A stretch of DNA of 64,000 nucleotides from Salipaludibacillus daqingensis. GTDB lineage: Bacteria > Bacillota > Bacilli > Bacillales > Salisediminibacteriaceae. The notes under the pieces are model-generated. The model did not search any database. It saw only the letters and a list, made by a program, of their open reading frames with translations, and had not been told where the DNA came from. Each line of letters starts with the position of its first letter. Positions within the stretch are counted from its first letter, which is position 1. Both the position numbers and the translations under genes were made by a program. Below are positions 1-64,000 of the stretch, in pieces. The stretch spans positions 62,001 to 126,000 of the forward strand of contig NZ_JARZHF010000002.1 in assembly GCF_029891575.1 (NCBI RefSeq), written 5' to 3'.

Positions 1-21
1 GTATTTCACATTAATCTTACC

Positions 22-76
22 ACTAATTCCCTTTTAATTGGATAAAAAAAGCGTTCCTTGTTAATGAACGCTTCAA
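22..76. repeat. Diverged terminator-like repeat, copy A
   Basis: The pattern is TTAATTCCCTTTTAATT, about 10 nt, an A-run, then G(C/T)GTTC with TTGTTAATGA downstream. Related copies lie at about 131-190 (B) and 1039-1110 (C). Only this copy keeps a perfect hairpin. Identity between copies was judged by eye. Confidence 0.4.
44..73 (-). terminator. Rho-independent terminator at window edge
   Basis: An 8-bp perfect stem (AAGCGTTC/GAACGCTT) with a 9-nt loop is followed on the minus strand by a run of T. It is oriented to end transcripts coming from the GNAT gene side. It is also the best-preserved copy of a repeat found three times in the first 1.1 kb. Confidence 0.6.
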
Positions 77-130
77 ACACTATTAAACTTAATACCGGAT
101 TTCACCTGAAAGTTTATCTTTACTAAACAT

Positions 131-190
131 GAAATTCCTTTTAATTTGCCGAGAAAGTAAAAAAGTGCTCCTTCTTTATGAAAAAACCTT
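131..190. repeat. Diverged terminator-like repeat, copy B
   Basis: Shares ATTCC(C)TTTTAATT followed by an A-run, GTGCTCCTT and TTATGAAAA with copies A and C. The hairpin is degraded. It lies just downstream of the minus-strand GNAT gene. Confidence 0.35.
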
Positions 191-213
191 TTTGTTAACT
201 CATTTATCAACTA

Positions 214-648
214 TTATAAAGTGGTTTTAAATACATAACTTACTTTTTCATAACTCATTTTATCTACATAAAATCTATGAGCTTCTGTTTTTTCTAATCC
301 TGAAGAAAGAGCAACGTTTTTAAAGTCGTTTTCTCTCGCCCATTCATGAACATGTGTAAGTAATTTTTCTCCGTATCCTTTTGAACGATTATTGTTATCT
401 GTAACTAAATCACAAACCCAAACAAATCTACCATAATAAAGAGTTATCATCGGCTTAAAACCTGTGACTGCGACAATTTTGTTTCCATCCATTAAAGCAA
501 ACATTTTGTAACTATCAATCTCTTGTGCTTCTGTTACTAAATCAATGTACGTACTTTCATCTAGATGAGCCCTTAACTGCTTCATGACTGGAAACGCTTC
601 TATAATTTCCGTTCGAGACCTAAGTTCTTTAATTGATATTTTTTCCAA
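214..648 (-). CDS. GNAT family N-acetyltransferase
   Basis: A 144-residue protein with the Gcn5-related acetyltransferase fold. The acetyl-CoA binding motif A is visible as [12 protein letters not shown] (R-x-x-G-x-G/A form), followed by a helix and the typical C-terminal [14 protein letters not shown] strand-helix. Such proteins move an acetyl group from acetyl-CoA to an amine, but the substrate cannot be predicted. The start is uncertain. A strong AAAGGAG lies 10 nt before a TTG at 648, while the longer reading from an ATG at 684 has a ribosome site right against it and adds an Arg/Glu-rich N-terminus unlike the family. I chose the TTG. It is a single gene in a region of small, scattered genes. 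Confidence 0.8.
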
Positions 649-747
649 TATTAAAATTCTCCTTTCTCGTTCTTTTTCTCTCATTTCCTATCAAATTTTA
701 TTAACCTGAATCTAGAAGGGAGATCCCTTAAACTGCTAGGTAACTTT

Positions 748-933
748 TTATACATCGCCTTTATCACCACTAGAACTCACTTGTTTATCCTTTAATATCT
801 TCTTTAATGTTGAATTAATATTATTAAGACTGATTAATATAATCCCTAACATAATAAATGTCACTAATTCTCCAGTGAAAATAGAAACTATCGCTATGAT
901 AAAAATATATAAACTATAAAGCCAACTATTCAT
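748..933 (-). CDS. Small membrane protein, unknown function
   Basis: A 61-residue protein. Residues about 5-45 are almost wholly hydrophobic (two closely spaced membrane segments), followed by a short charged tail (KKILKDKQVSSSGDKGDV). The ATG at 933 is preceded by GAGGTG at good spacing; a GTG at 942 would lie inside that ribosome site. I do not recognise a family. It could be a small regulatory or envelope peptide. Confidence 0.55.
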   Translation of the reverse strand: MNSWLYSLYIFIIAIVSIFTGELVTFIMLGIILISLNNINSTLKKILKDKQVSSSGDKGDV

Positions 934-1038
934 TTTTTTCACCTCACTATTTGGATGGTTCTATGAAATTTAATAATTTTTACTTACTAATAATGTTTTC
1001 AAAATAATTCTTGATACTCTATATGTGCCAATTTTAAC

Positions 1039-1110
1039 ATTAATTCCCTTTAATATTTAGACAAATGAAAAAGTGTTCTCTCTTGTTAAAATGCTCTCGT
1101 TAATGAAAAG
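1039..1110. repeat. Diverged terminator-like repeat, copy C
   Basis: TTAATTCCCTTTAATAT, then AAAAAGTGTTCTC. The CTCTCTTGTTAAAATG tract is imperfectly duplicated as CTCTCGTTAATGA. Related to copies A and B in the first 190 bp. Confidence 0.35.
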
Positions 1111-1211
1111 TCTTCAGAAATGATAATCAGGTTATAAGGTAATCGTCTTATAAATTCAATCTAGAAATTTCAAAAGAGTTAGGCCAATGACCTTTTAATT
1201 CTTTTCCACCG

Positions 1212-1252
1212 AAAAACGGATGACTTTTACTAATTGTAAATAAAGTCATCCA
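1212..1252 (-). terminator. Terminator of the gamma-SASP-like gene
   Basis: Inverted repeat GGATGACTTTT / ATAAAGTCATCC, followed on the minus strand by GTTTTT, just after the stop codon at 1263. Confidence 0.7.
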
Positions 1253-1262
1253 TTTTATTCTT

Positions 1263-1394
1263 TTATTTTTTCTCTTTTGGCGAATTTTTTCTAACCTCTT
1301 TACTTTGAATATACTCTATTCCAAATTCTGCATCACTTGCGTTATTAGTTACTTCTAATTTAGGATTTTTTTGATTCTTCTTTCGGTTTACCAT
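1263..1394 (-). CDS. Gamma-type small acid-soluble spore protein-like, single repeat
   Basis: A 43-residue, Asn/Lys/Glu-rich protein: MVNRKKNQKNPK, then NNASDAEFGIEYIQSKEVRKNS, ending KEKK. The core AEFGIEY-x3-EVRK resembles the repeat of gamma-type SASP (SspE), where GQFGTEFASET-x3-QVRKQN surrounds the germination protease cut site. Normal SspE has two or more repeats; only one is seen here, with IEYIQS in place of TEFASE. A very strong GGAGGG lies 6 nt before the ATG and a clear terminator follows, so the gene is probably real. If so it would be made in the forespore and degraded at germination for amino acids. The assignment rests on one short motif and composition, with no alignment run. 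Confidence 0.6.
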   Translation of the reverse strand: MVNRKKNQKNPKLEVTNNASDAEFGIEYIQSKEVRKNSPKEKK

Positions 1395-1535
1395 TCCATC
1401 CCTCCTTTTCTAGGTGAATTTTCAAACCGCTTTTTACCTATAAAATATTCTTCCACAATTTAATAACTTCTATGATCATGTTTTCATAATGTCAGCTTAT
1501 GTATATAGTAGTACATAACTTATATTTGATATTTA

Positions 1536-1781
1536 TTAAATGTAAAACTCGGCGTGATTTTTATGAGTTGCTGAATAGCATTTTGTTTTTTCTATTAATG
1601 CTATCCACAATTTTCGTTCAAAACTAGTGATCTCGATTTTTAATCTCCGAATTTCTTCTAAATGATCATCCTTTTGTTGAAGATCTCTCTTTAGTACTGA
1701 GATTTTCCTAGCTATGATTGCTATGAAACCAATTATGAAAACAACAAGACCAATAACAACTAAAAATCCAATTTCATACAT
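1536..1781 (-). CDS. Small membrane-anchored coiled-coil protein
   Basis: An 81-residue protein. Residues about 4-25 form one hydrophobic membrane segment (GFLVVIGLVVFIIGFIAII). This is followed by a charged, heptad-like helix (residues about 28-60) and a short Lys/His-containing tail. A ribosome site (GAGGGTGAAGG) lies before the ATG. No family is recognised. The layout resembles small membrane scaffold or DUF-type proteins of Bacillus, and no function is claimed. Confidence 0.55.
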   Translation of the reverse strand: MYEIGFLVVIGLVVFIIGFIAIIARKISVLKRDLQQKDDHLEEIRRLKIEITSFERKLWIALIEKTKCYSATHKNHAEFYI

Positions 1782-1993
1782 AAATATCCTTCACCCTCTT
1801 TAGATTACGATACATTAGAAGTATTTTCTTCATCAATTTTTCGAACAACTTAAAAAACTGTTTTTTCAAAATAAACGTCATTCACAGTGTTAATTTAAAC
1901 ATATAATTACAAATACTTTTGTTCATTTCCATTGATTTCCCTTCATTTAAAACCTTCCATCGTAGGATTTTATATGAGATGTCATAACCATGG

Positions 1994-2024
1994 AAAAACG
2001 GCTAAACCATTGTGGTTTAGCCGT
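1994..2024 (-). terminator. Terminator of the LLM oxidoreductase gene
   Basis: A perfect 12-bp stem ACGGCTAAACCA/TGGTTTAGCCGT with a 3-nt loop, followed on the minus strand by TTTTT. Confidence 0.8.
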
Positions 2025-2150
2025 CAAAAAGCCTACTATATTTGATCATCTATAATTAAAACCTTACGTTTCATTGACCTAAGTCACATTCTCAATTGAC
2101 GCTAGTTTAGAAAGTGGGCGAAAATATATTTTGAGTATCGAATGAAGCGT

Positions 2151-2165
2151 GAGAACCGTCCCCAT
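2151..2165 (-). repeat. GGGGACGGTTCT short repeat, copy 1
   Basis: Reads ATGGGGACGGTTCTC on the minus strand. It matches the two plus-strand copies at 5431-5446 and 5463-5478. It lies 10 bp beyond the stop codon of the oxidoreductase gene. Confidence 0.5.
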
Positions 2166-2175
2166 TCATCACCCC

Positions 2176-3180
2176 TCACTCACCATCGACTACTTGCTTT
2201 AGTAGTTCGTAGGATCGTTTTTGTTTAGCGGGGTCATAAATGTAAGATACGGCCATGATTTCATCGACGTTATATTTCTCTTGAAAACGCGTTAGCTGTT
2301 CGCGAACGGACTCTTTGCTTCCTAATATTGTTGCACTCGTCATCGATGAAGCCATTTCTTTTTCAGGTTGACTCCAAATAGCATCCATGTCTTCAACTGG
2401 AGGACTTAACGGTAAACCAGTTCCTCGTACCACGTTCAAGAAAAATTGTTGCATCGTTGTCAGCTCGAATTTAGCTTCTTCATCCGTTTCAGCGGCAATC
2501 ACGTTTAAGCAAACAATCATATATGGTTCTGCTAAATAATCTGACGGCTGGAATCGATCTCGATAGATTGTCATCGCTTCTTCCATATATCGTGGAGCGA
2601 AATGAGACGCAAACACATATGGTAACCCTAATTTTGCTGCTAAAACAGCAGAATCTGTCGATGATCCTAGGATATAAATTGGAATATTTGTATCCACACC
2701 GGGATATGCTTTCACTTTACCTTGATGTTCCTCTGCACCAAAGTACTTCTGTAGAGCTTTTACGTCATTTGGAAAAGTGTGAACGGCATCATCACTTTGC
2801 GAACGTCTAAGTGCGCTTGCGGTTATCATATCAGTCCCTGGCGCGCGACCAAGTCCTAAGTCGAGTCGGTTAGGATAGATGGTGGCCATCGTTCCAAATT
2901 GTTCTGCTACAACTAATGGTGAATGGTTTGGAAGCATAATTCCACCTGAACCAACACGTATTTTTTCTGTATGTTCTAACGTGTGTTTGATAAGCATGGG
3001 AGTGGCTGAGCTAACGAGCGTAGGCGTATTATGATGTTCCGCAATCCAATAACGAGTGTAACCCATTTTTTCCGCTTCTTGTGCTAAATCAACCAACTCA
3101 TCGATAGCTTCTTTCGCGTCCCCTCCTTGACGAATAGGTGCAAGGTTCAAGACTGATACTGGTATATTTATATTCGGCAT
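2176..3180 (-). CDS. LLM class flavin-dependent oxidoreductase (MsnO8/luciferase-like group)
   Basis: A 334-residue member of the bacterial luciferase-like monooxygenase superfamily. The N-terminus ([13 protein letters not shown], then [12 protein letters not shown]) and the GLGRAPGTD segment are typical of the luciferase family oxidoreductase group 1. These enzymes use reduced FMN (or F420 in other phyla) and oxygen, and the substrate is unknown. Two in-frame ATGs exist, and the second at 3180 has better spacing from AAAGG than the one at 3186. It is monocistronic with its own terminator. There is no flavin reductase partner next to it. Family call firm, physiological role open. Confidence 0.85.
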
Positions 3181-3350
3181 GTCCATTATCCTTTCTTGAT
3201 ATAACGTTTCAAACCAATAATAACAATTGCAGCCAGAGAAACAAACTTAAATGCTTGGGTAAAAATAACATTCATAACTATAAATATGTATGTAGGCCAT
3301 GAAGTAACATAATAGATATCCTCTTTTGGCTATCATATAGATACTTGAGT

Positions 3351-3476
3351 TTACAATTTCTCCTCGATTCGTTTCAATAGATCAATCATTTCTTCATTTT
3401 GTGAATTGGATTTTCTTAGTTTTGCTTCAATCGAAAATATCGTAATAAAAATCGCAACAAGTGCAAAAATAATCAC
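3351..3476 (-). CDS. Very small membrane protein (41 aa), GTG start
   Basis: A 41-residue frame: a hydrophobic segment at residues 2-17 (IIFALVAIFITIFS), then a charged amphipathic helix (EEMIDLLKRIEEKL). A strong GGAGGG lies 7 nt before a GTG start; an ATG in another frame at the same place meets a stop at once. The pattern of one membrane helix plus an acidic/basic helix is common among small Bacillus membrane proteins of unknown function. Nothing in the neighbours suggests a role. Confidence 0.5.
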   Translation of the reverse strand: MIIFALVAIFITIFSIEAKLRKSNSQNEEMIDLLKRIEEKL

Positions 3477-3705
3477 ATGACTCCCTCCTTACTTCTATGT
3501 TATTATCACTACGTTTTCTTGCTAAAACTGTCTAAAATCAATTATTGTAACTTATTCTCTTCTCTTCGAAGAAACAATGTTTTTTACTTGATCTATTCAC
3601 CTTTTCACTGTTCATTTCTCCGTTTTATGTTAACATATATATCCATTTATAGTGTGAAACCTTTTTCATTTTTAAGCGTATATAAATGAAGAAAGGGTGG
3701 CGAAA

Positions 3706-5412
3706 ATGAAAAAACAAATCATTGCACTATTAAGTCTATTTACTTTTTTTATAGTCTTTCCAACTCAGATATTAGCTGTAGAATTTACGATTACGGATGC
3801 AACGATTGACGCATACCTTCAAGATGATGGGAACGTACATGTAGAAGAGACCTTTCATTACTCGTTTACTGGAGAATTTAACGGCATTATTCGAACACTC
3901 AACTATCCTGAGGTCGCGATGATCACAAATGTCGAGGCTTTTGAAAATGGTGAGCCTTTGGAAATCGACACTCAAGAAGAAATTAATCATTACATTCAAC
4001 GACCTGGTGAGGACGAAACCATCATTATTGATATCCATTACATGATTGAAGATGGCATCGATATGTATGAAGATATGGCACAATTTTATTGGGCTTTCTT
4101 TGATTCTAACAATGACTCAGATTATCAATCACTTGTCGTAAACGTCCACCCACCAGCAGAAACTAAGCGAAGCATTGCAATTGGATATGATGAAGCGGAA
4201 AATAGCGAGTCGGTTGACGAAGACGGCACCGTCGTTTTTGACATGGGATTTGTAAGTTCAGGGGAAAATGGCGATGTTCGTGCTGCATTTGACAATCAAC
4301 TTTTTCCTTCTTTGGCCGTTACAAACAGCGAATCAGTAGAGAAAGAGATTGCAAATGAGAAACAAGATCGTGAAGAACAGGCCGCTGCATATAACGAACG
4401 TCAAAGCACAATCTCCAACTTAGCTTTGTTCATCTTACCCATTCTGTCCGTCATTTACTTGTTTTTTATAATGAAAGCATGGAGCGAGAACAAAGCGAGA
4501 AAGCGTGCATCTAGATCGAAACAATTATTTCCTGGAGATATACCAGACCTTGAGGTGAGCATGCCCGCCACGTTGCTTTATACAAATTACAACCATGTAA
4601 CAACGGAGATTTTAGCAGCTGCATTGCTAGATCTTGTTCGAAAAAAACACGTGGAACAGCTTTCAGATAATACTTTCCGTATCATCAATACCAAAAACTT
4701 ATTGGACCACGAACGAAAACTCGTATCGTGGCTGTTTAACGATATTGGTAACGGGGAGACTTTTGAGTTTTCTGATATGACGGCGTTTTACAAAAAGAAA
4801 AAGAACGCCGAACACTTTACTTCATCAAAAACAGAATGGACAAAAGCAGTAAAACATGAAATCTCAAATCATGAACTCACACTAAATAAAACCTCTTTTC
4901 GCTGGTTGCTCGGATTATTAGGATTGATTGCGGGTTTCTTTTCTGTCTTTGCAATCACACATAATCTAATTCTAATTTTCTTCACAGCATTTTTTCTGAT
5001 GCTTGTTCCATCATCCTTTGCCTTATTTCATCAACCGAGGACGGAAAAAGGGTGGAAAATCATCACGGAGTGGAGTGAATTCAAACAACATTTATCGAAC
5101 ATGGACAGTCGCGAATGGCAAAACTGGCAGCAAGATAGACAGATGATAGCATTCGTATACGGACTAGGTTCACGTGATAAAAATATTAAAAAGATGGCCA
5201 AAGATTTAAAAGTAGAATTAGACAAAGGTCAATTAGTTTCCGATACTTCTAACGTTCCTGCCTTTATGTATACTGGAGCTCTTGCTACAACCGGATTTAG
5301 CTCATCATCTTCCGCTTCATCAACCCACTTAGGTGGTTCTAGCAGCGGCGGTCCGGGAATCGGAGGTGGAACAGGTGTTGGTGGAGGAGGGGGCGGCTCA
5401 GGCGGTTTCTAA
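3706..5412 (+). CDS. DUF2207 family membrane protein
   Basis: A 568-residue protein. It has a signal peptide (MKKQIIALLSLFTFFIVFPTQILA), an extracellular DUF2207 beta-domain (residues about 25-230, starting VEFTITDATIDAYLQDDG), a membrane helix near residue 245, and a cytosolic winged-helix-like part (ATLLYTNYNHVTTEILAAALLDLVRKK). Two more membrane helices follow near 405-445, with a Ser/Gly-rich tail ending GGGGGGSGGF. This order and the Gly-rich end are the hallmark of DUF2207 proteins, whose function is not established. The start is the ATG at 3706 after AAAGGGTGG; a GTG at 3697 is inside that site. The gene stands alone, and the two GGGGAC repeats follow at once. Confidence 0.85.
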   Translation: MKKQIIALLSLFTFFIVFPTQILAVEFTITDATIDAYLQDDGNVHVEETFHYSFTGEFNGIIRTLNYPEVAMITNVEAFENGEPLEIDTQEEINHYIQRPGEDETIIIDIHYMIEDGIDMYEDMAQFYWAFFDSNNDSDYQSLVVNVHPPAETKRSIAIGYDEAENSESVDEDGTVVFDMGFVSSGENGDVRAAFDNQLFPSLAVTNSESVEKEIANEKQDREEQAAAYNERQSTISNLALFILPILSVIYLFFIMKAWSENKARKRASRSKQLFPGDIPDLEVSMPATLLYTNYNHVTTEILAAALLDLVRKKHVEQLSDNTFRIINTKNLLDHERKLVSWLFNDIGNGETFEFSDMTAFYKKKKNAEHFTSSKTEWTKAVKHEISNHELTLNKTSFRWLLGLLGLIAGFFSVFAITHNLILIFFTAFFLMLVPSSFALFHQPRTEKGWKIITEWSEFKQHLSNMDSREWQNWQQDRQMIAFVYGLGSRDKNIKKMAKDLKVELDKGQLVSDTSNVPAFMYTGALATTGFSSSSSASSTHLGGSSSGGPGIGGGTGVGGGGGGSGGF

Positions 5413-5430
5413 CTGTAACAATATCCACTT

Positions 5431-5446
5431 GGTGGGGACAGTTCTT
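5431..5446 (+). repeat. GGGGAC(A)GTTCTT short repeat, copy 2
   Basis: GGTGGGGACAGTTCTT lies 19 bp beyond the DUF2207 stop codon, in tandem with copy 3 about 33 bp further on. Confidence 0.5.
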
Positions 5447-5462
5447 GCAACATAGGTGCAAC

Positions 5463-5478
5463 ATGGGGACGGTTCTTA
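5463..5478 (+). repeat. GGGGACGGTTCTT short repeat, copy 3
   Basis: ATGGGGACGGTTCTTA. Together with copies 1 and 2 it looks like the intergenic REP-type sequences often seen scattered in Bacillaceae; that comparison is from memory. Confidence 0.5.
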
Positions 5479-5864
5479 TTCGACAAAAACTAATGATTCT
5501 TCAATTAGTCCTTGAAATGAAGCAATTATAGATGAAAAAGCATCAACTTAGAACTGACCTGTGACTATAGTAGTCACTTCATTCAAATTTGGTGCTTTTT
5601 AGTTTTATTCAATTTCCCTTTCTGCTCGCTTTCTAAAGAATTTGCTCTTTTACTTCCTTTCAACAGCGATCCTCTCGCCCATTGGGCACTATGAACGCCC
5701 TTTACTTCCCTTCGCTCGATTAACAACAGCTAAAAGTAACAATCTACCTCTTTCACTACCTTTGGACACAAAAAATGTAAAAATTAAATTCGAATACTTA
5801 AATCCCCCTTCACTGTGCATGATAAAGATAGTATATAAATGACCAGAAAGGGGTCTTTTACATA

Positions 5865-7331
5865 ATGAGTAAATCTGAAAATCAGATTCCCATCTCAAAG
5901 AATTTTGAGAAAAATATCGATTATATGATAAAAGAGATGAGAGTCGAAGAAAATTTCGATGTGATCCACCACAAAATAGAAGCTGGTGGACGTAAAATTG
6001 GGATGTTTTTTATCGATGGTTTTGCAAATGATGTCGCTGCTATTCAAGTGCTAAGAAATTTCAAAACCATGGAACCTGATGCACTTGACGAAGATCCAAT
6101 TGACAGATTGCTCAAAGGAGTCATTCCTCACCAAGAAACCGAAACCTCTGAAGATTTCGAACAAGTTATCGGACAAGTGTTATCCGGTCAAGCGGCCTTT
6201 GTTGTCGAAGGGTGTTCTAAAGTGATTCTTGTTGATATTCGAGAATACCCTGCACGTAGTCCTGAAGAACCGGACTTAGAACGTGTTGTTCGCGGACCTA
6301 GAGATGGATTCGTTGAAACAATGGTTTTTAATGTGGCAATGATTAGACGAAGAATAAGAGATCGTTCCCTCACCATGGATTACTTACAAGTTGGCCAGCG
6401 ATCGAAAATGGACATCGTTGTCTCCTATATTGACAGTATTGTTGATCCGACATTAGTTGAAAAACTGAAAGAGGTTATTAGTAAAATCAATATCGACGGG
6501 TTAACGATGGGTGAAAAAACATTAGAAGAATTTCTTTTCGGGAAGAACTTAAACCCCTATCCTCTAGTCCGATACACGGAAAGAGGTGACACGGCAAGTA
6601 CTCATTTAATGGAAGGTCATGTGATAATTATTGTAGATGGTTCACCAAGTGTGATGATATGTCCGGTTAGCTTTTGGCACCATTTGCAACATGCAGAAGA
6701 GTATCGCCAAAAACCAGTCATTGGTGCCGCTTTAAGATGGGTAAGGTTTGCCGCTGTTATAATTTCGTTATTCTTATTACCTTTATGGTTTATTTTCGCA
6801 ACGTCACCGGAATTACTCCCGGAAAACTTACATTATGTTGGTGTTGATGATCCAGGTGAAATACCTTTATTTTGGCAATTTATGATAGCCGAACTAGGTG
6901 TCGAAATGCTCCGGATGGCTGCTATTCATACCCCGAATGCGTTGGCAACCGCGTTAGGATTAGTCGCCGCTCTCTTAATTGGAGACATTGCTATTCAAGT
7001 TGGATTATTTACGGAAGAAGTTATATTATATACTGCTGCCGCCGTGATAGGCAGTTATGCCACTCCAAGTTATGAACTTAGTTTAGCTAATCGTTTTTTC
7101 CGAGTGGTTTTTCTCATCGCAGCTGCGTCATTTGGAATAAATGGGTTAATCATAGCAATTACGCTTTGGTTAATTATTTTAGTGAATACCAAAACGTTAA
7201 AAACCCCTTATATGTGGCCTTTCATTCCATTTAGTCCAAAAGAATTTAATGACATTTTGGTTCGTTTTCCTATCCCATTTAAACATAAACGACCAAGATT
7301 CCTCCATACGAAAGATGACACAAGCCAGTAA
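5865..7331 (+). CDS. SpoVAF/GerA-family spore membrane protein, orphan
   Basis: A 488-residue protein of the GerA A-subunit superfamily, closest in motif to SpoVAF. The N-terminal soluble half carries GGRKIGMFFIDGF (41-53) and RSPEEPDLERVVRGPRDGFVET (131-152). The membrane half begins near residue 285 after HLQHAEEYRQKP and carries LRMAAIHTPNALATALGL and SYATPSYELSLANR. Known SpoVAF lies in the spoVA operon and takes part in ion and dipicolinate release during germination. Here the gene is alone: there are no spoVA genes or gerAB/gerAC partners around it. Its start ATG follows AGAAAGGGG. It could be a SpoVAF paralogue or a rewired germinant-receptor subunit. Confidence 0.85.
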   Translation: MSKSENQIPISKNFEKNIDYMIKEMRVEENFDVIHHKIEAGGRKIGMFFIDGFANDVAAIQVLRNFKTMEPDALDEDPIDRLLKGVIPHQETETSEDFEQVIGQVLSGQAAFVVEGCSKVILVDIREYPARSPEEPDLERVVRGPRDGFVETMVFNVAMIRRRIRDRSLTMDYLQVGQRSKMDIVVSYIDSIVDPTLVEKLKEVISKINIDGLTMGEKTLEEFLFGKNLNPYPLVRYTERGDTASTHLMEGHVIIIVDGSPSVMICPVSFWHHLQHAEEYRQKPVIGAALRWVRFAAVIISLFLLPLWFIFATSPELLPENLHYVGVDDPGEIPLFWQFMIAELGVEMLRMAAIHTPNALATALGLVAALLIGDIAIQVGLFTEEVILYTAAAVIGSYATPSYELSLANRFFRVVFLIAAASFGINGLIIAITLWLIILVNTKTLKTPYMWPFIPFSPKEFNDILVRFPIPFKHKRPRFLHTKDDTSQ

Positions 7332-7690
7332 ACAAAAGCCTTTAAAGCATCCTTTTAATTGTCAGCACTAGACACTTTTAAAAATGAATATCCCTAAAAC
7401 AAACTGTATTTTTGTCACATACAGAAAGAACCTCTCAACCTTCGCTAATATTGAGGTTCAGAGGTTCTAATAGTTGAATCATGACGGATCATTTTTAAGA
7501 ACGTTCAGTTATGGCAACACGACCCACTGCCATAAAATAAGCAAGTATTCAAATCTGATTTTGTTGAACGAGTATATTAAAAAGCCATAAGAGCATTAAA
7601 TCTCTTATGACCTTCATTCATTTTTGGTGAAAATGATGATTCATTATTACAAGTTAATTATAATGGGTCTTCTCGTAAAATGACCAACTA
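7332..7690. other. Non-coding convergent intergenic stretch
   Basis: Lies between the SpoVAF-like gene and the convergent kinase gene. It holds a nested hairpin near 7425-7470 (AGAACCTCT/AGAGGTTCT enclosing AACCT/AGGTT) without a T-run and the kinase terminator at 7582-7609. No frame is supported. Confidence 0.45.
7582..7609 (-). terminator. Terminator of the MEDS kinase gene
   Basis: Stem CATAAGAG/CTCTTATG, 8-nt loop, followed on the minus strand by GCTTTTTAAT. Confidence 0.65.
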
Positions 7691-9592
7691 TTAACCCAAA
7701 TTGTTAAAAATTATCGCTTTTAATTTTTTTAAGTCAATTGGTTTCGTGATGTAATCATCGCAGCCATTTTCCAGTAACTCTTTAATAGTTGAATCGTTTG
7801 CATCCGCACTGACTGCGATAACAGGAATTTTATTCGTGAACTTACTAGATTTCAATTGTTTTAATACGTCTCTACCATTAATATCTGGTAAGCCTAAGTC
7901 TAAAAAGATGATGTCCGGCTTCAATTCTCTTGCTTTAAATATACCTTCATGTCCGGTATTTTTTGAAATCACATTAATCCTTTTCTCATCAATACTTTCT
8001 AACATTGCTTCCATAATATCGATGTTATCTTGTTGATCTTCGATATATATAACCTTTTTCAACTTTGAATGATTAACTAAAAATTCTTTTTCGGTCTTTT
8101 TTTCATCTATGGAAACATCACTAACCATTGTTGTTTTTTTGAAAGACACCCAAAATGTTGCACCATTTTCTTGATTATTATAAGCACCATAATTTCCGTT
8201 CATTTTTGTCGATAAGTTTGCAACGATAGCTAATCCAAGGCCCGTTCCTTTCCACTTTTTCATGTTTCTTTCGCTTCTATAAAACGGTTCAAATAAACGA
8301 TCAACACCATCTTTAGGTAGTCCAATTCCTGAGTCTGTTACATTTATTTTAATCGATGATGTAATTTTATCTTCTTTTATACTTACATATATTTTTCCTT
8401 TAGAAGGGTTAAATTTAATCGCATTTGTAAGCAAGTTGTTTAAAATTTGCTTTAAACGTAACTCATCCGCTTCAATCATTAATCTCTTGTCAACCTGATC
8501 AATGGCTGCATCAATAGGATGATTTTTATTAGTCGATAATGTCTCAATACACTCGTTTATAAAGGAGTGAACTGGGATTGGTTTCATATCCAATTTAATG
8601 TTCCCTGCTTCAATTGCTGAAAAGTCTAATATTTCATCTATTAACGCTAACAAATGATTAGATGAATCACTTATCTTGTTTAACATTGACTTATTCTTTG
8701 GATCGAATTTATCATCCTCTAGCAAAAGCTGTGTAAATCCTGAAATAGAATTTAATGGAGTTCGTAAGTCATGACTCATTTGTGACAGGAATATATTTTT
8801 CATTTCATTCGCTTTTTCAGCATTATGTTTCTCTATGTTGAGATTCTTCTCTCTCTCTTTTCGAAAAGCGTTTTCCATTATTATTTTTTTGTTCTTCTCT
8901 TTCATCAATTGATATTCTTTTTCAATCTTTTTTAATTTATTTTTTTCATCTGGTTCCACTTCTGATACATATTTAGGGTGATAAAGGGGAGATTTCATTA
9001 TTTTGTCATCTTGCATAAAAAATTGATGTACTTTTAACATTTCATTTTGAGTAAATGACGATACATTTAGGGCATTATAGGAACAGACAGAAATAACATT
9101 TTCTTTTCCCATAAATGAATTACAATCACATTCATATTTCCTAAGTTCAATGATAAATGATTCCTTCACTAACACTTGTCCCCAAATTCTAGTTGTTAAA
9201 TCCTTTGCAATATTAGGCTTTATAAGGTCAACAAGGTTTTTAAAACCATTCGCTGCATCAAAATTATCTTTAGGTAAATAAAAATCAACATTATTTACAT
9301 AAGTGATATGAGTTAAATGTTTTTCAGTATAACCAAGATCTCTAATTTTTTGATTGACTTCTTTAAAAAACTCATCGTTTTCTACAAGTAATATTTTATC
9401 GTTATTATCTAATCCTTCACAAATATATTCTATAGCATTTTTTATATATTTATCATATTCGTTAAACATATAGAGAATATGAGCACCGCGATCACCACTG
9501 GAATTATTTGTTAGTTCATGAATTTTGCTTATATCTTTATTCAAAAATACTGATTCGTTAGTGATAAAATGACTCCCTTTCAATTTAAGCAA
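7691..9592 (-). CDS. Soluble MEDS-domain hybrid histidine kinase with receiver
   Basis: A 633-residue protein with no membrane segment. In order: an N-terminal MEDS-type sensory domain (about 33-200, starting GDRGAHILYMFNEYDKY); a coiled coil (about 213-265); a HisKA dimerisation/phosphoacceptor domain with SQMSHDLRTPLNS and His274; a HATPase domain with N-box NNLLTNAIKF, DSGIGLP and GTGLGLAI (about 376-490); and a C-terminal receiver (about 512-633) with acidic pair ED518-519, phosphoacceptor Asp565 (FLDLGLPD) and Lys617 (ITKP). All catalytic residues are present. It should autophosphorylate in the cytosol and pass phosphate to its own receiver. No separate response regulator or phosphotransfer protein lies nearby, so its output partner is unknown. 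The gene has its own terminator and no operon partners. Confidence 0.85.
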   Translation of the reverse strand: MLKLKGSHFITNESVFLNKDISKIHELTNNSSGDRGAHILYMFNEYDKYIKNAIEYICEGLDNNDKILLVENDEFFKEVNQKIRDLGYTEKHLTHITYVNNVDFYLPKDNFDAANGFKNLVDLIKPNIAKDLTTRIWGQVLVKESFIIELRKYECDCNSFMGKENVISVCSYNALNVSSFTQNEMLKVHQFFMQDDKIMKSPLYHPKYVSEVEPDEKNKLKKIEKEYQLMKEKNKKIIMENAFRKEREKNLNIEKHNAEKANEMKNIFLSQMSHDLRTPLNSISGFTQLLLEDDKFDPKNKSMLNKISDSSNHLLALIDEILDFSAIEAGNIKLDMKPIPVHSFINECIETLSTNKNHPIDAAIDQVDKRLMIEADELRLKQILNNLLTNAIKFNPSKGKIYVSIKEDKITSSIKINVTDSGIGLPKDGVDRLFEPFYRSERNMKKWKGTGLGLAIVANLSTKMNGNYGAYNNQENGATFWVSFKKTTMVSDVSIDEKKTEKEFLVNHSKLKKVIYIEDQQDNIDIMEAMLESIDEKRINVISKNTGHEGIFKARELKPDIIFLDLGLPDINGRDVLKQLKSSKFTNKIPVIAVSADANDSTIKELLENGCDDYITKPIDLKKLKAIIFNNLG

Positions 9593-9871
9593 AATATAAA
9601 TATAAATGTATTATAACAGGATTAACCATTTTTCTCGACAGTTATTCAATAATTTACGTTCATTAATGACAATTATTACTAGTTATTTCAACATTCTCTA
9701 TCTCATTATATGTTTTCGCGAGTTGGTAACGAAAACCTTGTTTAATTTAGCAATTATAATAAAAACTAAGAAATGTTTGGACTAGACATATGTTTTTCCA
9801 AGAAAATGTTGGAACATATCGTCGAATGAATATCGTGTCGTTCAAACAAAAATATCGTTGGAGGTGTTGTT

Positions 9872-10039
9872 ATGTTTGGAATGAGACGAAATAATAAAGG
9901 GAATGGTAATGCTGTGATGTATTCATTAGTTGGTTTAGGTGTAGGTGCAGCTGCCTACGGAGTTATGAGAGGACGAAACAACAGAGGGAATAACATGATG
10001 GAACCCGTACAAAAAGCATTTGACCAGATGAGAAATTAG
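9872..10039 (+). CDS. Small Gly-rich membrane protein, YrzQ/DUF3918-like
   Basis: A 55-residue protein: basic Asn/Gly-rich start (MFGMRRNNKGNGNA), one Gly/Ala-rich membrane segment (SLVGLGVGAAAYGVMRG, residues 18-34), and a basic, amphipathic end (VQKAFDQMRN). A strong GGAGGTG precedes the ATG and a good terminator follows, so it is very likely expressed. The design resembles the small DUF3918/YrzQ family of Bacillaceae, whose function is unknown. The family call is from memory of the pattern only. Confidence 0.65.
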   Translation: MFGMRRNNKGNGNAVMYSLVGLGVGAAAYGVMRGRNNRGNNMMEPVQKAFDQMRN

Positions 10040-10060
10040 GTCAACATTCAGAAAGAAATC

Positions 10061-10092
10061 GAACAGCTTATCATGGATAGGCTGTTCTTTTT
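10061..10092 (+). terminator. Terminator of the small YrzQ-like gene
   Basis: Stem GAACAGC/GCTGTTC extended by TTATC/GATAG, then TTTTTATTT on the plus strand. It converges with the glnA terminator immediately downstream. Confidence 0.8.
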
Positions 10093-10098
10093 ATTTAC

Positions 10099-10138
10099 AA
10101 AAAAGAAACCCTCAGAGCCATGATAGCTCCAAGGGTTT
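10099..10138 (-). terminator. glnA terminator
   Basis: Stem AAACCCT-(CA)-GAGC / GCTC-(CA)-AGGGTTT, a symmetric two-part hairpin, followed on the minus strand by CTTTTTT. It lies 10 bp past the glnA stop codon. Confidence 0.8.
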
Positions 10139-10147
10139 GTCTGTTTA

Positions 10148-11485
10148 TTAATAAGTCTGTAGGTACTGCTCGCGCTCCCAAGGGTGAACTTGTGTGCGGA
10201 ACATATCCCATTCGATTTCTTTTGATTCAATAAAGTGCTCTAATGCGTGAGCTCCTACTGATTTCGTAATTGTTTCGTTCTTTCTTAACGCATCAATTGC
10301 TTCTTTAAGGTTCGATGGTAAAGCTTCGATACCTTCTGCTTCGCGCTCTTCTAGATCCATCGCATAAATGTTACGATCTGTTTCAGCTGGTGGCGTCATC
10401 TTGTGACGAATACCATCAAGACCTGCTGCAAGCATTGCTGCCATTGCTAAATATGGGTTAGCTGCAGGGTCTGGACTACGAACTTCGATACGAGTACTTA
10501 ATCCACGTGACGACGGGATACGTACTAGTGGAGAACGGTTACGCATTGACCATGCAATATAACAAGGTGCTTCATAACCAGGCACAAGACGCTTATATGA
10601 ATTTACTGTAGGGTTAGTTAATGCCGTAAACGCATGAGCGTGCTTTAACGTTCCTGCTAAGAACTGCATAGCAGTTTCACTTAGTTGATTCTCAGTATTT
10701 GGATCAAAGAAAGCATTGACGCCACCTTCTTTAAATAAAGACATGTTCGCGTGCATTCCACTTCCGTTTACACCAAACAATGGTTTAGGCATGAACGTTG
10801 CGTGAAGACCGTGTTTACGAGCAATTGTTTTAACAACAAGTTTAAATGTTTGAATGTTGTCACAAGTCGTTACAGCATCTGCATATTTAAAGTCAATTTC
10901 GTGTTGTCCTGGAGCTACCTCATGGTGAGATGCTTCAATTTCAAAGCCCATGTCCTCAAGCTCAAGAACGATATCACGTCGACAGTTTTCACCTAAGTCT
11001 GTTGGTGCCAAGTCGAAGTATCCACCTTTGTCGTTTAACTCCAGTGTTGGCTCACCGTGCTCATCATTTTTAAATAAGAAGAATTCTGGCTCAGGTCCGA
11101 TGTTAAAGTCTGAGAACCCAAGTTCGTGTGCTTCTTTAAGTACGTTTTTCAAAGCTCCTCGTGGGTCACCAGCAAATGGTGTTCCGTCTGGATTATAGAT
11201 GTCACAAATTAATCTTGCTACTTTACCTTTTTCAGGAGTCCAAGGGAAGATTACCCAAGTGTCAAGATCTGGATACAAGTACATGTCCGATTCTTCAATT
11301 CGAACAAACCCTTCAATTGATGATCCGTCAAACATCATCAAATTATCCAATGCTTTTGTTAGCTGCGTTACTGGAATTTCAACGTTTTTAATAATCCCTA
11401 GTAAATCTGTGAACTGTAATCGGATAAATCTTACATTTTCCTCATTTGCCATACTTAGAATGTCTTGTTTAGAATACTTACTCAT
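10148..11485 (-). CDS. glnA: Glutamine synthetase, type I
   Basis: A 445-residue type I-alpha glutamine synthetase (B. subtilis enzyme about 444), which makes glutamine from glutamate, ammonia and ATP. Visible signatures are FDGSSIEGF (beta-grasp latch), EPEFFLF (metal site), [22 protein letters not shown] and [17 protein letters not shown]. The start is the ATG at 11485 behind AAGGAGGAG; an upstream in-frame start adds only 7 residues and lacks a site. In B. subtilis glnA is the second gene of glnRA, with feedback-inhibited enzyme acting through GlnR and TnrA. Here glnR is missing between ynbB and glnA, and glnA has its own terminator and a 275-bp upstream region with a perfect GlnR/TnrA-type box. 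Confidence 0.98.
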
Positions 11486-11527
11486 TCTTATAGTCTCCTC
11501 CTTCAAAATATCTGTTACTTTTCATTT

Positions 11528-11580
11528 GGAGTAACAGGACGTTTCTCCTGACTAACTCCTTTGTTGAAGAACCTGTTATT
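11528..11580 (-). promoter_or_regulatory. Alternative hairpins in the glnA leader
   Basis: Hairpin 1 (11528-11559) pairs GGAGT with ACTCC and CAGGA with TCCTG around a 6-nt loop. Hairpin 2 pairs TAACAGG (11532-11538) with CCTGTTA (11572-11578), extendable by two pairs. The two share bases and cannot form together. They lie about 45-95 nt before the start codon. No T-run follows either one, so a terminator switch is not indicated; effects on stability or protein binding are possible. Confidence 0.35.
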
Positions 11581-11663
11581 CTGAAATAACCGAACATTCA
11601 AATTCTTCGTTTTTTTAACGATAAACACATGATAACGAAGATGGAATTATTTTTGTTCGATAT

Positions 11664-11697
11664 TGTCAGATTATCTGACAGGGAAATTTTCTGACAA
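11664..11697 (-). promoter_or_regulatory. glnA promoter with GlnR/TnrA-type operator
   Basis: The palindrome TGTCAGATTATCTGACA (11664-11680) fits the GlnR/TnrA consensus TGTNA-N7-TNACA exactly. On the minus strand a -35-like TTGTCA (11692-11697) and a -10-like GATAAT (11670-11675), 16 bp apart, would place the operator across the -10 box, as expected for repression. Transcription would begin near 11662, giving a leader of about 175 nt. The promoter call is by eye. Confidence 0.6.
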
Positions 11698-11735
11698 AGG
11701 AAAAGAGAGCAGGCTATAATAAACCTACCCTCTTT
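11697..11735 (-). terminator. ynbB terminator
   Basis: A 12-bp stem (AAAGAGGGTAGG against CCTGCTCTCTTT on the minus strand, with two G-U pairs) and a 10-nt loop, followed by a short T-run. It separates ynbB from the glnA promoter. Confidence 0.6.
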
Positions 11736-11759
11736 CTAACAAGCTTAACCGAATTTTTA

Positions 11760-13028
11760 TTATTTCAGTCGATTTTCTTCAAAAATTGTCATCACTGCTT
11801 CCATTACGGCAATTTTTATGTGCTCAAAAGTTAAGCCACCTTGAACGTAAGCTGTGTAAGGTGGGCGAATCGGGCCGTCGGCTGTTAATTCGATACTCGA
11901 TCCTTGAATAAACGTTCCTGCTGCCATGATCACATCGTCTTCATACCCTGGCATATAGCTCGGGTGTGGCGTCACATGGGCGTCAATTGGCGATGAAGCT
12001 TGGATCGATTGGCAAAAGGTAATCATCGCTTTTTTATCCGGAAAAGAAACAGATTGAATCAAGTCTGTTCTCGGGGCATCCCATCTAGGCGCTGTATCCA
12101 TCCCTAACTCGCTTAATAGTTTCGCTGTAAACATTGCCCCTTTCAGTGCTTCATTGACAACATGTGGTGCTAAAAAGAACCCTTGAAACATATCAAGCAA
12201 CGTGTTTAAACTTGCTCCACCTTCGAGACCAATGCCTGGAGCTGTCATCCGGTTACCACATAGACTAATAAGTTTTTTCTTGCCAACTAAATATCCGCCC
12301 GTTTTTGCAATTCCACCACCTGGATTTTTGATAAGTGATCCGGCAACGAGATCTGCACCAACATCCGATGGTTCTTCTTTTTCTACAAATTCCCCGTAGC
12401 AATTATCAACAAAAACAATCACATCTGAGTTAATGTCTTTTACCACTTTTATCATGTCACTAATTTCTGAAACCGTAAACGAGGGCCTGTTGGCATATCC
12501 TTTCGAACGTTGAATGCCAATAACTTTCGTTTTATCTGTCATTTGTTGGCGTATTTGCTTAGCGTCAACTTGATCATTGTTTAAGGGGATTTCTTTATAG
12601 GTAACGCCAAAGTCCATTAACGAGCCGGCATTGTCATCGCCTCTTAGACCAATTACTTCTTCTAATGTGTCATATGGCTTTCCTGTGATGTACATAAGTT
12701 CATCTCCTGGTCGAAGAACGCCAAACAATGCTGTTGAGATAGCATGTGTACCTGAAACAATTTGTGGACGTACCACGGCTGCTTCTGTGCCAAAAACTTG
12801 AGCATACACTTTCTCTAACGTTTCTCTACCCATGTCATCATAACCGTATCCTGTTGAAGGTTGAAAATGAAATTCAGATACTTCGTTATCTTTAAATGCT
12901 TTTAACACTTTTCGTTGATTGTACTCTGAAATTTTCCCTCTTTCTCTAAAGGAAGGTTGTAATGCCTCGATCGTTTCTTCTGCTAATTGTACTATTTGTG
13001 TGCTGGTCATAGTCTGTTGCAACGTCAT
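11760..13028 (-). CDS. ynbB: YnbB, methionine gamma-lyase family PLP protein
   Basis: A 422-residue fold-type I pyridoxal-phosphate protein of the YnbB family, often labelled aluminium resistance protein or methionine gamma-lyase-like. The likely PLP lysine is in SLIKNPGGGIAKTGGYLVG. VRPQIVSGTHAISTALFGVLRPGDE is the cofactor-phosphate region and VFVDNCYGEF holds the ring-contacting aspartate. The real substrate is not established. The ATG at 13028 follows AGAGGAG. It starts 9 bp after hflX, matching the hflX-ynbB pair of Bacillus, and ends in its own terminator. Confidence 0.9.
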   Translation of the reverse strand: MTLQQTMTSTQIVQLAEETIEALQPSFRERGKISEYNQRKVLKAFKDNEVSEFHFQPSTGYGYDDMGRETLEKVYAQVFGTEAAVVRPQIVSGTHAISTALFGVLRPGDELMYITGKPYDTLEEVIGLRGDDNAGSLMDFGVTYKEIPLNNDQVDAKQIRQQMTDKTKVIGIQRSKGYANRPSFTVSEISDMIKVVKDINSDVIVFVDNCYGEFVEKEEPSDVGADLVAGSLIKNPGGGIAKTGGYLVGKKKLISLCGNRMTAPGIGLEGGASLNTLLDMFQGFFLAPHVVNEALKGAMFTAKLLSELGMDTAPRWDAPRTDLIQSVSFPDKKAMITFCQSIQASSPIDAHVTPHPSYMPGYEDDVIMAAGTFIQGSSIELTADGPIRPPYTAYVQGGLTFEHIKIAVMEAVMTIFEENRLK

Positions 13029-13037
13029 TTCTCCTCT

Positions 13038-14315
13038 TTATTCTTCTTGTCTTTTTTTCAATTCATGATATATCGCTGATTTCGGTGGAGCATAGCCACG
13101 AACCATATATCTTTCCGTACTTTCTTCAAATGATCTTTCTAGTTGAATCGTTTCTTTCTGTAATCGATGAAGCCATTTACCTTCATCAGATTCTAAATAA
13201 ACGATGTAAGGTAAAAACTGCTCTTCCATAACCGATTCTATTTTCATTTTAAGCTTGTCCAAATCTTGATCTTCATGAGCACTAATTAATACCGATGCCC
13301 CTTGACTGTTTGCAAAAAAGTCGTCTTTTATTTGATCACGTTTATTATAAACCGTCAACATAGGAATTTGATGTGCTTCCAAATCTTCTAATAACTTTGT
13401 CACCGTTGATTCGTGATTGATAAAATCAGGGTTTGATGCATCGACGACGTGAATAATTAAATCTGCTTCTTTCACTTCTTCTAGGGTGGAGCGAAATGCT
13501 GCGATTAACGTTGTAGGTAATTGCTGAATAAATCCAACTGTATCGGTCATCAATACTTCAATGCCAGAAGGCAATTTTAACTTCTTTGTTGTAGGGTCAA
13601 GGGTAGCAAATAGCTTATCTTCAATATAGACATCAGCATCAGACAACCTATTTAATAACGTTGATTTCCCAGCATTTGTGTACCCAACTAAAGACATTTG
13701 AAATGCTTGATTTTTTTTACGCCTTTCTCGATACCTGTCTCGGTGTGCCACAATTTGTGATAGCTGTCGTCTAATTTCATCCATCCGATCACGAATATGT
13801 CGTTGATCAATTTCTAACTGCGTCTCACCCGGACCTCTCGTACCAATTCCCCCACCTAAACGGGACAACACATGACCTTGCCCGCGAAGGCGCGGAAGGG
13901 AATAGCTTAATTGCGCAAGTTCTACTTGTAATTTCCCTTCTTTCGATTGTGCTCGACCGGCAAAAATATCGAGAATCAATTGCGTTCGGTCAATGATAGG
14001 TGTGTCCATTTGGTTCGTTAAATTTCGTAATTGAGACGATGAAAGTTCATCGTTGAAGATGACTAAATCAGCATCTTTTTCTTCGACCATCAGCTGTAAT
14101 TCCTCTACTTTTCCTTTGCCTATATACGTTGCAGAATGCGGATGCTCAAGGCTTTGAGATACCGTCGCAACAGCTAATCCTCCTGCTGTTTTCGTCAAAG
14201 ATTCTAACTCTTCCATGCTGTATATAAAATCTTCTTCATTGGCTGATTTTTTCTTAACCCCAACGAGAACAACCGTTTCTTGATTTACTTTTGGCTGAGT
14301 ATCGATGATATTCAC
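13038..14315 (-). CDS. hflX: Ribosome-associated GTPase HflX
   Basis: A 425-residue GTPase that binds the large ribosomal subunit and splits or rescues stalled ribosomes under stress. The N-terminal HflX domain carries the glycine-rich loop SRLGGGIGTRGPGETQLE. The G domain has G1 GYTNAGKST, G3 DTVGFIQQLP and G4 NKRD. A C-terminal domain follows (about 360-425). The ATG at 14315 has GGAAGGTG before it. It sits 10 bp after spoVK and just before ynbB, as in B. subtilis (where it is ynbA). Confidence 0.95.
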   Translation of the reverse strand: MNIIDTQPKVNQETVVLVGVKKKSANEEDFIYSMEELESLTKTAGGLAVATVSQSLEHPHSATYIGKGKVEELQLMVEEKDADLVIFNDELSSSQLRNLTNQMDTPIIDRTQLILDIFAGRAQSKEGKLQVELAQLSYSLPRLRGQGHVLSRLGGGIGTRGPGETQLEIDQRHIRDRMDEIRRQLSQIVAHRDRYRERRKKNQAFQMSLVGYTNAGKSTLLNRLSDADVYIEDKLFATLDPTTKKLKLPSGIEVLMTDTVGFIQQLPTTLIAAFRSTLEEVKEADLIIHVVDASNPDFINHESTVTKLLEDLEAHQIPMLTVYNKRDQIKDDFFANSQGASVLISAHEDQDLDKLKMKIESVMEEQFLPYIVYLESDEGKWLHRLQKETIQLERSFEESTERYMVRGYAPPKSAIYHELKKRQEE

Positions 14316-14325
14316 CTTCCTATCG

Positions 14326-15285
14326 TCATTCTAATAAAATGTTGTTAAATGCTTTTGTAAAGTCGCCTCTCACTAATGTGAGAAGTGCCTCTTTATCATA
14401 GTTACCTTCTTTCAATAGTCGAACTGCTTGCAAGCGAATGGCTTTCTCTAATAAGTTTCGGATAAAACGTCCGTTACTAAAACGCTCATTTTGATATTCT
14501 TTCGCTACTTCTAAAATTTCTTTAATATACGGTATCGCATGATTATTAATATCATAATCTCGTTGCCAAGCCATCTCTTTTAGCATTTGTATTAGTTGAT
14601 CTACCGTGTAGTTAGGGAAGGACACAATCATCGGGAATCGTGATGGCAATCCAGGATTAAGTCTGAGGAAATGATCCATTTCTACTGGATAACCTGCAAG
14701 TATTAGCACAAATTGATGTTGCTGATCTTCCATCAGTTTTACTAACGTATCGATCGCTTCTTTTCCGAAATCTTTTTCTCCACCTCTAGCTAATGAGTAG
14801 GCTTCATCAATAAATAGCACTCCGCCCATTGCCTTCTGAACTAAATCTTTTGTTTTTTGCGCTGTATGTCCAATATATTCTCCAACGAGGTCTCCTCGAT
14901 CTACTTCAAGGAAATGGCCTTTCTCTAATACATTCATTTCTTTTAACATCGAAGCAATTAACCTTGCAACTGTCGTTTTGCCTGTGCCCGGATTTCCTTT
15001 AAAAACCATGTGAAGGGATTGTTTGCCAACTTTTAGTCCGTTTTCTTCTCGACGTTTGTTTAAATAAAGCCACGCATACAACTCGTGAACAAAAGATTTC
15101 ATCGAATCTAATCCTACATACCGATCAAATTCTTTCATCACTTTATTATATTCTGTATGGTTTAAAAAAGGAGAAACTTCAGATGAAGGATTGGACGCAC
15201 CCTTCTCTTCTCTGTTCGTTGATTTGATCACAACATTAATTTGTCCCCGTTTTTTCATTTTAGCCGATTGTTCCACCGAAGTCAC
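14326..15285 (-). CDS. spoVK: Stage V sporulation protein K (AAA+ ATPase)
   Basis: A 319-residue CbbX-type AAA+ ATPase made in the mother cell during sporulation; spoVK mutants of B. subtilis fail in spore maturation. Walker A GNPGTGKTTVAR, Walker B VLFIDEAYSLARGG and the pore/sensor region FVLILAGYPVEMDHFLRLNPGLPSRF are clear. The start is uncertain. A GTG at 15285 lies close to AGAGGA, another GTG follows 3 codons later, and an ATG (MKKRGQINV) sits 9 codons in. It heads spoVK-hflX-ynbB, with hfq upstream behind a terminator. Confidence 0.92.
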   Translation of the reverse strand: MTSVEQSAKMKKRGQINVVIKSTNREEKGASNPSSEVSPFLNHTEYNKVMKEFDRYVGLDSMKSFVHELYAWLYLNKRREENGLKVGKQSLHMVFKGNPGTGKTTVARLIASMLKEMNVLEKGHFLEVDRGDLVGEYIGHTAQKTKDLVQKAMGGVLFIDEAYSLARGGEKDFGKEAIDTLVKLMEDQQHQFVLILAGYPVEMDHFLRLNPGLPSRFPMIVSFPNYTVDQLIQMLKEMAWQRDYDINNHAIPYIKEILEVAKEYQNERFSNGRFIRNLLEKAIRLQAVRLLKEGNYDKEALLTLVRGDFTKAFNNILLE

Positions 15286-15454
15286 CGTCCTCTATTTTAG
15301 AGTGGAAAGGTTTCTGTCACAACTACTATACGCAAAAATAGATAAGACGTGACAAAAGCCTATTCGATGGATGAAAACAACTTAAAACCGTTAATTTTAT
15401 CTTGAAGCGCTCTTAAAACTAAGAATCTAATTTAAACAATTTTAAATACGAAGT

Positions 15455-15479
15455 AAAAAACCCAGCACCTTGTGCCGGG
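15455..15479 (-). terminator. hfq terminator
   Basis: Stem CCCAGCAC/GTGCCGGG (G-U pair on the minus-strand RNA) with a 3-nt loop, then TTTTTT on the minus strand. Confidence 0.8.
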
Positions 15480-15487
15480 TCCTCCAA

Positions 15488-15721
15488 TTACTTATTATCT
15501 TGATTAAGCTGCACGTTACGTTGAGGTGAGAAAGTGGAGATCGCATGTTTGTATACAAGCTGTTGTTTTCCGTCTGTATCCAAAATGACAGTAAAGTTGT
15601 CGAAACTTTTCACATGCCCTCTCAGTTGAAAGCCATTAAGTAAAAATACCGTTACAGGAATGTTATCTTTTCTCAATTGATTCAGAAATTGATCTTGAAT
15701 ATTCACAGATTGTTGTTTCAT
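15488..15721 (-). CDS. hfq: RNA chaperone Hfq
   Basis: A 77-residue Sm-like protein that forms a hexamer binding small RNAs and U- or A-rich RNA. The Sm1 motif is seen in [19 protein letters not shown] and the Sm2 motif as YKHAIST. The acidic C-terminal tail is short, as in Gram-positive Hfq. The gene follows miaA by 44 bp and is closed by a terminator, giving the mutL-methyltransferase-miaA-hfq order. Confidence 0.97.
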
Positions 15722-15765
15722 TTTTTACAGGCCTCCTCTAGTTCCATTATTAACTATATTCGCTA

Positions 15766-16695
15766 TTAATAATAACTTTCCTTTAAAAATGTATGAATTT
15801 CTTTTAGCTTTTTTTCCCGGTTTGTTGTCATATCAAACCATTCGATGTCCATTTTGTTTCGAAACCACGTTAATTGGCGTTTTGCAAACCGTCGAGAGTT
15901 TTGTTTTAGCTGGGAAATGGCCGCGTCCAACGAAACTGTTCCTCGAACATATTCAAGAATTTCTTTGTATCCAATCGCTTGCATCGATTGACAGTCTCCA
16001 TACCCTTCCTCAAATAACCTCTCTACTTCGTGAATCAATCCTTGTTCAATCATTTGATCGACACGCTCGTTAATACGATCATACAACATTTTTCTGTCCA
16101 TTGTTAGTCCAATTATCGTCGTATCATATAAAGGAGACTCTTCATTGGTTAGTTGTTCTGACAATGGCTTTCCAGTTACATGATGAACTTCTAAAGCTCG
16201 AATCACACGCCTTCGATTATTTGGGTGAAGGTTCTTGTAACTTAAAGGATCGGTTTTTTTTAATTGTTCATGTAAAGCATCATTTCCGTGTTCATCAGCA
16301 AACTTATTTAGTCGATCTCTAAATAAACGATCTTCCGTCGCCTTCGAAAAATTATAATCATAAATCACGGAATTGATATAAAGACCAGTTCCCCCAACGA
16401 TAAACGGCATTTTTCCTTTTTCCGAAATGGATGAAATTGATTTTTTCGCCAACGACTGAAAGTCAGCAACAGAAAAGGATTCATCTGGCTTTTTAATATC
16501 TATCAAATGATGAGGAATGCCCTCCATTTCCTCCTTACTAACTTTCGCCGTGGCAACGTCCATGCTCTGATACACTTGCATGGAATCTCCACTAATTACT
16601 TCTCCATTAAACTGTTTCGCAAGTGAGATACTTGTCGCTGTTTTCCCTACCGCAGTTGGACCAACGATAACGATAAGAGGTTGGTTATTTTTCAT
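15766..16695 (-). CDS. miaA: tRNA dimethylallyltransferase
   Basis: A 309-residue enzyme that transfers a dimethylallyl group from DMAPP to N6 of adenosine-37 in tRNAs reading U-starting codons. The P-loop GPTAVGKTATS, the GDSMQVYQSMDVATAK motif and GGTGLYI are present. MiaB, encoded 11 kb away in this window, methylthiolates the same base. The start at the ATG 16695 is favoured over a GTG at 16704. Either way the gene overlaps the end of the methyltransferase gene, implying translational coupling. Confidence 0.96.
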   Translation of the reverse strand: MKNNQPLIVIVGPTAVGKTATSISLAKQFNGEVISGDSMQVYQSMDVATAKVSKEEMEGIPHHLIDIKKPDESFSVADFQSLAKKSISSISEKGKMPFIVGGTGLYINSVIYDYNFSKATEDRLFRDRLNKFADEHGNDALHEQLKKTDPLSYKNLHPNNRRRVIRALEVHHVTGKPLSEQLTNEESPLYDTTIIGLTMDRKMLYDRINERVDQMIEQGLIHEVERLFEEGYGDCQSMQAIGYKEILEYVRGTVSLDAAISQLKQNSRRFAKRQLTWFRNKMDIEWFDMTTNREKKLKEIHTFLKESYY

Positions 16696-17509
16696 TATTT
16701 TCACTCTTTTCCAAGTCTATTATTCCGAATTGATACGTAGCTGACCGGCGAACATCGACGTGAAAACCGAGTGTTTTAAATCGCAGGCTCTTAAAGTGAT
16801 CTTTTAATATGACTCTTTTTCTAGCGATTCGTTTCGCCTCGTTAATGACTTCAAGTGACAGTGACTGTGCTGAGGAAATATGCCTAATTGGATCAAACCC
16901 ATGTGATTTTTCTACTTCCGTTTCGAACATAGGATCAAAATAAACAATGTCTACACTATTCGTTTGCTGAGACTGAAACCAGGTCAAATGATTAACATGT
17001 AAAACTTCGATTCGCCGCATCGCCTCGTTTAGAGGTTGAAAAGATGATTCATACGTCGATAACCCTTCGCTAACGATGTGAGCAACAATTGGTGAAGATT
17101 CAAGCCCTATCACTTTTCCTTTTTCACCTGTAGCCAAACTAGCAAGCTGAGCGTCTGAGCCTAACCCTAACGTCGCATCAACAACAACGTCGCCTTCTTC
17201 TACGTTACAAATGGAGACGATCGGATCATCTCCGTATCGATATAGCCTTTTCGCACGAAACATCGCCGCATTAGGATGAAAAAAGAACGGCTGATCTCCG
17301 CAACGATGATGAGCTTCAATTCCAGAAGTACGAACAATAAAAATCGTCGTATTCCACTGCTCGATCATCTTTTGGATGGACTTTTTATTTCGCTCAATAA
17401 ATGGTAGCTTCCATTTTACAGCAATGTCGTTCGCTCTTTTAACCATCTGCTCAGATGGACGACCTGTTGTTGTAACGACACCCGACAAAACGTTCGATTC
17501 TTTCTTCAT
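16685..17509 (-). CDS. SAM-dependent methyltransferase, RsmJ-like family
   Basis: A 274-residue class I methyltransferase of the SAM_MT/RsmJ family (E. coli RsmJ methylates 16S rRNA G1516). The SAM-binding segment is DVVVDATLGLGSDAQLAS with VIGLESSPIV, and the catalytic-site motif is VYFDPMFE. The N-terminus (GVVTTTGRPS) and FFHPNAAMFRAKRL are typical of the Firmicutes branch found next to miaA and mutL. Substrate by homology only. The start overlaps the mutL stop (TAATG), so the two are likely co-translated. Confidence 0.85.
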   Translation of the reverse strand: MKKESNVLSGVVTTTGRPSEQMVKRANDIAVKWKLPFIERNKKSIQKMIEQWNTTIFIVRTSGIEAHHRCGDQPFFFHPNAAMFRAKRLYRYGDDPIVSICNVEEGDVVVDATLGLGSDAQLASLATGEKGKVIGLESSPIVAHIVSEGLSTYESSFQPLNEAMRRIEVLHVNHLTWFQSQQTNSVDIVYFDPMFETEVEKSHGFDPIRHISSAQSLSLEVINEAKRIARKRVILKDHFKSLRFKTLGFHVDVRRSATYQFGIIDLEKSENNEK

Positions 17510-19473
17510 TACGACATCACACGTTTAAACATTCGTTCGATTTCGTACGTAGAATAATGAATGACGATCGGACGTCCATGTGGACAAGTGTAAGGATCTT
17601 CACATGTGCGCAACGTTTCAACGAGTTGAAACATCTCATCTCGCGTTAAATGGCGATTAGCTTTAATCGCTGCTTTACAAGACATCAAAATCGCTGCTTC
17701 TTCACGAATTTTACCTATATGAATCGTTCGTTCTGATTTCAATTGTTCCAACATGTCTGAAATCGTTTCTTCCTCCAAACCTTTCGGAAACCATGTCGGG
17801 CAAGAACGGATCACAAATGTTCTCGTTCCAAACGGTTCCATGAACAAACCAACTTTCTCCAATGTATGTTGATATTCTTTAATCAATTCTTCTTCTGCCA
17901 ACGTAAATTCAAACGTTAATGGAACGAGTAAATCTTGTAACTGATTTTCCGTAGACGCTAATTTATCTCGGTAATATTCATATTTGATTCGCTCTTGAGC
18001 AGCATGTTGATCAATCATATATAATCCTTGATCATTTTGCGCTAAGATATACGTTCCATGAAGTTGACCGATCGGATACAAAATCGGTATTCGTGATTCT
18101 TCCTCTGCATCATGATTGGAACCCACACCTTCGTCTTTTTCATACGATTGTTGCGAGACTGTCTCATAACCTTCCGCTTCTTCATGTTCCTCTGTGTTTA
18201 CGTCTTCCGCTTCCCAATCGACTTCTTCATGCACGTTTTTATCGATAAACGCACTCGTCGTTGTTTCCTTTACTGTATGCTTCGCTTCGTAACTTCCTAT
18301 TGTACCCTCATCTGGAGCGTTCTCGCGTCTCGATGATTCCCCTTCAGCGGATTCCTTTTTATCTACTAGTGAATGAGACGAGTCTTGCTGAGAAAAAAAC
18401 GATGGCTCCGCTGACTCAAAAGACAAACTCATCTGTTCCGATTTTTCTCGAACGGATTTTTGTTTTGTCGGACCATCAGGAATTAATTGTATCCTCTTAA
18501 AAACATCACGGATCGATGATGTAATAAGTTGTTGCAATGCTTGTTCTTTGCTAATACGAACTTCTAATTTCGAAGGGTGTACGTTCACATCTAACAAAAT
18601 TGGGTTCATTTCAATATGTAACACAACAAGTGGAAATTTCCCAATCGGAAGTAGTGTATGGTAGCCTTCTTGGATAGCTTTTAACAACGGATAGTTTTTT
18701 ACATAACGCCCGTTTAAAATCGTCGAGATATACGATCGATTTGACCTCGTTATTTCCGGTTTAGCTAAATAACCTTTCACCTTAAAGTCCATTGATTCCG
18801 TTTCTATTTTCACCATTTTCTTTGCAACAGATGATCCGTAAATGGATGCAATCACACGAGGAATATCTCCGTTCCCAGTCGTTTGAAGCATGGTTTTTCG
18901 ATTATGCGTTAGTATAAACGCAATATCTGGATGGGAAAGTGCCATACGGTTAACCACATCTGAAATATGGCCTAACTCTGTATGAATTGTTCGTAAATAT
19001 TTAAGTCGTGCCGGGGTATTATAAAACAATTCCGTCACAAGGATTTCTGTTCCTTTACGAGGGGAGACGGTTTTGCGATGTTTAATATGTCCCCCTTCTA
19101 AATGAATTTCGTGTCCAACTTGTCCTCCTGTACTCGTTTTCAACGTCAGTTTTGATACAGAGGCGATACTAGGCAAGGCTTCTCCACGAAAACCTAGGGT
19201 TTTAATCCGAAATAAGTCACGATCATATTTAATTTTACTCGTAGCATGTCGGAAAAAAGCTCTCTCCAAGTCGTCCTCTTCGATCCCATCACCATCATCA
19301 AGAATGCGAATCGAAGACAACCCGCCTTCTTCAATATCGATCCGGACGTTGGAACTGTTTGCGTCGATTGCATTTTCCACAAGCTCTTTCACTACAGAAG
19401 CAGGTCGTTCAACCACTTCTCCCGCAGCAATTTTATTGGAAAGGAATTCATCTAGTTGTAGAATATTTGCCAT
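17509..19473 (-). CDS. mutL: DNA mismatch repair protein MutL
   Basis: A 654-residue mismatch-repair endonuclease. The N-terminal GHKL ATPase has [15 protein letters not shown] and TLGFRGEAL. The middle linker (about 330-450) is unusually rich in Glu, Ser and Asp. The C-terminal nuclease has the metal motif [12 protein letters not shown] and the zinc-site SCKAAIKA and CPHGRP motifs, so strand nicking is expected, as in organisms without MutH. It starts 11 bp after mutS and continues into the methyltransferase gene. Confidence 0.97.
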
Positions 19474-19484
19474 GTTCGACCTCC

Positions 19485-22139
19485 TTAACGCTTAAGTTTC
19501 CGCTGTAACTTGTCCAACATTTGTATCGCTTCGATCGGGCTCATATGAAGAAGATTTGCCGATGATAATTCTGCCAACACTTTTTCTTCATAGTCTCTCG
19601 TTTTAGATGAAACTTCTTTTTTCGCAGCAATCACTTCTTCTTCAAATAACGTAAGCTGTTCAGGTTCATCATTCTTTTTTGATGGGAAAAAGGAAGCTTC
19701 CGCTTTTTTCAAATCAGCCTCTTCTCCAGACGCTGCTCGCTTCGTCTTGTAGTCCTCCATGTCTGACTGATCTTGTTCAAATTTCGCTAAAATCGTTTTC
19801 GCTCTCGATATGAGCTTCTTTGGAAGGTCAGCAAGTTCAGCCACATAAATTCCGTAGCTTCGATCTGCCGCCCCATCGATCACTTTATGAAGAAACACGA
19901 CGTTCCCGTTTTCTTCCTTTGCAGAGACGTGAACGTTTTTCAGTCTAGGTAGCGCCGCTTCTAACGTCGTTAACTCATGATAGTGTGTCGAAAACAACGT
20001 TTTAGCGCCAATCTCATCGTGAATATATTCGATAATTGCTTGCGCTAACGACATACCATCGTACGTTGATGTGCCTCGACCAATTTCATCTAACAATATC
20101 AAACTATTTCTCGTCGCTTTTGATACGGCGTGTTTTGTTTCAAGCATTTCTACCATAAATGTGCTTTGACCTTGAGCCAAATCGTCAGCAGCACCAATAC
20201 GCGTAAAGATTTGATCAAAAACGAGAAGTTTTGCTTCGCTCGCTGGAATATAACATCCCACTTGAGCCATGATCGAAATTAACGCCAACTGCCGCATGTA
20301 AGTGCTTTTCCCCGCCATGTTCGGCCCAGTTATAAGCAGCAACTCTCGGTCTTCATTTAACACAATATCGTTTGAAATGTAGATCCCTTCATCGATCATT
20401 TTTTCCACAACAGGATGCCTAGCATCACGAATAACCACGTCTCCTGCTGTTTGTAAATCAGGCTTCACGTACTGATTTCGCTCCGCCACTTCAGCAAAAC
20501 TTTGTAACACATCAAATGTACTAATTACATTCGCTAGCTGTTGCAACGGTCTAATGAACGGTTTCACTTGTTCACGAATTTTCATAAACAGTTCATATTC
20601 AAGCTTTTCCGATTTTTCTTCCGCTTCTAAAATCAAGGTTTCCTTTTCTTTCAACTCTTCTGTAATAAACCGCTCCGCATTGGACAACGTTTGCTTACGT
20701 TCATAACGGCCTTCTGGAAGCTGTGGTAAGTTAGGTTTTGTCACTTCAATATAATAACCGAACACTTTATTAAAGCCGACTTTTAACGAACGTATGCCCG
20801 TTGCCTCTTTTTCTTGTTTTTCCAACGCAGCAATCCATGCCTTGCCGTTTTTCATCGCATCACGGTACTCATCTAGTTGCTCGGAATAACCTTCTTTAAT
20901 AAGTCCTCCATCCGTTATGCTAATGGGGCAGTTCTCTTCAATGCTCGCTTCTAACAGCTCGCGAAGATCCTCACAATCCCCTACGTCTTTCATTAACGCC
21001 TTTCCGTAACGACTCTTTAATGACGCAACCGTTTCAAAAATTGCCGGAACTTTCTCCAACGATTTTTTCAGTTGGATTAAGTCTCGCCCATTCACATTTC
21101 CAAAAGCCACTCGTCCGGATAGCCGCTCTAAGTCATACACGCCTTGCAACTGCTCTTGTAACGTTTCTCTTGCAAAAAAATCATCGAACAGTTTCCCAAC
21201 CAGTTCATGCCGCTGCTCAATCGTTTGAGCGTTTAATAACGGTCGCTCGATCCACTGCTTAAGCATACGACCACCCATAGCCGTTCCTGTTTGATCAAGA
21301 ACCCATAGTAACGACCCTTGTTTCTTCTTTTCTCGCAACGTTTCTACTAATTCCAAATTTCGTTTCGAATGGACATCCATCGTCATAAATTCTTGTGGCA
21401 AGTAAAACTGTGCGGCTTGAAGATGATCAAGTGATCGTTTTGTCGTTCGTTTCAAATAACTAATGAGCTGAAAACATGTCGCTTTTATTTTTCCATCAGA
21501 TAATCCTTCCACGAGAGGTAGTCCTTCTGGAACAGGTTCCGTGTGATCTTCAAAAGATAAAGTGACACGAAGTCTGTTTCTTAGTTCTTCTTTCTCTTTT
21601 TCTGAAAAAGATGTTGGGAGGATCACTTCTCGAGGACGAAAACCAGTCATTTCACTTAATAAATCCGTAAAGTCTGCAATCGTCGTCACGAGGATTTCCC
21701 CTGTTGTCATATCCGCCGCGGCTAATCCATATTCGCCACCTACAAACGGTGTAATCGACAAGAGGTAATTATTCTCCTTTTCTCCAACGGCTCTGCCTTC
21801 CATCACAGTACCTGGGGTGATAATTTGTACAACTTCTCTTCTTACAACCCCTTTTGCCTGAGCTGGATCTTCCGTTTGCTCACATACGGCTACTTTATAA
21901 CCTTTTTCAATTAGTTGTGATATGTATAGTTCAGAAGCATGGTGAGGAACGCCACACATCGGAATGCCGGCATCACCTTTTCCTCTTGCTGTTAAAGTGA
22001 TTTCAAGTTCTTTTGCTGCTTTTTTTGCATCATCATAAAACAGTTCATAAAAATCGCCTAAACGAAAAAATAAAAAGGCGTCCTCATAGTCTGCTTTGAT
22101 TCGTAAATATTGTTCCATCATAGGTGTCACCGTTGCCAT
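19485..22139 (-). CDS. mutS: DNA mismatch repair protein MutS
   Basis: An 884-residue mismatch sensor. The N-terminal mismatch-binding domain has the Phe-x-Glu loop in [11 protein letters not shown]. The ATPase has Walker [14 protein letters not shown], Walker [17 protein letters not shown] and STHYHELT. The C-terminal tail carries QLTLFEE, resembling the beta-clamp binding motif of MutS proteins. The ATG at 22139 ([12 protein letters not shown]) fits the known N-terminus better than one 3 codons upstream. It forms an operon with mutL; cotE upstream ends in its own terminator. Confidence 0.97.
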
Positions 22140-22468
22140 AATTATCATCCAACCTTTAGTTCATCATTCTTCTTAAATACGGATTCATTATATCACAAGA
22201 GCTCCTATTGATTAATTCATTCATGCTAGAAAACTTACAAAAATTCAAAAGACAGTGAGCTTATGAAGCTTATCATTTCGACGGTATCAAAATTTGAAAG
22301 CACACTTTAAAACAATCTCGTATATATCCTTAAGCTTAAAATAAAAACACACAGCTAAAAGAGTCCTGCTTCTCCCCAGCCTTTCCGCAAACATCCTATG
22401 ATAACAGAACATTTTCCATACAAAAAAAGAGAGAGAAAATCTCGCTTTCTCCCTCGGTGCTTTTTGTT
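22140..22468. other. cotE-mutS intergenic region
   Basis: Apart from the cotE terminator (22422-22455) nothing recognisable is seen. The mutS promoter should lie here, but no box was convincing by eye. Confidence 0.4.
22422..22455 (-). terminator. cotE terminator
   Basis: Stem GAGAGAGAAA/TTTCTCCCTC (one G-U pair in the minus-strand RNA), followed by TTTTTTT on the minus strand. Confidence 0.75.
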
Positions 22469-23041
22469 CTATTCATCTAGCTCTCCCGTTAAGAAGTTAG
22501 GGTCTAAATCCTCAAACTGTTCATCTTCAATTGGATCATCCCACAGCTCTTCATTCCACTGATCAGATGTTCCTTCAGGATTTACTTGTACGGCGATTTT
22601 TGTTTCACCAATGACCTCGACTAGGAACTCTCTTTCCACTTGGACCGTTAAATCTCTTCCATTTTCAGCGATAAGCGCTTCTAGTGTATTTGGTTGTTGG
22701 ATCGTGCGAGCAATCACTTCAAGATCTTCAGATAAAATATCGCTGTCTTGCATGACAAGAGGGACCACATCTGTATAGCTAACAGTTTCTGTCGCTACAC
22801 TTGTTTTCGTATTACCTGAATACGAAAACCAGCTATTGATGTCATACGTCCCTTTAATTTCAACTGCATCCCCCTTCTTTTTTGAGACATACTTGTGGTT
22901 AATGATCCAGCACCCTAATATACTCGTAGGCTTATCTTGCGGCGTAATCGTATGCTTCGTTTCGGAAAACTTACGCCCTTTTCCACAAACGGCCTTCGTA
23001 ATGATTTCTCTGTAATGTACATCTTTGTCTGATTCTGACAT
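22469..23041 (-). CDS. cotE: Outer spore coat morphogenetic protein CotE
   Basis: A 190-residue protein matching CotE, which assembles the outer coat around the forespore in the mother cell. Typical segments are YREIITKAVCGKGRKFS near the start, SILGCWIINHKY, and the central NTKTSVATETVSYTDVVPL. The C-terminus is strongly acidic (DDPIEDEQFEDLDPNF), where CotE contacts other coat proteins. The ATG at 23041 follows GAGGAGG. It lies upstream of mutS as in B. subtilis. Confidence 0.96.
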   Translation of the reverse strand: MSESDKDVHYREIITKAVCGKGRKFSETKHTITPQDKPTSILGCWIINHKYVSKKKGDAVEIKGTYDINSWFSYSGNTKTSVATETVSYTDVVPLVMQDSDILSEDLEVIARTIQQPNTLEALIAENGRDLTVQVEREFLVEVIGETKIAVQVNPEGTSDQWNEELWDDPIEDEQFEDLDPNFLTGELDE

Positions 23042-23538
23042 CGCTTTTCCTCCTCACACATAAAGTGGACTTCTACCTATCGGATATTGTTCCTCTTTGA
23101 CTCGTGTCACCTCAATCTGATTATGACCGAAAGTCAATCTTCCACCTATGCTTATTCTCTCCCTCATTCACTGATACTCTCGTTGACGTGGGATCAAAAT
23201 AAGCTATGAACATTGAACATTATGAAAGATTACAAGATTTACATTTCATCGTATGCAAGACAAATGACTAGTGTGCGATGATTTGCAGGAAAGTGATCCA
23301 CTTAAGAAATACTCGTATCATGAGAGCTCAAATTATGTATATGACCAATTATTCCAAAACATGATGAAAGACAAACGTAAATTTAAATGAATTACATTTA
23401 CACCCCATCTAAGTCCCGAGGATACAAGGATATCTCTATAAAAAATATGATTGAGTATATGATTTTATTATAATAACTACCATTCTTTTTTAAAAGATTC
23501 GGTCTGAGACGTGCTATACACCCTTTTAAAAATAATTA
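23042..23538. other. Divergent intergenic region between cotE and ktrAB
   Basis: About 500 bp with no supported frame. It should hold the mother-cell promoter(s) of cotE on the minus strand, but none was clear by eye. Confidence 0.4.
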
Positions 23539-23567
23539 TTGACAAGTGTGAAGGAGAGGAGTAAATT
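23539..23567 (+). promoter_or_regulatory. Putative sigma-A promoter of ktrAB
   Basis: TTGACA (23539-23544), 17-bp spacer, TAAATT (23562-23567). The -35 box is perfect and the -10 box matches 4 of 6. A TATAAT at 23573-23578 is too far from the TTGACA to pair with it. Both would start the transcript just before the riboswitch. Confidence 0.45.
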
Positions 23568-23597
23568 ACTCTTATAATTACATATATATTACCTTTT

Positions 23598-23736
23598 ATC
23601 GCTTAATTTGTTTGTTAATAACAAAGCGGAGGAACCAATACTTTGACAAATAGGTATACTACTTGTCTAGGGGTGAATCTTGTTAAAGAAGGGGGACTCT
23701 CACCCTCCTAATCCGACAGCTAACTTCGTAAGCGTT
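23598..23736 (+). ncRNA. Cyclic di-AMP riboswitch (ydaO/yuaA type)
   Basis: The conserved blocks of the ydaO-yuaA element occur in order: TCGCTTAAT, AAAGCGGAGGAACCAA, GGGGTGAATC, then CACCC, TAATCCGACAGCTAAC and TTCGTAAGCG. The GCTTA at the start pairs with TAAGC at the end to close the aptamer. In B. subtilis the same element precedes ktrAB, and c-di-AMP binding turns expression off. A terminator follows before ktrA, consistent with transcription control. Confidence 0.95.
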
Positions 23737-23758
23737 TAGAGAGAAAGGTCCTATTGTT

Positions 23759-23790
23759 AAGGCCTTTTTAAGAGAGGCCTTTTTTATTTT
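23759..23790 (+). terminator. Riboswitch-controlled terminator before ktrA
   Basis: AAGGCCT / AGGCCTT stem with a 9-nt loop, followed by a T-run, ending about 20 bp before the ktrA start. It would be favoured when c-di-AMP is bound. An upstream AAAGG (around 23744) could compete for part of the stem. Confidence 0.8.
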
Positions 23791-23809
23791 GTTATTTGGA
23801 GATGAAAAG

Positions 23810-24472
23810 ATGAACAAAAAAAGACAGTTTGTTGTGATCGGACTTGGACGTTTTGGTGGCAGTGTATGTAAAGAGCTAATTGAGCAAGGGAATGAAGTAC
23901 TAGCAATGGATATGGATGAACAAAAAGTCAATGACTACTCAAGGATTGTCACTCATGCTGTGGTCGCTGACTCCACAGATGAAGCAACTCTGCGATCGTT
24001 AGGTGTTCGAAACTTCGACTTCGCCGTAGTCGCTATTGGTGACAACCTTCAAGCTAGCATATTAACAACGCTGTTGTTAAAAGAATTTGAAATCAAAAAT
24101 GTATGGGTTAAGGCGAAAAATAATTACCACCAGAAAGTTCTCGAAAAAATAGGGGCAGATAAAGTGATTCACCCAGAAAGTGATATGGGAAGAAGAGTTG
24201 CGCAACAAATGTCTGACGAGAATGTGATCGATTTTATCGAATTATCCTCAGATTACAGCATTGTTGAATTAATTGCAGTTTCTAAACTGGAAGGGAAAAC
24301 ATTAATCGATTTAGACATTAGAGCTCGTTTTGGCATTACCATTTTAGCGATAAAAAATGGTGATGATATTAATGTTTCTCCCGACCCTGACTATCGAATA
24401 ACTGCTGGTGAACTTCTTATTGTTATCGGACATAATAAAGATATTAAACGATTTGAAGAAGTGGACATGTAA
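23810..24472 (+). CDS. ktrA: KtrA, cytosolic regulator of the Ktr potassium channel
   Basis: A 220-residue RCK protein (B. subtilis KtrA 222). The N-terminal Rossmann domain carries VVIGLGRFGGSVCKEL, the GxGxxG nucleotide (ATP/ADP) site, with acidic DMDE after the second strand. The C-terminal RCK_C domain (about 135-220) is where c-di-AMP binds in KtrA proteins. It forms an octameric ring that gates KtrB. The ATG at 23810 follows GGAG; a longer frame upstream overlaps the terminator. Expression is under the c-di-AMP riboswitch, so the same signal acts on both gene and protein. Confidence 0.96.
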   Translation: MNKKRQFVVIGLGRFGGSVCKELIEQGNEVLAMDMDEQKVNDYSRIVTHAVVADSTDEATLRSLGVRNFDFAVVAIGDNLQASILTTLLLKEFEIKNVWVKAKNNYHQKVLEKIGADKVIHPESDMGRRVAQQMSDENVIDFIELSSDYSIVELIAVSKLEGKTLIDLDIRARFGITILAIKNGDDINVSPDPDYRITAGELLIVIGHNKDIKRFEEVDM

Positions 24473-24563
24473 AACAATGGAATATTTAAAACTAAACTCA
24501 CTCCACTAACTTTTCTCTATAAAGTACCGTGAGTTATACTAACAAATGAATGAAGGGCTAGCT

Positions 24564-25919
24564 ATGTGGGAGTTTAAAAAATTAAATTCAATCAAATTAT
24601 CATCCGTACAAATGGTCGTAGTATTTTACTTTGGCGCCGTATTTTTATCAACGATATTAATAAGTTTACCTATTGCTTTAAAGCCAGGAGTAACATGGAC
24701 ATTCATTGATGCTTTATTTACTGCAGTAAGTGCTGTCAGTGTCACAGGGTTGACCGTTGTCTCTACTGCAGAAACTTTCAGTGTCCCGGGGGTATTTATT
24801 TTAGCCTTTATCCTTCAGTTTGGCGGAATTGGTATTATGACACTTGGGACGTTTATTTGGGTTATTTTAGGAAGGAAAATTGGCTTTCGTGAAAGAAAAT
24901 TAATCATGACAGATCAAAATAGACATACTTTCTCTGGTTTAGTTCGCCTTATGCTACAAATTTTATCCATGTTTTTAGTTGTAGAAGCGATTGGTACTGT
25001 CATTCTTGGAGTATATTTTATTAATTATTTCCCAACGTGGCAAGATGCGTTCGTTCAAGGATTTTTTGGTGCTGTGAGCGCTGCTACCAATGCTGGTTTT
25101 GATATTACCGGAGAATCTCTTGCCCCATTTGCTAATGATTATTTTGTTCAGACGATAAATATACTTCTATTGATATTTGGTGCCATTGGTTTTCCTGTCT
25201 TACTTGAAATAAAAGAGATGCTGTTACACAAAAAAGAGGAAGGAAAATTTCGTTTCTCTTTATTTACTAAAATTACTTCTTTTACATTTTTTGCATTAGC
25301 ATTCATAGGGTCCATATTAATTTATTTTTTTGATAAAAATCATTTCTTTTCTGATAAATCTTGGCACGAAACGCTATTTTATTCGGTATTTCAGTCTGTT
25401 ACTACGAGAAATGGTGGCTTAGCTACAATGGATGTGGCTGAATTTACCTTATCCACTCAAATGGTACAAAGCGTATTAATGTTTATCGGAGCTTCACCTA
25501 GTAGTGTTGGTGGGGGCATAAGAACAACGACATTTGCGATTGCAATTTTAGCCATTTATTCATTTGCAAAAGGACGACAATCTATAAAAGTATTTAAACG
25601 TGAAATAGATGCTGATGATATTACCAAATCATTTATTGTTATTATAGTAGCTTCGATGCTTTGGGGATCATCGATAATTTTGTTAGCACATCTGGAGCCA
25701 TTTCCTTTAATGGAGATTATATATGAAGTCAGTTCTGCTTTTGGAACAACAGGATTATCGATGGGGATCACACCAGAATTGAGTACCCCTAGCAAGATAG
25801 TAATTATCTCGTTAATGTTTATTGGTAGGATTGGAATTTTCTCATTCTTGTTTCTTATTCGTGGGAATACTTCTGCTGAACCTTACCATTATCCAAAGGA
25901 AAGAGTTATTATCGGCTAA
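24564..25919 (+). CDS. ktrB: KtrB, membrane subunit of the Ktr potassium channel
   Basis: A 451-residue potassium transporter of the Trk/Ktr/HKT family. Four repeated pore loops are visible: SVTGLTVV, ATNAGFD, TTRNGGLA and GTTGLSMG, each with the filter glycine. The flexible gate loop of the third repeat is FIGASPSSVGGGIRTTT. The start is the ATG at 24564 with GAAGGG 7 nt before it, rather than an ATG 18 bp upstream. It lies 91 bp behind ktrA in the same riboswitch-led transcript. It supports potassium uptake in osmotic or salt stress. Confidence 0.95.
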   Translation: MWEFKKLNSIKLSSVQMVVVFYFGAVFLSTILISLPIALKPGVTWTFIDALFTAVSAVSVTGLTVVSTAETFSVPGVFILAFILQFGGIGIMTLGTFIWVILGRKIGFRERKLIMTDQNRHTFSGLVRLMLQILSMFLVVEAIGTVILGVYFINYFPTWQDAFVQGFFGAVSAATNAGFDITGESLAPFANDYFVQTINILLLIFGAIGFPVLLEIKEMLLHKKEEGKFRFSLFTKITSFTFFALAFIGSILIYFFDKNHFFSDKSWHETLFYSVFQSVTTRNGGLATMDVAEFTLSTQMVQSVLMFIGASPSSVGGGIRTTTFAIAILAIYSFAKGRQSIKVFKREIDADDITKSFIVIIVASMLWGSSIILLAHLEPFPLMEIIYEVSSAFGTTGLSMGITPELSTPSKIVIISLMFIGRIGIFSFLFLIRGNTSAEPYHYPKERVIIG

Positions 25920-25969
25920 TTTTAACTTAGTCAGCTTTATTTTTCTTAAGGACTAGTTTGTCTGTCGTC

Positions 25970-27094
25970 TTAATAAGCAACATCTAAAATGTTCTCGCTT
26001 GTTAAGACGGCATAAAGTCCCGCATTTCCTCTCTCTATCACTTGCTGCTTCCATTTTTCATCATCCGGGTAAAACAGTCCACGAAAGTCGCTTTTGATTT
26101 GGTCTTCCTCTTCTTTTCTAATCGCTCCTTTAAAATACAACTGGTTTTCATTGATCATCGTTTGTGTACAATGAATTAAACTCATTAAAGAATCACCGAT
26201 CGTTCCAAATTCGAAAAGACAAATAGTCGGGTTTATATTAGGATTGAACTGTTTTGTTTTTCCAAGAAGATAGTCTTTTGAGTCACCAGTAACGTCTTCA
26301 TCCGATACTTTTTTCACAAGTGAAAAGGATAGATCTCGTTGCAACTCTTCTTCCGTTCTTTCATCATCCTCCATAAAAAATATCGTCAGTTCATCTTTTT
26401 TCTCCCCACCTGTATGCATATCGATGTGTAGAAGGTGATTATACTTTTTAACCCAGCTTAAATATCTTGTTTTAAATTTTATCGTCGGTTCATCATACTC
26501 CTGTCCTCCGTAAAAAATGCTCGTTGGATAAGAATACTGTGCATCAGGAGCGTTTTTAAACTTTTGTAAATCTTCTACTGAATATGTTTCTTTTAATTGC
26601 TCAGCTAATAATTTGTTATGTTCGGTAACATTCGTTATTTTTTTCGATGGAACAAAGATTTTTTCGTACGTAGGGTCAAATTCAACCGAACTACTATGAA
26701 CACTATCCCAGTCATCTAGATAATTTCTATTTAAGTCCACGTTATTTTCAGATACTCTTCTTCCATTTCTCATCCCCCACGGATTCACTGCATGCACAAG
26801 GCGCAGTCCCGTTGTGTTTGGATTTATATATGGTAAATACGTTTCCATAAATAGGTGTAACATGGCACTTCCCGTATAACCTTCTATGCCATGTTCACCC
26901 GTTGTTATAATAATTAAGTGTTCGTTTTCCTCTATCGCATCTGCATGGAGAATGTCAGTTGTGTTGTCGTTTTCTACCTTGCCTATATGATAAGTTTCTA
27001 AAGTCGCATTAGGCCAATATTTTTTTGCATTATTCAACTGTTCTCGAAACTTAGACCGAGATTCTTCATAACTTTCACTGAAATACTTTTTCAT
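25970..27094 (-). CDS. DUF2817 / M14-like zinc carboxypeptidase family protein
   Basis: A 374-residue protein of the DUF2817 family, related to M14 carboxypeptidases and aspartoacylase-like amidohydrolases. Likely zinc ligands lie in TTGEHGIEGYTG and LLHIDMHTGG. RRVSENNVDLNRNYLDD is the conserved substrate-binding stretch with Asn-Arg, and LFEFGTIG carries a possible catalytic Glu. No signal peptide is seen, so it should be cytosolic. The substrate is unknown. It converges with ktrB and is not part of the ymcA operon; it is absent from this place in B. subtilis. Confidence 0.82.
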   Translation of the reverse strand: MKKYFSESYEESRSKFREQLNNAKKYWPNATLETYHIGKVENDNTTDILHADAIEENEHLIIITTGEHGIEGYTGSAMLHLFMETYLPYINPNTTGLRLVHAVNPWGMRNGRRVSENNVDLNRNYLDDWDSVHSSSVEFDPTYEKIFVPSKKITNVTEHNKLLAEQLKETYSVEDLQKFKNAPDAQYSYPTSIFYGGQEYDEPTIKFKTRYLSWVKKYNHLLHIDMHTGGEKKDELTIFFMEDDERTEEELQRDLSFSLVKKVSDEDVTGDSKDYLLGKTKQFNPNINPTICLFEFGTIGDSLMSLIHCTQTMINENQLYFKGAIRKEEEDQIKSDFRGLFYPDDEKWKQQVIERGNAGLYAVLTSENILDVAY

Positions 27095-27180
27095 TGCCTA
27101 TTACACCTTCCGTCTTAAAATATCACTACAATCACTCATTTCACTTAAAAGGCTCAATTAAACATCATGCCAAACAAATG

Positions 27181-27213
27181 AAAAAACCGCACCTTCTATA
27201 AAGAAGATACGGT
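27181..27213 (-). terminator. miaB-ymcA terminator
   Basis: ACCG...CTTCT / AGAAG...CGGT hairpin followed on the minus strand by TTTTTT, 18 bp past the ymcA stop. Confidence 0.75.
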
Positions 27214-27231
27214 ACGTTAGTTATTATTTGA

Positions 27232-27657
27232 TTAACATCCGCCGAAAGGACTTTTCGTCGTTGTTCCTTTTAATAAGTCTCCACCAGTTGATTCAATAAT
27301 TTTTGTTGTCACAGTATTGGATATAGTGTTACTTACCATTTGTAAAAGATTATTCACGTCGGTCTGGGACTGCTTGAATTCAACGACTAGTGGTATTTCA
27401 TCTAATTCATCTTGCAAAGCATCAATTTTTGCATCAGTTGCTTTTAATGCTTCCGTTTTTTGATAATGCTTTAAATTGACGGCTTCTTTTTGTAATAATT
27501 TAATTTTCCCGATGATTTCTTGCACTTTTAAGTGCTCGTTAATCTGACCTTCTGCACGAATAAAGAAATCTACTTCTTCTGTTTCCACAACCATGGAAGC
27601 GAGCTCTCTTGCTTTTTCAATAATCTCTGGTTTTGAATATTTTTCTTCCTGACCCAT
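27232..27657 (-). CDS. ymcA: YmcA (RicA), RicAFT complex subunit
   Basis: A 141-residue alpha-helical protein of the YlbF/YmcA family. In B. subtilis YmcA, YlbF and YaaT form the RicAFT complex, which carries iron-sulphur clusters and is needed for RNase Y specificity, biofilm, competence and sporulation. The C-terminal Cys in PFGGC is conserved in RicA and was implicated in cluster binding. Its start overlaps the miaB stop by one base (TAATG). The RNase Y gene lies in the same window, about 10 kb away. Confidence 0.93.
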   Translation of the reverse strand: MGQEEKYSKPEIIEKARELASMVVETEEVDFFIRAEGQINEHLKVQEIIGKIKLLQKEAVNLKHYQKTEALKATDAKIDALQDELDEIPLVVEFKQSQTDVNNLLQMVSNTISNTVTTKIIESTGGDLLKGTTTKSPFGGC

Positions 27658-29204
27658 TATGCATTCACCTCTGCCGTTTCTACAACTTCTCCATTAAGCG
27701 ACCACGTTTTAGCTTCGGTAATTTTAACATTCACTAATTGCCCGATAGCCGATTTTGGTGCTCGGAAGTTGACGGATTTATTCGTTCTCGTTCGACCCAT
27801 TAATACATCTGGATTTTTCTTGCTTTCCCCTTCAACTAAAACTTCGACAACTTTACCAGTATAAGCTTGGTTTTTCTTCGCTGAAAGATCGTTAACAATC
27901 GCATTCAATCGCTGTAGACGTTCTTTTTTCACTTCTTCAGATACATTATCTTCCATCTTAGCTGCAGGAGTTCCTTCTCTTGGTGAATAAATGTACGTAT
28001 AGGCACTATCATATTCCATTTCTTTCATAAGCGAAAGGGTATCTTCAAATTGCGCTTCCGTTTCGTTCGGAAATCCAACAATAATATCCGTTGTAAACGA
28101 TGCGTGTGGAATCGCTTTTTTAATTTTGTTCGCAAGCGTGATGTACTCTTCTCGTGTATATTTTCGAGCCATCAACTTGAGCACCTCATTATTTCCACTT
28201 TGCACAGGTAAATGAATATGCTCCACAAGATTGCCACCTTTTGCTAAAACTTCGATGAGATGATCATCAAAATCACGTGGGTGACTTGTCGTAAATCTGA
28301 CACGTGGTATATCTATTTTTCTTATATCATCCATCAGTTCCCCAAGACCGTAATTGACATCAACCAAATCTTTTCCATAAGCGTTCACATTTTGACCGAG
28401 CAACGTAATTTCTTTATAGCCATTCCTAGCTAAATGACGCACTTCTTCAATGATATCTTCCGGAAGACGGCTTCGCTCTTTGCCTCTCGTATAAGGAACG
28501 ATACAATACGTACAGAATTTGTCACAGCCGTACATGATGTTAACCCAACCTTGGATTTGTCCTTTACGAGCACGAGGCATATTCTCAATGATATCACCCT
28601 CATTGGACCATACTTCAATGACCATTTCTTTTTCGAAAATGGCGTTTTTCAGTAGTTCAGGTAGACGATGAATGTTATGTGTTCCAAAAATCAAGTCCAC
28701 GTGTTGATGTTTTTGTAAAATTTTATTAACGACAGATTCTTCTTGGGACATGCATCCACATACACCAACGATCAATCCTGGTTTTTCAAGTTTCATTGGC
28801 TTTAAGTGACCAATTTCACCAAACACTTTGTTTTCTGCATTCTCACGAATGGCACACGTATTTAATAAAATCACATCGGCTTCTTCTGTTAAAGACGTTG
28901 ATTCAAAACCCATGCTTAATAGAATACCAGCCATGTTTTCTGAATCGTGTTCGTTCATTTGACACCCGTATGTGCGAATCAAAAACTTCTTCCCTTTTCC
29001 AATCCCTTTCATGTCTTCAGGAATATCGAAGTCATAGTGGACAGAAACGTCTTCTTTCCCTCGTTTTTTCGCCTGTTTCAAGTCAGGACGGGTGAACGTT
29101 GTTTGGAAATATTGGGAGTAATCCTTGTTCTGGCCGGATTTTTTGTCCGCAGAAGAAGGTCCCTCCACTGCTTGCGTTTGCTGTTTACGCTGTTCTTCAT
29201 TCAT
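27657..29204 (-). CDS. miaB: tRNA-2-methylthio-N6-dimethylallyladenosine synthase
   Basis: A 515-residue radical-SAM methylthiotransferase that adds a methylthio group to i6A-37 made by MiaA. The N-terminal UPF0004 domain holds three cluster cysteines ([27 protein letters not shown]). The radical-SAM motif is [17 protein letters not shown], and a C-terminal TRAM domain starts near residue 445. The start at the ATG 29204 (behind AAAGGAG) is preferred; a GTG 11 codons upstream lies before that site. Coupled to ymcA downstream. Confidence 0.96.
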
Positions 29205-29287
29205 ATATTCATCAATCTCCTTTATTATATTTCCCACAACCTATTATTATAAAGGGTTTTCTACCGTTTCACAACCTAGATTCCAAT

Positions 29288-29315
29288 GGAAAAGACAGAG
29301 GAGACTACCTCTGCC
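29288..29315 (-). terminator. tdh-kbl terminator
   Basis: GACAGAGG/CCTCTGCC stem (G-U pair in the minus-strand RNA), followed by TTTTCC on the minus strand. Confidence 0.65.
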
Positions 29316-29328
29316 TTTTTCGAACATG

Positions 29329-30507
29329 CTATGAAATGATCCTTAATTCTTTTCCCGCTTTTTCAAACGCAGCCAATGCTTCGTCTAATAACTCTTTTGT
29401 ATGATCAGCTGTGACAATCGTTCTTACTCTCGCTTTCCCCTTTTGAACAGTTGGGAAAGCAATTCCTTGGGCAAAAACACCGTATTCTAATAGTTTGTCA
29501 GAGAGCTGATGAGCTTTTGCACCGTCACCAACTACAACTGGTGTGATTGGCGTGTCACTTTTTCCTGTGTCAAAACCAAGTTTATTTAAACCTGCTTTGA
29601 AATATTTCGTATTTTCCCAAAGACGTTCAATACGTTCTGGTTCTTCAAGCAGAATATCAATTGCTTCCGAACAAGCTGCTGTCACTGCTGGTGGTTGAGA
29701 TGTCGTAAACAAAAATGGACGACCTTTATGGATCAAGTAATCTCTCACAGATTGTGTACTTGCAACATAACCACCCAGTACACCAATTGCTTTACTAAGC
29801 GTACCAACTTGAATATGCACTCGACCGTTCAAATCAAAGTGATCTACCGTTCCACGACCATTTCTACCTAACACACCGCTTGCATGGGCATCATCAACCA
29901 TAATGATCGCATCATACTTCTCACAAAGGGCAACAATTTCTGGAAGAGGTGCTATGTTCCCATCCATCGAAAATACACCATCAGTTACAACAAGACGCTT
30001 GCGATAGTTTTGGGTATCTCTTAATGCTTGTTCTAAACTTTCCATATCGACGTGCTTATAAATATTTCTTGCTGCTTTTGTTAATCGAATCCCATCAATG
30101 ATGGACGCATGATTTAATTCGTCGGAAATAACGACATCTTCTTTTGTTAAAAGCGAAGCTAATACCGCTTGATTGGCAGTAAAACCTGATTGAAATACAA
30201 GTGTTGCTTCTGTATGTTTGAAGCTCGCTAATTTTTGTTCGAATTCTTCGTGCATCGTAAACGTTCCAGCAATCGTTCTGACTGATCCAGTCCCTGCTCC
30301 AAACTGTTCCACCGCTTTCACTGCGGCAAGTTTCATACGTGGATGTGCAGCAAAACCTAGGTAATTGTTAGATGAAAGTTGAATGACTTCTTTCCCATTT
30401 ATGACAACTTTCGCTGACTGCTCTGATTCTAAAGGCACGAGTGTCCGAAATACGCCTTCTTCTCTCATCTCTTGCAATTCTTCTTCTAAGTATTCAAATC
30501 CGTTCAT
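29329..30507 (-). CDS. kbl: Glycine C-acetyltransferase (2-amino-3-ketobutyrate CoA ligase)
   Basis: A 392-residue alpha-oxoamine synthase. It splits 2-amino-3-oxobutyrate with CoA into glycine and acetyl-CoA, completing threonine breakdown begun by Tdh. The PLP lysine is in [21 protein letters not shown] is the cofactor-ring site and SNNYLGFA the N-terminal substrate loop. Close relatives include BioF, but the tdh neighbour supports Kbl. Ends in a terminator. Confidence 0.94.
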
Positions 30508-30540
30508 TCTTCATCTCCTCCTCAGTTTAGTAGTTCATTG

Positions 30541-31581
30541 CTAAGGGTGCAAAACTACTTTTCCGCATGTTCCTTCTATCATTAACTGAAATCCTTTTTC
30601 GAAATCTTCTAGTGGAAAGTGATGCGTGATCATCGGTTTCAAGTCTACCTGACCTGAACCTAGAAGACCAGCAACTTGTTGCCATGTTTGGTACATTTTT
30701 CTACCCGTAATTCCTTGAACCGTTATTCCTTTGAAAACAATGTCATTCGTTATATCAATGGATACTGGTTTTACTGGAAGACTCAGTATGGATACTCTTC
30801 CACCATTTGTTACCATTTTAAACCCTTGATCCATGGCGACTGGGTGACCACTCATTTCACAAACGACATCGACTCCTTGACCGTTCGTTAAACTACGTAC
30901 GATATCTAGCGGGTCTTCATGTAATGAATTAACGGTGCGAGTTGCCCCCATTTTTTCTGCAAGATCTAATCGATAATCGTTTAAATCAAATGCTATGATT
31001 TGCGCTGCTCCAGCCGCTTTGGCGACGCCTACAGCCATGATTCCAATCGGTCCACACCCAATAACGGCAACTGTTTTACCAACCACATCCCCAGCTAATA
31101 CAGTATGAACAGCATTCCCAAATGGTTCTTGTACACTCGCTTCCGCAAAAGATAAGTCGTGATCATTTTTCCACATATTTTCAGCTGGCAATGCCACGTA
31201 TTCGGCAAAACATCCGTCACGATCGACACCAATAATTTCTGTATTGGCACATATATGTGCTTGCCCAGTCATGCATTGGGGACAATGACCACAAACAATA
31301 TGTGTCTCTGCAGAAACGTGATCTCCTACTTCAACATTGTTAACTAATTCCCCTTTTTCTACAACAACTCCTGCAAATTCATGACCAAATACATAAGGTG
31401 GTTTCACTCTGCTTTGTGACCACTCATCCCAAGTATAAATGTGTAAATCCGTTCCACAAATAGATGTTGCTTTTACTTCAATTAGCACATCTTGATATCC
31501 AATTTGTGGAATAGGCACTTCTTTCATCGTTGCTCCAGGACCTCGCCGATCTTTTACAATCGCTTTCATTTTACCGTCCAT
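30541..31581 (-). CDS. tdh: L-threonine 3-dehydrogenase
   Basis: A 346-residue zinc-dependent medium-chain dehydrogenase oxidising threonine to 2-amino-3-oxobutyrate with NAD. The catalytic zinc site is in SICGTDLHIY and GHEFAGVV. The structural zinc cysteines are in CGHCPQCMTGQAHIC. The NAD site is VIGCGPIGIMAVG. Paired with kbl 33 bp downstream, as in B. subtilis. The ATG at 31581 follows AAGGGGTGATG. Confidence 0.96.
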   Translation of the reverse strand: MDGKMKAIVKDRRGPGATMKEVPIPQIGYQDVLIEVKATSICGTDLHIYTWDEWSQSRVKPPYVFGHEFAGVVVEKGELVNNVEVGDHVSAETHIVCGHCPQCMTGQAHICANTEIIGVDRDGCFAEYVALPAENMWKNDHDLSFAEASVQEPFGNAVHTVLAGDVVGKTVAVIGCGPIGIMAVGVAKAAGAAQIIAFDLNDYRLDLAEKMGATRTVNSLHEDPLDIVRSLTNGQGVDVVCEMSGHPVAMDQGFKMVTNGGRVSILSLPVKPVSIDITNDIVFKGITVQGITGRKMYQTWQQVAGLLGSGQVDLKPMITHHFPLEDFEKGFQLMIEGTCGKVVLHP

Positions 31582-31915
31582 GTCATCACCCCTTCAAACA
31601 TTTCGCCTCATTTACGGTTTATTTATGCGTAGTTTGATGCCTTAATAGAAATCGTCATCTTCGTTCTCTCAATCTATTTTAGCACGCAAAAATGTCCCCG
31701 TAAATAACACTGTCCATCTCTTGAGGACAATTGACTGTGAGAGAAAATTTCTTCAAAAAAAATTTAAAGGGATTGTTTAAACATATGGTTGAGGAGGATG
31801 ACACTTTAGGATAATAGTTAAATGTTTGTTTACAATACATTCATTATTAATAATGATAAAAAAAACGTTTCTTCCGATGGAAGAAACGCAAGAGTAAAAG
31901 CTGACACTTACTTAT
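31582..31915. other. Intergenic region between rsbR-like gene and tdh
   Basis: Holds the terminator of the rsbR-like gene (31857-31888) and, on the minus strand, whatever promoter drives tdh-kbl. No convincing box or frame was seen. Confidence 0.4.
31857..31888 (-). terminator. Terminator of the rsbR-like gene
   Basis: A perfect 10-bp stem CGTTTCTTCC/GGAAGAAACG with a tight 3-nt loop, then a run of 8 T on the minus strand. Confidence 0.9.
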
Positions 31916-32761
31916 TTATTCTAAAGCAAATTCTCTAAACTTTATGGAATCCGAAAGCGACGATTTAATCGAAATGTTATCAAATGTCAGCCCTAATTTA
32001 ACAGCCGATTGTGCTATTTCCGGTCTCAGTCCTGACAAAGTTGTCGTAACACCAATTAATTTTAACGAATCAATTAATTGCATCAATTCTTCGGCAACAT
32101 TTTCGTCTATCTTCACTACTCCAGATATGTCTAACAATAAGTAATTCACTCCATTTCGAGAGCATTGTTCTAACGTTTTTTCTAATATTACTTTTGAACG
32201 CGTAGAATCAATATCTCCAACTAATGGAAGTAACGCTACATGACGATTAAGAGAAATAACAGGAGAGCTCAGTTCAATAATTAAATCATGTTGCGTTTCA
32301 ATTCTTTGCTCTGCATTTTTCGTGTGTTCTTGAACAAACCAAACTGAAATCTCATTGAATGTTTTATCTACAAGACGATACCAGCTTAATATCTCCTTAA
32401 AACCGTATTCATCCTGAACCGTTTCAACGAATTCATCGATTAATTGCACATATTGATCATGTGTTCTGTTGAATTCTTGAAGAATTAAATGTAAAGGAGT
32501 TTGCAAGTGTTCCTCATCTAATGCAACTTCGATAATCCACGCTTCTAATCCTATAAGAAATTCTGACTCATCTTTATTAAATACTTCGAAAAATCTTAAA
32601 TGAAATTCTTTATTTTGCTTTTTTAAATGTTGAATCACTGCAGGATCACTAGAAGCATAAACTCCAGATGATGCACTTTTATCTAATCTTTCATACCACT
32701 CATCACTGAGACGCTGAACGTTACTTATTAAATAATTATACAATTCTTTATTATAATTCAT
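31916..32761 (-). CDS. RsbR-type stressosome protein (STAS domain)
   Basis: A 281-residue protein with an all-helical non-heme-globin-like N-domain (about 1-145), a linker helix and a C-terminal STAS domain (about 165-275: LSSPVISLNRHVALLPLVGDID, LLLDISGVVKID, LRPEIAQSAVKLG). RsbR proteins build the stressosome with RsbS and RsbT and feed the general stress response. The two regulatory Thr of RsbRA, T171 and T205, correspond by spacing to Ser186 (GDIDS) and Glu220 (KIDE). Glu in place of T205 cannot be phosphorylated and may mimic phosphate. No rsbS or rsbT lies nearby. The start is the ATG at 32761 after GGGTGGGG. Confidence 0.88.
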   Translation of the reverse strand: MNYNKELYNYLISNVQRLSDEWYERLDKSASSGVYASSDPAVIQHLKKQNKEFHLRFFEVFNKDESEFLIGLEAWIIEVALDEEHLQTPLHLILQEFNRTHDQYVQLIDEFVETVQDEYGFKEILSWYRLVDKTFNEISVWFVQEHTKNAEQRIETQHDLIIELSSPVISLNRHVALLPLVGDIDSTRSKVILEKTLEQCSRNGVNYLLLDISGVVKIDENVAEELMQLIDSLKLIGVTTTLSGLRPEIAQSAVKLGLTFDNISIKSSLSDSIKFREFALE

Positions 32762-32900
32762 TTCAGTCCCCACCCTTTTATTAACCCAACGGATATTCTG
32801 ACGAAAAATTCAAACGAAACTATTTTCAGGTTAGTCTCATATATCTTCATCCATATTCTCTTTATGCGATATTTCTAAACATAACTTTTGGTAAAAATAA

Positions 32901-32922
32901 AAAAGACACCCAGTTGGGCGCC
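32901..32922 (-). terminator. korAB terminator
   Basis: GACACCCA/TGGGCGCC stem (two G-U pairs in the minus-strand RNA) followed by TTTTTT on the minus strand. Confidence 0.75.
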
Positions 32923-32955
32923 TTTTTTACGGAAAGATAGTTGTGCTTTTTTCTT

Positions 32956-33822
32956 TTACATAAACTCTCCAACGAGCTGGTCAAATTGGTCTTTTTCAAG
33001 AGAAATATCTTGAGAGGATAGTGCTTCTTCTCTAAAACCTTTCACCAGTGATTCGTATGACGGTTTTTCTTTATTTTGATAAATAAGACCTGTTACTAAC
33101 CCGTCGTGCTCCATTAACGTGTTCATCGCTTGCATGCGATTGTTCGGGTCATAGTTTTCAATCGTTGATAAAGAAGTTAAGTTCTCTTTGAACCAGTCGT
33201 ATGTGTTCACTTTATTAAATGTAACACAAGGACTGAAGACGTTAATTAGTGAGAACCCTTTATGGTTGATTCCTTGTTCAATCAACGATGTTAATTCTTT
33301 TAGGTCACTAGAAAAGCTTTGTGCTACAAAACTTCCACCTGCTGTAAGAGCCATTTCCATGACGCTTAATGATGTTTCAATGGAACCAGCCGGCGTACTC
33401 TTTGTTTTGAAGCCCATCTCACTTCGAGGAGACGTTTGACCTTTTGTTAGTCCATAAATTTGATTATCCATTACGATATAAGTCACATCGATGTTTCGAC
33501 GAATTGCATGAATGGTGTGACCCATACCAATGGCAAATCCATCACCGTCTCCACCAGAAGCGATAACGGTCAATTCGCGGTTAGCCATCTTCACGCCTTG
33601 CGCAATCGGTAACGAGCGGCCATGAATCCCGTGAAGGCCATAGGAATTAATGTAACCTGAAATTCGTCCGGAACAACCAATACCTGATACAACTGCCAAT
33701 TCCTCTGGGATCGTCCCTACATTTGCTGCAGCTCGCTGAATAGCAGCTTGTATAGAAAAATCTCCGCATCCTGGACACCAGTTTGGTTTTACATTATTTC
33801 TAAAATCCTTAAAGGTTGCCAT
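32956..33822 (-). CDS. korB: 2-oxoacid:ferredoxin oxidoreductase beta subunit
   Basis: A 288-residue thiamine-diphosphate subunit. NWCPGCGDFSI at the start and VVSGIGCSGRISGY lead into the ThDP-Mg motif GGDGDGFAIGMGHT with MDNQIYGLTKGQ. It oxidises a 2-oxoacid, probably 2-oxoglutarate, to acyl-CoA with ferredoxin as acceptor. The start is the ATG at 33822 behind AAGGAG, overlapping the korA stop by 14 bp; a longer reading from 33882 lies wholly within korA. The exact substrate cannot be read from the sequence. Confidence 0.92.
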   Translation of the reverse strand: MATFKDFRNNVKPNWCPGCGDFSIQAAIQRAAANVGTIPEELAVVSGIGCSGRISGYINSYGLHGIHGRSLPIAQGVKMANRELTVIASGGDGDGFAIGMGHTIHAIRRNIDVTYIVMDNQIYGLTKGQTSPRSEMGFKTKSTPAGSIETSLSVMEMALTAGGSFVAQSFSSDLKELTSLIEQGINHKGFSLINVFSPCVTFNKVNTYDWFKENLTSLSTIENYDPNNRMQAMNTLMEHDGLVTGLIYQNKEKPSYESLVKGFREEALSSQDISLEKDQFDQLVGEFM

Positions 33823-35566
33823 GTACAAACAACTCCTTACATTCGTTGTGAATTTCTGCTGGCAAAAATGGGTTTCCATCATATTTCAAAATAGATTCAA
33901 CCGAGTCTACTTTATTATTCATCTTAATTAATTGAGCGACTTGACCAGTTGCATTGTTTTCAATAACAACTACTTTTTTGGCTTTATCAATCATTCCTTG
34001 TAATTCTTCCGTTGGGAAAGGATGCAATAGTCTAATCTGACCATGATTGACTTTGATTCCATCTTGCTCCATACGTGGAAGCATTTCTTGAATGGTTCCT
34101 CTTGTGGAGTTCACGCCGATGACTAAAAGATCTGCATCATCGTGCTTCTCATCTTTAAAAATCGGTTCAGGGAACTTTGTCGTTAATGGATTCAGTTTTC
34201 TCATTCGTTTATCCATTTGCGCTACTCTGTTTTCTGGACTTTCAGATGGTTTTCCTTGTTCATTGTGTTCCACACCAGTTACGTGATGTAACCCATGTTT
34301 CATACCTGGAATTACTCGTTTAGATACACCATCATCCGTTACTTCATATCGCTTAAAATAAACGCCTTTATCTAATTCAGGAAGTTCTTCCGACGTATCC
34401 AGTTTACCACGGCGAATCTTTACTTTTTCAAAATCTAGTGGGTTCACTGTCTGTTTACCTAATGATAATGCTAGATCTGTCATAATAATGACTGGCACTT
34501 GGTATTCTTCCGCGATATTAAATGCTTCAATTGTGTCGTAGAATGCTTCTTCTACTGTCGAAGGTGCCATGACTACTTTTGGAATTTCACCATGAGTTCC
34601 ATAAATCATAGCAAAAATATCGGATTGTTCTTGTTTTGTTGGAAGTCCTGTACTAGGTCCCCCACGCTGAGTATCTACGATTACTAATGGTGTTTCCGTA
34701 ATACCACTAAGGCCAATGGCTTCCATCATAAGAGATAAGCCAGGACCAGCTGAAGCAGTTAACGAACGAACACCTGTATAGTTAGCACCAATCGCCATCG
34801 TACATGCTGCAATTTCATCTTCTGTCTGAATAACAGTTCCACCATATTCAGGTAGTTTTTTAATTAAATATTCCATGATTTCTGATGCTGGTGTGATTGG
34901 ATAAGCAGGCATAAACCTTGCTCCTCCTGAAAGCGCACCAAGTGCTATAGCATCATTACCAATCATAAATAGTCTATTTTGACCATCTGCTGGATCTAAT
35001 TTAAAATCGCCAACTTTTCCTGCTGCTTCCTTGTCAAAATATTCTGCCCCAGCTCGAATTGCCTCCATATTTTTAGAAACAACAGATTCTCCTTTTTTCA
35101 AGAAGATTTGTTCTACGACCGATTGAAAAATATCTGTACTGACACCAATGAGTGACGCAGAAGCACCAACTGCAACCATGTTTTTCATTAGAGATGTACC
35201 TAATTCTGTAGCCATTTCCGTAAATGGTATAGAAAACAACTTGGCATCTACACCTTCAGGTAATTTAGGCCCAAACTTGCTATCACCGATAATGACACCA
35301 CCGGAACTTAATTCATGGCAGTTCACATCAATGGTTTCTTGGTCAAATGCTACAAGTATATCTAAGTCATCCGAAATAGAATTCGTGGCATATGTGCTCA
35401 CTCGAATTTTATTATTCGTATGTCCTCCCTTGATTCTGGAAGAAAAATGACGGTAACCATATAAATAATACCCCTGACGATTTAACGCCATCGAAAAAAT
35501 TTCCCCTGTACTTTCTATTCCTTCGCCTTGCTGACCTCCAACTTTCCATGAAAGTTGATTAATCAT
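33809..35566 (-). CDS. korA: 2-oxoacid:ferredoxin oxidoreductase alpha subunit (gamma-alpha fusion)
   Basis: A 585-residue fused subunit. The N-terminal gamma domain (about 1-190) begins LSWKVGGQQGEGIESTGEIFS with GYRHFSSRIKGGHT. The alpha domain follows (AYPITPASEIMEYL, TASAGPGLSLM, DTQRGGPSTGLPTKQEQSD) and the C-terminal domain includes VVVIENNATGQ. The start is the ATG at 35566 behind GAAGGGGTG; a longer frame starting at 35626 lacks that site. Overlaps korB. A candidate cre box lies about 245 bp upstream. Confidence 0.92.
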   Translation of the reverse strand: MINQLSWKVGGQQGEGIESTGEIFSMALNRQGYYLYGYRHFSSRIKGGHTNNKIRVSTYATNSISDDLDILVAFDQETIDVNCHELSSGGVIIGDSKFGPKLPEGVDAKLFSIPFTEMATELGTSLMKNMVAVGASASLIGVSTDIFQSVVEQIFLKKGESVVSKNMEAIRAGAEYFDKEAAGKVGDFKLDPADGQNRLFMIGNDAIALGALSGGARFMPAYPITPASEIMEYLIKKLPEYGGTVIQTEDEIAACTMAIGANYTGVRSLTASAGPGLSLMMEAIGLSGITETPLVIVDTQRGGPSTGLPTKQEQSDIFAMIYGTHGEIPKVVMAPSTVEEAFYDTIEAFNIAEEYQVPVIIMTDLALSLGKQTVNPLDFEKVKIRRGKLDTSEELPELDKGVYFKRYEVTDDGVSKRVIPGMKHGLHHVTGVEHNEQGKPSESPENRVAQMDKRMRKLNPLTTKFPEPIFKDEKHDDADLLVIGVNSTRGTIQEMLPRMEQDGIKVNHGQIRLLHPFPTEELQGMIDKAKKVVVIENNATGQVAQLIKMNNKVDSVESILKYDGNPFLPAEIHNECKELFVHGNL

Positions 35567-35810
35567 TTCACTACACCCCTTCGTAATCTGACAATGAAGT
35601 TTTTCAAACAGTCGATCTGTCTTCATGTGAATGTGAATACATTCATAAAAGTAAACTTATATTTATGTAACTCTATGATGTAACGTAAAACTTTCTAACC
35701 GAACGTGTATGAAACACCTCGACTTTCAATAGCCTTATTAAGGACTTATTTAGAAAAATCACATGAAAACATGTTGATAAAGAAGCTAATAAAAATTGTG
35801 GAAACTAAAT

Positions 35811-35826
35811 AAGTAAGCGTTTTCAA
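35811..35826 (-). promoter_or_regulatory. Candidate CcpA (cre) site upstream of korAB
   Basis: TTGAAAACGCTTACTT on the minus strand fits the cre consensus WTGNAARCGNWWWCAW at 15 of 16 positions. It lies about 245 bp before korA, so either the promoter is far upstream or the match is chance. Confidence 0.35.
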
Positions 35827-36004
35827 ACCACTTTCATTCGTACGTTTATATTGTAACATAACTTTCACAATTACTTAAAGCATGAAAATTCTATATTTTT
35901 ATTTAGTTTCAGTAAATCGTCTTTCCATTTCCAAAATAAACCTTTATTCGAGCAATTGAATGTTGACCAGTCTTACAAAAACGCCATTATTTAAGCTTTT
36001 CATA

Positions 36005-36034
36005 CAAAAACTCGACAGAAAATATCTGCCGAGT
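36005..36034 (-). terminator. spoVS terminator
   Basis: ACTCGACAGA/TCTGCCGAGT stem, 5-nt loop, followed by TTTTTG on the minus strand. Confidence 0.8.
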
Positions 36035-36043
36035 TAAAAGGTA

Positions 36044-36304
36044 CTATCTAGGTTCGATAATTAATTTAATCGCTGTTCGTTCTTCACCATCGATTTGTAT
36101 ATCGGTAAATGCCGGAATACAAATCAGGTCAATTCCACTAGGGGCAACAAACCCACGGGCAATAGCTACTGCTTTTACTGATTGATTTAAAGCACCTGCA
36201 CCGATAGCTTGAATTTCTGCGGATCCTCTTTCACGAATAACTCCTGCCAATGCACCAGCTACAGAATTTGGATTGGATTTTGCTGAAACTTTTAATACTT
36301 CCAT
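36044..36304 (-). CDS. spoVS: Stage V sporulation protein S
   Basis: An 86-residue, very conserved Alba-like small protein (MEVLKVSAKSNPNSVAGALAG, then GSAEIQAIGAGALNQSVKAVAIARG). In B. subtilis it affects septation, engulfment and coat assembly and is made from a sigma-H promoter; its molecular action is not settled. The ATG has AAGGAGG before it. It lies downstream of ymdB and is closed by its own terminator. Confidence 0.98.
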   Translation of the reverse strand: MEVLKVSAKSNPNSVAGALAGVIRERGSAEIQAIGAGALNQSVKAVAIARGFVAPSGIDLICIPAFTDIQIDGEERTAIKLIIEPR

Positions 36305-36701
36305 TTCAGTACCTCCTTAAGGATTATTGAATATAGTTAGTGGATTGTCCAAACACATGTCCATACAAACATCGCGATCATGAAGATAATGAAGTTCATA
36401 CATTTGGTGAATGTTCATATGGTTATATGACATTACCTCTTTTTGTATATATCTCAAACTTAAAATATATACTTTTTTGAAAATCGTACGACTTCGATCA
36501 TCCACACTGATAAAGGTCTCGTTGTTTTGATTAGCATTTGGAGAGCTGAGGAGTGTTCATTCACAAAGTTCATAGAGATCGGTAATGAATGAACGAACAT
36601 TGATAAAGTATTTACCTATTATTCCCTTTTCCCTTAGTTATATAGCATTGAGGGGGAAGAGGTTTATCAACGATATCATATGACTCGTGATTTATAATAT
36701 G
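36305..36701. other. ymdB-spoVS intergenic region
   Basis: 397 bp. It should carry the spoVS promoter. A 62-codon frame on the minus strand (36317-36505) lacks a proper ribosome site and a recognisable sequence and is not supported. No hairpin of note. Confidence 0.4.
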
Positions 36702-37496
36702 CTAATCAAAAAAGGGCCGTTCATCATTAATATGGATGCGTTCAATTTTTGTTGCTTTTCCAGTTTGGTTATCCAACTGAATCACGACTCCGTTACATTG
36801 TTCCCTTCCTGAAGTCACTTCAAACCTTGCTGGTAAATTCGTCAAAAAACGTTGAATAATGACATCTCGGTCCATTCCTAAAATACTATCATAAGGACCT
36901 GTCATTCCTACATCTGATATATATGCTGTTCCGTTTGGTAAAATTCGTTCGTCAGCTGTTTGCACATGCGTATGGGTACCAACAACTGCAGATACTTGCC
37001 CATCTAAATACCACCCGATTGCTTGTTTCTCACTAGTTGCTTCTGCATGAAAATCCACAAAAATAAATGGTGTTTCTTCTTTTACTTTTTTAACAATCTC
37101 ATCTAGTTTTTTGAATGGACAATCAATCGGAGGCATAAATGTTCTCCCTTGAGCATTGATCACAGCAATTTTTTTGTTGCCTACTTTTTTAATAACATAT
37201 CCCTTACCAGGATTTCCTTCTGGGAAGTTAGCAGGACGAATCAAGTTAGGAACATCGTCAATGAATTCAAATATGTCTTTTTTGTCCCATGTGTGATTAC
37301 CCATTGTCATAATATCTGCGCCAGCTTGGTGGATTTCTTGGTAGATTTTTTTGGTTAATCCTTTTCCAGCAGCTGCATTTTCACTATTTACAATCGTAAT
37401 ATCAGGACGATATTTCGATTTGATTTTAGGTAAGTATTCTTTTAATGCATTTCTTCCAGGAGATCCAACAATATCTCCGATAAATATAATTTTCAT
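36702..37496 (-). CDS. ymdB: YmdB, metallophosphodiesterase
   Basis: A 264-residue calcineurin-like phosphodiesterase (same length as B. subtilis YmdB). Metal ligands are seen in FIGDIVGSPGR, NSENAAAG, MGNHTWD, DFHAEATSEK and VGTHTHVQTAD. In B. subtilis YmdB cleaves 2',3'-cyclic nucleotides and controls the choice between biofilm and motility. The start is the ATG at 37496 behind AAAGGAG; a longer reading has no site. It lies just after rny, as in B. subtilis. Confidence 0.95.
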   Translation of the reverse strand: MKIIFIGDIVGSPGRNALKEYLPKIKSKYRPDITIVNSENAAAGKGLTKKIYQEIHQAGADIMTMGNHTWDKKDIFEFIDDVPNLIRPANFPEGNPGKGYVIKKVGNKKIAVINAQGRTFMPPIDCPFKKLDEIVKKVKEETPFIFVDFHAEATSEKQAIGWYLDGQVSAVVGTHTHVQTADERILPNGTAYISDVGMTGPYDSILGMDRDVIIQRFLTNLPARFEVTSGREQCNGVVIQLDNQTGKATKIERIHINDERPFFD

Positions 37497-37718
37497 AGGA
37501 TCATACTCCTTTATATTAAGGCTCTTCGCTCTAAATAATCGTAAAATAAGTACTCTCTTACGCTTTGATGAGTTACTTTTCATCTACATTCATTACGTCA
37601 AAGAAAGAACCAATTGTTATTAGAACTAGTAACTTAAATTATTTTTTATGTTTTACTGAAAAATTCAAATTATGTTTAGAAAAAGATGTTCTAAACTGGA
37701 TTAATAAGTCTAGAAATG

Positions 37719-37750
37719 AAAATAAAGTGGTAGAAGCACCACTTTATTTT
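37719..37750 (-). terminator. rny terminator overlapping the stop codon
   Basis: A perfect 13-bp stem AAAATAAAGTGGT/ACCACTTTATTTT with a 6-nt loop. On the minus strand the 5' arm includes the last Lys codon and the TAA stop of rny. T-rich on the exit side, and symmetrical enough to act both ways. Confidence 0.75.
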
Positions 37751-39306
37751 GCATACTCGACTGCCCTTGTTTCACGAATGACTGTCACTTTTATGTGACC
37801 AGGGTAATCAAGTTCATCTTCAATTTTTTTCGTAATATCTCTTGCAAGCCGATAAGAGTCTTCATCGGTTATAAAATCAGGTTTCACCATGATGCGAACT
37901 TCTCGTCCTGCTTGAATAGCATATGTTTTTTCTACGCCTTCAAAGGATTCGGAAATTTCTTCTAATTTTTCTAAACGCTTAATATATGTTTCTAATGTTT
38001 CGCGTCTTGCTCCCGGTCTAGCGGCCGACAATGCGTCTGCAGCAGCAACCAATGTAGCAATCACAGATGTTGCTTCTGTGTCACCATGGTGGGAGGCAAT
38101 ACTGTTAATGACAACTGGATGTTCTTTGTATTTCGTGCCTAGTTCGACACCAATTTCAACGTGACTTCCTTCCACTTCATGGTCTATTGCTTTACCTAAG
38201 TCATGTAATAAGCCTGCTCGACGGGCTAATTGAACATCTTCGCCCAATTCTGCTGCCATAATACCACTTAGATGAGCTACTTCCACAGAGTGTTTCAACA
38301 CATTTTGTCCATAACTTGTGCGGAATTTCAATCGACCTAAAATCTTTATTAAGTCAGGATGTAAATTGTGAATTCCCATCTCAAATGTCGTTTGTTCCCC
38401 GTACTCACGAATTAATTCGTCAACTTCTCTTCTTGCTTTATCAACGGTTTCTTCAATTCGAGCTGGGTGAATACGACCATCTTGGACAAGCTTTTCAAGA
38501 GTGGTTTTCGCAATCTCTCGACGTATCGGATCAAAACCAGATAATATGACTGCTTCTGGTGTATCATCAATAATTAAATCAATGCCCGTTAACGTCTCTA
38601 AAGCCCGGATGTTTCGTCCTTCTCGACCAATGATGCGACCTTTCATCTCATCATTTGGTAAGTTTACTACGGAAACAGTAGTTTCTGCCACATGATCAGC
38701 AGCACATCTTTGAATAGATAACGAAAGGATTTCTTTCGCTTTCTTATCAGCTTCTTCTTTTGCTTTCGTTACAGAATCTTTTACGAGAACAGCCTTTTCA
38801 TGTGTTAGTTCATTTTCAATTGTTTTCATAATAATTTCTTTTGCTTCATCTTTTGTGAAACCAGAAATTCTTTCTAATTCTTGTTTTTGTTGATTGACTA
38901 TTTCCTCGACTTTGCTATTCATCTCGTCGATTTCATGTTGACGTTTTGACAATCGCTCTTCGCGTTTTTCAAGAGTCTCTTCTTTTTTGTCCAACGTTTC
39001 ACTTTTTCGATCCAAAACTTCTTCTTTTTGAACCAACCGGTTCTCTTGCTTCTGAACATCGTTTCTACGATCACGGACTTCTTTTTCAGCATCCATACGA
39101 AGTTTATGGGCTTCGTCTTTCGCTTCTAAGATCGCTTCCTTTTTACTGGAGTCCGCTTCTCGTTTAGCATCTTCAACCGTTTGTCGAGCCAGAGCCTCTG
39201 CACTGGAGATTTTAGCTTCTGCGATAGATTTGCGAACGAAGTATCCAATCAAGATACCGATTACTACAGTGAATAGCAAAATGAGGATTTGTAAGATCAG
39301 ATCCAA
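37744..39306 (-). CDS. rny: Ribonuclease Y
   Basis: A 520-residue membrane-anchored endoribonuclease that starts decay of many mRNAs. It has one N-terminal membrane helix ([21 protein letters not shown]), a long coiled coil (about 30-205), a KH domain with [12 protein letters not shown], and an HD domain with [22 protein letters not shown]. The start is a TTG at 39306 with GAGGAGG 10 nt before it, giving exactly the B. subtilis length of 520. An ATG far upstream adds 33 unrelated residues. The RicA partner gene ymcA is also in this window. Confidence 0.97.
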
Positions 39307-39651
39307 GACTGATTCACCTCCTCGTGCTATTTCTTTGGTAGAACAACATTCATTTTTCTTTTCATTTTTCAAAAACATTACATAAATAAAGCATTCCTTG
39401 TACATCCAGCACGACTTTCAAATAAACAGTCGTTTAATGCAGTATTCTCACTAATTGTATGTCTCATTGACGATAATGTCAAGCATTGCCAAAGGCTTCC
39501 ACAAGAAAAGGAAATCGTTATTTGTCTAAGTGAACAATGATTATAACTGAGATAAAAAAACAGCTAGTAGGTCACAAAAGTTAAAAATTAAAAACTATAA
39601 AAAAACCAACAAAAGAGTAGATCATCTGTTGGTTTTTTACAACTTTCGTTC
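39307..39651. other. recA-rny intergenic region
   Basis: 345 bp holding the recA terminator near 39600-39638 and the undefined rny promoter. No frame or other structure is supported. Confidence 0.4.
39600..39638 (-). terminator. recA terminator
   Basis: AAAAACCAACA/TGTTGGTTTTTT stem with a 15-nt loop, flanked by A- and T-runs so that it can work on both strands. Confidence 0.8.
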
Positions 39652-40734
39652 TTATTTAAGATCTAATTTATCTTCAACTTTTGCGCCTTTTTTATCCTTT
39701 TTATCTTTACCGTCTTGAGGAACTTCTTCAGCAGGTACTTCTTTTGCCCCTAATAAACCATGATACTCTCGAATCTTTATATCAATCTCGTTAGCAATAT
39801 CGACATTCTCTTTCAAGAATTGCTTCGCATTTTCTCGTCCTTGCCCCATTCTTTCCTCGTTATAGGAATACCATGCACCACTTTTAACGACAATATCTAA
39901 CTCCGATGCAATATCGAGAATAGACCCTTCTCGTGAAATTCCTTGTCCGTACATAATATCTACTTCAGCAGTTCTAAATGGAGGGGCGACTTTGTTTTTA
40001 ACAACTTTTAACTTTGTTTTATTACCCATAATATCGTTTCCTTGTTTCAAAGCTTCTGCTCTTCTTACTTCCAAACGAACAGAAGAGTAGAATTTAAGGG
40101 CACGACCACCAGGTGTTGTTTCCGGATTCCCGAACATGACACCAACTTTTTCTCGAATTTGGTTGATAAACATAACAATTGTTTTCGATTTACTCACTGC
40201 TCCAGAAAGTTTACGAAGGGCTTGAGACATAAGACGTGCTTGAAGTCCAACGTGGCTATCTCCCATCTCTCCTTCAATTTCTGCTTTCGGAACAAGGGCT
40301 GCCACGGAGTCAACGATAACGATATCCACTGCTCCACTGCGAACAAGGGCTTCAGCAATTTCCAATCCTTGTTCTCCTGTATCAGGTTGTGAAAGGAGTA
40401 ATTCATCAATATTAACTCCAAGATTTTGTGCGTATACTGGGTCAAGAGCGTGCTCAGCATCTATAAATGCTGCTTGCCCTCCATTGCGCTGTACTTCTGC
40501 AATCGCATGTAATGCAACAGTCGTTTTACCTGAGGATTCAGGGCCGTATACTTCGATAACTCTTCCTCGAGGATACCCACCTACTCCAAGAGCAATATCC
40601 AACGCTAGTGTTCCACTTGAAATGGTTGAAACACGTTGTCCCGCATGCTCTCCTAACTTCATAATGGACCCTTTACCATATTGCTTTTCAATTTGTTTTA
40701 AAGCCATATCTAACGCTTGTTTTCGATCTGACAT
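39652..40734 (-). CDS. recA: Recombinase RecA
   Basis: A 360-residue RecA: Walker [10 protein letters not shown], the [10 protein letters not shown] segment, Walker [13 protein letters not shown], and the loop-2 region [22 protein letters not shown]. The C-terminal tail is Lys/Asp-rich. It forms the nucleoprotein filament for strand exchange and stimulates LexA self-cleavage. It has its own sigma-A promoter and a perfect LexA box upstream, so SOS control is expected. Confidence 0.98.
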
Positions 40735-40824
40735 TCTACAATCTCTCCTTTATATATGAATCATAATTTCTATTATTATTCCGTAAACCACTGCACAATT
40801 AACCGTTAATCAAATGACACTTTG

Positions 40825-40838
40825 CAAACATTCGTTCG
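40825..40838 (-). promoter_or_regulatory. LexA (DinR) box of recA
   Basis: CGAACGAATGTTTG on the minus strand fits the B. subtilis LexA consensus CGAACRNRYGTTYG at every position. It lies 6 bp downstream of the -10 box, over the start-point, as expected for an SOS repressor site. Confidence 0.9.
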
Positions 40839-40844
40839 CTTATT

Positions 40845-40873
40845 ATTATAGTCTTAAAAATCCGCCTTGTCAA
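40845..40873 (-). promoter_or_regulatory. recA sigma-A promoter
   Basis: TTGACA (40868-40873), 17-bp spacer, TATAAT (40845-40850): a consensus match at all 12 positions with ideal spacing. The -35 box and most of the spacer are part of the helicase terminator hairpin. Confidence 0.92.
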
Positions 40874-40889
40874 AGGGAAAGGCGGATTT
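40858..40889 (-). terminator. Terminator of the helicase gene, overlapping recA promoter
   Basis: AAATCCGCCTT/AAGGCGGATTT stem with a 10-nt loop, then TT in the minus-strand RNA. The -35 TTGACA of recA starts in the loop and ends in the 3' arm. Confidence 0.75.
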
Positions 40890-40905
40890 ATTTTTAACTA
40901 TTTTT

Positions 40906-42489
40906 TTATTTTCTTTTCGGTCGTGGTTTAGCTGGCTCCAAATTAATTCTCGCTCCGCTTACGCGAGAATATTTTAAACCTTCATAGACAAATGGCGCCA
41001 CTTCTTCTGGTACTTCCATAAACGTAAAGTTTTCAAAAATATCAATTTTCCCAACAGACTTTGCGTTGATACCGACTAGTCGTGATACCTCATCGACTAG
41101 TTTTTTCGGAGTAAGATCAACGTTTCTTCCAACATTTATAAAGAATCGTGTCATTCCTTTTTGTGCACCTGTTTCACCAAAATCATACCCATCATCATTC
41201 ATATCGTCTCTGCTGTAAAATGCGAGCTTCATAAGAGATGTCACGACTTTTTCAGGAGAATACTGAGCAAGCAGATCGGTGACTAACGAATCATAAAGAC
41301 TCATTTCTTCTTCATCATTTTCAATCAAGTCAATAATTTGTCCTTTCCATACATGTTGTTGCTTTTCAACAACTTCTTCGACTGATGGAAGGTTTCGAGA
41401 TGGGATTGTCATTTTAATTTGTGACTCAATAGAACGAAGGTGCTTCATTTCTCTAGGAGTAACCAACGTTAGTGCTATCCCATCTTTCCCTGCTCGACCA
41501 GTCCGCCCAATTCGGTGAACGTAGCTTTCAGGATCTTGTGGAATATCATAGTTAATCACGTGACTAACATTTTGTACATCAATACCTCTAGCTGCAACAT
41601 CTGTAGCAATTAAGAATTCAACGGATGATTCACGGAATTTCTTCATGACCATGTCTCGCTGAGATTGTGTTAAATCTCCATGAAGACCATCTGCTCTATA
41701 TCCTCTTGCTTGAAGAGCTTCTGTTAATTCAGCAACACCTTTTTTCGTTCTGCAGAAAATAATCCCTAAGTGAATTGTTTCACTATCGATGACCCTGCAA
41801 AGTGAATCTAGTTTGTTTTTCTCTAACACTTTATAGTAAACCTGGTTAATGGAAGGAGCAGTAACGTCTCCTTTGCTAATTGTAACGTGTTTAGGCTGAT
41901 TCATATATTTATTTGAGAGTTTACGAATTGGAGGTGGCATTGTTGCTGAGAATAACATCGTTTGCCGATTACTGTTCACGCTTTGGAGGATTTTTTCAAT
42001 GTCTTCCACAAATCCCATATCTAGCATTTCATCCGCTTCATCTAATATTAAGGTATGAATGTTTTGTAACTTAAGCGTGCCTCGGTTTAAGTGATCTAAA
42101 ATTCTACCTGGAGTCCCGACAACTATTTCCACCCCACGTTTCAACGATTTAATTTGATGTCCGATCGATTGACCACCATACACAGGCAACGTTTGAACAT
42201 TTTTAAATTTTGATAACTTTTGCAATTCACCTGCTACTTGAATAGCTAATTCCCTCGTAGGAGTTAAAATTAATGATTGTACATGTTTTTCATCTGTAAT
42301 GTGTTCTAATAGCGGGATACCAAAAGCTGCTGTTTTTCCTGTCCCTGTTTGGGCCTGTCCGATGACGTCTCGTTTATTTAAGATTTCCGGAATAATTTTT
42401 TCTTGAATCGGAGATGGAGCTTCAAATCCCATTTCTTTAATTGCTCTTTTTGTATCCTCTGAAATACCAAATTCTTCAAAATTCATCAT
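40906..42489 (-). CDS. DEAD-box RNA helicase with DbpA-type RNA-binding domain
   Basis: A 527-residue ATP-dependent RNA helicase. Motifs in order: Q motif FEAPSPIQ, AQTGTGKTAA, PTRELA, DEADEMLD, SAT, HRIGRTGRAG. The C-terminal domain (about 440-510, TRFFINVGRNVDLTPKKLVDEVSRL) is the DbpA RNA-binding fold, which in DbpA/YxiN targets 23S rRNA helix 92. A likely role is ribosome assembly or cold-shock RNA remodelling. It overlaps the cinA stop by 4 bp (ATGA). In B. subtilis cinA and recA are adjacent with no gene between, so this helicase is an insertion in that order. Confidence 0.9.
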   Translation of the reverse strand: MMNFEEFGISEDTKRAIKEMGFEAPSPIQEKIIPEILNKRDVIGQAQTGTGKTAAFGIPLLEHITDEKHVQSLILTPTRELAIQVAGELQKLSKFKNVQTLPVYGGQSIGHQIKSLKRGVEIVVGTPGRILDHLNRGTLKLQNIHTLILDEADEMLDMGFVEDIEKILQSVNSNRQTMLFSATMPPPIRKLSNKYMNQPKHVTISKGDVTAPSINQVYYKVLEKNKLDSLCRVIDSETIHLGIIFCRTKKGVAELTEALQARGYRADGLHGDLTQSQRDMVMKKFRESSVEFLIATDVAARGIDVQNVSHVINYDIPQDPESYVHRIGRTGRAGKDGIALTLVTPREMKHLRSIESQIKMTIPSRNLPSVEEVVEKQQHVWKGQIIDLIENDEEEMSLYDSLVTDLLAQYSPEKVVTSLMKLAFYSRDDMNDDGYDFGETGAQKGMTRFFINVGRNVDLTPKKLVDEVSRLVGINAKSVGKIDIFENFTFMEVPEEVAPFVYEGLKYSRVSGARINLEPAKPRPKRK

Positions 42490-43748
42490 TTCTTTTCATC
42501 CACCTTTTCCTTTTCCTTACGTAAGCATTGAATTAAATAATACAACCCGTACTTCACAGATCGCTCTCTTATCATTTCTCGACTTCCTGCAAGTTGAAGC
42601 TGATGGGTTACCACATTGTTTTTTGTTGCAATACCAATATATACGATTCCTGGATTTTTTCCCTCTAATGATTCAGGACCTGCAACACCAGTGAAACTAA
42701 TGCCTACGTCACTGTTAAGATTTTCTTTTACATTGATTGCCATCTGTTTCGCGCATGCGGAACTAATAGCTCCTTCCGTCTGCAACAAATCTTGTGGGAT
42801 CGCTAATTCAGATTGCTTTACTGCATCACTATAACATATTATTGCGCCCGTAAAAACTTTTGAGACCCCTGATTGTTCTGTTAATATTGTCGAAAATAAG
42901 CCTCCAGTAAGACTTTCGGCAGCCGATATCGTTAAGTTTCTTGCTTGCAATTGTTGAAAGAGAATTTCCGCTAACTGATCTTCTCCTTCTCCGTAATAAA
43001 ACGCCCCAACACGATCAAGGATCTTTTCTTTTAATTGATCTAAATGTTTTCTGTTATCCTTTTTGTCTGCTCCCTTGACCGTTAACCGAAGCGTTATTTC
43101 TCCAGCCGAAGCTAAAGGAGCAATCGTTGGATTGGTTTGTTGCTCAATTAAGTCATCCACTTTTTCTACAAGCTGAGATTCGCCAATATCAAAAAAACGG
43201 AGAACTTTTGATTGAATTTCTTCATGAAACGTTAACTCTTCTTTTAAAAAAGGCATAACGTAATTTTTGAACATTGGGATGAGTTCACTCGGTGGACCCG
43301 GAAGCATAATCATTAGTTTCTTTTCGTGCCAGATAACCATTCCGCAAGCCATTCCCTGATCATTGGGTAGTATTTTAGCACCTTTAAGTACCATGGCTTG
43401 CTTACGATTATTATCTGTCATGGTTTGGCCTCGTTGAACATAATATGATTCAATTTTCTTTTCAGTTTCCGAGTCATATACTAATTCTTTCCCAGTAACA
43501 TCCGCAACCGTTTCTTTCGTTAAGTCATCTTTTGTTGGACCCAGACCACCTGTAAAGATGATTAAATCGGAGCGATCTAGTCCTGACTTCACCACATTTG
43601 ACAACCTATCAGGATTATCCCCTACTACTACATGGTGAAACACATTGATACCAACAGATGATAATTGTTCAGACAGATAAGTTGCATTCGAGTTTTGAAT
43701 TTGACCAAGTAGCAATTCCGAACCAACTGCAATAATTTCAGCATTCAT
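42486..43748 (-). CDS. cinA: CinA, competence/damage-inducible protein
   Basis: A 420-residue protein with an N-terminal MoCF/COG1058 domain (SELLLGQIQNSNATYLSEQL, TGGLGPTKDDLTKE; pyrophosphatase type) and a C-terminal CinA domain (ISAAESLTGGLFS, ITEQSGVSKVF, SFTGVAGPE), a nicotinamide-nucleotide deamidase recycling NMN. It lies 26 bp after pgsA and is translationally coupled to the helicase. Confidence 0.95.
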   Translation of the reverse strand: MNAEIIAVGSELLLGQIQNSNATYLSEQLSSVGINVFHHVVVGDNPDRLSNVVKSGLDRSDLIIFTGGLGPTKDDLTKETVADVTGKELVYDSETEKKIESYYVQRGQTMTDNNRKQAMVLKGAKILPNDQGMACGMVIWHEKKLMIMLPGPPSELIPMFKNYVMPFLKEELTFHEEIQSKVLRFFDIGESQLVEKVDDLIEQQTNPTIAPLASAGEITLRLTVKGADKKDNRKHLDQLKEKILDRVGAFYYGEGEDQLAEILFQQLQARNLTISAAESLTGGLFSTILTEQSGVSKVFTGAIICYSDAVKQSELAIPQDLLQTEGAISSACAKQMAINVKENLNSDVGISFTGVAGPESLEGKNPGIVYIGIATKNNVVTHQLQLAGSREMIRERSVKYGLYYLIQCLRKEKEKVDEKK

Positions 43749-43774
43749 ATTCTAATATCCACCTTTCATGATTT

Positions 43775-44353
43775 TCACAGTGATTTATTAAGGACGTGTT
43801 TGTTTTTTATGAAATAATCAACGCCAGAAAAAATCGTTAAAATCACCGCAACGTAAATCATGATCGTATCAAATGGAATAGACATTAGTTCAAAAATAAT
43901 GTTATGTAACAAAATCGCTGCCGCTGCAACTATTTGACTGACTGTTTTCCATTTACCCCAAATACTCGCAGCAATAACTTCACCGTCACCAGATGCAACA
44001 AGTCTAAGACCTGTAACGGCAAATTCTCGACTTAAAATGACAACAGCTGCCCACGCTGGAAACATATCTAACCCTACAAGCCCAACAAATGCTGCTGTAA
44101 TAAGTAATTTATCTGCAAGTGGATCCAAAAATTTCCCCATATTTGTGACGAGATTGTGTTTTCTTGCGTAATAGCCATCCAACCAATCCGTAGATGCTGC
44201 AATAATAAACACAATTGCTGCAACAAAGTGATGAAGAGGAATCTCTGCCCCTAACATAACAATTTCTCCCCATGTAAATGGAACAAGTAAAAACACCATG
44301 AATACAGGGATTAATAGGATTCTTAAAATAGTAATTTGATTTGGAATATTCAT
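43775..44353 (-). CDS. pgsA: Phosphatidylglycerophosphate synthase
   Basis: A 192-residue integral membrane enzyme joining CDP-diacylglycerol and glycerol-3-phosphate, the first step to phosphatidylglycerol. The CDP-alcohol phosphotransferase signature is intact in STDWLDGYYARKHNLVTNMG followed by KFLDPLADK. About five or six membrane helices. ATG with GGAGGG before it. Follows rodZ after its terminator, as in B. subtilis. Confidence 0.96.
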   Translation of the reverse strand: MNIPNQITILRILLIPVFMVFLLVPFTWGEIVMLGAEIPLHHFVAAIVFIIAASTDWLDGYYARKHNLVTNMGKFLDPLADKLLITAAFVGLVGLDMFPAWAAVVILSREFAVTGLRLVASGDGEVIAASIWGKWKTVSQIVAAAAILLHNIIFELMSIPFDTIMIYVAVILTIFSGVDYFIKNKHVLNKSL

Positions 44354-44523
44354 AATTGACCCTCCTTACTTAATAATGTTCATTTTCTTTATGTATGATG
44401 AGACCTATTCAATTTTATCAAAAAGGGCAACATATTGCGAATAGAAGAGGTAAAAATGGAGAACAAAATCTTAAATCCCTCTTCCATCATATAAGTTATT
44501 CATTAACTTTACCATTCTAATAG

Positions 44524-44552
44524 AAAAAGGCAGTCTTCATGCGACTGCCTTT
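44524..44552 (-). terminator. rodZ terminator
   Basis: AAAGGCAGTC/GACTGCCTTT perfect 10-bp stem, 6-nt loop, then TTCTATT on the minus strand. Confidence 0.8.
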
Positions 44553-44565
44553 CTTCTACTGATTA

Positions 44566-45474
44566 CTAATTGTTAAATTCTATCAAGATGTTTTGCGTCG
44601 TCTGATCAAGAGGATACTCTACCTCTTCACCATTAACAAACAATGCAGAAGTTACCGTACTTCCAACACGAATTAGAATTTCATCTTCATCAGAAAAATC
44701 AAAATTAATTTCATCCCCATCGGCATGCTCTTGTTCATGGATTGTTCCACCATCGTTATCCGTAATCCTTATCCATGTGGCACCGGAAAACTCCATCGAA
44801 AGGTTGAATGTATCTGTATTAGTTAGCGTAAACCTCGACGTTTCACCCTCTGATTCTTCTAATTCAAAGGATGCTTCTTCTTCCTCATTTGCTTCGTTTT
44901 CTTCTTCATTTCCATCATTATCGTTGTTACCATTATTATTTTCACCGTTATTGTCTTCATCTGTTTCATTTGATTCTTCGGTATTTTCTTCGTTGTTGTT
45001 TTCATCTTCTAATGGCTCTGTTAAATCAACACCTGGAGAACCTTGTTGGTCCTCTCTAGAAATTCCAGTTGAGTCTTCGCCATTATTAATTCCCATCCCC
45101 CATGCAACTGCTGCAATAGCTAATATAAATAATACGACAACAATCGTCGGGAGCAAAGAAGCTAACTTAGACTTTTTCCTAACAGTCTGAGGTTTAGAGC
45201 GATTCACTCGTGGTGGTAAATCTGTCGGTTCTCTTTTTGGCTGTGGGAGCTCATCTTTATGTTCTTCGAATACCATATTAGGGTCTAACCCTACGGCTTC
45301 TGAATAACTTTTAACAAAAGCTCTGCCATAAAAATCACCAGGCATTTTTGAAAAATCGCCGTCTTCAATGGCAAGGATGTAGCGTTTTTGAATCTTAGTT
45401 ATCTGTTGTAATTCTTCAAGGGTATATCCCTTTTCTTCTCTTGCTGATTTCAATCTTAATCCTAATTCTGACAC
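44566..45474 (-). CDS. rodZ: RodZ-like helix-turn-helix membrane protein (YmfM)
   Basis: A 302-residue protein. N-terminal HTH_25 domain (ELGLRLKSAREEKGYTLEELQQIT, written here in part), basic linker, one membrane helix near 108-130 (LLPTIVVVLFILAIAAVAWG), then an external low-complexity stretch almost wholly of Glu, Asn and Asp (about 145-195), and a C-terminal DUF4115 beta-domain. RodZ ties MreB to the cell envelope and supports rod shape. The GTG at 45474 gives the usual MSELG start and has better spacing from GGTAGGTGG than a GTG 3 codons earlier. The acidic linker may suit high-salt or alkaline surroundings. Confidence 0.9.
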   Translation of the reverse strand: MSELGLRLKSAREEKGYTLEELQQITKIQKRYILAIEDGDFSKMPGDFYGRAFVKSYSEAVGLDPNMVFEEHKDELPQPKREPTDLPPRVNRSKPQTVRKKSKLASLLPTIVVVLFILAIAAVAWGMGINNGEDSTGISREDQQGSPGVDLTEPLEDENNNEENTEESNETDEDNNGENNNGNNDNDGNEEENEANEEEEASFELEESEGETSRFTLTNTDTFNLSMEFSGATWIRITDNDGGTIHEQEHADGDEINFDFSDEDEILIRVGSTVTSALFVNGEEVEYPLDQTTQNILIEFNN

Positions 45475-45490
45475 TCTATCCACCTACCAA

Positions 45491-46264
45491 CTAACTAATA
45501 TCAAATGATGAGAAGCCAGACTCTACAGCCTCATATGTAATTTCTTCACTCTCATCACTGCGAAGCTCAATAATATAATCAAAATCATCTAAGGAATATT
45601 CAGTCTCTCTCACGAAAATATCCGGGTGTTCAACGACTTTTGTTGCAGGAAGGCGCATCATTTCCGACACGAGCATTTGGTGACGTTCAGAAGCTCTCAT
45701 AGTGGAAACAATTCCATCAATAATATAAATGTGATTTTCTGACATTTCATCATCTGCCAATTGACTTCGAACCGTTTGTCTCAATAATGTTGACGATAAG
45801 AAAGACCATCTTTTATTTGCACATACACTTGCGGCTACAACGGACTCTGTTTTACCAACTCTTGGCATTCCTCGAATTCCAATTAGTCGATGACCATCTT
45901 TCATGAAGAGTTCTGCCATAAAATCGACAAGGACACCTAATTCGTCTCGAACAAAACGAAATGTCTTTTTTTCGTCTTCGTCTCTTTCAATATAACGTCC
46001 GTGACGAATTGCTAGTCGGTCACGTAGTTTAGGTTGACGAATTTTTCTTAAAGTAATAACATCCATCGTCTCCATAATAAGTCTAAGACGCATGATGGCT
46101 TCATCGCTTGCACTTCTCATAAGCATTCCACGACGCATATGTTCCACGCCATTTATCGTGACAATATTTATTCTAAGCATACCTAATAATGATGCAATTT
46201 CTCCTAATAAACCAGGGCGATTCTCATGGATTTGATATTCCATGTACCATTCTTTTTGTTCCAT
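45491..46264 (-). CDS. ymfK: YmfK, DUF3388 protein with ACT and P-loop parts
   Basis: A 257-residue protein of the DUF3388 family. The N-terminal half looks like an ACT domain (YMEYQIHENRPGLLGEIASLLGMLRIN, in part). The C-terminal half has a P-loop-like GIRGMPRVGKTES and a late IYIIDGIVS strand, suggesting nucleotide binding. The function is unknown. It sits 16 bp before rodZ/ymfM, as in B. subtilis, and likely shares its transcript. ATG behind GGAAGGGG. Confidence 0.9.
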   Translation of the reverse strand: MEQKEWYMEYQIHENRPGLLGEIASLLGMLRINIVTINGVEHMRRGMLMRSASDEAIMRLRLIMETMDVITLRKIRQPKLRDRLAIRHGRYIERDEDEKKTFRFVRDELGVLVDFMAELFMKDGHRLIGIRGMPRVGKTESVVAASVCANKRWSFLSSTLLRQTVRSQLADDEMSENHIYIIDGIVSTMRASERHQMLVSEMMRLPATKVVEHPDIFVRETEYSLDDFDYIIELRSDESEEITYEAVESGFSSFDIS

Positions 46265-46690
46265 TTGACAACCCCTTCCAACAAACAGTTTTTCTAAGTC
46301 ATGTTATTATACTACACTTCTTTTAACATCATAATTGATTTTTTCGCTTATTAAAAGAGATTTATGACATAAATAGTTAATATTCTACGTTTTTCGATCT
46401 AACGACTTAGATAATATCTATACTCTGTTAGGTATTAGAAACCGTTTCTTACAAGATATAAACGATTATCTATCAGGACTTACTATTATATTAGACGAAA
46501 AATGAAAAATAATGAAAATTTTTATTTTAGTTTCACCTACTAATATTTATTTCACTTACAATAAAAAGTATCGCCTTTAAAGACGATACTTTTTATTGTA
46601 AATTTTACAAAACTACGCTTTTTAATTGAACATATGTCTTTCCAAGTTACTTCTGTGCATAGGACTCCAAGTTACCCGTCTGTTTTAGTC
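46265..46690. other. ymfJ-ymfK intergenic region
   Basis: 426 bp without a supported frame. It contains one strong bidirectional terminator (46556-46601). The rest is AT-rich and should hold the ymfK promoter. Confidence 0.45.
46556..46601 (-). terminator. ymfJ terminator, strong and symmetrical
   Basis: A perfect stem of about 18 bp (TTACAATAAAAAGTATCG and its complement) around a 10-nt loop, with A- and T-runs on both arms so it can act in either direction. Confidence 0.8.
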
Positions 46691-46939
46691 TTACTGCTTA
46701 TCGACTAGTTTCACCATCATATTTGCAATCGCATGTTGTTCTTCTTCTGATGCTACATGCCATAAGTCAGATAAAACTCTTTCTTGATCGTTTTTCGGCT
46801 CTACTTCATTTGATAAGTATTCACCAACTTGATAAGCTACGTCTTGCACGGTTTGTTGATCCATTCCTTCTGCTTCACCTTGATGAAGTCTCTGTGCTAA
46901 AAAATCCTTCCACTGTTGCCAATTGTCTAATACAGACAT
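46691..46939 (-). CDS. ymfJ: YmfJ, DUF3243 small protein
   Basis: An 82-residue acidic helical protein of the DUF3243 family (MSVLDNWQQWKDFLAQRL, DVAYQVGEYLSNEVEP, VASEEEQHAIANMMVKLV). Function unknown. A strong GGAGGTTG precedes the ATG. It follows ymfI by 78 bp, as in Bacillus. Confidence 0.92.
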   Translation of the reverse strand: MSVLDNWQQWKDFLAQRLHQGEAEGMDQQTVQDVAYQVGEYLSNEVEPKNDQERVLSDLWHVASEEEQHAIANMMVKLVDKQ

Positions 46940-47017
46940 AGTTTCAACCTCCTTGTAGTAACATTCATACGTAGTTTTTTCACAAGGGAGGAATATTATG
47001 CATGCAATTAATCACAT

Positions 47018-47758
47018 TCAGCAGTACCATGCGCCATTCACGGATAAAACTTGGCCATTTATGTATGCTGCATCGTCTGAAAGCAAAAAAGCAGCTAATC
47101 CTGCAACTTCAGAAGGTTTACCTAATCTTCCGGCTGGAATGTTTTCTCTCAAATCATCCAATTCTTCTTTCGTATATTCGGCTAACATGTCTGTTTCAAT
47201 CGCTCCAGGTGCAATTCCATTTACTTGTAATCCACTTTGAGCGACTTCTTTTGCCAATGCCTTTACAAAGGAGTTCTGTGCTCCTTTGATCATGGAATAC
47301 GTTACTTCACATGATGCCCCTGTTATCCCCCAGATCGAGGTAATCATAATGATTCTTCCTTTTTTCTTAGATAACATCACAGGAAGAAATAATTTTGTTA
47401 GTAATGTTGGGGTTGTTAATCCAATGGACATCTGTGAAGATAACTCTGCTTCACTGATATCTTGAAACAAACCTGTCATGGACTTTCCTGCATTATGAAT
47501 GACCACTTCAGGTTCAATGTTTAACATTTTAATTTTATCTACAGTGGATGTTGAATCGTTGAAGTCTGCTTGCACAAGCTGACAAGATTGCTTAAATTCT
47601 TTTTCGATTCGTCTTTTTAACTGTTCGACAGCTTGAACGTTGTTAAAGTAGTGAAGGACCAAATCATATCCAAGAGACGCGAGGCGAAGGCTGATCTCCT
47701 GACCAATACCTCCGCTCGCCCCGGATATAAATGCCACTGGAGAAATATCCTTACTCAC
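47018..47758 (-). CDS. ymfI: EF-P 5-aminopentanone reductase (YmfI, SDR family)
   Basis: A 246-residue short-chain dehydrogenase. The cofactor loop is ISGASGGIGQEI, NAG follows strand 4, and the active site has the Ser in ITSIWG and YSMIK (Tyr-x3-Lys). In B. subtilis YmfI reduces the 5-aminopentanone group on elongation factor P Lys32 to 5-aminopentanol. It starts at a GTG behind AAGAGGAAG and overlaps ymfH by 8 bp, so it is coupled to the two peptidase-like genes upstream. Confidence 0.93.
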   Translation of the reverse strand: MSKDISPVAFISGASGGIGQEISLRLASLGYDLVLHYFNNVQAVEQLKRRIEKEFKQSCQLVQADFNDSTSTVDKIKMLNIEPEVVIHNAGKSMTGLFQDISEAELSSQMSIGLTTPTLLTKLFLPVMLSKKKGRIIMITSIWGITGASCEVTYSMIKGAQNSFVKALAKEVAQSGLQVNGIAPGAIETDMLAEYTKEELDDLRENIPAGRLGKPSEVAGLAAFLLSDDAAYINGQVLSVNGAWYC

Positions 47759-49052
47759 TTTTATCTTCCTCTTTCGTAATCAAACAAACACTCATTTGTG
47801 TGTCTAAATGGAAATGATCTTTCATTGTTTCTAGAAGTTCTTCTTTTTTTAATGACTCTAGCGTTGGAATCACATCGAAAAGATCCATTTCATTAAATTG
47901 ATAACGGGTAAACTGGTTTGCAATAAATTCAGGAGAGTTCATCGCTTTTAAAAAGTAACCAATCTTCTTTTTTCTAATACGATCGATCACTTTATCATCA
48001 AGAGGTTTCTCTTTGAAGTCAGCAATTAATCCTTCAATACGTTCCGCCAATGCTTCTGGTTGACTTGTATCGCCACCGACTACGGAAAATCCAAACCCTT
48101 TTTCTGCTGTAAAATCAAAGCTGAAGCTGTCATCAATGAGACCTTCTTCATAAAGCGTTTGATAATTTTCTGAACTTTGACCGAACATCATTTCTAACAA
48201 TAATTGAACAGACAACTCATGTTTCAATAATTCTATTCCTTGTTTAGTCGGGTTTCGTTCTTTTATACCTACTAAGCATTTTCCCGTATTTACTGGCATT
48301 GGAATGGTCACTTTCTTTTCGTTCACTTCTGTTGTATCTTCTTCTACATACCTTTCGATCGGCTTGGGCTCTGCGAACGTTTTGTTTTGTTGATTCGTGC
48401 GAACTTGATCTAAGATTTTTTCTGGCTCCACGTTTCCAACGATAAACAAAACCATATTACTTGGATGATAAAAGGTATTGTAGCAAGTATATAGCAAATC
48501 TTTTGTTGTTTTATTAATTGACTCTACCGTTCCAGCAATATCAATCGCTACGGGATGATTTTTGTACATCCCTTTCAACAAACCGAAAAAGTTTTGCCAA
48601 TCTGGATTATCTTCATACATTTTAATTTCTTGCTCGATGATTCCTTTTTCTTTTTCAACAGATTCTTCTGTAAAATAAGGGTTCTGCACAAAATTCACTA
48701 ACGTTTCCAAGTTTTTGTCAACATTCATCGTACTAGAAAACAAATAAGCTGTTCGAGTAAAACTTGTAAAAGCGTTCGCTGATGCTCCTAATTTACTGAA
48801 GTTTTGAAATACATCCCCATCTTCATCGTCAAATAGCTTATGCTCTAAAAAGTGTGCTATTCCATCAGGAACTCTTAATGACTCTGTTCCCTCTAAAGGT
48901 GTAAAATGATTATCTATAGAGCCGTATTTCGTCGTGAATGTGGCAAACGTTTTGTTAAAACCTTGTTTCGGAAGGACATACACTCTTAACCCATTATCTA
49001 ATTCATCCACATAAAGGGTTTCTTGAAGTTGTTCGAATGTGATTTTATTCAT
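47751..49052 (-). CDS. ymfH: YmfH, M16 family peptidase
   Basis: A 433-residue M16 zinc peptidase-like protein. The inverted zinc motif HFLEH is present, followed about 75 residues later by EQEIKMYEDNP, which supplies the third ligand. It should therefore be the catalytic half of a pair with YmfF, which lacks the motif. The target is unknown. Overlaps ymfF and ymfI by 8 bp each; ATG behind GGAGGAGG. Confidence 0.92.
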   Translation of the reverse strand: MNKITFEQLQETLYVDELDNGLRVYVLPKQGFNKTFATFTTKYGSIDNHFTPLEGTESLRVPDGIAHFLEHKLFDDEDGDVFQNFSKLGASANAFTSFTRTAYLFSSTMNVDKNLETLVNFVQNPYFTEESVEKEKGIIEQEIKMYEDNPDWQNFFGLLKGMYKNHPVAIDIAGTVESINKTTKDLLYTCYNTFYHPSNMVLFIVGNVEPEKILDQVRTNQQNKTFAEPKPIERYVEEDTTEVNEKKVTIPMPVNTGKCLVGIKERNPTKQGIELLKHELSVQLLLEMMFGQSSENYQTLYEEGLIDDSFSFDFTAEKGFGFSVVGGDTSQPEALAERIEGLIADFKEKPLDDKVIDRIRKKKIGYFLKAMNSPEFIANQFTRYQFNEMDLFDVIPTLESLKKEELLETMKDHFHLDTQMSVCLITKEEDKSE

Positions 49053-50337
49053 TTGATTCCTCCTCCTTCCCTTTAAGAAAATAGATCGTATCTAGCTGAA
49101 TTTTTTTCGCCACATTTAAAATATCATCGTGGGTCACTTGGTCTATTCGTTCCAACCACTCATTTAGTGGGATTTTTTTGCTTGCAATTTGATTGTGATA
49201 CTCCATCTCAATTCTGCCTCGTGGCACATCCATCGTTTCTAGAACTTGATTTTTGTAGACTGCCTTTGTTTGTTGAATATCTACTTCCGTAAATTCTCCG
49301 TTTTGCATGTCTTCCATCTGTTTAAAAATGATTTCTGTCGCATCATTATACTTTGATGATTGAATTCCAGACATGACAATAAGAAGTCCTTTGTGACTTT
49401 CTACTCTTGACGCAGCATAGTAAGCTAAGCTAGCTTTTTCCCGAACATTAATAAACAACTTTGAATGAGAAAACCCGCCAAAAATTCCATTAAAAATTTG
49501 CAAAGCAAAATAATCGTCGTCCCCATACACGATGTTCGTTCTGTAACCAATATGAAGTTTGGCTTGCTGTACTGACTGTTCGTCAACAACCTCATTTGCT
49601 TTTTTCTTATTATTATCTGGTGTATTCTTCGGTTTTTCTTCTCGTCGATGAGATTGGTCTATTTTGAAATGTTTTTTAATCATTGTTTTTATGTGTTCTG
49701 AGTCCACATCGCCCATTACATAAAAATCAATATCATCACTGTTTAACGCATCTTGATAATAGTCATAAAGATTTTTCCCATCGATCGCGTCCAAGTCTTC
49801 TTCATAACCAAGTACATGTATACCGAATGGTTCATCCGGACACATTTCTTCTGTGAGCCGTTTATTTGCAAATCGCATTTTATCGTCATAAATAGAAGAA
49901 ATTTTTTGTCTTTGGGATCGTTTTTCCTCGTCTATAATCTTGGAATCGAACTGGTCATTTGTTACATTTGGATTTAAAAATACCGAAGCTAGCAGTTTGA
50001 TTCCTTTTTCTAATAATGGGCTATGATCTTTTAAAAATTTCTCATTCGCCAAATCCATTCGTAAAGATAGAATCTGTCTTTCCCCTTTTTTCGCTACGTC
50101 GGCAGTTAGGGAGGCCCCATAAAGCTCTTCTAAAGCACTTCTAATATGCTGTCTAGAAGGATAATCCTTTGTTCCATTTTGTAAAATGTTAGGCAATAGT
50201 GCCCGTTTCGTCACGCTGTCTTTTTCCAAGGGACCGTTCATTTGTATCATCATCGTATTCGTCTTAAACGTGGTAGATGGGATGACATGAACTCGAATCG
50301 ATCCAATATCAAATTGTTTTAGTTCCTCTTGTTCCAT
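49045..50337 (-). CDS. ymfF: YmfF, M16-like protein without zinc motif
   Basis: A 430-residue M16-like protein. At the place where HxxEH should stand the sequence reads RALLPNILQNGTKDYPS, so zinc cannot be held and the protein is probably non-catalytic. The C-terminal M16 domain (YFALQIFNGIFGGFSHSKLFINVREKASLAYYA, in part) is well kept. Partnership of an active and an inactive M16 unit is common, and the 8-bp overlap with ymfH supports it. ATG behind GGAGGG. Confidence 0.92.
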   Translation of the reverse strand: MEQEELKQFDIGSIRVHVIPSTTFKTNTMMIQMNGPLEKDSVTKRALLPNILQNGTKDYPSRQHIRSALEELYGASLTADVAKKGERQILSLRMDLANEKFLKDHSPLLEKGIKLLASVFLNPNVTNDQFDSKIIDEEKRSQRQKISSIYDDKMRFANKRLTEEMCPDEPFGIHVLGYEEDLDAIDGKNLYDYYQDALNSDDIDFYVMGDVDSEHIKTMIKKHFKIDQSHRREEKPKNTPDNNKKKANEVVDEQSVQQAKLHIGYRTNIVYGDDDYFALQIFNGIFGGFSHSKLFINVREKASLAYYAASRVESHKGLLIVMSGIQSSKYNDATEIIFKQMEDMQNGEFTEVDIQQTKAVYKNQVLETMDVPRGRIEMEYHNQIASKKIPLNEWLERIDQVTHDDILNVAKKIQLDTIYFLKGKEEESNE

Positions 50338-50461
50338 TCCATTCCCTCCTTCTATTAGTTATAATATACCTCGTTTGCGTATGATTATGATTTTTTCTCA
50401 ACACCTTGATTTTACGAGAGGTTGCATCATATAGCAAACTTTACCAAGCTTTATACCTCTC

Positions 50462-50500
50462 AAAAAATAAGAACAGCACTTTCCTAAAAGGGAAAGTGCT
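50462..50500 (-). terminator. ymfC terminator
   Basis: AGCACTTTCC/GGAAAGTGCT perfect 10-bp stem, 6-nt loop, then GTTCTTATTTTTTG on the minus strand. Confidence 0.75.
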
Positions 50501-50510
50501 GCTTAAAATA

Positions 50511-51233
50511 TTAATATACTCGCTTTCTTAATACATGGAACTTAAATTTATCCGCTCGGAAATAATTTATAGAATACAACACTGGTTGCTCTCGGTCATC
50601 ATAGTGCATTTGCTTTAATACTAAAAGAGCTGTCTCTGGTTCGCATTCAAGAATTTCCGATACTCTTTCATGGTAACCGATTGGTTCTATTTGCGTCATT
50701 GCATAAGAAATCGATGTTCCTGATTTTTCAAGTTGATCAAAGATTGACTGTTGTTGGTGAGACACATAATCAGGAAAATGGTGCTTTGGAATTTTATCCA
50801 AACAATACACAACTGGTTCACCATCAGCAGTTCGCACGCGTTCAATCACAATCATCTCTTTTAAATTCTCATCTTGAAATCTTCTGCAATCATCATCTGA
50901 AGGTCTATCAATTGATGAGGAAAGAAAATTTGTACCCGCTTCTTTGTTTCCTCGTTTGATCATATCGGTCACACTAAATAATTCCTCAATCCCAGAAGAA
51001 AAAAGAGGTTTCGTATTAATAAATGTTCCAACGCCATGTCTACGAATAATGACACTCTCATCTTCTAACATACGCAGAGCTTCTCGTAACGTTGCTCTAC
51101 TAACTCCAAGTTGCTTTGACAGTTGAAACTCTGAAGGCAACCTCTCTCCTGTTTCATAAATACCATTATCAATATCTTCTTTGATTTTATCGATCACCTG
51201 TAAATAAAGTGGTCGCTGATCGGATTTAATCAT
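50511..51233 (-). CDS. ymfC: YmfC, GntR/HutC-type transcriptional regulator
   Basis: A 240-residue regulator with an N-terminal winged helix of the GntR class ([27 protein letters not shown], in part) and a C-terminal UTRA ligand domain (about 85-235). The ligand is unknown. It stands between ftsK and the ymfFHI operon and may act on one of them, but no operator was identified. ATG behind AGGAGG; own terminator. Confidence 0.93.
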
Positions 51234-51345
51234 CTAAATTCCTCCTGCGAAACAAGTTGCACTCTCATTCAATATAGTAAATGTACCATGGATTTCTAAT
51301 TTGGACTATATTAATTTAACCGTTTTCAGTAATTTTTTTTCAATT

Positions 51346-53745
51346 TTACGCCTTTTTAGGTGATTGTTCGTTTATTTTATCCTCATCTTTTGCTACTAAT
51401 ACTTCACGAGGCTTGCTTCCTTCATAAGGACCAACGACTCCTCTTAATTCCATTTCATCAATTAATCTAGCCGCCCTTGCATAACCAACTCTAAATCGAC
51501 GTTGCAACATGGAAACAGAAGCTGTTTGCATCTCAGTAATCAACTGAACGGCATCGTAATAAAGTTCATCTTGCACTTCTTCTTTAACCGTTTCCTGTTC
51601 TCCTTCTTTAGGCATCATTTCTTCGGAGTATTGTGCTTTTTGTTGTTCAATACAGTGCATAACAATTCTTTCCACTTCATCATCTGATAAAAATGCCCCT
51701 TGTATTCTCGTAGCTTTTGAAGCACCTACAGGCAAAAACAACATATCGCCTTTACCTAATAGTTTCTCTGCGCCATTTCCATCTAGAATCGTTCTGGAAT
51801 CCGTGGAGCTTGAAACACCAAACGCGATTCGTGATGGGATATTCGCTTTAATCACACCAGTAATGACGTCCACAGATGGTCGTTGCGTAGCAATGATCAA
51901 ATGAATACCAGCTGCACGTGCCATTTGCGCTAACCTTGTAATGGCATCTTCTACTTCAGAAGATGCAACCATCATCAAATCTGCCAACTCGTCTACAATA
52001 ACGACAATAAACGGCAGTGGAGAGTATGCTTCTTGATCATAGCGCTTTTTGCTTTCTTTTTTCAAATAGGCATTATAGCCTTCAATATTCCTAGTTCCTG
52101 ACGCTGCAAACAACTCGTAACGACGTTCCATTTCATTTACGACCTTTTTCAAAGCTTGAGATGCTTTCTTCGGTTCCGTCACAACGGGAGATAGTAAATG
52201 AGGAATACCATTATAAACATTTAACTCTACCATTTTAGGATCAATCATCATTAATTTCACTTCGTGTGGTTTGCACCTCATAAGGATACTAATGATTATT
52301 CCATTAATACATACACTTTTTCCACTTCCCGTTGCCCCCGCAACGAGTAAATGGGGCATTTTATTTAGCTCTGCAATGACTGCCTCACCAGAAATATCTC
52401 TCCCAAGAGCAATCGCTAATGGTGTATGCTTTTCCTTCATTACAGTAGATTCAAGAACTTCTCGTAACGTAACAAGAGAAACTTCTTGATTAGGAACTTC
52501 AATACCAATCGCAGATTTTCCAGGAATCGGCGCTTCCATCCGGATATCCTTAGCTGCTAAAGCTAACGCCAAGTCATCTGTTAAGTTTACTATTTTACTG
52601 ACTTTTACCCCTGTACTAGGGTACACTTCATATTTTGTAACAGATGGGCCTAAATGAACTTTTGTTACTTTTGCGCTTACTCCGAAACTTTCCAACGTTC
52701 TTTCTAGCTTTCTAGCGTTCTTCGATAACATAGAATGTTCTTTTGCTTGACTAGATTTTGCCGGATTATGTAGCAAATCTATTTCTGGTAAAATATAATC
52801 TGCATTTTCCTTCTCACGTACAACAAGAGATGTTGTCTGTGGTTGATTTGTTGATTCCTGACCCTTTTTAGGAGGAGGCGTTACGCTTGAACTTTCATCT
52901 ATATTCGTCGCCTTTGGAGCATCTGACTCTGGTGTTATTGGAGTAACATCAACCATCTCAGGAAACTGATCCACCGAATCCTGAGGCTCTTCTTTATAAG
53001 CTGTTTTTGTAAAGTCATAGATGATTGGTTCATCATCTGTGACCTTCTCTTCACTCATTGGAATGTCTGCTTGTTCTTTTTTACGCATTTTTTTCTCATC
53101 AATACGCTCTTTTATTTTATAAATAAGTAATTTAACACTTCCGACTACTTTGTCACTTATTGCACGAATAAGGTGTACAGGTCCTCCTGTATTTTTCTTT
53201 ATAAATTCGATGAACGATTTCCCAGTAATTAGAACAATAGACGCGATCATAAGTCCAATTGCAAAGACGACTGTTCCACCGGAAGAAAATAACACATGAC
53301 TAACCGAGAAGCCGATAGCACCAATCATTCCTCCACCTAGTTCATCTACAACAGCATCGCCCTGTAATTGTTGCCAATATAATTCCCAAGTGTTCCGAAT
53401 GACAGATTGATCAATAAACTCAACGTGAGTAGATAATTCTCTAAATAGTTGCACGTGACTTAATAATGCAAGGGAAAAAACAAACAAATAAATCCCAATA
53501 AACCGTCGATTCCACATAACAGGAATTTGTCTCTTTAACATTAAGTAGATTGAAAAAATAAACAGAGAAATAGTTAATAAAATATGCCAACTACCTAAAA
53601 TGAATCGAAATAATTCTATTAATCCTTCTCCTACAATACCTAATGAAGCAAAGGTGACGATAGATATGATAAATAAGAATAGTCCTGTCAATTCAAACGT
53701 TAACTGTTTTCGCCACTTTTGTGATTTTCTTCTTTTTTTTGCCAT
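51346..53745 (-). CDS. spoIIIE: DNA translocase SpoIIIE/FtsK
   Basis: A 799-residue DNA pump. Four membrane helices (about 15-185), a charged linker (about 210-330), then the RecA-like motor with [38 protein letters not shown] and the IASRIAF-type arm (seen as [11 protein letters not shown]). The C-terminal gamma winged helix ([24 protein letters not shown]) reads orienting DNA sequences. In sporulation it moves the chromosome into the forespore. Length and place next to ymfC and ylzJ match B. subtilis SpoIIIE. Confidence 0.96.
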
Positions 53746-53836
53746 TTCATCACCTCAAAATCAATTTCTCTATAAAAAGCTAGCTCGTTACTAGAGTTTT
53801 ACTCTTGGAAAAATATTTCTCTACTACTTCTTAAAA

Positions 53837-53872
53837 TGGAAGAAGCAGCCGATCGGACGGCTGCTATTTCCA
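53837..53872 (-). terminator. tepA-ylzJ terminator
   Basis: TGGAA-GAA-GCAGCCG / CGGCTGC-TAT-TTCCA two-part stem with a 6-nt loop. The T-run on the minus strand is weak. Confidence 0.55.
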
Positions 53873-53950
53873 TGATTAACGAACGCTTGTTTCACTAATT
53901 ATAGCATAGAGAACAGATTCATTACTAGAATTGGCAAAAAATAAATCATG

Positions 53951-54163
53951 TTAATTTTGCGGATTGTATGATTGACCTGGAGCATATTTCGGATCCAAGA
54001 ACAAATTTGGATCAGTCGACAAAAGGCGAACGACACGAAATTCTTTACCATCTTGCTCGACCACTAGCTGACCTCCTGGAATGTCAACGACTTGTGGTTC
54101 TTGAAATTCTGTTTGATCAGGTGGAAAAACGTGATGAAGGTTTTGATACGTATACAAAATCAT
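53951..54163 (-). CDS. ylzJ: YlzJ-like small protein
   Basis: A 70-residue protein matching YlzJ ([48 protein letters not shown]). Function unknown. Its ATG overlaps the tepA stop by 4 bp, and it is translated from AAAGGATG within tepA. Confidence 0.9.
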
Positions 54164-54933
54164 TGAATCACATCCTTTTGATGATTCTTCTTACCTTCTT
54201 CAATCAGTTCATTTAACTTTTTGATGGCATGTCCTAAACCTCCTACTTCGTTAATAATCCCTTCATGAACTGCGTCAATACCGATTACATTTGTTCCGAT
54301 ATCTCTGGTTAAGTTGCCTTTTGAAAGCATGAGGTCTTTGAAACCTTCTTCAGTAATATTAGAATTTTTTGTCACAAATCCAATGACACGATCTTGCATT
54401 TTATCTAAGTACTCAAAACTTTGAGGCACGCCAATAACAAGCCCTGTTAATCTGATGGGGTGAATCGTCATTGTTGCACTCTCAGCAATAAATGAATGGG
54501 TACCAGCCACGGCTATTGGTACACCAATCGAGTGTCCTCCTCCTAAAACAAGGGTTACCGTAGGTTTTGACATCGATGCTATCATTTCTGCTAATGCTAG
54601 CCCTGCTTCCACATCCCCTCCTACTGTGTTAAGAATCAATAAAAGTCCTTCAATTTTAGGATTTTGTTCCGCAGCTACTAACTGAGGGATGACATGCTCA
54701 TACTTTGTTGTTTTATTTTGCGGTGGCAATTGCATATGCCCTTCAATTTGACCAATGATCGTTAATACATGAATGTTACTTTGTTCCATTTGCGGTATGT
54801 TTGTTTGGCCCAGTTGATTAATTTTATCTACAATACCGTCTTTTTCTGTTTTTTCCTTTTCTGGAGCTTGTTTTTCAGGATTTTGCTGATGTTGATAATC
54901 GATTGGTTCATATTGATTGTCGAATGGTCTCAT
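54160..54933 (-). CDS. tepA: TepA, ClpP-like translocation-enhancing peptidase
   Basis: A 257-residue ClpP-fold protein. The oxyanion strand is [21 protein letters not shown], the expected nucleophile Ser is in [14 protein letters not shown], and TMTIHPIRL is the His region. B. subtilis TepA was linked to protein export and degradation of spore proteins. The N-terminus (about 1-55) is low-complexity Gln/Lys/Glu. ATG behind GGAGGAG. Confidence 0.92.
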
Positions 54934-55261
54934 AATAACTCCTCCCTTTTTATTTAGTATGCAAGGAGATTTAGTATTTCATGCAAAAAAGAAAAGTATC
55001 TTTGGAACAGATGGTAAAAGTTTGATTGACTAGCTACAGTTACAAGTGTTAGCTCTGTTTTATGCGCTCAATCTAAACGACAAAAAACCAGAAAAGAATC
55101 AGTATGCTCACTGTCTTTTCTGGCAATAAAAGAGCTAGCTATTAAGACAACCATACTATTAAACATTCTCACGACAAAGAATAAAGTGGTTGTTTATTAT
55201 GAGGTAATAGAGGGCAATCTTTGGCCAGACACCCTCGAAAATGCACACGTATTTGCTATTA
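54934..55261. other. tepA-rnjB intergenic region
   Basis: 328 bp with the rnjB terminator (55082-55123). Nothing else recognised. Confidence 0.4.
55082..55123 (-). terminator. rnjB terminator
   Basis: CCAGAAAAGA/TCTTTTCTGG perfect stem, 16-nt loop, followed by TTTTTTG on the minus strand. It lies about 140 bp after the stop codon. Confidence 0.75.
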
Positions 55262-56932
55262 TCACGTTTCCATAATTATCGGCATGATCATTGGACGACG
55301 TTTTGTTTTTTCATATAAGAATCGGCTAAGCTGGTCGCGAACTTGCCCTTTCATTTGTGCCCATTCTGTTTGATTCTGTTCAATTGACTTTTTCAATGTT
55401 TCCGTAACTAGTTTCTCTGCATTTTTAATTAACTCTTCTGATTCTCTCACGTAAACGAATCCTCTAGAGATAATGTCAGGACCTGATAAGATTTGACTGT
55501 GCGATTTATTCAAAGTGACAACAACAACTAAAATACCATCTTTAGATAATAATCGTCTGTCTCTTAAAACAATATTACCAACGTCGCCGACACCTAGACC
55601 GTCGATTAACACATGTCCTGCCGGTATCTTATTCGCTCTTTTTCCTTTTCGTTTCGTAAACTCAACAACTTCACCTTTTTCCAACAAGAATATTTGGCTA
55701 TCGTCTACGCCAACGGATCTAGCTAAATGGCGATGAGCATATTGCATACGGAATTCTCCGCTAACTGGAATAAAGTGCTGAGGCCTTATTAAATTTAGCA
55801 TGAGCTTAAGCTCTTCTTGATAGGCGTGACCAGAAACATGGACTTTTTTATTTTTTCCATAAATGACTTCAGCACCCGTTCTTGAGAGTAAGTCAACCAT
55901 TTGGGTGACAAGTTTTTCGTTACCGGGATCAGGCATAGCTGATATAACAATACGGTCATCCTTTTCAATTTTCACAAGAGAATGAGAGCCTTTCGCCATT
56001 TTTGCTAGACAGCTCATCGGTTCCCCTTGGCTTCCAGTAGTTAGTACGACAAATTGGTCTCGTTGATATTTTTTTAGATCTTTTTTAGGAATAATCGTTT
56101 CTTGTTCATCATTTAAATATCCCAACTCTTTTGCAATCGTTACTGTTCTTTCAATCTCTTTACCAACAACCGCTACTTTTCGTTCTTTTTTATTAGCGGC
56201 ATTAATTACTTGCTGAATGCGATGAATATGAGAGCTAAATACTGCAACGATAATACTTCCTTTCGCTTCATGGAAAGCATCTTTCAACCCTTCGGCAACC
56301 ATCGACTCTGACTGAGAATTACCAGGAACTTCTGCATTGTGGCTATCAGATAATAGGCAAAGAACACCTTTATCTCCAATTTCAGAAAGCTTGCCCATTT
56401 CTGTTCTCAATCCTCCTACTGGGTTTTGATCAAATTTAAAATCCCCAGTGTATACGATAGGACCTTGTGACGTATGAACAATGACACCTAATGAGTCGGG
56501 AATACTATGAGTTGTCCCGAAAAAACTTACTGGTGTTTTACCAATTTTCAACTTCGAGTCAGAATTTATTTCAATAAAGTTTGGTTTATGACCAACTTTC
56601 ACTTCGTTACACTGATCTTTCACGAGTGCAAGGGTAAATTTCGATCCGTAAACTGGAACTTTTAAATCTCTAAGTACGTATGGCACTGCTGCAATATTAT
56701 CTTCATGACCGTGACTTAAAATGATCCCCTTGACTTTCTCTTTATTTTCAGTGATATAAGAAATATCAGGAATGACGATATCGACCCCTAGCATATCATC
56801 TGCAGGGTGCATACATCCCGCATCAATAATAAGCATTTCGTCATCTAATTCTATAACATACATATTTTTCCCTACTTCACCTAATCCTCCTAGGGAAAAA
56901 ATGCGAATCTTTTCAGTTTGTTGGTTTGACAA
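55262..56932 (-). CDS. rnjB: Ribonuclease J2
   Basis: A 556-residue beta-CASP metallo-beta-lactamase RNase, partner of RNase J1 in mRNA and rRNA processing. The metal motif reads SHGHEDNIAAVPYVL: the last His of HxHxDH is Asn. Such degeneration is typical of J2 proteins, which are weaker enzymes than J1. GTTHSIPDSLG, YTGDFKFD and VSGHAYQEELKLM are intact. It starts at a TTG (56932) behind GGAGG. Between tepA and dapA, as ymfA/rnjB in B. subtilis. Confidence 0.93.
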   Translation of the reverse strand: MSNQQTEKIRIFSLGGLGEVGKNMYVIELDDEMLIIDAGCMHPADDMLGVDIVIPDISYITENKEKVKGIILSHGHEDNIAAVPYVLRDLKVPVYGSKFTLALVKDQCNEVKVGHKPNFIEINSDSKLKIGKTPVSFFGTTHSIPDSLGVIVHTSQGPIVYTGDFKFDQNPVGGLRTEMGKLSEIGDKGVLCLLSDSHNAEVPGNSQSESMVAEGLKDAFHEAKGSIIVAVFSSHIHRIQQVINAANKKERKVAVVGKEIERTVTIAKELGYLNDEQETIIPKKDLKKYQRDQFVVLTTGSQGEPMSCLAKMAKGSHSLVKIEKDDRIVISAMPDPGNEKLVTQMVDLLSRTGAEVIYGKNKKVHVSGHAYQEELKLMLNLIRPQHFIPVSGEFRMQYAHRHLARSVGVDDSQIFLLEKGEVVEFTKRKGKRANKIPAGHVLIDGLGVGDVGNIVLRDRRLLSKDGILVVVVTLNKSHSQILSGPDIISRGFVYVRESEELIKNAEKLVTETLKKSIEQNQTEWAQMKGQVRDQLSRFLYEKTKRRPMIMPIIMET

Positions 56933-57134
56933 TGTTAATCCTCCTATTATTTATCTTTACTTTTATTAAATTTCCCCGTCCCGTTCACCCTCTAATAAAC
57001 AGTATACCGTATTAATGTTTTGAACTACAAGTAAGAATGAATGAAACGAACAATCATTTTGTCGAACCCAACATTTTCTTTTACATTAATAGTGAATTAA
57101 TTGTTCATATGAGTCACGATCACATTTATGTAAT

Positions 57135-57167
57135 AAAAAAGGCTGTATGCCTTGATGCATACAGCCT
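57135..57167 (-). terminator. dapA terminator
   Basis: AGGCTGTATGC/GCATACAGCCT perfect 11-bp stem, 6-nt loop, then TTTTTT on the minus strand. Confidence 0.9.
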
Positions 57168-57178
57168 AAACATCCGTT

Positions 57179-58039
57179 TTATAACAAGTCTTTTACAACT
57201 TGTCGTTCTTCCGCAGTTAACGGAAGAAGTGGAAGTCGAACACCGCCTACATCCATTCCTTTGAGTTGAAGAGCTGTCTTTACTGGTGCAGGACTCGGTG
57301 CCACAAACATGCCTTTCATTGTCGGTAGTAAACGTTGATGAATCGTTGCTGCTGTTTTAATATCACCTTTTTTGAATGCTTTCACCATTTCTTGCATTTC
57401 ATTTCCAATGATATGACCAGAAACGGATACAACGCCATCCGCTCCTACTGCTAATGCTGGTAAAGTTAAACTATCATCACCACAATACACTTCAAAATCA
57501 TCTGGTGTATTCGAAATGATCGTTGTCATTTGATCTAAGTTCCCACTTGCTTCTTTGACAGAAGTAATATTCGGAATTTTTGAAAGAGCAATGACTGTTT
57601 CTGGAAGTAAATTGACGACGCAACGCCCTGGCACATTATATAACATGACAGGAAGGGATGTCTTCGCCGCAATGGTTTTAAAATGTTCGTACATCCCTCG
57701 TTGAGAAGGTTTATTATAATATGGGGAAACGAGCATTATTCCATCTACTCCAAGTTTTTCTGCTCGAACGGTTAGTTCTGCCGTTGCATACGTGTCGTTC
57801 ATTCCTGTTCCTGCGTAAACAGGAATTCGACCCGCAGAAGCTTTTACAGCATGCTCATATAGTGCCGCTTTTTCTTCGATGCTAAGTGTTGCTGATTCTC
57901 CCGTCGTTCCTCCTACAATAACACCATCTGTTCCATTTTCCATTAAAAAATTCATTAGTTTAGGGATTTTGTTAAAATCAATATTTCCTTTTGAATCAAA
58001 AGGGGTCACCATCGCTGTTAAGACATTTCCTAGTGCCAT
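57179..58039 (-). CDS. dapA: 4-hydroxy-tetrahydrodipicolinate synthase
   Basis: A 286-residue Schiff-base aldolase joining pyruvate and aspartate semialdehyde. Markers are GGTTGESATLSIEEK, the Tyr in PVMLYNVPGR and the catalytic Lys in ITSVKEASG. Its product feeds lysine, peptidoglycan and, through SpoVFAB upstream in the same cluster, dipicolinate. ATG behind AAGGAG; closed by a terminator. Confidence 0.96.
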   Translation of the reverse strand: MALGNVLTAMVTPFDSKGNIDFNKIPKLMNFLMENGTDGVIVGGTTGESATLSIEEKAALYEHAVKASAGRIPVYAGTGMNDTYATAELTVRAEKLGVDGIMLVSPYYNKPSQRGMYEHFKTIAAKTSLPVMLYNVPGRCVVNLLPETVIALSKIPNITSVKEASGNLDQMTTIISNTPDDFEVYCGDDSLTLPALAVGADGVVSVSGHIIGNEMQEMVKAFKKGDIKTAATIHQRLLPTMKGMFVAPSPAPVKTALQLKGMDVGGVRLPLLPLTAEERQVVKDLL

Positions 58040-58151
58040 CCTAAATCACTCCTTACTTTCTCTGTTTCTATAGTCTCATTAAAAATTGGACGAGCCTCCA
58101 TAGGCAAACAATCACTACTTATTCATTGCATGTGCAAGCAACTACAACCAA

Positions 58152-59378
58152 TCAGTCGTGAGCGGAATCACCGATAAGAAACATGTCATGCAGAGCGTTC
58201 ACCGCATTGATCATATCTTCTTCTTTTACTAAAACCCAAATCGTTGTGTGAGAATCTGCAGATTGTAATATCTTGATGTGACGATCGGTTAGTGCTTCGA
58301 CAATTTTTGATGTAATGCCTGGTACCCCTGTCATCCCAGCACCCACTGCAGATACTTTTGCACAATCTCTTAAAACGTCAGGCTGTAAATTCATTTCTTC
58401 CAATATATCTATCGCTTTATCTGCCAATTCATTGGACACGGTATATGCCACACCGAAAGGATGAATATTAATGAAGTCTACAGAAATGCTTGCATTTGCC
58501 ATCGCTTTGAAAACTTTCGCCTGAAGGTCGTACTCTCCTTCTTTTGCCGTTACTTTGATTTGCGAAACATTTTTTACATGGGCAATGCCTGTAATTGGAC
58601 GTTCATCAATATCTCTGCCTAATATAGAAGATGTGCTCGTAGTGATTAATGTGCCTGTACCTCCACCTGAAGTGGAGCGAATTCTTATAGGAATTTTTGC
58701 TTGCATCGCTACTTCAACGGCTCGAGGGTGGATGACTTTTGCACCTTGATAAGCCATATTGCAAATTTCGGTGTATGTCACAACAGCTAAAGGTTTTGCT
58801 CCTTTGACGATCCGTGGATCTGCGGTCATCACACCGTCCACGTCCGTGAATATATCTACTACTTCTGCTTTTAATGCTGCTCCTAGTGCTGTCGCCGAAG
58901 TATCTGAGCCACCACGCCCCAATGTAGCTGTTGTACCTCTAGGTGTCTCTCCTTGGAATCCTGTGACGACAATCACATCGAAGTTTTCAAGTGCAGAAAT
59001 AATTCCATCCACTTTCATTTCAATGATTTTTGCGTTTGTGTATTCTTCCGTTGTCCGAAACCCAGCTTGGGCCCCAGTCATTGCCAAAGACTTTACCCCT
59101 CTTTTTTGTAAAAGTGACGAAAACACAACAGATGAAATCGTCTCTCCACACGAAGCGAGTAAATCTTGCTCCCGATTAGATACAGAGGAAGGAACGCCTC
59201 CAACTAAACCTAATAATGTATCTGTGGCATATGGATCCCCTACTCTTCCCATCGCTGACACGACAACGACAACTTTGTACCCTTCTCTAACAGCTTCTAG
59301 AACATGCTGAGAAGACTGCTGACGCACTTCTTCTGACTTTAAGGACGTTCCGCCGAATTTTTGAACGACAATTTTCAT
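58152..59378 (-). CDS. dapG: Aspartokinase I (DapG)
   Basis: A 408-residue aspartate kinase. VQKFGGTSLKS and VVVVSAMGRVGDPYATD are the kinase signatures, GRGGSDTSA the active-site loop. Two C-terminal ACT domains (about 270-400) bind the effector, meso-diaminopimelate in B. subtilis DapG. The ATG at 59378 gives the standard MKIVVQKFGG start; another ATG 4 codons upstream lies too near its ribosome site. It follows asd by 33 bp. Confidence 0.94.
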   Translation of the reverse strand: MKIVVQKFGGTSLKSEEVRQQSSQHVLEAVREGYKVVVVVSAMGRVGDPYATDTLLGLVGGVPSSVSNREQDLLASCGETISSVVFSSLLQKRGVKSLAMTGAQAGFRTTEEYTNAKIIEMKVDGIISALENFDVIVVTGFQGETPRGTTATLGRGGSDTSATALGAALKAEVVDIFTDVDGVMTADPRIVKGAKPLAVVTYTEICNMAYQGAKVIHPRAVEVAMQAKIPIRIRSTSGGGTGTLITTSTSSILGRDIDERPITGIAHVKNVSQIKVTAKEGEYDLQAKVFKAMANASISVDFINIHPFGVAYTVSNELADKAIDILEEMNLQPDVLRDCAKVSAVGAGMTGVPGITSKIVEALTDRHIKILQSADSHTTIWVLVKEEDMINAVNALHDMFLIGDSAHD

Positions 59379-59411
59379 CTCTATATCCATCTACCTTTAC
59401 TTCAGGATCTT

Positions 59412-60458
59412 TTATTTTAATAAACCTAATTTAATTAGCGAAAATGCAATTTGTACAGAGTTTAATGCTGCACCTTTTAATAGATTATCTGCAACAATCC
59501 ACATGTGGAAGCCTTTTTCTTGATCTAGATCCTGACGAATTCTTCCTACAAAAATATCATCTTTCCCTTTGCAATCAGATGCTAACGGGTACACTTGATT
59601 CGCAGGATCATCTTGCAACGTGATGCCTGGTGCGTTCTTAAGCAATTCACGAATCTTTGCAACATCAAGCCCCTCTTTTTCAACCTCAATATACACTGAT
59701 TCAGAGTGACCTGTTTCCACTGGTAACCTTACACAAGTAGCCGCCACTTTCATCGAGTCATCATTCATGATTTTTTTCGTCTCATTGATCATTTTCATTT
59801 CTTCAAATGTGTAGCCGTTTTCTTGGAACAAATCGATTTGAGGAACGGCATTGAAGGCAATCTGGTAATGTTTCTTATCTCCTGAAACAGGTAATACTTC
59901 AGGATTGATTTCTTCTTCGTCTAAAATTTGACGAGACTGTTGATACATTTCATCAATCGCATTTACACCTGCTCCCGAAACTGCTTGATATGTAGATACG
60001 ATTAAACGATCTAAACCAAAAGCTTCGCGGATCGGTTCCACTGCAGCGACCATTTGAATAGTCGAACAGTTTGGATTAGCGATAATTCCTTGATGTTTTT
60101 TCAAATCTTCTTCATTCACTTCTGGAACGATAAGTGGTACATCTTTATCCATACGGAATGCGCTTGTATTATCAACGACAATCGCACCACGTTTAACGGC
60201 TTCTGGTGCTAGAGCTTTTGAAACGGACCCTCCTGCACTAAATAAAGCCAATTGAATTCCATCAAAAGAATCGGGAGTCGCTTCTTGAACAGTAAGCTCT
60301 TCCCCTTTGAACGTAAGTTTTTTACCGGCTGATCTTTTAGAAGATAACAATGTTAATGATGCAATCGGGAATTCCATTTTTGCTAGAGTTTGCAACATTT
60401 GTTCCCCTACTGCTCCTGTTGCTCCTACAATTGCTACGTGAAAACCTTGCTGTGTCAT
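59412..60458 (-). CDS. asd: Aspartate-semialdehyde dehydrogenase
   Basis: A 348-residue NADPH-dependent enzyme reducing aspartyl phosphate to the semialdehyde. The NADP loop is VAIVGATGAVGEQML, the catalytic Cys is in IANPNCSTIQM, and the His is in RLPVETGHSESVYIE. The start is the ATG at 60458 behind GGAAGGGAG; a longer frame runs into the hairpin upstream without a site. Part of the spoVFAB-asd-dapG-dapA cluster. Confidence 0.96.
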   Translation of the reverse strand: MTQQGFHVAIVGATGAVGEQMLQTLAKMEFPIASLTLLSSKRSAGKKLTFKGEELTVQEATPDSFDGIQLALFSAGGSVSKALAPEAVKRGAIVVDNTSAFRMDKDVPLIVPEVNEEDLKKHQGIIANPNCSTIQMVAAVEPIREAFGLDRLIVSTYQAVSGAGVNAIDEMYQQSRQILDEEEINPEVLPVSGDKKHYQIAFNAVPQIDLFQENGYTFEEMKMINETKKIMNDDSMKVAATCVRLPVETGHSESVYIEVEKEGLDVAKIRELLKNAPGITLQDDPANQVYPLASDCKGKDDIFVGRIRQDLDQEKGFHMWIVADNLLKGAALNSVQIAFSLIKLGLLK

Positions 60459-60532
60459 GTTAATAGTTCTCCCTTCCTTTTTTGAACAGATAATTATTTC
60501 ATCTACTTTTACTATTATATACAAAATAGGCG

Positions 60533-60561
60533 TTGCCGTTAAGGGGTCACCTTAACGGCAA
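60533..60561. repeat. Perfect 12-bp hairpin between spoVFB and asd
   Basis: TTGCCGTTAAGG and CCTTAACGGCAA around a 5-nt loop. No T-run follows on either strand, so it is not a standard terminator. In a spoVFB-asd transcript it could act as a processing or stability element that gives the genes different levels. Confidence 0.55.
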
Positions 60562-60608
60562 GCACAATAACTACCTCTTTATTTTAGCAACAGTTAGGAA
60601 GAATTGCA

Positions 60609-61202
60609 TTACTCTTTATATCTTTCTATTAAAACTGGCTGTATTTGTTCCCCCTTCAAAGCATGTTCAACTGTGTCTGGAATCCTTGTCATATCAGCAA
60701 CGAGAGAGTTTGGTTTTTTGAAAGGATGATCTTGCCCTAAAGGTACAAAATAAATATTTTTGGACGTCATCAATTTCATAATATTAACACCATTTAGTCC
60801 TAATGCATCATTTGTGGAAATGGCAACAACTACCGGTTTCCCTGTGCGCATTGTTGCTTTTGCCCCCATTAAAACTGGAGAGTCTGTTAACGCATTGGCA
60901 AATTTACTCGTTGAATTTCCTGTCATGGGAGCAATTATCATACAATCTAGCGGTGTTTTCGGGCCAAACGGTTCTGCCTTCACAATTGTATCGACAATTG
61001 GTTCAGGTGTTGCTTCTTGAATTTTATTTAACCAATAAGCTGCTTCTCCAAATTTCGAATCCGTTGTCTGTAAAGTATACGATACGAATGGAGTTACTCT
61101 CGCTCCTAGAGAAACAAGTTGTTCTATTTGTGGAACAACTTCATCATACGTACAATGTGACCCTGTCATGCCAAATCCAATATGTTTTCCTTTTAATGAC
61201 AT
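60609..61202 (-). CDS. spoVFB: Dipicolinate synthase subunit B
   Basis: A 197-residue flavoprotein-fold subunit (FGMTGSHCTYDEVVPQIEQL, TPLDCMIIAPMTGNSTSKFANALTDSPV, each in part, then VVAISTNDALGLN). With SpoVFA it makes dipicolinic acid from dihydrodipicolinate in the mother cell, to be pumped into the spore core with calcium. Its ATG overlaps the spoVFA stop by one base (TAATG). Confidence 0.95.
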   Translation of the reverse strand: MSLKGKHIGFGMTGSHCTYDEVVPQIEQLVSLGARVTPFVSYTLQTTDSKFGEAAYWLNKIQEATPEPIVDTIVKAEPFGPKTPLDCMIIAPMTGNSTSKFANALTDSPVLMGAKATMRTGKPVVVAISTNDALGLNGVNIMKLMTSKNIYFVPLGQDHPFKKPNSLVADMTRIPDTVEHALKGEQIQPVLIERYKE

Positions 61203-62104
61203 TACACGTTGCCTCCTTCACTTTCTTCCCATTGCTTTTGCAACAGTGTTGATAAAAGGCTACCAAGCTGAACTCCTGCCGTTTTAGGCGCAACTAACCC
61301 CGGTAACCCTGGTGTTAAGATCGCATGAACTGCTCTTTTTTCGGCAAATTCAAAGTCTGTTCCGCCTGGACTCGACGCAATATCAAGAATTAATACGTCA
61401 TTTGCCATTCGTGAAATAATTTCCGATGTTATGACTCGAGCGGGAATTGTATTGATAATCGTATCCGCATCTTCTACAATATTTTTGAACTCTGATAAAG
61501 GGTATGGTTTCAATTTCATTTCATATGCCCTCGCTCGTAACGCGTCCTCATTTGCAATAACTTTTACGTTTGCCCCCAATCCCTCAAAAACCCTTGCAAT
61601 GGTTTGCCCGACCCGCCCAAAGCCAGATACAATCACATTCGATCCGTGAATCGTCACATTCGTGTGTTGAATCGCCAGAAGAAGTGCTCCTTCAGCTGTT
61701 GGAATCGAATTATAGATTGCTAAATCATCTCTTTCCATTAACGTTATAATGTTTAATTCCGCTTTACCGGCCAACTCCTTTAATTCAGCATTGCAAATAC
61801 CTGTGTAAATTTTCGTGTTTTTACGAACTTTCGCTAACCACGATTCATTAACATAAACTTCACTACTAGAAAAAACACTGTCTACTTCTTTGTTTTTTTT
61901 CATGCCATTTATAGGCAAAATAATGGCATCAATATTTTCAGCTTTTAATGCTTCAAACGAAGTCTTTTCTACTCCTAAAAACCCATCATCCAATTGATCG
62001 TATCCAATGAGATAAATTGTAGCATCTAATTTACCAAGTATTCGTATCACTTCTAACTGACGTAAATCTCCACCTATAATGACCACTTTCATACCTGTTA
62101 ACAA
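61202..62104 (-). CDS. spoVFA: Dipicolinate synthase subunit A
   Basis: A 300-residue dehydrogenase-like subunit with an N-terminal Rossmann-like strand (MKVVIIGGDLRQLEVIRIL) and a C-terminal NAD(P) domain (VIVSGFGRVGQTIARVFEGLGANV, in part). The TTG at 62104 lies 9 nt after GGGGAG and gives the same MLTG start as B. subtilis SpoVFA; an upstream ATG (62170) adds 22 residues without homology. Head of the dipicolinate/aspartate cluster. Confidence 0.94.
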   Translation of the reverse strand: MLTGMKVVIIGGDLRQLEVIRILGKLDATIYLIGYDQLDDGFLGVEKTSFEALKAENIDAIILPINGMKKNKEVDSVFSSSEVYVNESWLAKVRKNTKIYTGICNAELKELAGKAELNIITLMERDDLAIYNSIPTAEGALLLAIQHTNVTIHGSNVIVSGFGRVGQTIARVFEGLGANVKVIANEDALRARAYEMKLKPYPLSEFKNIVEDADTIINTIPARVITSEIISRMANDVLILDIASSPGGTDFEFAEKRAVHAILTPGLPGLVAPKTAGVQLGSLLSTLLQKQWEESEGGNV

Positions 62105-62329
62105 AGAACCAATCTCCCCTCTCTGTAAAATTTGAAAGGGAATTAAAGAGCCCTGCGCTTCGCTCATCATATATTATGTAGGCCATAATATTTGGTGAAT
62201 TGACTATTTAAATTTTTATTTACATTGTATTTCAAGGCAACGCAGAATGGGCTTTCTAGTTACCTTTTATCTTATTTCTATACCTATTGCGCTGCTTTTT
62301 GTCGTTATACAAATCAAAACTTCAACTAA

Positions 62330-62358
62330 AAAAGGCCCTGAACGGATTGTTCAAGGCC
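62330..62358 (-). terminator. ymxH terminator
   Basis: GGCCCTGAAC/GTTCAAGGCC stem (one G-U pair in the minus-strand RNA), 5-nt loop, then TTTTTT on the minus strand. Confidence 0.85.
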
Positions 62359-62372
62359 CAATAACATTTTGT

Positions 62373-62606
62373 TTATTTAACTTCAATAATAATCATATCT
62401 GCACCAATTTTTTTGATTTGGCTCCAATAGACAGTCACTTCTTTTTCTCGTTTACCTAAACCGAACCACTTCAACGTCGGAATAACGAAAGCATTAATTT
62501 GACCAGTTTTGTCATCGATGATTAAATCTGTTTGGCCTAATACACCTAATCTTTCTCCTTTGTGATAATCAATAATTTCTTTTTGACTAATATCACTTAA
62601 ACGCAT
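62373..62606 (-). CDS. ymxH: YlmC/YmxH family PRC-barrel protein
   Basis: A 77-residue PRC-barrel protein (MRLSDISQKEIIDYHKGERL, LGQTDLIIDDKTGQINAFVIP, then ADMIIIEV). The family is tied to sporulation but has no known action. The ATG at 62606 is favoured; GTG codons just upstream overlap the GGAGGG site. It lies between mlpA and spoVFA as in B. subtilis. Confidence 0.92.
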   Translation of the reverse strand: MRLSDISQKEIIDYHKGERLGVLGQTDLIIDDKTGQINAFVIPTLKWFGLGKREKEVTVYWSQIKKIGADMIIIEVK

Positions 62607-62669
62607 CTTTCGCACCACCCTCCACTTTATTACAAGCCTATGCCTTAGTGGTTAGGTGATATGCTCACT

Positions 62670-63908
62670 TTATTGTAACGATTTCGGCAATTGTCCTTCC
62701 GAGCTAATAAGTGTAAGGGAAAAGTCTTTATTAAAAATTTCTTCACTTGTCTGTTTGATATCATTCATTGTCACAGCGTCGATTGAATTCGTAATTTCAT
62801 CAAGAGTTCTGTGTTTGCCAAGCAACAGCTCATTTTTACCATTTCGGCTCATTCTACTATTCGTACTCTCGAGCGCAAGCATAAGCCCGCCTTTTAATTG
62901 CTCTTTACCATTTCTCAATTCTTTTTCTGTTAAACCATTATCGCGAACGGACGCTATTGTATTCATAGTCACGTCAAACACTTCATCTAACTGCTCATGA
63001 GCAGATCCTGTGTAGATCGTTAACATTCCAGAATCCTTGAATGATGAATGATAGGAAAAAACAGAATAGGCTAACCCTCGATTCTCGCGGATTTCTTGGA
63101 ACAATCTGCTACTCATGGAGCCACCTAAAGCATTGTTCATTAAAATTAGCGAATAAACACGATCATCGTCAATTGGATATCCGTCATAACCTAAGCATAA
63201 ATGAGCTTGTTCCGTATCTTTTTTACGAACCATCTTTTCTGGAATAAATGCTGGTTTATCAAGTGAATTCTTCGACGTATTTCTTTCTAGTGAAGAGAAT
63301 AACTCTTGAACATATTCAATATAATTTTCGTCCACATTACCACAAATAGAAATGACAACATTTTCAGCATGATAATATTGATCCATATAAGCAAATAAAT
63401 CTTCAGGTGAAAACGAGGCCAGCGTTTGTTCTGTCCCTAATATTGGATAAGCTAACGGATGTTCACCGTAGCTCGCTTTACTTAACAAATCATGAACTAA
63501 ATCATCGGGAGTGTCTTCATACATCTTGATCTCTTCTAAAACTACCCCTTTTTCTTTCTCCAACTCTTTCTTTTCAAAAGTCGAATTAAAATACATATCT
63601 GCTAGCACGTCTGCCGCATATTTCGCGTGTGTATCTAGCACTTTGGCATAGTAGCACGTGTACTCTTTTGAGGTAAGTGCATTAACGTGGCCCCCGATAG
63701 AGTCGAATGACTCTGCAATCTCTTGGGCTGTGCGATCTTTCGTCCCTTTAAAAAACATATGTTCAATAAAATGCGACATACCGTTTTCATTCTTTTTCTC
63801 AAAACGTGATCCAGTGCCGATCCAAATTCCGATAGATACCGATCTAACGGTGTGGTTTGGTTCAAACACGACACGTAAGCCATTATGATTAACAAAACGT
63901 TTGATCAA
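62670..63908 (-). CDS. mlpA: M16 family zinc peptidase MlpA (YmxG)
   Basis: A 412-residue single-unit M16 peptidase. The inverted zinc motif HFIEH (in GMSHFIEHMFFKG) and the downstream Glu in VVLEEIKMYEDTP are intact, and the C-terminal RLFQEIRENRGLAYSVFSY closes the chamber. In B. subtilis it has been linked to control of extracellular protease expression. TTG start at 63908 behind AGGAGG. Follows the ylxY-like gene. Confidence 0.93.
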   Translation of the reverse strand: MIKRFVNHNGLRVVFEPNHTVRSVSIGIWIGTGSRFEKKNENGMSHFIEHMFFKGTKDRTAQEIAESFDSIGGHVNALTSKEYTCYYAKVLDTHAKYAADVLADMYFNSTFEKKELEKEKGVVLEEIKMYEDTPDDLVHDLLSKASYGEHPLAYPILGTEQTLASFSPEDLFAYMDQYYHAENVVISICGNVDENYIEYVQELFSSLERNTSKNSLDKPAFIPEKMVRKKDTEQAHLCLGYDGYPIDDDRVYSLILMNNALGGSMSSRLFQEIRENRGLAYSVFSYHSSFKDSGMLTIYTGSAHEQLDEVFDVTMNTIASVRDNGLTEKELRNGKEQLKGGLMLALESTNSRMSRNGKNELLLGKHRTLDEITNSIDAVTMNDIKQTSEEIFNKDFSLTLISSEGQLPKSLQ

Positions 63909-63939
63909 AATAAATCCTCCTACAATCTTTCATATAGTG

Positions 63940-64000
63940 TTATGGTGCCACTCGATTTTCGCTTAGCACATCTGACACTGTGCCTAGTTTTAAATCTTTT
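63940..64000 (-). CDS. 3' end of a gene, probably ylxY-type polysaccharide deacetylase
   Basis: The last 19 codons of an open frame that enters from the window edge (KDLKLGTVSDVLSENRVAP, then TAA). By position (immediately before mlpA) it should be YlxY, a polysaccharide deacetylase-like protein, and its end with TVSDVL...R is in keeping. Too little sequence for a firm call. Confidence 0.5.
   Translation of the reverse strand, partial: KDLKLGTVSDVLSENRVAP

Follow-up and report, generated by a model that had tools for sequence, protein, structure and literature searches.

The window, the 64-kb stretch of DNA that was analysed, carries hflX, ynbB and glnA in this order on the minus strand (Table 1), glnA being the only glutamine synthetase (GS) gene found in the genome at E <= 1e-60. 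The closest named relatives of ynbB come from Salipaludibacillus keqinensis (83%) and Salipaludibacillus sp. CUR1, and the next ones include Alteribacter; the window thus most probably stems from Salipaludibacillus, a salt- and alkali-loving relation of B. subtilis. A sequence-only reading of this DNA had held that glnR is missing between ynbB and glnA, which was borne out: the 274-bp interval (11486-11759) contains the ynbB terminator and a GlnR/TnrA box, and a profile search found no MerR-type match inside it. The terminator that had been placed behind ynbB was recovered as well, as a hairpin that a simple terminator scan did not pick up, and it is predicted to split ynbB off from the transcription of glnA. 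The presumed glnA leader contained no Rfam family above the gathering score; its sole match lay below that score at chance level, and a structured RNA in the leader was rejected on these grounds.

Table 1. Genes and promoter elements at the glnA locus, in window coordinates (f1, the GTDB family of this genome).
Feature	Position	Strand	Basis or remark
hflX	13038-14315	-	domain match
ynbB, Met_gamma_lyase family	11760-13028	-	marker of ancestral ynbB-glnR-glnA order
Intrinsic terminator of ynbB	11701-11736	-	hairpin -21 kcal/mol, z -3.34
P2, alternative promoter candidate	11670-11697	-	TTGTCA 11697-11692, 16 bp, GATAAT 11675-11670; overlapped by box
Upstream element TGTCAGAAAATTTCCC	11681-11696	-	TGTNA half-site abutting box; family-specific
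Perfect TnrA/GlnR box TGTCAGATAATCTGACA	11664-11680	-	centre ~ -50 from inferred start
Putative -35 remnant CGAACA	11654-11659	-	19 bp from -10; ACA part in 26/34
P1 -10 element TATCAT	11629-11634	-	29 nt after box; conserved across f1
Inferred 5' leader of glnA mRNA	11486-11622	-	start ~11622; purine column in 31/34 relatives
glnA, glutamine synthetase type I, 445 aa	10148-11485	-	ORF and domain match

The perfect palindrome described upstream of glnA is present, TGTCAGATTATCTGACA being the sole zero-mismatch TGTCA-N7-TGACA in the window. Allowing one mismatch gave 4 sites in the window against 2.7 expected from shuffling, and the box stands out by its perfect match and its location, not by the number of motifs around it. 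Genome-wide, TGTNANANNNTNTNACA occurred at 16 places compared to 5 for a reversed control pattern, with glnA, tnrA and amtB among the 16.

Nitrogen regulators and the extent of GlnR loss

GlnR usually represses glnA, and TnrA is its sister protein. The genome (4.58 Mb in 27 contigs, estimated to be 99.99% complete) has four MerR_1 matches, one of which is TnrA, a protein of 99 aa from a TTG start that is encoded outside the window (G000:C1:324163-324459). It lies above the curated TnrA equivalog cut-off (NF053740, 160.5 bits against 140), and its best solved relatives are the TnrA structures 4r24 and 4r22. A GlnR profile built from ten GlnR proteins, used in a search that reads through stops, found TnrA only, at E 1.9e-17, compared to 1e-53 or stronger in most GlnR-bearing genomes; a relocated or decayed glnR was thus rejected for this genome. 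The three other MerR_1 proteins were rejected as GlnR by sequence reading, which likened them to a cobalamin-type two-domain regulator, a TipA-like protein and a short HTH protein. GlnK was likewise rejected as a helper of TnrA, as the two weak P-II matches (one 300-aa frame, 30-31 bits) do not represent a typical GlnK. The sequence-only reading had called for this whole-genome search and had offered three ways in which glnA might be controlled. With one TnrA and no GlnR found, a glnR moved elsewhere and another GlnR-like MerR protein both fall away for this genome, and what remains of the three is that TnrA controls glnA on its own.

TnrA keeps the GS-binding C-tail MLRGQLNAAFKMRK, and the loop motifs of the GS are identical to those of the solved B. 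subtilis-type GS; across 34 f1 loci the D50-loop motif was exact in all and the E-flap motif in 29. The distance from RQIRYYE to QLNA was 65 residues in 28 of the 29 f1 TnrA proteins measured, which corresponds to a short linker, and 62-73 residues in TnrA of GlnR-bearing genomes (23 measured of 30). TnrA is described as freed in glutamine scarcity and held by feedback-inhibited GS (FBI-GS) in plenty, with GlnR behaving in reverse (passages of PMC9249791 and PMC6191146), and the opposite signs of the response to FBI-GS are ascribed to a linker of about four flexible residues in TnrA and about 30 in GlnR (a passage of PMC9249791). The short f1 linker, the kept GS-binding tail and the GS motifs therefore suggest that TnrA should stay active in scarcity.

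The missing glnR could have been a local oddity. The absence proved to be real but family-wide: none of 20 f1 ynbB-glnA intervals held a GlnR match, while glnR was present in 10/10 intervals from ten other families, and the GlnR profile run over 35 f1 genomes found TnrA in 35/35 and full-length GlnR in 0/35. Salipaludibacillus and Alteribacter were the named f1 members seen. B. selenitireducens, now placed in Salisediminibacterium, is presumably an f1 member too. A relocated GlnR-like protein does occur in six genomes of a sister genus, where it lacks the GlnR C-tail.

In an order-wide sample of 299 genomes, with GlnR-less defined as having no GlnR profile match stronger than 1e-35, 44 genomes were GlnR-less: 11/11 of f1, 11/11 of family f21, 8 of f3, one each of f15, f32, f36 and f37, and 10 in f8, f14, f22 and f41. 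The f36 genome (GlnR profile 5.4e-33) may carry a partial gene, and GlnR-bearing genomes also occur in f3, f15 and f37. Among 24 GlnR-less genomes outside f1, a strong TnrA match (E of 6e-33 or lower) was found in 13 and a weak one in 1. The absence of GlnR is itself already known, since it was printed in 2012, in a passage that lists B. selenitireducens, B. halodurans and B. clausii as having TnrA and lacking GlnR (Groot Kormelink et al., PMC3412718).

A tree of ynbB and glnA from 43 chosen sequences (FastTree, midpoint root) placed f1 as one clade (0.998) within a group of GlnR-bearing f3 and f6 members (0.997) and apart from f21, which led to the rejection of a single GlnR loss common to f1 and f21. 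The same tree grouped f21 with the GlnR-less f37 and f15 sequences (0.892), and the losses in these three families may be one event by this measure. It was also observed that f37 and f15 contain GlnR-bearing genomes despite this grouping.

Promoter architecture at glnA, glnR, tnrA and amtB

Promoters were anchored on the box. The hexamer closest to TATAAT at 26-32 nt downstream of it was taken as the -10, and the hexamer closest to TTGACA at a spacing of 16-18 bp before this -10 as the -35. From 87 glnR promoters of GlnR-bearing genomes, 72 were analysed and 15 dropped, namely 13/87 whose locus gave no glnR match (7 with glnA beside ynbB and no glnR, 6 with neither) and 2 without a -10. All 34 f1 glnA promoters were analysed, the 35th f1 genome (76% complete) having given no glnA match, together with 30/30 f1 tnrA and 26/30 f1 amtB promoters (4 dropped). 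Further tnrA rows were dropped in GlnR-bearing genomes (6/30) and in other GlnR-less genomes (3/13).

Of the 72 glnR promoters, 64 had a complete TTGACA, mostly 17 bp from the -10, 61 had a box-to--10 distance of 28 nt, and 59 had a second operator overlapping the -35 with at most one mismatch, an arrangement that is also described in part of PMC3412718. The f1 glnA promoters share the box, which follows TGTNAN7TNACA with zero mismatches in 34/34 and is centred near -50 of the inferred start site. TTGACA was found in 0/34 of them (against 64/72 for glnR), the second operator had at least 3 mismatches in 33/34 and at most one in 0/34, and the mean -35 match at 16-18 bp was 2.65 of 6, compared to 2.60 in shuffled spacers. 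The P1 -10 was nevertheless found 29 nt from the box in 32/34 and 28 nt in 2, within one base of the position of the -10 in the ancestral glnR promoter. A TAnnnT hexamer at 29 nt was present in 32/34, whereas the median across 100 offsets was 0, which argues for a -10 that was conserved although the spacer diverged. A displaced -35-like NTNACA, with a mean match of 3.47 and at least 5/6 in 7/34, lies at a spacing of 19 bp to the -10. Because this motif is detectable, P1 would have a weak or badly spaced -35 rather than none, and the -35 may have been displaced rather than lost.

TnrA-activated promoters of B. subtilis carry their box near -50. The f1 tnrA promoters had a box in 30/30, a -10 at 29 nt in 29, a mean -35 match of 2.23 and, in one of the 30, a TTGACA nearer the box; the f1 amtB promoters (n=26) had a mean -35 match of 2.92, no consensus -35 and a -10 at 28 nt in 23. 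The tnrA promoter is activated by TnrA in B. subtilis (a passage of PMC5569456). The distance from box to -10 (28 against 29 nt) was considered as a discriminator between repressed and activated promoters and was rejected, given the 28 nt in 23/26 f1 amtB promoters; judging by the promoters compared here, the two kinds would be told apart by the -35 and the second operator, not by spacing. The box flanks differed too, with A...T in 58/72 glnR boxes of GlnR-bearing genomes but only 6/34 f1 glnA, 6/30 f1 tnrA, 7/24 tnrA of GlnR-bearing genomes and 2/26 f1 amtB. A passage of PMC3412718 describes a TnrA motif without the conserved terminal A and T of the GlnR motif, which I read as these flanks.

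Thirteen GlnR-less glnA loci outside f1 were analysed likewise (L161 and L163 were left out), and 8 of them had a box: five from f21 and one each from f15, f37 and f3. TTGACA was missing from 7 of these 8 (f21, f15, f37), while the f3 locus, L146 of genus g97, kept both box and TTGACA in the absence of GlnR, and the A...T flanks were kept in 7/8 (f21, f15, f37, f3). The five other GlnR-less f3 loci had no usable box (four had none, one had a spurious 1-mismatch box without a -10), meaning that the box was lost in 5/6 f3 loci examined; one of the four boxless loci (G272) also gave no TnrA match. Named Lederbergia loci without glnR had no box, with GlnR and TnrA both gone.

Candidate readings of the glnA promoter

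At a rough probability of 0.6, I consider that glnA switched from GlnR-repressed to TnrA-activated. In the f1 ancestor, the ynbB-glnR-glnA locus would have lost glnR by deletion, and TnrA would have taken control of glnA. When nitrogen is scarce, free TnrA would bind the box near -50, recruit RNA polymerase to a weak promoter and raise glnA; when glutamine is plentiful, feedback-inhibited GS would bind the C-tail of TnrA, keep TnrA off the DNA and leave glnA at its basal level. Repression by GlnR in plenty would thus have been replaced by activation by TnrA in scarcity, with GS still sensing for the regulator of its own gene. If TnrA is still active in scarcity, its binding to a box near -50 at a weak promoter would mean activation of glnA. 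The sequence-only reading had proposed that nitrogen control is rewired, which remains plausible for a different reason: it is the promoter around the box that changed, and not the regulator alone.

Counting in favour of activation are the same layout at f1 tnrA and amtB promoters (TnrA-activated in B. subtilis); the kept box and -10 with the 17-bp TTGACA and second operator gone; the rarity of A...T flanks at f1 glnA, tnrA and amtB boxes compared to glnR boxes; the loss of TTGACA from boxed GlnR-less glnA promoters outside f1 as well; the presence of TnrA and absence of full-length GlnR across f1; and the kept sensor parts (C-tail, short linker, GS loop motifs). As the 34 f1 promoters are of common ancestry, they amount to one event and not 34. 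Counting against it are the f1 amtB -10, which mostly sits at 28 nt as in glnR promoters, the A...T flanks kept in other GlnR-less lineages, the better promoter score of P2 under the box with its well-matched -35 in most relatives, and the repression of glnRA by TnrA in B. subtilis (passages of PMC4475385 and PMC5569456). Activation by TnrA is also not the sole outcome of GlnR loss, given that L146 keeps box and TTGACA and that four TnrA-bearing f3 genomes are boxless.

These f3 genomes, in some of which GlnR and box are gone and TnrA remains, and the Lederbergia loci appear to show a state that might be extended to f1, with the box a relic or of minor effect, glnA essentially constitutive and GS controlled by glutamine feedback inhibition alone. 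This is improbable for f1, whose box is free of mismatches in every member although the surrounding spacer diverged. Even more improbable is that TnrA took over the literal role of GlnR, so that feedback-inhibited GS would activate it and it would repress glnA when nitrogen is in excess. No other protein of the GlnR/TnrA type was found in the genome, which speaks for this reading, but the linker is not lengthened, the C-tail is that of a TnrA, and the glnA promoter has lost the second operator.

The main rival of activation by TnrA is a promoter directly under the box. The sequence-only reading had placed a likely glnA promoter under the palindrome, and TTGTCA-N16-GATAAT was indeed found there, while the -10 that is conserved across the family sits further downstream. 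P2 scores 10/12 here and was the only minus-strand match of the promoter scan in the gap; its -35 matches 5 of 6 in 23/34 f1 relatives and its -10 is GATAAT in 14/34. If glnA were transcribed from P2, TnrA would repress it in nitrogen limitation, as it does glnRA in B. subtilis, and nothing would repress it in excess. I regard this as unlikely. The P2 -10 lies inside the box, whose consensus dictates most of its bases, the TGTNA half-site at the spacing of the P2 -35 is absent in 6/34 whereas the P1 -10 is found at 28-29 nt in 34/34 and coincides with the place of the ancestral glnR promoter's -10, and GlnR-less lineages outside f1 lack the P2 half-site in 6/8 and keep a P1-like -10.

The half-site itself, at the spacing of TGTCAGAAAATTTCCC, was found in 28/34 f1 glnA promoters but in 0/72 glnR and 0/30 f1 tnrA promoters, and the element could serve either as an additional contact for TnrA or as the -35 of another promoter. 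With the P2 -35 and the P1 -10 both conserved in most of f1, two overlapping promoters are conceivable, P2 giving basal expression in excess and P1 being activated by TnrA in limitation, with TnrA shutting P2. The odds of this arrangement are low, as the element may be a TnrA half-site instead: like the box, it is variable at the fourth base (C, T, A), and it reads ATGTNA in four relatives of genus g5 (L235, L236, L240, L241). A wider scheme is put forward tentatively, in which GlnR loss may have been followed, repeatedly within the order, by a change of the repressed glnRA promoter to a glnA promoter activated by TnrA. The 17-bp TTGACA and the second operator would have been lost and the first operator and the -10 left where they were, with the f1 half-site adding a second promoter shut by TnrA, so that one site would toggle two.

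Relation to known systems

With the loss of GlnR already known, the promoter change at glnA appears to be the new part, and neither the predicted change of sign at glnA nor glnA as a member of the TnrA-activated promoter class was found in the open-licence literature searched. The 2012 survey of Bacilli called it an intriguing question whether other regulators step in when GlnR, TnrA or CodY is missing (in a passage of PMC3412718). For GlnR, the f1 promoters offer a concrete and testable answer, in which the protein-DNA site is kept and the sign of control would be reversed by changes in the promoter surrounding it. If true, it would provide a compact case from nature of a switch from repression to activation, at the central gene of nitrogen assimilation, whose enzyme still gates its own regulator.

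The GlnR-less B. halodurans, B. clausii and B. selenitireducens share with this genome the presence of TnrA and the absence of GlnR, and the passages of PMC3412718 that treat these three species contain no description of their glnA promoter. The TnrA-activated promoters of tnrA and amtB-glnK resemble f1 glnA in that a single box precedes the -10 by about 28-29 nt and a consensus -35 is missing at 16-18 bp, yet they encode the regulator itself or transport, unlike glnA. The nif promoter of Paenibacillus polymyxa, as presented in part of PMC6191146, has a box upstream of its -35 and -10 and is activated in nitrogen limitation, as proposed here; it differs in that the protein is GlnR and that a second, downstream site represses in excess. 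The glnRA operon of B. subtilis has in common with this locus the order hflX-ynbB-[glnR]-glnA, the types of GS and TnrA, and the box, which lies just upstream of the promoter in both. In contrast to glnRA, this locus is without GlnR, the second operator and the 17-bp TTGACA, and glnA is predicted to be activated here where B. subtilis glnRA is repressed.

Sequences beside the glnA box and further TnrA-type boxes

The element abutting the glnA operator and the additional boxes found in the genome of the window (G000) are listed in the table. Many amtB promoters of family f1, to which this genome belongs, carry a TGTNTCAGAAAATTTC-like stretch between the box and the -10 element that is similar to the glnA element. 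The MFS transporter downstream of the L208 box is read here as nitrate-type, its Pfam assignment being MFS only.

Element adjoining the glnA box, and TnrA-type boxes elsewhere in G000
Feature	Position	Setting
Element TGTCAGAAAATTTCCC	window 11681-11696	adjoins box; specific to family f1
TnrA-type box (L201)	G000:C1:722977	upstream of gene reading as branched-chain aminotransferase
TnrA-type box (L206)	G000:C7:206719	upstream of gene reading as Lrp/AsnC-type regulator
TnrA-type box (L208)	G000:C9:156475	upstream of gene reading as MFS transporter

Genomes and loci where the regulators were not found

Neither a strong GlnR nor any TnrA match was found in G113, G194 and G219 (family f41) or in G098 and G258 (f22), all of which have glnA. 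At named Lederbergia loci, glnA adjoins ynbB with no glnR between them, and the box is absent.

GlnR-like proteins without the C-tail

In genus g55 of family f3 (L189, L190; G082, G225), an 87-residue open frame has a GlnR-like DNA-binding part and lacks the C-tail; a second glnA-like gene, with 51-52% identity to the window's glutamine synthetase, lies ~15 kb away. Six of nine genomes of genus g5 (f1) encode an extra GlnR-like MerR protein (L191-L197; G014, G015, G016, G020, G021, G022) that matches the GlnR profile at 1e-33 to 1e-38, again with the C-tail absent, and amtB is ~4 kb or less from its gene, judging from the coordinates. This protein is possibly a GlnR uncoupled from glutamine synthetase.
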